Virus record (IMG/VR): IMGVR_UViG_3300049212_000048 | Coordinates: 1-27,629 of that record | Strand: one strand, 5' to 3' | Length of the DNA: 27,629 bases | From: a virus | In this document: positions 1 to 27,629 of the stretch, one piece after another | Layout: each line of letters begins with the position of its first letter | How positions within the stretch are numbered: the stretch's first letter is position 1 | The notes under the pieces: generated by a model | The model's database searches: none | Told to the model about the DNA's origin: nothing | What the model saw: only the letters and a program-made list of their open reading frames with translations | Position numbers and translations under genes: made by a program

Positions 1-1
1 G

Positions 2-361
2 CTCTCGATCAAGCTGCAACATGGCGACAGCTCGGGCGGTGGGGACATGGCGGACTACTCGACCGGCATGCAATCGCCGGACGCGAACTTCCGCACCACG
101 GCTGAATCGACGGCCTACCAGAACTGGTCCACGGGGCCGCAGTTCTGGACGCACGACAGCGAATACAACGTCCTGGCGGCCAAGCGGTACCTCCGCCCGG
201 TCGGCATCTGGACGCGCGGCGGGACGAGCACGTCCACCGCAGCGGGATCGATCGACTACATGTACGCGATGATGGGGGTGCGCTTCGGCCACGCCGACGT
301 GTCGGACAGCCAGTCCGGGTCGTTGAGCTCGACGAGCACCAGCACCTCGACTTCGACATAA
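2..361 (+). CDS. Virion-associated protein, C-terminal part (5' truncated)
   Basis: The reading frame is already open at the window edge and gives at least 119 residues, so the true start lies outside. The visible part begins with a beta-rich stretch containing KLQHGDSS and DMADYST, and later has AAKRYLRPVGIW. In my experience the pattern K-L-Q-H-G-D followed by KRY-R-P-V is typical of small structural proteins (decoration or capsid-adjacent) encoded just before the head-tail connector genes; that is family memory, not a search result. The last 20 residues are almost only Ser and Thr and end in an alternating ST run. The next gene starts 8 bases after the stop. Role: probably part of the capsid shell; exact function not recognised. 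Confidence 0.6.
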   Translation, partial: LSIKLQHGDSSGGGDMADYSTGMQSPDANFRTTAESTAYQNWSTGPQFWTHDSEYNVLAAKRYLRPVGIWTRGGTSTSTAAGSIDYMYAMMGVRFGHADVSDSQSGSLSSTSTSTSTST

Positions 362-369
362 GGGCACGC

Positions 370-585
370 ATGACGACGTTAGAGGCCACAGCGGTCAACA
401 TTATACGTGGCTATGGGCTGTACAACCCGGGGGAGAAGGCGGTGTTCTCGGACGAGGACGCCGCCTCCCTCCTGCGGGAGTTCCCGAACGGGTGGCGCCG
501 ATGTCACCGAGAGGATGCCGAAGTCAAAGCTCCTACCGCTCCACCGTCCCACAAGATGGTGAAGAAGCCGGAGCAGAAAAAATGA
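370..585 (+). CDS. Small head-module protein, 71 aa
   Basis: The ATG at 370 follows AAGGG at a good distance. The N-terminal half carries the phrase YGLYNPGEKAVFSDEDAASL. This resembles the short phage proteins (about 60-80 residues) in which a G-x-Y-N-P-G-E segment is followed by a helix of acidic and Ala/Leu residues; they sit between capsid and connector genes in many siphoviruses. The C-terminus is Lys/Pro-rich. Its function is unknown. Position suggests a head-completion or accessory virion role, which is inference from gene order only. Confidence 0.55.
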   Translation: MTTLEATAVNIIRGYGLYNPGEKAVFSDEDAASLLREFPNGWRRCHREDAEVKAPTAPPSHKMVKKPEQKK

Positions 586-597
586 GGGTATCATCTC

Positions 598-1407
598 ATG
601 GGCAGCGAACAGATTGTGGACGCCACCAACACCGTCAACTTCCAGCATCCCTGCGCCGGTAAAGTCGCCATCTTCGATCACGAGAAGGCTCTTGTAGAAG
701 AGACCTGTCCCGACGGGTCCCCGCGCACGAAAGTTGCCATCTGCGGCTTCGCCTCTCCAACCAAGGACCAAGCGCCGTTCAACGATCCGAGCTGGAGCGT
801 CTGGGGACTCAATCAGCTTTATCGGCACATTCCTCGCGCCGACCGCTGGTTCGAGATTCACGCCAACTGGAACGAGCACGTTGTCGAAGGCACCGACCAC
901 CAGAAATGGCTGGCCGAGGCGCCGATCCCGATCTACATGGTGGATCGTGTTGCGACTATTCCGAACAGCGTGCGGTTTCCGATTGAGCGCGCCATGCAGG
1001 GACACTTTGACTACTTCACGTCCACCGTGGCCTTCGCCCTGGCGCTGGCCATCCAGGAAGGCTTCAAGGAAATCGGCCTCTGGGGGATCGACCTCGTCGC
1101 TTCCGGAGAATACGCCTATCAACGGCCTTGTGCCGAGTTCTGGATCGGGGTCGCGCATGCCAAGGGCATTGTCATCACGCTGCCGAAGGAGACGGCGCTC
1201 TGCTCACAGACGCACCGCTACGGGTACCAGGTCGAGCCGAAGAGCCTCATCCTCCTGAGCGAACTGGAGAAACGCAAGCAGTTCCTCCTCGACAAGCGGC
1301 ACCAGATCATGATGCAACTTGCGAACGTGGATGGCGCCCTGCAGGAGTGCCAGATGTACGGCGAGCTGGCGGACCTCCGCTCGAAAGGAAGCGTGGTGCA
1401 ACTCTGA
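598..1407 (+). CDS. Putative Rossmann-fold protein, MptE/DUF115-like, in the head module
   Basis: 269 residues, starting at ATG 598 after an AGGG motif. The fold can be guessed from beta-alpha signatures: TKVAICGFASPT near residue 44, WSVWGLNQLYRHIPRADRWFE near 63-83, and FKEIGLWGIDL near 160, followed by a Tyr- and Cys-containing segment. The G-x-D-L phrase after a hydrophobic strand recalls DUF115/6-hydroxymethylpterin diphosphokinase MptE-like proteins and some sugar-transferase-like enzymes. I am fairly sure this is a widespread phage-associated protein but not of its reaction. The last 60 residues look like a coiled coil. It sits between a small head protein and the connector, an unusual place for an enzyme, and overlaps the connector gene by one base. 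Confidence 0.5.
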   Translation: MGSEQIVDATNTVNFQHPCAGKVAIFDHEKALVEETCPDGSPRTKVAICGFASPTKDQAPFNDPSWSVWGLNQLYRHIPRADRWFEIHANWNEHVVEGTDHQKWLAEAPIPIYMVDRVATIPNSVRFPIERAMQGHFDYFTSTVAFALALAIQEGFKEIGLWGIDLVASGEYAYQRPCAEFWIGVAHAKGIVITLPKETALCSQTHRYGYQVEPKSLILLSELEKRKQFLLDKRHQIMMQLANVDGALQECQMYGELADLRSKGSVVQL

Positions 1408-2084
1408 TGCTGCGTACCTGTACGACATCGACCGACCTCTCCTTGCTCAGCCTGGAGGCGTACAAGATCGCGGTCGGCACGACTTCCACAGGGGACGACG
1501 ACAAAATCACGGCAGCCCTGCGGCAGGCGACCTCGTTAGTCGAGGGCTACGTCGGCTATCCGCTGCGGCGGCAGGTATACGAAGAGACGATCGGCGGGTA
1601 CGGCGGCAACGAACTATTGGTGGGCCGGTCGCCACTCCTGGCGATCGAGTCCATCACGTACGCGGGGGAACTAGTTGATCCGTCGAGTTACGACTTCAAC
1701 AGTGCCGGCCTGATCTACCGCGAACTGGGCTGGCCATGGACGGCGGGCCTAGAGTACGACCTCATGCCGCACGTCATTCCGAAGAGCGAAGCCAGAACCT
1801 ACACCGTCGTCTATGAATCGGGATTCTGCGTCAACGGCTCGACGGCGGACGGTTGGCTGACGACCGGGGAATCGGTGCCGGAAGACATTCAAGCGGCGCT
1901 CGTGTCGACGACGAGCCTCCTCTACAAGGGCGCGGGCAGAGACCCGTCGGTCACCAGCAAGAAGATCGGCGACCTCTCGATTACGTACCAGAGCGGCGGC
2001 AGCGCGTTCGGACAAGGCGGCACACCAAGTCAAGGATTGCCGGACACCGTCAAGGGCATGATCGCGCAGTACCGGAGGTTCTAA
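1407..2084 (+). CDS. Head-tail connector protein (HK97 gp6 / SPP1 gp15-like)
   Basis: 225 residues. The ATG at 1407 overlaps the preceding TGA by one base (TGATG); the frame is open further upstream but lies inside the previous gene. The N-terminal 60 residues are helical with LSLEAYKIAVG, DDKITAALRQATSLVEGYVGYPL and a following RRQVYEE. This is the classic start of gp6-type adaptor proteins, which form a ring below the portal and hold DNA after packaging. A middle beta region (Y-x-x-E-S-G-F) and a C-terminal helix with ISSL-like and KIGDLSITY segments fit full-length members of about 200 residues. The next gene starts on the following base. Confidence 0.8.
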   Translation: MLRTCTTSTDLSLLSLEAYKIAVGTTSTGDDDKITAALRQATSLVEGYVGYPLRRQVYEETIGGYGGNELLVGRSPLLAIESITYAGELVDPSSYDFNSAGLIYRELGWPWTAGLEYDLMPHVIPKSEARTYTVVYESGFCVNGSTADGWLTTGESVPEDIQAALVSTTSLLYKGAGRDPSVTSKKIGDLSITYQSGGSAFGQGGTPSQGLPDTVKGMIAQYRRF

Positions 2085-2399
2085 GTGTTCACCGATTGGC
2101 TGGATCTCTGTCCGCACACAATCACGGTCGAGCCGTTCGCGAGCGTGGACCTGTACGGATCGTATTCCTACGGAGCGCCGGCCATCTATCGCGCGCGCGT
2201 GCAGGGTAAGAACCGGATGGTCCGGACCGTCAGCGGTGAGGAAGTCGTCAGCACCGTGACGGTCTATTTGGCGGAAACGGTCGGGCCGAAGGACCGCATC
2301 ACGTTGCCAGCCATCTTCGCGCCGACACAGCCGAAGATTCTGGATATAGCGCGGGTCAGCGACGAGTCCGGCAGTCACCACACGGTCGTGTACTGTTGA
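2085..2399 (+). CDS. Head closure / head-tail joining protein
   Basis: 104 residues starting at GTG 2085, directly after the previous stop, with GGAGG at 2073-2077 as ribosome binding site. The small all-beta sequence begins DLCPHTITVEPF and includes YGAPAIYRARVQGKNRMVR and DRITLP. These features recall the SPP1 gp16/HK97 gp7-type closure proteins, which plug the connector after DNA packaging. Order supports this: connector before, gp10-type protein after. Domain identity is inferred from size, beta pattern and synteny rather than a single diagnostic motif. Confidence 0.65.
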   Translation: MFTDWLDLCPHTITVEPFASVDLYGSYSYGAPAIYRARVQGKNRMVRTVSGEEVVSTVTVYLAETVGPKDRITLPAIFAPTQPKILDIARVSDESGSHHTVVYC

Positions 2400-2400
2400 G

Positions 2401-2787
2401 ATGAATATCGCGTTTGAACTCAAGGGACAGGTCGAGATGGCGCGGGCGCTGCGTGCACTCGGCGAGAAGGGGCCGAAGGCGATGGGCGCGGCGTTGTGGA
2501 AAGAGGGCAATGCCATTATGAACGCAGCCAAGGAAATTACGCCGGTCGAATCCGGCGCTTTGAAAACGTCCGGTCTGGTTAACCTGCCGGTGATCAACGG
2601 CGACTCGGTAGAAGTCACGCTCGGATTCGGCGGTGCGGCGGTAGACTATGCGGAAATTCAGCACGAGGAAGCGAGCTACTACCACGCGCCGCCGACGCAG
2701 TACAAGTTCTTGGAGCAGCCGTTCAAGGCGGCGCAGGACGGCATGGAACTCCGCATCGCGCAAGACTTGTGGGCAGGATTGAAATGA
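2401..2787 (+). CDS. HK97 gp10-like tail component
   Basis: 128 residues; ATG 2401 is two bases past the preceding stop. The diagnostic pattern is clear: an N-terminal helix region (FELKGQVEMARALRALGEKG), then AKEITPVESGALKTSG near residues 42-57, then YAEIQHEE and YKFLEQPF. T-P-V-(D/E)-(T/S)-G-A-L and Y-A-x-x-Q-H-E are hallmarks of the HK97 gp10 family, small tail-end proteins needed to complete tail assembly or join tail to head. Length is usual for the family. The next gene overlaps its stop codon. Confidence 0.85.
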   Translation: MNIAFELKGQVEMARALRALGEKGPKAMGAALWKEGNAIMNAAKEITPVESGALKTSGLVNLPVINGDSVEVTLGFGGAAVDYAEIQHEEASYYHAPPTQYKFLEQPFKAAQDGMELRIAQDLWAGLK

Positions 2788-3164
2788 TTCTCGACGATCT
2801 CGCGGACTACTTGAGCACGCAAGGCATGGGTACGATCTACAAAGACTTCACGCCGCCATCACCCGATACGGTGACGACCGTGTACGGTACGTTCGGGATC
2901 GCACCGACCTATACGATGAGCAGCCCGCACGTACTGGAGGAGCCGCGCGTGCAGGTGCAGTGCCGGTCGCTGAGCCTGGAGACCGCGCACCAGAACGCCC
3001 GGGGCGTCTACGGACTGCTCAGTGGGCTCCGCAACCGCAGCCTGAACAGCGTCATGTACCACTGGGTCAAGGCGAGCCACGAGCCGGTACTGATCGGACG
3101 GGACCAGAATGCGCGTTTTACGGTGGCGTGCAGCTACGAGGTGAAGAAGGACCGTTCAACATAA
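2784..3164 (+). CDS. Tail terminator / minor capsid (Minor_capsid_3-like) protein
   Basis: I choose ATG 2784, which overlaps the previous TGA (ATGA) and has AGGA about six bases upstream, giving 126 residues. An in-frame GTG at 2769 would add five residues. The start MILDDLADYLSTQGMGTIYK and the later EEPRVQVQCRSLS with a following helix match the family of phage minor capsid or tail-completion proteins whose N-terminus is I-x-x-D-x-A-x-Y-L. Its position between gp10-type and tail-tube genes is where tail terminators (gpU-type, gp17-type) are normally found. It probably caps the tail tube at the head side. Confidence 0.7.
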   Translation: MILDDLADYLSTQGMGTIYKDFTPPSPDTVTTVYGTFGIAPTYTMSSPHVLEEPRVQVQCRSLSLETAHQNARGVYGLLSGLRNRSLNSVMYHWVKASHEPVLIGRDQNARFTVACSYEVKKDRST

Positions 3165-3176
3165 GAGGAGGATGCC

Positions 3177-3635
3177 ATGTCTGAGATTTTCAATAACGCC
3201 TACGTGCTTGTGTCCACGTCCACCGGGACCGGAACGCGCGACCTGTCGAACCGCGTCATGAAAGTCACGCTGGAGCGGGACGGCGACGAACACGATGACA
3301 CGGTGATGGGCATGACGGCTCACTCGCGCGTCATCGGCCTGGAGAGCTGGCAGTTCTCCATGGGGCTACTGCAGTCGTTCTCCACCAGTGACGCTGGCGA
3401 GAATACCAACTCCATTATGCGGGAGCTGTACGCCCTGTCGAAGGCGGGGCAGAAGTTCCTGGTGACAGTACGGAAGAACTCGACGCAGTTGCTCGGCCTG
3501 GCGAACCCGACATGGTCCGGGCTGTGCGTACTGAAGAACTACAACCCCCTCGACGGCGAGGTGGGCGACCTGTTGAAGACCGATGTGACGTTCCTCGGGT
3601 CCGGGAACCTGAGCGAGTCCGTCACGTCCTCGTAA
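3177..3635 (+). CDS. Major tail tube protein
   Basis: 152 residues with a strong ribosome binding site (AGAGGAGG) just before ATG 3177. The sequence is beta-rich and contains VKVTLERDGDEHDDTVMG, SRVIGLESWQFSMG and LKNYNPLDGEVGDLLKTDVT. This is typical of small tube proteins, in which the C-terminal half forms the beta-sandwich ring and the product is made in large amounts. Size, a strong translation signal and placement just before the chaperone pair and the tape measure all support this call. No extra Ig-like domain is present. Confidence 0.7.
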   Translation: MSEIFNNAYVLVSTSTGTGTRDLSNRVMKVTLERDGDEHDDTVMGMTAHSRVIGLESWQFSMGLLQSFSTSDAGENTNSIMRELYALSKAGQKFLVTVRKNSTQLLGLANPTWSGLCVLKNYNPLDGEVGDLLKTDVTFLGSGNLSESVTSS

Positions 3636-3676
3636 GCCAAGGGGATACCGCCTGCGCAAAGAAAGGACCGGGCCAC

Positions 3677-4102
3677 ATGGGAGCGAAGTTGCCAGTATTG
3701 ACTGCGGAGCAGATATCGGAAGTCGTAGACTTGAGCGAGTCGGAGATGGACGTGCCGGAGTGGAAGTCCAGCGTGAAGCTGCGGGCGTTCACCATCGACG
3801 AGCGGGACAAGGTGCTGTCGCAGTGTACCGAGAAGAACGGCACGACCGTGGACGAGCGGGGCAAGGTGCTGTCGCAGTGTACCGAGAAGGACGGCACGAC
3901 CGTGGACGCCAAGAAGCTGATCCGGCTCCTGGTGGTGCACGGCATGGTCGAGCCAAAGCTGACCATGGAGATCGTGTCGCGCAAGAGCTTCCACGTCATT
4001 GAGCGCATCGCCAAAGAGGTCATGCGCCTCAACGGCATGCTGAAGGACGAAGGAGCATCGGCCGCCACTGTGGCCGATGTCACGTTTCGACCGGAATCCT
4101 GA
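3677..4102 (+). CDS. Tail assembly chaperone (gpG-like)
   Basis: 141 residues. The frame is open upstream to 3512 inside the tail tube gene, but ATG 3677 follows GAAAGGA and is the natural start. It is an acidic and helical protein directly upstream of a T-like partner and the tape measure gene. This is the standard place for the chaperone that coats the tape measure during tail assembly. It contains a perfect-looking 18-residue internal duplication (DERDKVLSQCTEK and DERGKVLSQCTEK). The last 26 bases overlap the next gene in another frame, as expected for a G/GT frameshift pair. Confidence 0.7.
   Translation: MGAKLPVLTAEQISEVVDLSESEMDVPEWKSSVKLRAFTIDERDKVLSQCTEKNGTTVDERGKVLSQCTEKDGTTVDAKKLIRLLVVHGMVEPKLTMEIVSRKSFHVIERIAKEVMRLNGMLKDEGASAATVADVTFRPES
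3797..3904 (+). repeat. 54-bp tandem duplication inside the tail chaperone gene
   Basis: Two adjacent 54-base copies, 3797-3850 and 3851-3904, differ at only two bases (A/G in each case, giving Asp/Gly and Asn/Asp). The length is a multiple of three, so the frame is kept and the protein gains a second 18-residue unit. Such high nucleotide identity shows a recent event. Confidence 0.95.
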
Positions 4103-4262
4103 GCTGATCTTCCAGTTCCGTCTGGCGATGGACCTGGGCATGACCGTCGGGCAGCTGCGCAAGACCGTGAGCGTGTGGGAACTGCTCCTCTGGAGCGAGT
4201 TCTACCGCCGCGAGCGTAGCGAAATCAAGAAGATGCAGGAGAAGGCGAAGAGGAGGAAGTAA
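4077..4262 (+). CDS. Tail assembly protein T-like (chaperone extension)
   Basis: 61 residues if started at ATG 4077. The core FRLAMDLGMTVGQLRKTVSV followed by WELLLWSEFYRRE matches the Minor_tail_T pattern (L-A-x-x-L-G-M-T-V-x-x-L-x-x-x-(M/V)-S-x-x-E-L-x-x-W). It lies +1 (or -2) relative to the chaperone gene. The frame is open from 4044, so it could be joined to the chaperone by ribosomal frameshifting. No ribosome binding site stands at the usual distance from ATG 4077 (the nearest GGAG is about 22 bases away), which favours frameshift or translational coupling. The tape measure gene follows with no gap. Confidence 0.7.
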   Translation: MSRFDRNPELIFQFRLAMDLGMTVGQLRKTVSVWELLLWSEFYRRERSEIKKMQEKAKRRK

Positions 4263-6311
4263 GTGGCCATCGATGTCGGCGAGATTGTTGCCACCCTGAA
4301 GGCGGATACGTCGCAATTCACGGGTGGCATTGAGTCGGCCAATAAGCAATTGAACGGTTTGGCGAAGAGCCTGGACGGGTCGACGGGGTCCCTGAACGCG
4401 ACGGGCCTGGGGCTGGTTTCTGTCGGTGGGAAACTCACCGCAGCCGCAACGGCGATGGGCGCCCTAGGCGTTGCCGCCGCGAAGGAATTCGGGTCCTTCG
4501 CCGAAGAGATTGAGATCATCTCACAGAAGACGGGTATCTCGCAGGGCGCGCTGCAAAAGTGGAATTTCTCGTTGAATCGCGTTGGCCTGGAAGTCAAAGA
4601 CCTTCTTCCCGGATTTAAGAAACTATCTTCGACCGTTACGGCCGCATTCTCCGGTGACGACAAGGCCCTGAAGAAGATCGAGCAATTAGGCGTATCGATT
4701 GACGAACTGAAGGGCAAGAATTCAGAGCAGATCTTCCTTACGCTCGCCGGAGCCATCGCCAAAATAGAAGATCCGCTGGCGCGCAATGCCGCGCTGTCCG
4801 CAACGTTCGGTAAGGCTGGCATGAGCTTGGTGCCCATCCTGGGCGATGTCGCTGACGGGTTCACGGCATCCGGCAAACAGGCGGAAGCGCTCGGACTCGT
4901 TTTCAGCAAAGACGCACTGTCGGCTGCCCAGGCGCTCGATGACAGTTTCGATGATCTGTCCGCTACCATGGCCGGGTTCAGCCGAACCATCGCCGATACA
5001 TTTTCCGGTCCGTTGAAAGATACGATCACAGTTCTGACGGAGACGTTAGGCGCCTTCAATAAGTGGTGGCAGGGCATTGACGAGGGAACAAAGAAAGTGG
5101 TGCTGATCTTTGCTGGCGCATTCGCGGCGTCGGGGCCGATCATCGCCGTCATCGGGGCATTCATGGTAGCCGTCAGCGCCGGTCTTGGCCCACTCATGAT
5201 CGGAGGGGCAATCGTCACCGGACTCATCGCCGCCGCCGCCGCCATTGTGGCGAACTGGGAGAGCATTAAGGCGAAGGGGATAGCTATTTGGACAGGCGTG
5301 AGAGACGGGGTCGTGAATGCCGCAAAGGGCATCTATGACGGAGTGAAAACATGGATGGCAGAAAAGCTAATGGCTATTATTGCTCCAATTAAAGGCTTTG
5401 CCGGAGATGTATTGGAGATCTTCAAGTGGCTGCGTGACAAGCTCGTCGGCCATTCCGAAGTCCCTGATATGGTCAGGGAGATCGGCGACCACATGCGGAT
5501 GCTGGACAAAAACATGACCGCACCGGCAAGGGTGGCTGCGCAAGGGACATGGGATGTCTTCAGGGATTTAGCCGGGAAGATGGATGATACGTCGCGCCAG
5601 ATTTCAACGACGATGGTGAGCGTCTGGACCAGCGCTTCCAACACGATGTCGAACGCCCTTGCAACACAGATCGTGAAAGGGAACGACTGGAAGCAGACGA
5701 TGGAATCACTATCCATTTCCGTCTTGTCTACGTTCATCAACCTGGGCATGCAGATGATCATGCAAAAGGGCTTGCAACTGGCAATGTGGAGCGCACAGAA
5801 CGCCATGATCTTGGCCGGCGAAGTCGCGACGGCGACCGGCGTGACTTCGATCTGGACAGCGACCTCCGCTGCGGTTCTCGGCGCATTCGGCGCGATGTCT
5901 GGCGGGATCGCATTGTTCTTCACGGGAACCATCATGCCGATGTTCGCGGCGGTTGGCGAAGCGGTTATGGCGTTCCTCGGTTCGATCGCGACGGCGCTCG
6001 ATATCTCCATCTTTGGTGCACCGTTTTCCATTCCGGTCTGGGCCGCCGTTGGGTTAGTAGCGGCAGCGGTCGGCGTGATTTCGGCCTTCGCGTTCGGGGC
6101 CTTCGCGGAGGGCGGCATCGTCACGAAGCCGACGATGAGCTTGATGGGCGAGGCCGGGCCGGAAGCGATTATTCCGTTGAGCAAGCTCGGCGACATGATG
6201 GGCGGCGGCGGGCCAACCACCGTCGTTGTGGAAATGGACGGACGTGTCGCTGCTAAGGCGGTCTTCGACAACATGTCCTCGGTGATGCGCATGCGGATGG
6301 GGCGCGTATGA
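4263..6311 (+). CDS. Tail tape measure protein
   Basis: 682 residues from GTG 4263, which follows the preceding TAA directly and has AGGAGG a few bases upstream. The N-terminus (VGEIVATLKADTSQFTGGIE) is the classic tape measure opening. Helical segments follow, then a long hydrophobic region around residues 280-335 that may cross the inner membrane during DNA ejection. The end carries FAEGGIVTKPTMSLMGEAG and PEAIIPLSKLG, a very common tape measure tail. By the usual rule of about 1.5 angstrom per residue this predicts a tail near 100 nm; that is inference. It overlaps the next gene by four bases. Confidence 0.9.
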   Translation: MAIDVGEIVATLKADTSQFTGGIESANKQLNGLAKSLDGSTGSLNATGLGLVSVGGKLTAAATAMGALGVAAAKEFGSFAEEIEIISQKTGISQGALQKWNFSLNRVGLEVKDLLPGFKKLSSTVTAAFSGDDKALKKIEQLGVSIDELKGKNSEQIFLTLAGAIAKIEDPLARNAALSATFGKAGMSLVPILGDVADGFTASGKQAEALGLVFSKDALSAAQALDDSFDDLSATMAGFSRTIADTFSGPLKDTITVLTETLGAFNKWWQGIDEGTKKVVLIFAGAFAASGPIIAVIGAFMVAVSAGLGPLMIGGAIVTGLIAAAAAIVANWESIKAKGIAIWTGVRDGVVNAAKGIYDGVKTWMAEKLMAIIAPIKGFAGDVLEIFKWLRDKLVGHSEVPDMVREIGDHMRMLDKNMTAPARVAAQGTWDVFRDLAGKMDDTSRQISTTMVSVWTSASNTMSNALATQIVKGNDWKQTMESLSISVLSTFINLGMQMIMQKGLQLAMWSAQNAMILAGEVATATGVTSIWTATSAAVLGAFGAMSGGIALFFTGTIMPMFAAVGEAVMAFLGSIATALDISIFGAPFSIPVWAAVGLVAAAVGVISAFAFGAFAEGGIVTKPTMSLMGEAGPEAIIPLSKLGDMMGGGGPTTVVVEMDGRVAAKAVFDNMSSVMRMRMGRV

Positions 6312-8089
6312 CGTTCGGCAGTCTTCCATTTGCGGAATCAACGCTGGCCGGTACGGCACTGGTACCGCTGGCCGTAATCGAAGAACCTGGTCCGGAGCCG
6401 CCTATTGGAGGACCAGCCGAAATTCCGTTAGTCATAGATCCGTTCAACGTCATCATTAACGGAGTCACCTACAAGCCGCTGATCGACACGCTGTCGATCG
6501 ACATGGACGCCAGCCGGCAAGGCACAGCCAGCTTCACGCTCTACAACCTCGACACGATCGTGCGGATCGGTCAGCCGGTCACGATCACGTTCTACGACGA
6601 AGTAATCTTCGCAGGGGCGCTCGACCGCATCAAGCTGCGCTCCAACAATACCCAGACCTACAAAACCTATGACTGCGAGTGCGTGGACCACTCCTACCTG
6701 CTCGCACGAAAGAAGATTAGCCGGTCCTATACGAACGCGAGCGTCCCGACGATTGCTAACGATGTCATTGTGAATTACTTAGGCGGGGAAGGCGTGACCA
6801 TAGGGTCGTTTTCCAGTGGCCTTCCGTTGCCGAGCGTTAACGCTGATAACACATCTATCTACGATCTTTTGCGGGAGGCGTCGCAATCGCTCGGCATGCT
6901 GTTCTACATCGATTTTGACCGCCAATTGCAATTCAAGGGTGCGGCAGCCGATCCGGCACCGATGGCGCTCGATGAGAACATCGTTGAAAATTGCGAAGTC
7001 CTCTTCGACCGCGATGGCTACCGGAACTACCAGGTTGTCACCGTCACCGGCACACCGTCCACCGCCGGAAGCGCGGCTGTAACGGTGTCCTATACTGCGG
7101 TGAACCATACGCAGATCCAACAACAACTCGAATCAGAGAACGGTAACGAGCTCAACCTCGGCAACGGCGTCTACCGGGAGCAGGAATCCATCACGCATCC
7201 CACTTCGAACGATCCTGCGACATTGACGAAGCTCGCGGTCGCCACAGCCAAGGCCCTACTCGCGGTCAGCGGGGAAATGCGTCAGACCATCTCGGTGCGC
7301 ACGCGTCAGTACGGCTTCAAGGTCGGGCAGGTCGCGACCGTGTCCATCCCGCACCTGGGACTTACTGGCCAGTGGATCATACAGCGCGTCAGCCTGAAAG
7401 ATGAAAGTGGACGGTGGCTCATTTCCGAGATAGAGCTATCACGAACCTCGCTCCGGCAGCTCAAGCATCAGATGTGGCTGGATATCGCCAGGAAGGGTTC
7501 CATTACTGTTGTTCCTCCCACGGCAGCGATTACGCAGTCGCAAACCTTCTCTACGCCGGGCGTGACGACCTTTACGGTCCCCGCGGGGATCACGATCCTG
7601 CAAGTTACCTGCGTTGCGGCGGGTGGTGGTGGTGGTGGGCCTGCGCGATCATTATTTCTCGGTCATACGGCCAAGTATTCGCTCGGCGGAACTGGTGGGC
7701 GCGGCGGACAGGTTATCTCCGTTATCGACGTGACGCCGGGGCAGGTATTCACAATTACGGTCCCATCCGGCGGATTCGGCGGGATCGGCCAGGAGCAAAT
7801 CGGACAGACGATCGACGCGGTCGGGTCCAACGGTGGCGATGGTGGCAATGCCAAGGTCTCGATCGGGCTAGCGGTCCATGCGGAAGCCTACGGCGGGATC
7901 GGTGGCATCGGTGCCAGGGCAAACGCCTACACGGGCCTGTCCGGCATTTGGCAACCGTCACCGGACGGTGCTGGCGCGGGACAAACGATCACGGTCGGCG
8001 GCGGCGCTATCGGCGGCGTGTCCGGACTGGCCAACCCCTTACAAAATTCCCAAGCAGGCGCAAACGGGTCTGTCATCGTGGAGTGGTAA
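6308..8089 (+). CDS. Tail hub / baseplate protein with glycine-rich C-terminal domain
   Basis: 593 residues; ATG 6308 overlaps the tape measure stop. Residues about 50-390 look like a gp27/gp44-type hub: a strand-rich entry (INGVTYKPLIDTLSIDMDAS), GQPVTITFYDEVIFAGALDR, then YDCECVDHSYLL and IYDLLREASQSLGMLFYID, and YGFKVGQVATVSIPHLGL near the end of the domain. From about residue 405 the protein changes to a glycine-rich domain (VAAGGGGGG, GGTGGRGGQV, GGIGGIGARA) of the kind found at the ends of adhesins, with stacked polyglycine strands. I infer that it closes the tail tube and also reaches the cell surface. No separate distal tail protein gene lies between it and the tape measure. Confidence 0.7.
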   Translation: MTFGSLPFAESTLAGTALVPLAVIEEPGPEPPIGGPAEIPLVIDPFNVIINGVTYKPLIDTLSIDMDASRQGTASFTLYNLDTIVRIGQPVTITFYDEVIFAGALDRIKLRSNNTQTYKTYDCECVDHSYLLARKKISRSYTNASVPTIANDVIVNYLGGEGVTIGSFSSGLPLPSVNADNTSIYDLLREASQSLGMLFYIDFDRQLQFKGAAADPAPMALDENIVENCEVLFDRDGYRNYQVVTVTGTPSTAGSAAVTVSYTAVNHTQIQQQLESENGNELNLGNGVYREQESITHPTSNDPATLTKLAVATAKALLAVSGEMRQTISVRTRQYGFKVGQVATVSIPHLGLTGQWIIQRVSLKDESGRWLISEIELSRTSLRQLKHQMWLDIARKGSITVVPPTAAITQSQTFSTPGVTTFTVPAGITILQVTCVAAGGGGGGPARSLFLGHTAKYSLGGTGGRGGQVISVIDVTPGQVFTITVPSGGFGGIGQEQIGQTIDAVGSNGGDGGNAKVSIGLAVHAEAYGGIGGIGARANAYTGLSGIWQPSPDGAGAGQTITVGGGAIGGVSGLANPLQNSQAGANGSVIVEW

Positions 8090-9661
8090 ATGGCGACACC
8101 AATTACGAATCTCGGACTTGTGACGGTAGATGGAGCCTACAGCAACGCGGCGACTTCAGTAGCCTTGGTGACGGGTGACGGCTCGAAGCTGCCCGACACG
8201 ACTGGCGGATACACCTACCCGCTAACGTGGTGGAATGCCACCGACTACGCGCACCCGGCCGACGACCCGCTCGTAGAGATCGTCTCGGTCACGGACAGGG
8301 CGACTGACACGCTCACGATTTCGCGCGCCCAGGAGAACACCTCGGCTTCAGCTAAAAATTCTGCCGGCAAGACATACCGCATGAGCCTCGGCATTACGAA
8401 GGCCATGTGGGAGACGACCGCCAAGCCGAAGTCGTTTGTCCAAGGGCTTCAGCTGCAGACGCACCGGGACTCTGACCTACAGGCCAAGCAGGTGGAGCTC
8501 GTCAACGTCGAGTCGATCATCATGGACGACGGGACAGAGCTCCGGAACGACAGCGACGAGTGGACGGGAAAGCTCGCGGACATCACCGTCGCCGGGGAGG
8601 GCGGACTGGACACCGGGGTCGAGGCGAACGGGTACTGGTATGAGATCTACGCCATCGCCAAGGAGGACGGTACTCGAAACCTACTACTTCACCTATCCAA
8701 ACTGTGGGCTCAGGAGACGAACTATCCCACCGGCGATGACCAGACGCAGACACTGAGGGCATCGGCTACAAATACTGACAACAAGCTAGCGCAGGGCTTC
8801 ACGATCGGCGAGTCCGGTCCGTGTATCTATGCTGAAGTCAAGCTCGCCAGAGTCGGTACGCCGACGGGAAAGATCTGGCTCACGGTACACACGGACGCGG
8901 CCACTCAACCGTCGGCGACGGTAGTCGCGACATCCCAAGCCTTCGACGTATCGCGTATCCCGACGACCGCTACGACGATACGCATCCCGATGAAGACAAG
9001 CGAGACGCTTTCCCCGTCGCCGACCCAGTACCACCTCGTCCTACAGGGCGACTACACGGTCGACGGTACCAACTACATTATCTGGCGGTACGACGGCTCA
9101 TCAGGCTCCTATACGGGCGGTTCATTTGCCAGGTACGACAGCGACGGGGGCGGCGTCTGGTCTACGAACACTGGACACGACGCAATATTTGCCATCGCAG
9201 CTGAGACAAGTATCAGCGCCGTTACGATGCCGACCGACTACACGAAGAAGTGCTTCCTGGGGTGGGTCTACAACAATGGAGACGGGGACTTTCGTCCGTT
9301 CCTCCAAGTAGGGCGCTCCGTACGCTATACCAATATCTCACAGACTAATAACAGCGTGTGGGACCTGAGCGGATCGAGGGAACTCGTGGACTTCTACCAG
9401 TGGGTGCCGGCGCAGGAACTCGTACGGACCTACATCGCCTTGACAGGCACCGGGACGGGCGGCGCGCTCGCCGCGATTGGAGATCTACGGGCGACGGACC
9501 TCTCCACATCCGGCACCTCGACGGGCGCCCAGGCGATCCTAGCGACGGCGATCACGAGCGACATGCCGAGCGAGTTCGGTGAGGCCATCATCCAGTTCCA
9601 AGGGGCGATGGTTGTAGGGACAGCTAACGCGAATATCTGGGCGGTGGGGTTCGACTTCTAA
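8090..9661 (+). CDS. Tail fibre / tail tip protein
   Basis: 523 residues; ATG 8090 immediately follows the previous TAA. The N-terminal 110 residues (LTWWNATDYAHPADDPLVEI, DTLTISRAQENTSASAK, YRMSLGITKAMWE) match a pattern I know from phage tail proteins that attach fibres to the tip. A central part has beta-sandwich features (GFTIGESGPCIYAEVKLARV, KIWLTVHTD, YHLVLQGDYT), like a carbohydrate-binding or discoidin-type module. The C-terminal part is beta-rich and unassigned. Unlike the next three genes it has no signal peptide, so it is the most likely of the group to be an assembled virion part. Confidence 0.6.
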   Translation: MATPITNLGLVTVDGAYSNAATSVALVTGDGSKLPDTTGGYTYPLTWWNATDYAHPADDPLVEIVSVTDRATDTLTISRAQENTSASAKNSAGKTYRMSLGITKAMWETTAKPKSFVQGLQLQTHRDSDLQAKQVELVNVESIIMDDGTELRNDSDEWTGKLADITVAGEGGLDTGVEANGYWYEIYAIAKEDGTRNLLLHLSKLWAQETNYPTGDDQTQTLRASATNTDNKLAQGFTIGESGPCIYAEVKLARVGTPTGKIWLTVHTDAATQPSATVVATSQAFDVSRIPTTATTIRIPMKTSETLSPSPTQYHLVLQGDYTVDGTNYIIWRYDGSSGSYTGGSFARYDSDGGGVWSTNTGHDAIFAIAAETSISAVTMPTDYTKKCFLGWVYNNGDGDFRPFLQVGRSVRYTNISQTNNSVWDLSGSRELVDFYQWVPAQELVRTYIALTGTGTGGALAAIGDLRATDLSTSGTSTGAQAILATAITSDMPSEFGEAIIQFQGAMVVGTANANIWAVGFDF

Positions 9662-9672
9662 GGAGACACGTT

Positions 9673-10644
9673 ATGCGCTGCATCAAATGGGTCCTCGTCA
9701 TCCTGCTGGCGTGTCCGGCGGCGGTCTACGCGGACGCCGACTCTATACTCGGCGTCGACTCTACAACCGGCGTTCCGGAAGTCCTGTCCCCCGAAGACGC
9801 CGCGGCCCTGATCGGTGCGGGGACCAACCTCCCGGAGACGACTATCGCCACGAGCGAGTCCGAGCCGCTGAAGGTCTACGGCCAAGGCGGGCAAGCAGCC
9901 AACGGGTGGAACATCGGCCAGGGGTCCGACGGGCAGCCGTTCATGACCGGGATCTGCGGAGGCGTGGTGAACGGATGCGACTACTACCGGCAACTCGGCG
10001 CTGGGAAGAAGGCTGGCTACAAGGACTCCGGCGGCAACATAGATTTCGAGTACGAGGAGAGTACCGGCAAGATTACCTACGCGACGATCAATGTCGAGGA
10101 CGCGAACGTACTCTTTCAGATGCCGTTCCGCTGGGACCTGGACTTGTGTGCAGTCAGTCCGACAGACGGGACGACCGTTTCGCATGTCTGGAATAGAGAT
10201 CCATTGTCCACGGCACCGACGCCAACGGCGGTTGTCGGTACGAATCGATCGTTTTGCCACCTGACCTTCCCCGACTCTGACGGCGACTACGGGGTGCAAA
10301 TCAGCCGAATGATTCCGGACGGAACGCTGACCGGGAACTTCGACGCCGACATCTGGTGGAACACGACCGGGACCGGCAATGCGCGGTTCCAAATTCAAAC
10401 AAAATGTTACGCCGACGACGAAGCCGGGGACGCGGCGTTCAACACGGCCTCAGTCGTGACGGCGGCGGCTGGCACTTCAGGCCGACCGAACAAGCAGACG
10501 ATCACCGGCATCACCGTGACCGGTTGCGCGGGTGGCGAGCTCATGCGCATCCGAGTCTTTCGCAACCGCACGGAAGGGTCGGACACGCTCAACGCCGCGT
10601 TGAACGTGGAGAAGGTCGTCTTCAAGGGACGGGTGATCGAATGA
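9673..10644 (+). CDS. Exported protein in the tail-fibre region, unknown function
   Basis: 323 residues; AAGGAG precedes ATG 9673. The first 20 residues form a textbook signal peptide (Arg and Lys, then WVLVILLACPAAVYA), probably cut after Ala20. The LLAC at residues 11-14 is a poor but possible lipobox, so a lipoprotein is an alternative. The mature part has several cysteines (ICGGVVNGCDYY and others) and an all-beta look towards the end (DADIWWNTTGTGNARFQI). Cysteines plus a signal peptide suggest folding outside the cytoplasm. The following gene overlaps its stop by four bases. Whether it is a virion protein or a host-surface protein cannot be told from the sequence. Confidence 0.55.
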   Translation: MRCIKWVLVILLACPAAVYADADSILGVDSTTGVPEVLSPEDAAALIGAGTNLPETTIATSESEPLKVYGQGGQAANGWNIGQGSDGQPFMTGICGGVVNGCDYYRQLGAGKKAGYKDSGGNIDFEYEESTGKITYATINVEDANVLFQMPFRWDLDLCAVSPTDGTTVSHVWNRDPLSTAPTPTAVVGTNRSFCHLTFPDSDGDYGVQISRMIPDGTLTGNFDADIWWNTTGTGNARFQIQTKCYADDEAGDAAFNTASVVTAAAGTSGRPNKQTITGITVTGCAGGELMRIRVFRNRTEGSDTLNAALNVEKVVFKGRVIE

Positions 10645-11816
10645 AGCTAGTCCTTGCTATCTTTCTTGCGCTGCTCTGCTGGGCCAGCATGCCACAGGCG
10701 CAGACGACGCGCATCATCTACCTGGCGACCGTTCAAGGTGACGGGACCGACGCGAACCCGTTTCGCTCAACAGGGTTTGGAACGACCGCCAATCAGAGCT
10801 GCATCGACCTGCGAGCGGACTCCACGGTGTCAACTGGACGCATGCTGTGCGCGGCAGACTCCTTACCGGCTGGCGGCGGGATCAACCAACTGGCGTCAAC
10901 GTTTGGCGACACAGTGACGGCGCCACGCAAGGCCGCGATCGAAGCGGCGCTCGGAGTCACCTTGACGGCGAGCAACATTCTCGACGTGATCGCGGAAGTC
11001 TTGACCACTCATGCACGACTCGACGGCTCACGCTGGAAACCACTCAGAGCCGGGCGCGACGGGAAATACAAGATTTATCTTGGGGGACCGCAGCCCGCAT
11101 GGCAGCAAACGGCCTGGCTCTGGGACGAGTGGCATATTCGAGACAACGGCTTGGTCGCCGATGTGACGAACTACGGGCTCGACGCGCTGGAGCCCGCGCT
11201 TGCGTGGGCGACCACACTGGCCACTGAAACCTGGACCTGCGCGGACAACGCCTCACTTACATGCGTCCATACCTGGACGGAATTCACGAATACTGTCTGG
11301 GCGATTGCCTCCAATCAGGCGTCCATGTCGTCGTCCGGGACCTTCCAGGCCGAGGCCCGGAACGGCAGCACACTCGCGACTGACGACATGGACGTACAGG
11401 CCACGCTGATCTCCACGACCATCACCGGGTCAGGATTCGACCGCTGTGGAGTGATCGCCAGAAAAGAAAACAGCGCGACGCGGACGTTCTATTCCTTCTT
11501 CGCCGATGACAACAGCGCCGATCAGCAGTGGATACTCGGCAAGCGCGTGGCGGGGACCTTCACGAGCCTAGGCACGAACAGCACGAACCCCGCGACGAAT
11601 GATGTGATGACCATTCGCGTGGACGGATCAAGCGTCAGCGGGTTGGTCAATGCGTCCACGCTGATCAGTCCGGTCACCGATACCGACATTACCGGGTTCA
11701 CCTATGGCGGTGTGGCTGCCGCATCCAATGCCACGACGGCGGCCTGCGTGCTCGACAACTGGATCGGCCAAGACTACGGCTCGGCATTTGGTCCGCTCAG
11801 ACGGAGGGCCAGCTAA
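10641..11816 (+). CDS. Exported tail-region protein with lectin-like domain
   Basis: 391 residues; I choose ATG 10641, which forms an ATGA overlap with the previous gene, although the frame is open upstream. Residues 1-20 (KLVLAIFLALLCWASMPQA) are a signal peptide. Then comes RIIYLATVQGDGTDANPFRS, which resembles the opening of phage tail proteins of the I-x-x-x-G-T-G-x-x-x-P-(F/Y)-R type. A middle helix bundle (RKAAIEAALGVTLTASNILD) is followed by a beta-sandwich of about 180 residues (GFDRCGVIARKENSATRTFY, WILGKRVAGTF) like LamG or glycan-binding modules. The combination of a phage-tail entry domain and a signal peptide is odd. It overlaps the next gene by one base. Confidence 0.55.
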   Translation: MKLVLAIFLALLCWASMPQAQTTRIIYLATVQGDGTDANPFRSTGFGTTANQSCIDLRADSTVSTGRMLCAADSLPAGGGINQLASTFGDTVTAPRKAAIEAALGVTLTASNILDVIAEVLTTHARLDGSRWKPLRAGRDGKYKIYLGGPQPAWQQTAWLWDEWHIRDNGLVADVTNYGLDALEPALAWATTLATETWTCADNASLTCVHTWTEFTNTVWAIASNQASMSSSGTFQAEARNGSTLATDDMDVQATLISTTITGSGFDRCGVIARKENSATRTFYSFFADDNSADQQWILGKRVAGTFTSLGTNSTNPATNDVMTIRVDGSSVSGLVNASTLISPVTDTDITGFTYGGVAAASNATTAACVLDNWIGQDYGSAFGPLRRRAS

Positions 11817-14569
11817 TGCTGATGCGTCTCTTCATCGTTCTACTGATGAGCTGGCCGGTATCCGCGCAAGCGGTCACGTATTACGTCTCCACTTCTGGCA
11901 TTGACAGCAACGACGGATTGACCACCAGTACCGCCTGGCGTAAACCGCAAAAGTGCGCGCTTCCTCCTGTGACAGCCGGAGATACTTGCATCATCCGCAC
12001 TGGCACGTACACGGCAGCGGATTCCGGGTTTACGCGGTTCGTGATGTTAATTTCTTCCACTCAGGGATCAGCGTCTGGGACAGCGGGCAATCCGATCACG
12101 ATCAAGTCGGAAACGCCAGGTGGCGCGGTGTTCGTTCAGCCAACCGACAGCACGTCAGCGGTAGCCATATACATCAACCGCCCATTTTACGTCATTGACG
12201 GGATTCAGGTTGACGGTTCGACCACCACCTATGAGGCCGGCGCGTCGATTTCTCACTCCGGAATAGGCGTCTACAAGGACGACGTGATCGTGCGCCATGT
12301 CATCATGCATCATATCGCGCGGACGGTCTGCTCCAACTCCGCGTTTGGCCAGACAGGGGTGTTTCTCAACACGGGCGTCCAGCGTGTGACCGTTGAGGAC
12401 AGCCTTATCTATTCGATCGGGCGCCTCCGGAACGGGGAAAACGGTTGCTCGACGACCATCGGGCAGAACGACCACGGAGTATACATCAAAGAAGGCACCG
12501 ACCTCACGATCAGGGGGACCGCCTTCTACGACATCAATCGAGGATACCCGGTCAACATCTACAACACGAGCACGTCGGTCCATACCCGGTACAAACTACT
12601 CAACAACACCTTTGCCGGGCGTTCCCCGACCGGATTGCCGAACGGACAGATCATCATCGGAGGCGTGTGGGTTGATGGGCAGATCACGAACAATCTCTTC
12701 TACCAAGTGGACACTGACCGCGTCATCAACACGTTCAACCTGTCGGCGTCGAGCTCCGGCAACGTGGTCTCCTACAACCGCACCAACGTGAACGTGACGG
12801 GTGCTGATTTCATGTTTGGAGCCGCGACACCCACAGGGTTCGCGTCCAGCAACAACACGGAGAACAGCACGATCGGGTTCAAGAACGCGTCCTGCACACA
12901 ATCAGATGGAGGGTGTGAGGCTAGCGATTTCACGCTCACAGACGGGAGCAGCGCCATCGATGCCGGAACGGACGTGGGGTTGTCTTGCAATGGGCCCTGC
13001 GATCAGGGGGCCCACGAGACCTTTGCCTTCTCGGCAGGAACCGTCACCGGAACAACCGCCGAAGTCACGCTGGGCATGAATCTCAACACGCCGGTTATTC
13101 CGACCGCGCTCGGATGGTCGCTTGCCTGTACGCCAGCGCCAACGGCCTGTCCGTCACCGGTCATCACATCTACCACGCTGAAGACCGGTACGAACTCGAC
13201 GGTCTCCATCACGTGGAGCGGCGGAACCTGCTCCACTGGGCAGACCTGGAAGGTATCCTATGATCCGGCGGTAGGGGGCACGACGGACGCTGGCCCGATC
13301 GTTCCCTATCAAGAGCTGGGCACCATTACCAATCAAACTATTACCAACGCCTGTACGGGTAGCGGCCCATCCCTGCCAGGCGCCCCATTCCTTATTTACG
13401 AGTTCGACGACAATCTGTCGGACACGTCTGGGAACAACTTGCATATCACGACTTCGAACGGCACTTCGTTTGTCGATGCGAGGTACTTCCGGGGACTGAA
13501 GACCGATGCCGGTCAAGACGACTACGCGGAGATGCCATACTTCAGCGGCGTCAATCCCGCCACGCAGTCACTCACGATTGCGGGCGGCGTCTATATCGAT
13601 CCGGCTGACGTATGCAGCCTGAAAGCGGTGGGCGGCACACCGGCAGGCGTGAGCCAATACTTCCACCTCTATTATTCATCCTGTACCTGGAAGATGATCA
13701 TCCAGGACAGCACGGCGACGGCGACGGAGTTCTCTGTGCAGTCCGGCTGGAATCATGTCTGCGCAACGTTCAACGCCGCCACGGACACCGCTACGCTGCA
13801 TATTAACGGTGTGGCTGGTGCCTCCTCTGGCTCTTCGCTTCAAACCTATACGTCCTTTGTCTTTGCGGGCAACTTCCGTATAGGACGGTTTTCTGGAAGC
13901 TCGCTGGCCTCTGGACCGAATCATATCTATGACCGCTGGGTCGTCTACCAGTCCGCAGAAGATTGCGGCCTCATCTACGAGAACTTCAATCCCCCGTCGA
14001 CATCCTACACCGGCGTGATCAATATCGTTTCAGGGCATATCTACATGGCCAAGAGCCGTGCGGGAGTTCCGCTCGAGCTTGCACCATTTAACAGCTTCGT
14101 GGCCCTACCTAAGGGTGCGGCGTTTGCGACAGCCTTTCAGGCGCACTGCACCAACGCCGGGGACTGCTCGCCGGTTGGACAGCGGCCCTACTATACCTGC
14201 AACCAATGTCCGAGTGCCGGGTCCGAACTGCCCGTGCCGGATACCGCGTCGTCTGACGGGATCGAGTTTTGGGGAACAACGAATGAAGTCGGCCTCCTCA
14301 CCGGGGCACATGGCGCAAACCTGTCCGGCAGTGAAACACATGTCAACGGCGGCACACATCTCACATCGAGTTCGGTCACGATCGTCGACCTCTGTCAGAA
14401 CTGCGTGACCGTTGAGCGATGGATTTTCAGATTAACCTCGGCCGCGCCAACCGATGCGCAGTACTGCATCTTTCCGAAGGAGCAGGGCGGGACCTCCTTC
14501 GACAGCTATTCACCGTCACCGGGGATGTGTGTATCGGTCGGGCAGGCGAACGCGAACGCGGGGCCATAG
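11816..14569 (+). CDS. Large secreted beta-helix / LamG-like adhesin or glycan-active protein
   Basis: 917 residues; GGAGGG precedes ATG 11816, which overlaps the previous TAA by one base. Residues 1-19 are a signal peptide ending SAQA. Residues about 20-400 form a right-handed parallel beta-helix of the pectate-lyase-like type: TYYVSTSGIDSNDGLTTSTA at the start, NPITIKSETPGG in the coils, and the closing SSAIDAGTD plus DQGAHE. Residues about 405-520 are an Ig/fibronectin-like segment, and 525-710 a LamG/concanavalin-like domain (YEFDDNLSDTSGNNLHIT, WNHVCATFNAATDTATLHIN, FRIGRFSG). The C-terminal 200 residues are cysteine-rich and unassigned. It probably binds or cuts surface polysaccharide; no catalytic residues can be named. 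Confidence 0.65.
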   Translation: MLMRLFIVLLMSWPVSAQAVTYYVSTSGIDSNDGLTTSTAWRKPQKCALPPVTAGDTCIIRTGTYTAADSGFTRFVMLISSTQGSASGTAGNPITIKSETPGGAVFVQPTDSTSAVAIYINRPFYVIDGIQVDGSTTTYEAGASISHSGIGVYKDDVIVRHVIMHHIARTVCSNSAFGQTGVFLNTGVQRVTVEDSLIYSIGRLRNGENGCSTTIGQNDHGVYIKEGTDLTIRGTAFYDINRGYPVNIYNTSTSVHTRYKLLNNTFAGRSPTGLPNGQIIIGGVWVDGQITNNLFYQVDTDRVINTFNLSASSSGNVVSYNRTNVNVTGADFMFGAATPTGFASSNNTENSTIGFKNASCTQSDGGCEASDFTLTDGSSAIDAGTDVGLSCNGPCDQGAHETFAFSAGTVTGTTAEVTLGMNLNTPVIPTALGWSLACTPAPTACPSPVITSTTLKTGTNSTVSITWSGGTCSTGQTWKVSYDPAVGGTTDAGPIVPYQELGTITNQTITNACTGSGPSLPGAPFLIYEFDDNLSDTSGNNLHITTSNGTSFVDARYFRGLKTDAGQDDYAEMPYFSGVNPATQSLTIAGGVYIDPADVCSLKAVGGTPAGVSQYFHLYYSSCTWKMIIQDSTATATEFSVQSGWNHVCATFNAATDTATLHINGVAGASSGSSLQTYTSFVFAGNFRIGRFSGSSLASGPNHIYDRWVVYQSAEDCGLIYENFNPPSTSYTGVINIVSGHIYMAKSRAGVPLELAPFNSFVALPKGAAFATAFQAHCTNAGDCSPVGQRPYYTCNQCPSAGSELPVPDTASSDGIEFWGTTNEVGLLTGAHGANLSGSETHVNGGTHLTSSSVTIVDLCQNCVTVERWIFRLTSAAPTDAQYCIFPKEQGGTSFDSYSPSPGMCVSVGQANANAGP

Positions 14570-14578
14570 GAGGGAAAC

Positions 14579-15025
14579 ATGAAGGAGACGCTGGAGCAGA
14601 TGATCGAGCGGCATGAAGGCTGTAGTCCGACGGCCTACGACGATGCCACAGGCAAACCGTTGACGCAGGGTCTTTTCCTGCTCGGCAACCTCACCATCGG
14701 CGTCGGGCACAACCTCATGAAGCCCCTATCGCGAAAGGCCATCAACCTGATTCGCGACGAGGATATCAATGACGCGCGCAACGAGTGCGTCCATACGTTT
14801 CCGTGGTTCGCCGACCTGACGGAAGACCGGCAGAAAGCTTTGATCGATATGTGCTTCAACCTGGGCTTGCCAAGGCTCCTGGGATTCAAGAAATTCCTGC
14901 AGGCGATGGCGCTCGGGGATTACGAGACAGCCAGGACAGAACTCTTGGACTCGGCGGCCGCCAGGCAGCTACCGGCGCGGTATCTGGAGCTCGCGAATAT
15001 GGTTCGCGGTACGGAGGAAGTATAA
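14579..15025 (+). CDS. Endolysin, T4-type lysozyme (GH24 muramidase)
   Basis: 148 residues; GGAGG precedes ATG 14579. The GH24 signature is clear: RHEGCSPTAYDD, a loop, and NLTIGVGHNL. Glu13 matches the catalytic Glu, Asp22 or Asp21 the catalytic Asp, and Thr39 the third active-site residue of T4 lysozyme. LTEDRQKALIDMCFNLGLPR and LLGFKKFLQAM fit the C-terminal lobe. It hydrolyses the MurNAc-GlcNAc bond of peptidoglycan. There is no signal peptide or signal anchor, so it needs a holin to reach the wall. It opens the lysis cassette; the next gene starts one base after its stop. Confidence 0.9.
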   Translation: MKETLEQMIERHEGCSPTAYDDATGKPLTQGLFLLGNLTIGVGHNLMKPLSRKAINLIRDEDINDARNECVHTFPWFADLTEDRQKALIDMCFNLGLPRLLGFKKFLQAMALGDYETARTELLDSAAARQLPARYLELANMVRGTEEV

Positions 15026-15026
15026 C

Positions 15027-15398
15027 GTGGCCGATCCGGCGCCTGCGATATGGGAATGGCTGGACTCCTTATGGGGGTTCGGCGCCGGTGTTATCACGGC
15101 GGTGCTCGCTATGATTGGATGGGTCAACCCACGATTCAAAGAGATCAAGCAAGCCGCCTCAGACAACGCCGAACTCGCCCACCGGGAGAACGACGCCTTG
15201 GCGATCGAATTCCACGGGCGCGTCACGTCCATCGAAAAACTGCTGATCGCGCTCCAGGAGAACAACCGCGAGTATATGCGGCTCTACACCAGCGTGAAGG
15301 ACGAGCTGAAGTCCTTGTCAGCCGTCACCAACGAGCAGACGAAGATCCTCTACCAGATGCGCGGGGCGCTGAAGATCAAAGGAGACGATTATGCCTGA
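15027..15398 (+). CDS. One-TM coiled-coil membrane protein, holin candidate
   Basis: 123 residues from GTG 15027, with GGAGG just upstream. One hydrophobic segment lies at residues 14-32 (SLWGFGAGVITAVLAMIGW). The remainder is charged and helical, with heptad-like spacing (SIEKLLIALQENNREYMRLY). The place between lysozyme and spanins is where holins and antiholins are found. The topology (short N-terminus outside, long cytoplasmic or periplasmic helix) is unlike classic three-TM holins, so this is inference from context. It overlaps the next small membrane gene by eight bases. Confidence 0.5.
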   Translation: MADPAPAIWEWLDSLWGFGAGVITAVLAMIGWVNPRFKEIKQAASDNAELAHRENDALAIEFHGRVTSIEKLLIALQENNREYMRLYTSVKDELKSLSAVTNEQTKILYQMRGALKIKGDDYA

Positions 15399-15729
15399 TG
15401 AACCGAAAGAGCAAACCATCGGCGGCATGCTGGACCGCCTGCCGGCCTGGGCGCAGATCGGCCTGGTGCTGTACAACCTGGCCGGGCTGCCGACGTGCAT
15501 CTTGGTCTACAACGCGCTAGAGAATGCTGGGGCAATTCCAAACGTCGTGGATGAGCGGTTGACCGCCATCGAGAGCGGCATGCAGCAAGACGCCGGGCAT
15601 GCGATCCGGCACGATGCGACGATGCAGGAACTCGTCAAGCACATGCAGGACAGTGCCAAGCAGAAACAGAAATGGTGCGTGAAGAAGGCCAAGACGGACG
15701 ACGAGCGTATGACCTGCCTGGAGGACTAG
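15391..15729 (+). CDS. One-TM protein of the lysis cassette, holin or antiholin candidate
   Basis: 112 residues; ATG 15391 overlaps the previous gene and follows GGAGA. A single hydrophobic segment at residues 22-42 (IGLVLYNLAGLPTCILVYNAL) is preceded by a short charged start. The rest is polar and helical with His, Gln and Met, ending with two Cys in the last 20 residues (KWCVKK and MTCLED). With the gene before it, it forms a pair of small one-TM proteins, the arrangement expected for holin plus antiholin. I cannot say which is which and recognise no named family. Confidence 0.45.
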   Translation: MPDEPKEQTIGGMLDRLPAWAQIGLVLYNLAGLPTCILVYNALENAGAIPNVVDERLTAIESGMQQDAGHAIRHDATMQELVKHMQDSAKQKQKWCVKKAKTDDERMTCLED

Positions 15730-15730
15730 G

Positions 15731-16327
15731 ATGCTGTCAGCCGCCTTCATGGCCTGGAAAGCCGCCTCTCCGCTGATCAAGTACGGCGCGATTGCCGGGA
15801 TCATCGCACTGGCCATCGGATGGTACGTGGCGCAACGGGCCTATCACGAGTGGCAGGGACGCCTTCAGGCCGAGGCGGCACAGGAGCGGGAACTCCGGCA
15901 GCAATCTCAAGCGTCAGCACAGGAGTATGCCAAGCAGGTTACGAGCCTGCGTCAGCAGGTCGAGGAAGTGCAGCGAGAGCGAGACGCCTACCATGAGCAA
16001 CTGTCGACCGCCCATCAGGAGATTCAACGCTATGCGAAGCTCAATCAGGTCCGCCGTATTGACAACGATGCTATTGCTATCGTTAACGAGTTTGCTCGCG
16101 TGCTCAACACCGCGACCGACGAGCGTGTGCCCGATGCCGGTGGAGCCGCCGGCGAGCCTCCTGTGGCAGCCAAAGAAGCCCCTACCACTCTGGACGCCTT
16201 CGATCGGCTCGAAGTCCTTACCGCCGGATGGGGCGAGTGTGAACTCAAGCACCGTGGCCTCTCCGAGTGGGCCGTAGAGAAGCACCGGTCGGAAGTCGAG
16301 TTCTTCACGAAGGATTCTCCTCCATGA
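15731..16327 (+). CDS. Inner-membrane spanin (Rz-like)
   Basis: 198 residues; ATG 15731 follows the previous TAG after one base. An N-terminal membrane anchor at residues 18-34 (YGAIAGIIALAIGWYVA) leads to a long coiled coil of Glu, Gln, Arg and Ala (residues 40-105, including VTSLRQQVEEVQRERDAYHE) in the periplasm. This is the i-spanin plan, and the complete o-spanin reading frame inside it confirms the assignment. The pair links inner and outer membranes and fuses them in the last step of lysis. The C-terminal 60 residues extend past the embedded gene. Confidence 0.85.
   Translation: MLSAAFMAWKAASPLIKYGAIAGIIALAIGWYVAQRAYHEWQGRLQAEAAQERELRQQSQASAQEYAKQVTSLRQQVEEVQRERDAYHEQLSTAHQEIQRYAKLNQVRRIDNDAIAIVNEFARVLNTATDERVPDAGGAAGEPPVAAKEAPTTLDAFDRLEVLTAGWGECELKHRGLSEWAVEKHRSEVEFFTKDSPP
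16032..16277 (+). CDS. Outer-membrane spanin (Rz1-like lipoprotein), embedded in the Rz frame
   Basis: 81 residues read in the +1 frame wholly inside the i-spanin gene. The start MRSSIRSAVLTTMLLLSLTS ends in LLAC, a lipobox with Cys24 as the lipidation site. The mature part is rich in proline (CPMPVEPPASLLWQPKKPLP), as in Rz1 proteins. Length is close to Rz1 of lambda (60 residues). The ATG at 16032 has no strong ribosome binding site, usual for embedded spanins. The frame is open upstream to 15792, but the signal peptide fixes the start. It implies a host with an outer membrane. Confidence 0.88.
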   Translation: MRSSIRSAVLTTMLLLSLTSLLACSTPRPTSVCPMPVEPPASLLWQPKKPLPLWTPSIGSKSLPPDGASVNSSTVASPSGP

Positions 16328-16328
16328 C

Positions 16329-16499
16329 ATGAGAGCCACGCCCAGATGCCCGCGCTGCCACGGTCTGATGGCTAGGGATTACCTAGTAGATTATACTATT
16401 GGCGCGTTCGAGCCGTGCTGGTCCTGCATCTGTTGCGGCAACAAAGTTGATCAAACCATCCTCTGCAACCGCCTCATACACAGCCTGAGAAGCACCTAA
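16329..16499 (+). CDS. Small zinc-ribbon protein, 56 aa
   Basis: A 56-codon frame beginning at ATG 16329, one base after the i-spanin stop; the sequence reads MRATPRCPRCHGLMARDY at the start. Cys7/Cys10 and Cys33/Cys36 (CWSCICCGN region) form two CxxC knuckles, enough to bind one zinc ion. Layout C-x2-C-x-GLM ... C-C-G-N-x3-D-x3-L-x-N-R is shared with the gene at 16958, so the two are probably paralogues. The function is unknown; candidates are DNA or RNA binding or inhibition of a host protein. It lies just before the tandem promoter, so it may still belong to the late transcript. Confidence 0.65.
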   Translation: MRATPRCPRCHGLMARDYLVDYTIGAFEPCWSCICCGNKVDQTILCNRLIHSLRST

Positions 16500-16503
16500 C
16501 CTA

Positions 16504-16531
16504 TTGATAGTGTTAAGGAAGGCTCTATAAA
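16504..16531 (+). promoter_or_regulatory. Candidate sigma70 promoter P1
   Basis: TTGATA at 16504-16509 and TATAAA at 16526-16531 are separated by 16 bases. Both boxes match five of six consensus positions, in an AT-rich gap of an otherwise GC-rich sequence. It lies upstream of the small-gene cluster. Confidence 0.5.
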
Positions 16532-16539
16532 AATAATAC

Positions 16540-16568
16540 TTGACCTTCTTCTATAAAAGACGTATAAA
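16540..16568 (+). promoter_or_regulatory. Candidate sigma70 promoter P2
   Basis: TTGACC at 16540-16545 and TATAAA at 16563-16568 are separated by exactly 17 bases, the ideal spacer. Transcription would begin near 16575, about 25 bases before the AGGAGG of the next gene. It probably drives the early accessory cluster. Confidence 0.6.
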
Positions 16569-16611
16569 AGAGACATGAACGCTGAGACAACAAAGGAACA
16601 AGGAGGACGCC

Positions 16612-16797
16612 ATGGATAGAGTTACAGCAAGCTGGGAGATGGTCGATAGTGTTATGGTTTTGACGTTTTCCTTCCGCGATCAAACGGCATCACTGACAAT
16701 GGCCATGCAAGGGGATACACAAACAGAATTCAATCAACTTGTCAGTGAAGTTACCCGCGTCACGAATGTACTGACTGGGGAAGCAGCTCAATCATGA
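16612..16797 (+). CDS. Small protein, 61 aa, unknown
   Basis: First gene behind the tandem promoter. AGGAGG at 16601-16606 stands at ideal distance from ATG 16612. The 61-residue product is a mix of strands and helix (VMVLTFSFRDQTASLTMAMQ then a Thr/Val-rich helix) with no Cys, no membrane segment and no motif I recognise. Its stop overlaps the start of the next gene (ATGA), so the two are translationally coupled. The very good translation signal suggests early high expression. Confidence 0.6.
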   Translation: MDRVTASWEMVDSVMVLTFSFRDQTASLTMAMQGDTQTEFNQLVSEVTRVTNVLTGEAAQS

Positions 16798-16925
16798 GTT
16801 TTCCGGACCGCCTCCTTGAACCGCCTGCCGACAAAAAGTACTGCGAGCGGCATGACCGGTGGTACGAGAGACGGTGTCCGGACTGCGACGAGGACCGGGC
16901 CGACGAGAAGACGAGAGGGGAATAA
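16794..16925 (+). CDS. Small zinc-binding protein, 43 aa
   Basis: 43 codons from ATG 16794, overlapping the preceding TGA by three bases. The core KKYCERHDRWYERRCPDCDE holds Cys17, His20, Cys28 and Cys31, a C-x2-H ... C-x2-C arrangement able to bind one zinc ion. Outside this the protein is charged and probably flexible. The function is unknown. Its size is below the length often used in automatic gene calling, so it is easily missed. Confidence 0.6.
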   Translation: MSFPDRLLEPPADKKYCERHDRWYERRCPDCDEDRADEKTRGE

Positions 16926-16957
16926 ACGCGCACTGCATCTTAACCTTGGAGGAAGGT

Positions 16958-17137
16958 ATGACTTGCTGGAGGTGTAAAGGTTTGATGATAGCTTGTGGGC
17001 CATTGCGGTTTCAGGCGGCGCTGTCCACGGATACGAGCGATCCGGCGCACCATATTAGTGCGCGGCGGTGTCCGTGCTGCGGCAACTACGAGGACAAGCA
17101 GGTGTTGCGTAACCGCGTGTCGGCAGGTGTCCGGTGA
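16958..17137 (+). CDS. Small zinc-ribbon protein, 59 aa (paralogue of the gene at 16329)
   Basis: ATG 16958 is preceded by GGAGGAAGG; the frame is open further upstream but this is the only start with a ribosome binding site. CWRCKGLM at the start and CPCCGN near residue 38 form the two zinc knuckles. With D-x3-VLRNR after the second knuckle, it has the same plan as the protein encoded at 16329. The linker between knuckles differs in length. Function unknown. It overlaps the next gene by four bases (GTGA). Confidence 0.62.
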   Translation: MTCWRCKGLMIACGPLRFQAALSTDTSDPAHHISARRCPCCGNYEDKQVLRNRVSAGVR

Positions 17138-17370
17138 CGAGCTGGGGGCCGGTCCTCGCGTTCATGGCCGCCTGTGTGCTGGCGTTCATCGGATACATCT
17201 TCTTCAAGCTGCCGGGCGTGGGCTATGTGGCGGTCGGGTTCTGCCTGTACGTCCTGACCTGGGCTGGGCGGCAGGTCGTGCCGGAGTTGTGGTTATCGGT
17301 CAAAGAAGACTGGGAACGTGAACAGATGTGGCGGCAGAAGCGGAAAGGCAACCTGAAATGGAGCAAGTGA
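17134..17370 (+). CDS. Small two-TM membrane protein, 78 aa
   Basis: GTG 17134 overlaps the previous stop. Two hydrophobic stretches at about residues 5-24 (GPVLAFMAACVLAFIGYIFF) and 29-46 (GVGYVAVGFCLYVLTWAG) are joined by a short Leu-Pro-Gly turn, making a hairpin. The C-terminal 30 residues are strongly charged (Lys, Arg, Glu, Trp) and would lie in the cytoplasm. This is also the topology of class II holins, but the gene stands outside the lysis cassette, so a role in superinfection exclusion or host membrane change is as likely. Confidence 0.55.
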   Translation: MTSWGPVLAFMAACVLAFIGYIFFKLPGVGYVAVGFCLYVLTWAGRQVVPELWLSVKEDWEREQMWRQKRKGNLKWSK

Positions 17371-17531
17371 AGCCGGAGATCCTGGGCATGGTCAGCCGGG
17401 AGCACCGCACGACCGTCATTATGACGCAGCCGGTCGAATGTCCGGACTGCCATACCATGACCTGTTTCTACAGCATCGTGGCAGGCCGGTCGTACTGCTA
17501 CCGGTGCGCGCCAGAAGGAGGTTCGACGTGA
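17358..17531 (+). CDS. Small zinc-ribbon protein, 57 aa
   Basis: I choose ATG 17358 (with AAAGG about ten bases upstream), overlapping the previous gene by 13 bases; an in-frame GTG at 17328 would add ten residues. Cys28/Cys31 (ECPDCHTMTC) and Cys47/Cys50 (SYCYRCAPE) form a zinc ribbon. The N-terminal 25 residues include a strand-like TTVIMTQPV. Function unknown. The stop overlaps the following GTG start. Confidence 0.58.
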   Translation: MEQVKPEILGMVSREHRTTVIMTQPVECPDCHTMTCFYSIVAGRSYCYRCAPEGGST

Positions 17532-17845
17532 CGAAGGAGCAAGCCATTGCGCTAGCAGAAAGCAAGTGGTGGGAAGGAAAATCGGCAAGGGAAATAGCCA
17601 TGTTTCAGATCTTCACAGCTGATTGTATTATGTGCATGCCGTTCGACCTCTTGCTGAAGGCAGTCAGCGAGGCATTGGGTCGTCCAGTCTTCAACGTCGA
17701 GTTCACATCGAAAGGCGTAGAGCGATTAAAGACGGAGTTGCTCACCGGAGGACCGGCACCGACTATGGACGACATTCTCGGCCTTATCCCGGAAGAGAAG
17801 CGCGTCATCTTGATGGTAAAGCCGGAAGGAGGCGAGCATGCTTGA
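17528..17845 (+). CDS. DUF7736-like phage protein, 105 aa
   Basis: GTG 17528 is preceded by GGAGG (17517-17521) and overlaps the previous TGA; upstream in-frame codons belong to the preceding gene. The sequence SKWWEGKSAREIAMFQ, then MPFDLLLKAVSEALGRPVFN, then LIPEEKRVILMV corresponds to a phage family that I remember as DUF7736, with W-x-G-(K/R)-S-A-x-x-I-A-x-F-Q and a C-terminal P-T-x-x-(D/E)-I-L-x-L-I-P-x-x-K-R. Its biochemical role is unknown. It is usually encoded among early accessory genes, as here. Confidence 0.6.
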   Translation: MTKEQAIALAESKWWEGKSAREIAMFQIFTADCIMCMPFDLLLKAVSEALGRPVFNVEFTSKGVERLKTELLTGGPAPTMDDILGLIPEEKRVILMVKPEGGEHA

Positions 17846-18083
17846 GCTGCTGCTGGCATTGGCTATTATCTTACTAAGCATCGACTTGGGCTACCGCGTC
17901 ACCATCTACCGGAAGCTAAAGCATGACACACATGCCGTTCGGTTGTCATTTGTCAACTACCACGGCGAGGTCCTGGCGGGGTACGAGTTCATCAACGGGC
18001 AGATCAAGGGGATTCAGGATCAGCTTACGGCAACCATCGACCGACCGGCACTGAGCGAGCCGGAGCAACTGAGCTGGAAGTAG
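17838..18083 (+). CDS. Small one-TM protein, 81 aa
   Basis: ATG 17838 lies inside the end of the preceding gene (8-base overlap) after GGAGG. Residues 2-18 (LELLLALAIILLSIDLG) form a membrane anchor, followed by a charged helix (YRKLKHDTHAVRL) and a short beta and coiled region. It probably sits in the inner membrane with the bulk in the cytoplasm or periplasm; orientation cannot be settled. No family is recognised. Confidence 0.55.
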   Translation: MLELLLALAIILLSIDLGYRVTIYRKLKHDTHAVRLSFVNYHGEVLAGYEFINGQIKGIQDQLTATIDRPALSEPEQLSWK

Positions 18084-18097
18084 AAAGGAGGAGTATT

Positions 18098-18253
18098 GTG
18101 ACCTGCGAACGGTGTGGATACGACAAGCCGGACAGGGACTATTTGCAGGTCTACTATCAAGAGTGGATCTGTGGACTGTGCTTCTACGCCAAGGTCCATG
18201 GCTTCAAGGTGCAGCCGATCGGACCAGGCGAAAAGAGAGGACCGCGACAATGA
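18098..18253 (+). CDS. Small zinc-ribbon protein, 51 aa
   Basis: GTG 18098 follows AAAGGAGGAG, a very strong ribosome binding site, 14 bases after the previous stop. Cys3/Cys6 (TCERCGYDK) and Cys25/Cys28 (WICGLCFYAKVHG) make a compact treble-clef or zinc-ribbon fold. The protein is short and basic at the end. Function unknown. It overlaps the next gene by four bases. Confidence 0.6.
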   Translation: MTCERCGYDKPDRDYLQVYYQEWICGLCFYAKVHGFKVQPIGPGEKRGPRQ

Positions 18254-18582
18254 CCAGACGAGTCGAGGAGCGAGACGGCAAGAAGGTGATCGTAGAAGAG
18301 AAGGTATCGAATTTCGTCGACGGCGTGTACTGGAAAATTAGAATCGTCCAAACTTCTCAGGATGGACCGCAGTTTCTACGGCTGGAAATAGCTCGATACC
18401 TGAGCTCGATCGACGGTCCAGGATGTACCGAGAAACGCATCTATTCACTGGACTGTGACGCGCCGTATACGCCGAGCCAGCTCATAGAGTTCGCTGAAGT
18501 GTGCAATCGAAAGATACAGGACTACCAGGCTAAGCCGATTGAGGAGTTTGACAAGTTGTTCTACGGTCAGAAACCTGAATAA
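18250..18582 (+). CDS. Unknown early protein, 110 aa
   Basis: ATG 18250 overlaps the previous TGA; a longer upstream frame exists but lies inside the zinc-ribbon gene. The product begins with a charged segment, then beta strands (VYWKIRIVQTSQDGPQFLRL), then a helical end (SQLIEFAEVCNRKIQDYQ). The mix suggests a small alpha/beta domain. I recognise no family. It closes the first early run; an AT-rich gap follows. Confidence 0.5.
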   Translation: MTRRVEERDGKKVIVEEKVSNFVDGVYWKIRIVQTSQDGPQFLRLEIARYLSSIDGPGCTEKRIYSLDCDAPYTPSQLIEFAEVCNRKIQDYQAKPIEEFDKLFYGQKPE

Positions 18583-18591
18583 CCTTTACTT

Positions 18592-18597
18592 TATAAT
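18592..18597 (+). promoter_or_regulatory. Perfect -10 box (TATAAT) upstream of the gene at 18620
   Basis: The only exact TATAAT I noticed stands in the 37-base gap 18583-18619. No good -35 box lies 16-18 bases upstream, so an activator or another sigma factor would be needed, or the match is accidental. Confidence 0.3.
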
Positions 18598-18619
18598 AGA
18601 TGTTTTATAGGGTAACTGT

Positions 18620-18835
18620 ATGCACGCAACACAACAACTAGCGGAGATCAGCGATTACCTCGGCGTCAAGTGTGTGTGTAAGCACTGCGGACACGAGTGG
18701 ACTTCTCGGGTGTCGCATCGGCCACTGTGCTGCGCGGCGCAGTGTTCGCGCCAGTGGTACTGGTACATGGACCCGAAGGACGCCCCGAAGCCGCGCGATC
18801 GGGACCGGCGCAAAAAGTCCAAGAAAGCTGCCTAA
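18620..18835 (+). CDS. Zinc-ribbon protein with basic tail, 71 aa
   Basis: ATG 18620 follows a weak AGGG. The core VKCVCKHCGHEWTSRV followed by RPLCCAAQCSRQWY resembles common phage and bacterial zinc ribbons of the type C-x2-C-G-H-x-W-x5-8-R-P-x-x-C-x2-C. Here the second knuckle is irregular (CC-x3-C), which may weaken or alter metal binding. The last 25 residues are mostly Lys, Arg and Asp (DRDRRKKSKKAA), suggesting nucleic-acid contact. Confidence 0.6.
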   Translation: MHATQQLAEISDYLGVKCVCKHCGHEWTSRVSHRPLCCAAQCSRQWYWYMDPKDAPKPRDRDRRKKSKKAA

Positions 18836-18845
18836 CAAACGATAG

Positions 18846-18861
18846 GACTTGTAAACAAGTC
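18846..18861. promoter_or_regulatory. Operator-like palindrome with downstream TATAAA
   Basis: GACTTGT-AA-ACAAGTC is a perfect 7+7 inverted repeat with a two-base centre, located 40 bases before the recombination gene at 18902. TATAAA at 18877-18882 follows, but no good -35 box is at standard distance. A regulator binding the dyad could control the recombination operon. Confidence 0.4.
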
Positions 18862-18901
18862 AGTTGCAATATTCTCTATAAAACTACAGGAGGATCGTCA
18901 T

Positions 18902-19621
18902 ATGTCGGCTTTAATACCCGCAGCGCTCACGAAAGCCTATCAGTCGTTGGTGTCCATCAAGATCAACGTGAACTCGCCGGAAACGCGCGAGCAGGCGAGC
19001 CAGTACTGGGCCAGTTGCACCAAGTTCATTAAGGACCACAAGAAGGCTGTTACCGCCCTGAAAGAGCCGTTCAAGAAAGAGATCGATGAGATCGACAAGG
19101 CTGCCAAGCCGATGCTGGACAAGGCGAAGGAACTGGAATTCCAAGCCGAGCAGGCCATCCTGGCCTACGACCGTGCGGAGCGGGCCAAGGTTCAGGTACA
19201 GAACCGGAAGAAGATCGAGAAGTACGAAGAGAAAGTTACCATCAAGGAGGCCGAGGCCATCAACAACGGTAAGCCGATGCCGTTCGTGGCACCGCCTGCG
19301 CTAAAAGCGGAACCGGCTAAGACGGTTACAGTCGGCGACCTGAAGCAGACGACGGTGGAGCGGAAGGACTGGTGGCTGACCGGCCATGTCCAGCCAAGGG
19401 ATCAATTTGGCAACTTCATCGGGAAGCCGGCGGAGCAATTCAAGGACTTCACGATGAAGGACAATATCGTGAGGGCCAAGTTTGACGGGGGGCCGCAGCA
19501 GATTCCGGCGGAGTACTTCGTACTCGACACGGCCAAGGTCGGACAGGTGATTCGGGCAGGAGGGCACATTCCCGGTATCGACACAGTGAAAGTCGAGAGC
19601 TTGAGCGGGCGAACCGTCTAA
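18902..19621 (+). CDS. Coiled-coil protein of the recombination module
   Basis: 239 residues; AGGAGG is well placed before ATG 18902. The N-terminal 120 residues form a long charged helix (KFIKDHKKAVTALKEPFKKE, ILAYDRAERAKVQVQNRKK), like many phage proteins encoded next to RecT, Erf or lambda-exonuclease type genes. The C-terminal domain has DWWLTGHVQPRDQFGNFIGK and ends in AGGHIPGIDTVKVE. A tryptophan start, a mid I-P-x-E-Y-F and a closing G-x-x-I-P-G motif recur in this group as I remember it. Its role is unclear; suggested roles are host nuclease control or help for the annealing protein. It overlaps the next gene by one base. Confidence 0.55.
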   Translation: MSALIPAALTKAYQSLVSIKINVNSPETREQASQYWASCTKFIKDHKKAVTALKEPFKKEIDEIDKAAKPMLDKAKELEFQAEQAILAYDRAERAKVQVQNRKKIEKYEEKVTIKEAEAINNGKPMPFVAPPALKAEPAKTVTVGDLKQTTVERKDWWLTGHVQPRDQFGNFIGKPAEQFKDFTMKDNIVRAKFDGGPQQIPAEYFVLDTAKVGQVIRAGGHIPGIDTVKVESLSGRTV

Positions 19622-20262
19622 TGCGCGCCTTGGAGCGACACGGGAAAACCTACCTCGGCGTGACCTCCGGCATGAAGGTCCTGCGCCAGCAGATCGGCGA
19701 GCCGGATGACTACTTCGGGCCGCTGGGCAACATCCATGCGGCCGAAGGGGAAGGCTGTCACAGGATCTGTCTGGACTGGCTAGCGGCCAAACACGGCTGG
19801 CTGCCGGACTGGGGCTTCCCGAAGCGACCAGGTATTCATCCGGATCAAATCAGGTGGGAAGGAGTTCTGTCTCGATCCCTTCATGCCTTCCGGTCATTTG
19901 TCGAGCAGTACCAGGTCCGACCGATCAGCGTCGAGCAGGAGGACTACTCGTCTATCTACGGCTTGGTCGGGCACATCGACTTGCCGTGCTACTTCACCAT
20001 CCCAAGGCGGCAGGAGATGAAGGGACCGGTGGACCTGAAGTTCACGGCCTCGATCCTGCGGAGCCACAAAACGCAGGTTTGCTGCTACGGGAAGCTCGAC
20101 GGCATGCGCGGCTCGCAGATGGGCGGCATCTTTCACTGCAACCGGGACACTGGGGCCTGGCAGTTTGTGCCGGTCAACCTCATGGAAGGGCTGCGGCACG
20201 TCATGGCGGTGTCTTACGCGGCCAAGGTGTGGGCCTACGGAGAGGAAGAGCGTGGAGTCTGA
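19621..20262 (+). CDS. PD-(D/E)XK exonuclease (Cas4/RecB-like)
   Basis: 213 residues; ATG 19621 overlaps the previous TAA. The nuclease core can be read at YGLVGHIDLP (Asp120) and PVDLKFTAS (Asp138-Leu-Lys140), followed by SHKTQVCCYGKL, where Gln supplies the usual last motif. Glu107 in VEQED may be the early acidic residue. This is the PD-(D/E)XK layout of phage exonucleases that trim DNA ends for annealing proteins. The N-terminal 100 residues hold helices (H39, E42, E44), as usual for the RecB/Cas4 branch. With the annealing-type gene at 20661 it forms a two-component recombination system. Confidence 0.75.
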   Translation: MRALERHGKTYLGVTSGMKVLRQQIGEPDDYFGPLGNIHAAEGEGCHRICLDWLAAKHGWLPDWGFPKRPGIHPDQIRWEGVLSRSLHAFRSFVEQYQVRPISVEQEDYSSIYGLVGHIDLPCYFTIPRRQEMKGPVDLKFTASILRSHKTQVCCYGKLDGMRGSQMGGIFHCNRDTGAWQFVPVNLMEGLRHVMAVSYAAKVWAYGEEERGV

Positions 20263-20428
20263 CAAGAAACAGGAATTCGCTAGTCAATTACTCGGGAATA
20301 GGTTTCAATCAAAGCTCTGCACCGACCTAGACGAAGATTGCTTCACGCAGGAGTGGACACAGGTGGAGTACAACCACTGCGCGGCCTACGATCGGTGCAA
20401 GGGTTTCTGTCCGTTTGAGAAACGCTAA
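20252..20428 (+). CDS. Cysteine-rich small protein, 58 aa
   Basis: GTG 20252 gives 58 residues and overlaps the nuclease gene by 11 bases; AGAGGAAGAG precedes it. Five cysteines fall in the second half (KLCTDLDEDCFTQEW, then HCAAYDRCKGFCPFEK), spaced C-x6-C-x12-C-x5-C-x3-C. They could bind zinc or an iron-sulfur cluster. A Cas4-type nuclease partner might carry a cluster, but nothing proves that link here. Function unknown. Confidence 0.5.
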   Translation: MESDKKQEFASQLLGNRFQSKLCTDLDEDCFTQEWTQVEYNHCAAYDRCKGFCPFEKR

Positions 20429-20660
20429 GGCCGCTGCGTGAACCCGCGCAGACCATTCCGGCGCCGTATCTGCTGTACGCCGAATCGTTGAGGGACGACT
20501 AACGTATGGCGGTACTCGGCAGGGCGTAAGACAACTAAGAGCCGCTGACCCCGACGGCTTCGGAGTGAGGCGCGCGTTCACCCGTTTGCGGACCCTCCAG
20601 TCGCAGGCGGTATCCTCTCGCGCGTTTCATTCGGGGTACTAAACGAAGAAGGAGCAGATT
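20429..20660. other. 232-bp gap without a convincing gene
   Basis: No + strand frame with a ribosome binding site exists; the longest pieces are under 20 codons. Small inverted repeats are present: CTGCG at 20434-20438 with CGCAG at 20447-20451, and AGCCG at 20540-20544 with CGGCT at 20555-20559. Base composition is GC-rich like coding DNA, unlike other gaps in the early region. It may hold an untranslated leader or RNA for the annealing gene; I see no clear promoter or terminator. Confidence 0.4.
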
Positions 20661-21761
20661 ATGACGAACGAACTCCAAGAACGCGACTTGCCTGCCGTGC
20701 TCAACCTCGACCGGCCGATGAGCGTGAATGATGTCCTGACACAGAGCATGATCGTGCATGAGATCCTTGAGCGGTGCATGATGGAAGACGTGCATTACGG
20801 GACCATCCCCGGCACGAAGAAGAAGACCCTCTACCTGCCAGGCGCCGAGAAGATTTGTGTAACGTTCCGGCTGGCGCCGAAGTTCGATGTGGAGGACTTG
20901 TCCGACCCGCACGGAAACTTCTACCGCTACCGCGCGAAGTGTTCCCTATATACGATTCGCGACAGCATGTTCGTCGGCTCCGCGATGGGCGAGGCTTCAA
21001 CGGCAGAGGAAAAGTACCAGTGGGAGGCCGCGCTCAACCAGCGGCACTTTGACTCGACCGACCCGGACAAGCGGCGCATCAAGTTCAAGAAGAACAAGGA
21101 CGTAGAAGGCGGCGTTGAAGAGATTTTACAGGTCCAACAGAACTGTGCGGACCTGGCCAATACCGTCCTGAAGATGGCCTGTAAGCGGGCGTTCACCTCG
21201 GCAGCCAAGGGCGCGACTGCGGCAAGCGACCTGCTCGATGTGGATATGGAGGAAGAGGCGGTGGCGAAGCTGCGGGGCGAGGAAAAGAAAGAAGCCACTA
21301 AGGACGCGCCGAAGATGAAGGCCAAACCAAAACCGGCGCAGAAGTTCCCCTACGGCAAGCACAAGGGTGTGGCCATTGACCATGCCGACGTGACGGTAGA
21401 CGACCTCACCTGGTGGATCAACCGCCTGGAAGGCGACATCCGTGAGGGGAAGAACAAGCAATACGAGCGCAGTAATAAAGAGTTCCTGGCCGCGCTCCAG
21501 CAGGAATTGGCGCGCCGGCAGCAGGAACCAGTTAAGGAACCAGTAAAAGAGACCGAAAAGAAGGAACAGCCGACTACAGACCGACAACCAATGAGCGACG
21601 ACGCCTGGGTGGACGCCTGCCTGCTGTGGTTTGAACAGGACCAGGAAGTCTACTCGCAGGCTGCCGATGAGTTTAAGGTCAAGGACCCGTCGCGGCTGGC
21701 CTCCGGACGGCGCAACGCGTTCCAGGACCGTATCAAGGAGTTGAGCCAGAAAAACAAATAA
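20661..21761 (+). CDS. Single-strand annealing-type recombination protein with C-terminal DUF3820-like domain
   Basis: 366 residues; GAAGGAG precedes ATG 20661. Residues about 30-200 show the phage pattern EDVHYGTIPGTKKKTLYLPG, AEKICVTFRLAP, GSAMGEASTAEEKYQW, and ADLANTVLKMACKRAFTSAA followed by TAASDLLDVDMEE. I associate this with Rad52/DdrA-like annealing proteins of phages and prophages; the exact family would need a profile search. From residue 229 the sequence FPYGKHKGVAIDHADVTVDD and WWI resembles DUF3820 / exonuclease-X C-terminal domains. A Lys/Glu/Pro linker and a helical tail end the protein. It would anneal complementary strands after end trimming by the nuclease at 19621. Confidence 0.65.
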   Translation: MTNELQERDLPAVLNLDRPMSVNDVLTQSMIVHEILERCMMEDVHYGTIPGTKKKTLYLPGAEKICVTFRLAPKFDVEDLSDPHGNFYRYRAKCSLYTIRDSMFVGSAMGEASTAEEKYQWEAALNQRHFDSTDPDKRRIKFKKNKDVEGGVEEILQVQQNCADLANTVLKMACKRAFTSAAKGATAASDLLDVDMEEEAVAKLRGEEKKEATKDAPKMKAKPKPAQKFPYGKHKGVAIDHADVTVDDLTWWINRLEGDIREGKNKQYERSNKEFLAALQQELARRQQEPVKEPVKETEKKEQPTTDRQPMSDDAWVDACLLWFEQDQEVYSQAADEFKVKDPSRLASGRRNAFQDRIKELSQKNK

Positions 21762-21783
21762 GAGTTTTTTCTTTACTAGATCG

Positions 21784-21826
21784 AAAACGTAGGGTATAAA
21801 AGTAAATCTTGTATCCTACGTTTTTT
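21784..21826 (+). terminator. Strong intrinsic terminator after the recombination module
   Basis: Bases 21784-21798 pair with 21810-21824 over 15 positions as RNA (two G-U pairs), with an 11-base loop, followed by T-rich sequence to 21826. The A-run on the left arm makes it potentially bidirectional. It begins 22 bases after the annealing gene stop. Confidence 0.85.
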
Positions 21827-21837
21827 ATTGTCCGTGT

Positions 21838-21859
21838 AAACTAGTAAAATACCTAGTTT
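21838..21859. repeat. Inverted repeat AAACTAG ... CTAGTTT
   Basis: Perfect 7-base arms at 21838-21844 and 21853-21859 with an 8-base AT-rich spacer containing TAAAAT. It may be an operator around a -10 box for the downstream RNA or replication gene. No good -35 box is seen. Confidence 0.4.
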
Positions 21860-21860
21860 T

Positions 21861-21992
21861 AAGAGGCGGAACAGCGTGGCTTATGCCGAAGCCGATCATA
21901 GGTATTTAGGATGCCCTCGCGAAAGCGAGGAGCATATCAGGGACCGAGGGGTATTTGGCGCGGCATCGCCAAGTGCTCCAAGGTCCCTTTTT
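21861..21992 (+). ncRNA. Candidate structured small RNA ending in a terminator
   Basis: Three stacked hairpins fit in 132 bases without a convincing gene. H1 is GGCTT (21878-21882) with AAGCC (21889-21893). H2 is CCTCGC (21915-21920), a GAAA tetraloop and GCGAGG (21925-21930), extended below by GATGC against GCAT with a bulged A. H3 is an outer GGGACC (21940-21945) with GGTCCC (21982-21987) enclosing TTGGCG (21955-21960) and CGCCAA (21967-21972), followed by five T. A GNRA-capped helix and a terminal hairpin with T-run are typical of independent small RNAs. H3 alone would serve as a terminator or attenuator before the replication gene. I cannot assign it to a known RNA class. Confidence 0.5.
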
Positions 21993-22016
21993 ATTGCTTG
22001 AAAGTTATTCTGTTTA

Positions 22017-22730
22017 ATGAACAGAAAGCTGCCTTGGATGCAATTCTTTCCAGCTGACTACATCCTGGATACACAACCACTTTCCCTTCAGGCCCGCGGA
22101 GCCTGGATGGATATTATTTGTATCCTTTGGCGGGCCGAGCAGCGCGGCTCACTAACGCATCAGCCTGTAATTTGGGCGCGCATTCTTAGGTGCTCCAAAG
22201 ACGAGTTTCACGCAGTCATTGACGAACTGTTTAATTTTAAGGTCGCAGACGTTGTAACGGAGTGTAACGGCGATGTAACAGTCTCGTGTCGGCGCATGTT
22301 ACGTGATGAAAAAGACAGGAATAACACTAAGTTACGTGTTCAGAGGTATCGCAATAGTAGTCACAGTAACGGCCTTGTAACGCCCTATAAGTCAGAAGTC
22401 ATAAGTCATAAGTCAGAATTAAACAAAGAAAATACTGTGGCTTCTGCGAAGCCGGTCGAGTTTGAAATATTCTGGAAGGAGTACCCCAGAAAGATCGGAA
22501 AGAAGAAGGCACTCAAGGTGTGGACCGCCGCCAAGGACAAACCAGCACTCGCCGATATTCTGAAGTCTGTTCAGGTTGCCAAGCTGACAGATCAGTGGAA
22601 GAAGGACGGCGGAAAGTACATCCCGCATCCGTCCACCTGGTTGAACGAGGGCCGGTGGGACGACGAGGTCAAGGGTGGGACCGTGATTGACTGGGACAAG
22701 TTCCGAACCACACACAAGGAGCAGGCATGA
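22017..22730 (+). CDS. Replication initiator, DUF1376 / phage O-like
   Basis: 237 residues from ATG 22017; no clear ribosome binding site. The N-terminal 70 residues (KLPWMQFFPADYILDTQPLS, ARGAWMDIICILWRAEQRGS) match DUF1376, a winged-helix-like domain of phage replication initiators: P-W-x-x-F-x-x-x-D-(Y/F)-L-x-D-T and a following W-M-x-I-x-C-x-x-W. A polar linker (about 100-145) holds the origin-like repeats in its DNA. The C-terminal domain FWKEYPRKIGKKKALKVW and YIPHPSTWLNEGRW is the usual replisome-organiser tail that recruits the helicase. The region 22017-22440 is visibly richer in A/T than its neighbours. Next gene overlaps by four bases. Confidence 0.8.
   Translation: MNRKLPWMQFFPADYILDTQPLSLQARGAWMDIICILWRAEQRGSLTHQPVIWARILRCSKDEFHAVIDELFNFKVADVVTECNGDVTVSCRRMLRDEKDRNNTKLRVQRYRNSSHSNGLVTPYKSEVISHKSELNKENTVASAKPVEFEIFWKEYPRKIGKKKALKVWTAAKDKPALADILKSVQVAKLTDQWKKDGGKYIPHPSTWLNEGRWDDEVKGGTVIDWDKFRTTHKEQA
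22254..22437. other. Candidate replication origin inside the initiator gene
   Basis: Seven GTAAC/GTTAC words lie at 22254, 22264, 22275, 22298, 22331, 22366 and 22377. Directly after them four tandem heptamers AAGTCA(G/T) run from 22389 to 22416, followed by an A/T-rich stretch 22417-22437. Iterons next to an A/T-rich segment within the initiator gene are the plan of the lambda origin inside gene O. The heptamer period does not fit codons, so the repeat is unlikely to be kept for protein reasons. Confidence 0.55.
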
Positions 22731-22942
22731 ACAAGGTCAACGACATCATCGACGCCCTGCAGCTCACACTGGACATCACCAACACGACGCTCGCCGAGCC
22801 GACGGTGGCGTGGCTGCTCGGCGAGCTCCAGAAGGAGAAGCCCGCCTACGTGCTGCACGCACTGGAGCGGTGCCGCCGAGAGGTACGCGGGCCGCTGTCC
22901 GCCAAGGACATCTTTGACCGCATCCCGAGGTTGGCGCTGTGA
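22727..22942 (+). CDS. Small replication-module protein, 71 aa
   Basis: ATG 22727 overlaps the initiator stop. The product is all-helical: VNDIIDALQLTLDI, VAWLLGELQKEKPAYVLHAL, ERCRREVRGPLSAKDIFDRI. The phrase L-x-R-C-(R/Q)-x-E-(V/L)-R-G-x-L-(S/T)-x-x-D-I-x-x-R-I is familiar from short phage proteins next to replication genes and may be a helicase-loader-like or primase accessory domain. Function is not known. It ends in the GTGA overlap of the primase-helicase. Confidence 0.6.
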   Translation: MNKVNDIIDALQLTLDITNTTLAEPTVAWLLGELQKEKPAYVLHALERCRREVRGPLSAKDIFDRIPRLAL

Positions 22943-24672
22943 ACGACTACAAGCAGTTCGGCATCGACCTGGGCGGGAAGTCCGGCGAGGAGGTCGCGAC
23001 GACCTGCCCGAAGTGCTCGCCGTCCCGGAAGAACAAGACGGCCAGGTGCCTCAGCGTCAACACGGTCAAGGGTGTGTGGATGTGCCATCACTGTGACTGG
23101 CGCGGCACGTTGAAGTCCGGCGAAGAGCAGACCGGGCGGAAGTTGTACGTCCGGCCGACCAAGCCGAAGGCGGTGCCGTCCACTTCACTGAGTGAGGAGT
23201 TTAAGCGGCGACATTTGAGCTGGCCACTCGCGGCGAAGGAGGGCGTGACCTGCGTCTCGGCCTACATGCCGCAGTGTGAGGAGCATGTGGAGTGCGTCGC
23301 GTTTCCGTACACCAAGCAGGGCGAGCTGGTGAACATCAAGTTCCGAGCGCTACAGGAGAAAGCCTTCCGTCAGATTGCCGGGGCCGAAAAGGTTCTCTAC
23401 CGGCAGGACCGGATAGGCCGTGACCGCGTCGTCATCGTCGAGGGGGAATGGGACGCGCTGTCGTGCGTTGAGGCGGGCATTGACTCGGTCGTGAGCGTCC
23501 CGGACGGCGCGCCAGCGCCGACAGCCAAGAACTACACGGCGAAGTTCACGTTCCTGGACCAAGATCCAGATCCGTTCGCCGACGTGGAAGAGATCGTCTT
23601 GGCGGTGGACAACGACGAGCCGGGGCAGGTACTCCAGAAAGAACTGGCGCGCCGCCTCGGGGTGGACCGCTGCCGGTTCGTTGTGTGGCCGTCCGGCTGC
23701 AAAGACGCCAATGACGTACTGAAGTACCACGGCAAGGCGGCGCTCGTGGAGTGCCTGCGGCAGACGAAGCAATTCCCAGTACGGGACGTAGTCCAAGTCG
23801 GCGACATCGCTGAAGGCATCGCGGCCCGGTTCGCGCAAGCGCCGGCGCGTGGCCTTTCAACCGGATGGGATGCCGTCAACGAATACTATACGGTCGAGCC
23901 CGGTCAACTGACCGTTATTACCGGTATTCCATCGTCCGGGAAATCGGAATGGCTGGATGCACTTACGCTGAACCTGGGACTCCTGCACAGCTGGCGGTTC
24001 GCGGTCTGCTCGCCGGAGAACGCGCCGGTCGAGCTGCACTGCGCCAAGCTGATTGAGAAGTACGTTGGGCGTCCGTACTGGCCGGGCAAGCAGGATCGCA
24101 TGTCACTGACCAACTTAAACGACGGCATCCAGTGGCTTCACGACCACATGGTCTTCATCATGTCGGAGGACGCGCTCTCAATCCAGGGCGTGATCGACCG
24201 CGCCACTTCGCTCGTGCGGCGGCACGGCATCCAGGGCCTCATCCTGGACCCGTTCAACGAGTTCGACCACACCCGTGAGCGCGGCATGACTGACACGGAG
24301 TACGTAGGCCATATCCTCGGCTACCTGAAGCGGTGGGCCAGGAAGTACCAGGTCCACGTCTGGTTGGTGGCACACCCGCAGAAGCTCTACCGGCGCGAGG
24401 ACGGGACGTACCCGATCCCGACGCCGTACGACATTTCCGGCTCCAGCCACTTCCGGAACAAGGCGGACAACTGCATCACGGTGTGGCGGGACATGGACCA
24501 CCCGGACACGCCGGTCCAGATCCACGTCCAGAAGGTGAGGTTCAAGCATATCGGCAAGGTCGGCATGGCCGAGCTGGCCTGGGACGAGTTGACCGGGCGC
24601 TACGGCGAGCCGGTCATTGTCACCGACACGAATCCGCTCGCGCGCGGCGCGTACCGGGAAGGCGTTGACTGA
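22939..24672 (+). CDS. Primase-helicase (T7 gp4 / Twinkle-like)
   Basis: 577 residues from GTG 22939 (GTGA overlap). A zinc ribbon at the N-terminus (Cys23/Cys26 and Cys49/Cys52, in TTCPKCS and WMCHHCDW) recognises the primer start. The TOPRIM core is seen at VVIVEGEWDALS (Glu168) and VLAVDNDEPGQ, where Asp residues bind Mg. The helicase half starts near residue 310 (RGLSTGWDAVNEYY) with Walker A GIPSSGKS at 329-336, a Walker-B-like GLILDPFNEF, and VWLVAHPQKL as the RecA/DnaB motif 3-like histidine. It unwinds DNA at the fork and lays down primers. No DNA polymerase gene is in the window. Confidence 0.92.
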   Translation: MNDYKQFGIDLGGKSGEEVATTCPKCSPSRKNKTARCLSVNTVKGVWMCHHCDWRGTLKSGEEQTGRKLYVRPTKPKAVPSTSLSEEFKRRHLSWPLAAKEGVTCVSAYMPQCEEHVECVAFPYTKQGELVNIKFRALQEKAFRQIAGAEKVLYRQDRIGRDRVVIVEGEWDALSCVEAGIDSVVSVPDGAPAPTAKNYTAKFTFLDQDPDPFADVEEIVLAVDNDEPGQVLQKELARRLGVDRCRFVVWPSGCKDANDVLKYHGKAALVECLRQTKQFPVRDVVQVGDIAEGIAARFAQAPARGLSTGWDAVNEYYTVEPGQLTVITGIPSSGKSEWLDALTLNLGLLHSWRFAVCSPENAPVELHCAKLIEKYVGRPYWPGKQDRMSLTNLNDGIQWLHDHMVFIMSEDALSIQGVIDRATSLVRRHGIQGLILDPFNEFDHTRERGMTDTEYVGHILGYLKRWARKYQVHVWLVAHPQKLYRREDGTYPIPTPYDISGSSHFRNKADNCITVWRDMDHPDTPVQIHVQKVRFKHIGKVGMAELAWDELTGRYGEPVIVTDTNPLARGAYREGVD

Positions 24673-24688
24673 ATGTCGCATTTCTTGA

Positions 24689-24751
24689 AATCGCTAGGCG
24701 ATTCACCATCGAGTGGGTATAGTGAACAATATCGGCGTTCATGGTGAACGC
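24689..24751. promoter_or_regulatory. Two dyads upstream of the winged-helix gene
   Basis: AATCGC-TAG-GCGATT (24689-24703) and GCGTTCA-TGG-TGAACGC (24735-24751) are both perfect inverted repeats with three-base centres. A TATAGT at 24718-24723 sits between them, and TGAAC half-sites recur. The layout is that of an operator pair flanking a promoter, perhaps bound by the product of the next gene. Confidence 0.45.
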
Positions 24752-24776
24752 ATGAAACTCTAACCAAGGGGGATTT

Positions 24777-25058
24777 ATGCCGTCAGTACCGAAACCGTCA
24801 CAAGAAAAGAAAGCCAAGAGTCCGAAGGCCAAGAAGGAGAAGGTTGTTCGTCCGAAAAAGGAGCGGGCGGAGAAAGCTGACAAGGCTGCTGAGCGGAAGA
24901 GCCACTACGCCGAGATTAAGGCGCTGGCCGAGACTGCTGGCAGCCTGACGCCGGACGAGGTTCGCAAGGAGTGCGAGCAGCGCGGCCTCACGAAGAAGAC
25001 GGCGGGAAACTACGTCTGCTACCTGAACCGGGACGGCCTGGTCAAGAAGGCGGCGTAA
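24777..25058 (+). CDS. Lys/Ala-rich winged-helix DNA-binding protein, 93 aa
   Basis: ATG 24777 follows AAGGGGGA. The first 40 residues are almost entirely Lys, Ala, Pro, Glu (KSPKAKKEKVVRPKKERAEK), like a histone H1 or AlgP-type tail. The C-terminal 45 residues form a compact helix-turn-helix (SLTPDEVRKECEQRGLTKKT, then AGNYVCYLNRDGLVKKA), of the winged-helix plan with recognition helix near TKKTAGNYVCYL. It probably binds DNA, either as a transcription regulator or as a nucleoid-like packing protein. It is followed closely by the methyltransferase gene (3 bases apart). Confidence 0.6.
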   Translation: MPSVPKPSQEKKAKSPKAKKEKVVRPKKERAEKADKAAERKSHYAEIKALAETAGSLTPDEVRKECEQRGLTKKTAGNYVCYLNRDGLVKKAA

Positions 25059-25061
25059 GTA

Positions 25062-26432
25062 ATGGGGTTGACCGTGGGCGGACTGTTCAGCGGCGTCGGC
25101 GGACTGGAGCTCGGCTTGGAATGGGCGGGCATGCAGCCGCGCTGGCAGGTCGAGATCGAGGAGTACGCGTTATCTATTCTCAGTCGGAGGTGGCCTGATG
25201 TCAGAAGACTTGGAGACATTACGAAAGTCGATTGGCGAGACGTTGAGCGAGTTGATGTCGTGTGTGGAGGATTTCCGTGCCAGGATATTAGCACGGCTGG
25301 AAAGCGCGCCGGCCTCCTCTCGGGCGGACGGTCCGGCCTGTGGCGGGAGTTCGCCCGCTGCATCGACACGGTCCGCCCGCGCTACGCTGTCATCGAGAAC
25401 GTCGCCGGCCTCCTCTCCGGATTCGACGACATGCTCACCTGTTCCGCCTGCGGCGCCGTCGGCCGAGACTTCATCGCCGACGACGGAGACATCCTCTCCG
25501 TCGTCGACGCCGACCACGGCAACTCCAGGGAGTACCTGGAGGCCGTCGCCGTGGCCGAACGCAACGGAGCGGAGCGGCCGCCGCGGCGGTCCATCCAGCG
25601 CGCCAGGATCGGCGCCGTTTGCGTTTCTTGCGGCGGGCGCGTGGGTGATTCCTCAAGCGAGCCTGTGCGGCAGAGCTGGATGGGACGAGTACTCGGAGAC
25701 CTGGCCGCTCTCGGGTACGATGCGGAGTGGGAGTGCCTACCGGCGGCGGCCTTTGGCGCCCCGCACCTCCGCTACCGGACCTTCATTGTGGCCTACGCCG
25801 AACGCGTACGAGGAGTGCGGAGAGCGCTACTCGGAGGAGACGATGAAGCAGCACATGGCGGAAGGGGGGCAGGTTCATCTTGGACAGATGGTCAAGCACA
25901 GCCTGAAGCCGGAGACCTTCCCGACGCCGATGGCGAGCGGGGCGGGGACGAGCCCGGAGACGCTGGAAATGGTCCTGGCGGGCGAGTCGCAGATGACGCT
26001 GGACCGGTACGTGAAGCTGTGGCCGACGCCGTCCGTGCTGGACAAGGACTTCGCCGAAGGAAAAGAGCCGGCCGAGCGGCGGATGGCGAAGGGCAAGCAA
26101 ATCATGCTGGCGCACGCGGTGAACCTGCCGAGGCTGTGGCCGATACCGAAGGCGAGCGAAGCAAATCTAGGAATCCGAGGTCCGAATTGTCACGGCGGAC
26201 CAGCGTTGACGGAGGCGATCCTCCTGGAGGCGGAAGGCAAGTCCTCCGACGAGCGCCTGTTGAGCGATGGTCCTTCTGGGCAGCTGAACCCGACGTGGGT
26301 CGAGTGGCTGATGGGATTCCCGCCAGGGTGGACCGACTGCGGTGCCTCGGTAACGCCGTCGTCCCACAGGTGGCCCATTGGATCGGACGGTGCATCGTCG
26401 ACCACGCCGGAGACGTTCGCGACGCCGACTGA
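25062..26432 (+). CDS. Cytosine-5 DNA methyltransferase (Dcm-type) with zinc-ribbon insertion
   Basis: 456 residues from ATG 25062. Motif I is GGLFSGVGGLELGLEWAG (7-23); motif IV GGFPCQDIS holds catalytic Cys73; motif VI is E112-N-V; motif VIII is R237-Y-R239 in APHLRYRTFIVAY; motif X is GNAVVPQ (430-436). It transfers methyl from S-adenosylmethionine to cytosine C5. Between VI and VIII two CxxC pairs (127/130, 187/190) suggest a zinc ribbon. Residues 245-410, the usual recognition-domain place, are Gly/Ala/Arg/Asp-rich and low in complexity, with repeated A-D-A/A-D-T words. Over this part the frame has weak third-position GC (43 of 92 codons at 25891-26166), unlike the overlapping frame. Specificity cannot be told; activity is likely but not certain. 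Confidence 0.8.
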   Translation: MGLTVGGLFSGVGGLELGLEWAGMQPRWQVEIEEYALSILSRRWPDVRRLGDITKVDWRDVERVDVVCGGFPCQDISTAGKRAGLLSGGRSGLWREFARCIDTVRPRYAVIENVAGLLSGFDDMLTCSACGAVGRDFIADDGDILSVVDADHGNSREYLEAVAVAERNGAERPPRRSIQRARIGAVCVSCGGRVGDSSSEPVRQSWMGRVLGDLAALGYDAEWECLPAAAFGAPHLRYRTFIVAYAERVRGVRRALLGGDDEAAHGGRGAGSSWTDGQAQPEAGDLPDADGERGGDEPGDAGNGPGGRVADDAGPVREAVADAVRAGQGLRRRKRAGRAADGEGQANHAGARGEPAEAVADTEGERSKSRNPRSELSRRTSVDGGDPPGGGRQVLRRAPVERWSFWAAEPDVGRVADGIPARVDRLRCLGNAVVPQVAHWIGRCIVDHAGDVRDAD

Positions 26433-26736
26433 CGCGAAGGCGAGCGAGGAGGACGGCTTCAGCCCGCTCGGGCGGCAAGTCGTGCGCGGCAACCCGAAGC
26501 GGAAGGCGTGGCCGACTCCTCGCGCGGGTGACGCGGGCGGACAAAGCCTCAATGCGACGATAGTGCGGATCAAGGGCGGCGGCGACGTGATGCTGAGCAG
26601 CCTGGTGAAATGGGGTGAGCGTGGGCAACTTGACGGCATCGCGAAGGAGTCGGTTGATGGCGAAGATCCAGGGGGACTCTTTGCGGCCGGAGCGGCGGCT
26701 GAGGAGGGCGCTCCGGATGCTGGGCGTGCCGTTTAG
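25198..26736 (+). CDS. Overlapping WPTP-repeat protein, read in a second frame through the methyltransferase gene
   Basis: 512 codons from ATG 25198, which has GGAGGT at 25186-25191 at ideal distance. The start MSEDLETLRKSIGETLSELM and CVEDFRARI looks natural; a Ser/Ala/Pro/Thr-rich part follows (about 40-150), then WDEYSETWPLSGTMRSGSAY. Six (W/F)-x-x-P units stand at residues 198, 241, 275, 314, 407 and 438, and LNPTWVEWLMGFPPGWTDC at 363-381. I know E-D-F-R-A-R ... W-P-T-P ... L-N-P-x-W-V-E-W-L-M-G proteins from phage genomes, and similar segments at the ends of some phage methylases. G/C fills the third position in 83 of 92 codons at 25891-26166. The frame continues 304 bases past the methylase stop and overlaps vsr by 122. 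Function unknown; a partner or recognition subunit of the methylase is possible. Confidence 0.6.
   Translation: MSEDLETLRKSIGETLSELMSCVEDFRARILARLESAPASSRADGPACGGSSPAASTRSARATLSSRTSPASSPDSTTCSPVPPAAPSAETSSPTTETSSPSSTPTTATPGSTWRPSPWPNATERSGRRGGPSSAPGSAPFAFLAAGAWVIPQASLCGRAGWDEYSETWPLSGTMRSGSAYRRRPLAPRTSATGPSLWPTPNAYEECGERYSEETMKQHMAEGGQVHLGQMVKHSLKPETFPTPMASGAGTSPETLEMVLAGESQMTLDRYVKLWPTPSVLDKDFAEGKEPAERRMAKGKQIMLAHAVNLPRLWPIPKASEANLGIRGPNCHGGPALTEAILLEAEGKSSDERLLSDGPSGQLNPTWVEWLMGFPPGWTDCGASVTPSSHRWPIGSDGASSTTPETFATPTDAKASEEDGFSPLGRQVVRGNPKRKAWPTPRAGDAGGQSLNATIVRIKGGGDVMLSSLVKWGERGQLDGIAKESVDGEDPGGLFAAGAAAEEGAPDAGRAV
25789..26520 (+). repeat. Interspersed DNA word TGGCCGACGCCG read in two frames
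   Basis: Copies or near copies start at 25789, 25918, 26020, 26137, 26416 and 26509. In the methylase frame the word gives Val-Ala-Asp-Ala-like peptides, in the other Trp-Pro-Thr-Pro. Spacing is irregular (about 90-280 bases), so it is neither a tandem array nor a CRISPR. Confidence 0.75.
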
Positions 26737-26983
26737 GGCCAACGCGAAGGACCTGCCCGGCACGCCGGACGCGGTGCTCAGGCGGCATCCTGTCGCGATC
26801 TTCGTGGACGGCTGCTTCTGGCACGGCTGCCCGCAGCACTACCGCGAGCCGAAGACGAGGACGGAGTTCTGGGCCGTCAAGATCGCAGCCAACCGGCGAC
26901 GGGACCGGCGCGCCGATCGTCGCCTGCGGCGGCTCGGCTACGCGGTCGTCAGGATCTGGGAGCACGATGTCACCGGAAAGTAG
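26615..26983 (+). CDS. vsr: Vsr-type very-short-patch repair endonuclease
   Basis: 122 residues from GTG 26615; ATG 26657 would cut off the conserved RSRLMAKIQG that aligns with the R-S-x-x-M-x-x-I start of Vsr proteins, so I keep the longer form. LPGTPDAVL carries the catalytic Asp (Asp52), FVDGCFWHGCP the second metal and His site (His70 with Cys67 and Cys72 near the structural zinc), and RTEFWAVKIAANRRRDRRAD plus LGYAVVRIWEHDV complete the family. Length is usual. Vsr nicks next to the T of a T:G mismatch that arises when 5-methylcytosine is deaminated, so it normally accompanies a Dcm-type methylase, as here. It starts inside the preceding frame and overlaps the next gene. Confidence 0.88.
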   Translation: MSVGNLTASRRSRLMAKIQGDSLRPERRLRRALRMLGVPFRANAKDLPGTPDAVLRRHPVAIFVDGCFWHGCPQHYREPKTRTEFWAVKIAANRRRDRRADRRLRRLGYAVVRIWEHDVTGK

Positions 26984-27500
26984 GCGGCTCGTCAACGGCG
27001 TCAAGGCCAGGATGGACGGCCAGGGCGACGACTTCGCGATGACGCATCGGAGCATGCAGCGCGACCTGTACTTCACGGACGTGGACGCCTGCATTGAATT
27101 GTGGGGCGAGCTGGACATTGACGGGGAGGACCAGCACTTCTTCGAGTACTGCATCGCGGAGCGCGGCCGGCTGGTCGAGACGGCGGTCGTCGCGTGGTTC
27201 GACCGGAAGAGGCCGCGGGCGGACAAGTGCCTGGCGGACGAGGCGATGATGCGCTCGCGGCACCGGTTCATGGGGCTGTGCCGCGACCTGGGCCAAGTCT
27301 ACCCGGTTCGGCCGCGCTTCTTCTGGGTCTGCGGGTCGAGCGGGCCGTGGGACGTGCTGGAGTGGGACGTGATGACGGGGCGGCACAAGCCGATGTTGTA
27401 TGTGCACCATGACAACATTGGGAGAATCTGGCGGGAGAGCCTGGAGATCTTCAAGGACCGTGACGCCATGCTGAAATGGCTGAGAGGGGGGAAGCTATGA
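26967..27500 (+). CDS. Uncharacterised phage protein, 177 aa
   Basis: I take ATG 26967 (GGGAG four bases upstream, 17-base overlap with vsr); ATG 27012, 27039 and 27054 are alternatives. The recognisable part begins RDLYFTDVDACIELWGE, followed by HFFEYCIAERGRLVE and a helical block, then PRFFWVCGSSGPWDVLEWDV. A D-(V/I)-D followed by F-(F/L)-E-Y and a later P-F-F-x-V strand recalls PD-(D/E)XK-like nucleases, but the Lys expected after Glu is Cys here, so catalytic activity is doubtful. It may be part of the DNA-modification group by position; I do not recognise a named family. Confidence 0.5.
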   Translation: MSPESRRLVNGVKARMDGQGDDFAMTHRSMQRDLYFTDVDACIELWGELDIDGEDQHFFEYCIAERGRLVETAVVAWFDRKRPRADKCLADEAMMRSRHRFMGLCRDLGQVYPVRPRFFWVCGSSGPWDVLEWDVMTGRHKPMLYVHHDNIGRIWRESLEIFKDRDAMLKWLRGGKL

Positions 27501-27629
27501 TTGTTCGGGACATGATGCGGCGGCAGACCTCGCTGCTGGACGGGCCGGTCAAGCGGACGCACCACGCGGCCGCGTTCAACCCGGAGGCCACGCGGCTGCG
27601 GCAGGTCCACGACGCGCTGGAGAAGGCGC
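27497..27629 (+). CDS. Start of an unknown gene (3' truncated)
   Basis: ATG 27497 overlaps the previous TGA and has GAGAGGGGGGAAG upstream. The 44 visible residues begin MIVRDMMRRQTSLLDGPVKR and go on with FNPEATRLRQVHDAL. They are basic and helical. The frame is still open at the window edge, so size and function cannot be judged. Confidence 0.5.
   Translation, partial: MIVRDMMRRQTSLLDGPVKRTHHAAAFNPEATRLRQVHDALEKA

Follow-up and report, generated by a model that had tools for sequence, protein, structure and literature searches.

Two overlapping frames at the methylase locus

The window, that is, the whole stretch of DNA analysed here, is an entire IMG/VR virus record of 27,629 bases. Its plus strand carries a C5-cytosine methyltransferase gene (alpha, frame 0) and, beginning inside that gene and read in the +1 frame, a second long frame with its own ATG (beta; Table 1). 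An earlier note, made from the sequence alone, had described this 512-codon frame, its strong Shine–Dalgarno sequence and its extension 304 bases beyond the methylase stop, and all of these are confirmed. GGFPCQDIS indeed reads as EDFRARI in the second frame, and motif X lies under GWTDCGASVTPSS, as the same note had reported. Its statement that two P-T-P-like units follow the methylase stop holds for one of them: AWPTPRAGD lies wholly beyond the stop, whereas FATPTDAK (26416–26439) straddles it.

Table 1. Features of the overlapping pair in the window.
Feature	Positions	Strand	Sequence or detail	Support
Alpha, C5-cytosine methyltransferase catalytic chain	25062..26432	+	456 codons, frame 0	Pfam DNA_methylase 2.3e-37, phrog_363 2.5e-71
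Alpha motif I	25083..25103	+	LFSGVGG	
Alpha motif IV with catalytic Cys	25266..25292	+	GGFPCQDIS	
Alpha motif VIII region	25752..25784	+	FGAPHLRYRTF	
Alpha motif X	26346..26369	+	LGNAVVPQ	
Shine–Dalgarno sequence of beta	25186..25191	+	GGAGGT, 6 nt 5′ of ATG 25198	same zone SD-enriched across loci
Beta, proposed motif-IX/target-recognition subunit	25198..26736	+	512-codon ATG frame, +1 of alpha	phrog_1008, shuffle test, 78/78 alpha-selected loci
Beta N-module core	25687..25731	+	EYSETWPLSGTMRSG, opposite alpha LGDLAALGYDAEW	
Beta WPTP-repeat region	25786..26160	+	units at 25786, 25918, 26017, 26134	
Beta motif IX	26278..26340	+	GQLNPTWVEWLMGFPPGWTDC	
Beta tail past alpha stop	26433..26736	+	one further WPTP unit (AWPTPRAGD, 26506–26532)	

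Motifs I–VIII and X are present in alpha. Motif IX is absent from frame 0, and alpha is therefore not a canonical single-chain enzyme of the Dcm type, with motifs I–X and the recognition domain in one chain. The best stretch of PF00145 on alpha covers profile positions 4–116, whereas the matches of canonical enzymes run unbroken from about 1 to 322. The motif X segment is connected through a long linker of weak conservation. Between motifs VI and VIII (approximately 25437–25660), alpha has an additional, zinc-ribbon-like stretch with two CxxC pairs (CSACG ... CVSCGG); in the beta frame this DNA encodes low-complexity sequence rich in Ser, Thr and Pro. The methylase is followed by an ORF for a vsr-type short-patch repair endonuclease (26615–26983, Pfam Vsr 3.4e-21), the start of which overlaps the final ~120 bases of beta; such a neighbour fits an m5C-making enzyme next door.

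Motif IX is found in beta, where it reads LNPTWVEWLMGFP. The earlier note had proposed a search of the second translation against phage proteins, and beta matches the phage protein family phrog_1008 at E=4e-24 (beta residues 154–381 to profile positions 88–281 of 329) as well as numerous phage loci. Pfam and NCBIfam gave no meaningful match to beta, PDB sequence searches returned nothing usable and no solved relative, and AlphaFold models beta alone poorly (pLDDT 64). The label of phrog_1008, DNA methyltransferase, misleads when applied to beta alone, as the family mixes non-catalytic +1 betas with in-frame C-terminal parts. Over the same stretch the +2 frame contains 16 stops, and the G+C content of the overlap peaks at the third codon position of beta (0.76), the corresponding value for the methylase frame being 0.64.

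Distribution of the pair

Searching with the second frame (tblastn) retrieved phages of Paenibacillus, Escherichia, Salmonella, Erwinia and others. For the Paenibacillus phages (GC 0.44) the records list each of the two frames as a gene, the inner gene of Shelly with the remark “g55 internal gene”. Erwinia phage Gungnir39 and Escherichia phage SHAK7693 also have an open, family-like second frame, but it is unannotated. A beta profile applied to 99 loci placed the second frame at exactly +1 in every one of them. Because most of these loci had been found via beta, we repeated the search with the methylase N-terminus only (motif I to GGFPCQDIS). Beta was at +1 in 78 of the 80 loci selected in this way, the remaining two being contigs that end too early, and the loci with beta span GC contents from 0.30 to 0.70. 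Finally, all 80 beta loci in bacterial and archaeal genomes are the +1 frame of a methylase; none is a standalone beta, by which a standalone beta family was ruled out. Altogether the double coding was found in hundreds of diverse phages and prophages, with one protein annotated in most records.

Most betas overlap almost all of the alpha gene. Of 235 loci, 25 have a beta that extends beyond the alpha stop, in most cases by a few bases; longer extensions are few. The tail of the window's beta past 26432 is without close relatives, a scan with it yielding mostly the motif IX core; the nearest parallel that we saw is a locus (L158) whose beta runs ~690 bases past the alpha stop with more WPTP units. 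A search of E. coli found prophage copies, and the M.EcoHK31I system was not among its matches. In an E. coli ST361 prophage (L430, 2363–3532) the annotation breaks the methylase into two incomplete pseudogenes and leaves the beta frame empty. At four loci (L007, L017, L076 and L230) one ORF fuses the N-terminal part of alpha to the beta frame, which we took as indels.

Selection on the second frame

As a null model, we permuted synonymous codons within alpha, keeping its protein and codon usage exactly, for 78 loci comprising the window and 77 alpha-selected loci. In 100 shuffles of the window the second frame acquired 4.5 stops on average and never remained open over the 387 codons, and the beta profile, which scores 222 bits on the real sequence, reached a mean of 38 and a maximum of 79 bits. 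Across the 78 loci the real beta scored a median of 125 bits versus a median shuffled mean of 43, and 77 loci outscored every one of their shuffles. At the exception (L125) some shuffle reached the real score; the tested stretch is short there because the alpha frame is broken. As the middle codon base of beta is the wobble base of alpha, conservation of alpha alone cannot explain this result.

Substitution rates were compared by alpha codon position in 13 independent pairs, a check akin to the per-frame dN/dS comparison that the earlier note had proposed. Upstream of beta, the difference rates at alpha positions 1, 2 and 3 are 0.056, 0.021 and 0.235, the pattern of an ordinary gene; in the overlap up to motif VIII they are 0.080, 0.039 and 0.143, the pattern of doubly constrained DNA. 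Between motifs VIII and X they become 0.245, 0.146 and 0.167, which is the pattern of a gene in the beta frame, with some pairs poorly aligned in this part, raising all three values. The DNA between VIII and X therefore serves mainly beta, with alpha as a linker kept open.

Start sites were analysed at 281 loci. A Shine–Dalgarno match of at least 5 bases precedes 34–38% of the +1 ATGs located 30–80 nt upstream of the GGFPC codons, compared with a background of 4.7% for positions overall and with 1% for ATGs that lie deeper in the gene. The beta start of the window, at −68 from the GGFPC codons and with GGAGGT, falls inside this enriched zone. The enrichment favours independent initiation rather than frameshifting.

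Ordinary full-length Dcm genes in ten genomes that also bear the clade served as controls. They span GC contents of 0.35–0.65, have 6–29 stops in the +1 frame and show no beta signal. High-GC Dcm fragments in the control genomes (L450, L456 and L461) have 0–2 stops and also show no beta signal, and our criterion is therefore the profile and not openness alone. An intact methylase of the present kind with a stop-filled second frame, which the earlier note had named as the case that would speak against it, was not found, stop-filled frames occurring only in ordinary Dcm genes outside the clade. Within its overlap with alpha, beta is thus a conserved, selected frame: the protein family, the conserved +1 position, the shuffle null, the substitution rates, the start sites and the negative controls all support as a selected gene what the earlier note had described as a frame that looks translated.

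Split and fused architectures

The distribution of motifs over the two frames varies. In mycobacteriophages TelAviv (gp6/gp5) and Goose (gp80/gp79), alpha stops after motif VIII and a +1 beta with its own ATG contains the recognition region and motifs IX and X, while prophi91-1 gp16 and PFR1 gp45 have all motifs in one frame. According to a scan with an IX–X profile, to which four phage loci were added, 37 loci are single-chain and 40 are split with the second part at +1; the in-frame versions are confined to an actinophage-like branch. Located by pattern at about 330 loci, motif IX occurs in one frame or in neither and never in both, with no match in either frame at about 50 loci, and the same one-or-neither rule applies to motif X.

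The phrog_1008 profile recognises the window beta, the betas of the split loci and the C-terminal portion of prophi91-1 gp16, encoded in frame (2.6e-55), and these are therefore homologous. Alignment of beta with the IX–X profile (hhalign) pairs LNPtWVEWLMGFP with its counterpart (91.5%, E=8.8e-7). In the model of a single-chain relative (L279) the I–VIII and IX–X parts are confident and the LPTP part is of low confidence; the best matches of the predicted fold are M.HhaI and M.HaeIII. The +1 N-module is still under selection beside complete single-chain enzymes (37 of 37), where it either still takes part in the enzyme or has another role.

Several loci deviate from these layouts. Four (L309, L314, L323 and L324) are mixed, with the WPTP region in +1 and motifs IX–X in the alpha frame. 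In Mycobacterium phage Llama (gp74/gp75; L262, 885–1644), alpha is broken after motif VI and resumes in +1, and the beta-like frame shifts too, as if one indel had moved both frames. The annotated GTG start of Propionibacterium phage PFR1 gp45 (L263, 1066–1120) excludes motif I although an open frame with motif I reaches upstream, and the gene start is probably misannotated.

Comparison with known systems

The small subunit of M.EcoHK31I, a two-chain C5-methyltransferase, is read from another frame within the large one. As summarised in PMC3404938, this enzyme (YGGCCR; Lee, Kam & Shaw, 1995) belongs to an E. coli restriction–modification system; its large chain has motifs I–VIII and X and a predicted recognition domain, its small chain motif IX alone. 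The window shares both aspects of this layout, alpha having I–VIII and X without IX and beta having IX. It may differ in the placing of target recognition, predicted for the large chain of M.EcoHK31I, as in the window the conserved variable VIII–IX region is in beta and the substitution pattern between VIII and X follows beta. No restriction gene was seen beside the window methylase. The two-chain layout of the window thus has a precedent by motif arrangement.

M.AquI (CYCGRG) is likewise a two-polypeptide C5-methyltransferase with a catalytic first chain, and has motifs IX and X in the second (PMC3404938). The split forms of actinophages, for example TelAviv gp6/gp5, share this arrangement, IX and X being together in the second chain in TelAviv gp5 and Goose gp79. 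The window departs from it by retaining motif X in alpha and by a much more extensive overlap. Cutting the enzyme after motif VIII, ahead of the recognition domain, and attaching the C-terminal helix to the large domain is reported to give pieces close to the two native domains (PMC5944983).

Among phage proteins, prophi91-1 gp16 and PFR1 gp45 share with the window the catalytic part, the LPTP-repeat/motif IX module (phrog_1008) and the +1 N-module, and differ in having every motif in one frame. The Paenibacillus larvae phage pairs Shelly gp55/gp56 and Jacopo gp56/gp57 are the same overlapping alpha and beta deposited as two genes, with a GC content of 0.44 and a shorter beta without the tail; their records propose no function. 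Out-of-frame HNH insertions of the ShiLan type (PMC11855218) also hide a second protein in another frame of a phage methylase gene but are mobile homing-endonuclease insertions unrelated to motif IX or the beta family.

A proposed two-chain methyltransferase

Taken together, the locus probably encodes one C5-cytosine methyltransferase made as two polypeptides from the same DNA in two frames, with beta as the motif-IX/target-recognition subunit; expression and activity we infer from the comparisons above. Alpha would provide the catalytic large domain with the AdoMet site, the catalytic cysteine, motifs I–VIII and the motif X segment. Beta would be started in the +1 frame from its own Shine–Dalgarno sequence inside alpha and would supply motif IX, the N-terminal module and the variable WPTP-repeat region at the usual site of target-recognition domains. 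The two chains, which may depend on each other, would be expected to associate into an active phage methylase with its specificity set by beta, and the enzyme is probably an orphan that marks or protects phage DNA. Most likely, alpha corresponds to an M.HhaI-type large domain plus the motif X segment and beta to the small domain with motif IX. The WPTP/LPTP region is a putative folded recognition domain, the LPTP part being of low confidence in the model of the single-chain relative. That part, the poor model of beta alone, the roughly 50 loci at which the pattern located motif IX in neither frame and the predicted recognition domain on the large chain of M.EcoHK31I all speak against the proposal.

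Of the other explanations, an untranslated second frame that is open and family-like only through GC content and a conserved alpha protein is largely refuted. High local GC (66–67%) does favour open frames, but beta is conserved and open even at GC 0.30–0.40, it is destroyed by shuffles that preserve the alpha protein and codon usage, ordinary Dcm genes of similar GC show nothing comparable and the substitution pattern speaks against this explanation. The synonymous shuffles and the low-GC loci thus bear out the earlier note, which had called GC-driven openness a poor explanation, and we rejected it. We also consider it highly improbable that programmed +1 ribosomal frameshifting, and not initiation at its own start, yields beta as a fusion with alpha. 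Such a fusion would agree with a frame that is always exactly +1 and with betas that mostly overlap nearly the whole alpha gene; however, ATGs preceded by Shine–Dalgarno sequences cluster at the proposed beta start, TelAviv gp5 and Goose gp79 have in-frame stops just upstream of their starts, and motif X would be lost wherever it lies in alpha.

It is unlikely, to a lesser degree, that beta is a translated protein that is not a methylase subunit and instead acts independently or in regulation, for example as a modulator of alpha or of host restriction, having arisen by overprinting on the methylase gene. The absence of a Pfam match and of a solved relative would be compatible with this, as would the conservation of the N-module beside complete single-chain methylases, which a simple missing half would not need and which does not fit such a role. 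Against it, the motif IX that alpha lacks sits in beta and is never duplicated, the recognition/IX/X region that single-chain enzymes carry in frame is a homologue of beta, and no beta stands alone among the 80 genome loci. Beyond the two-chain enzyme proposed for the window, we put forward more tentatively, at somewhat less than even chances, that dual coding is obligate in a large clade of phage C5-methyltransferases, the recognition region and motifs IX and X moving between frames and the +1 N-module opposite motifs VI–VIII always being kept, even beside a complete single-chain enzyme.

Implications

Long same-strand overlapping genes are thought to be rare and are suppressed by gene finders. 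Here, an overlap of several hundred codons is fixed in phages that differ widely in host and base composition, and therefore one protein is absent from most annotations while the other is misread as a complete enzyme. In the open-licence full-text literature we found no direct description of an overlapping methylase pair in phages, and the near-universality of the pair in a large phage clade, its moving domain boundaries and the beta N-module retained even next to a complete alpha seem not to have been described there. If beta sets the specificity, codon-optimised cloning of “the methylase gene” would abolish the enzyme unnoticed, and any specificity predicted from alpha alone would be incorrect. 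If dual coding is obligate, the N-module would have a function of its own, for example in methylase assembly or control. With overlapping, split and fused forms and domains that change frame, the family offers a natural series in which the evolution of dual coding is directly testable.
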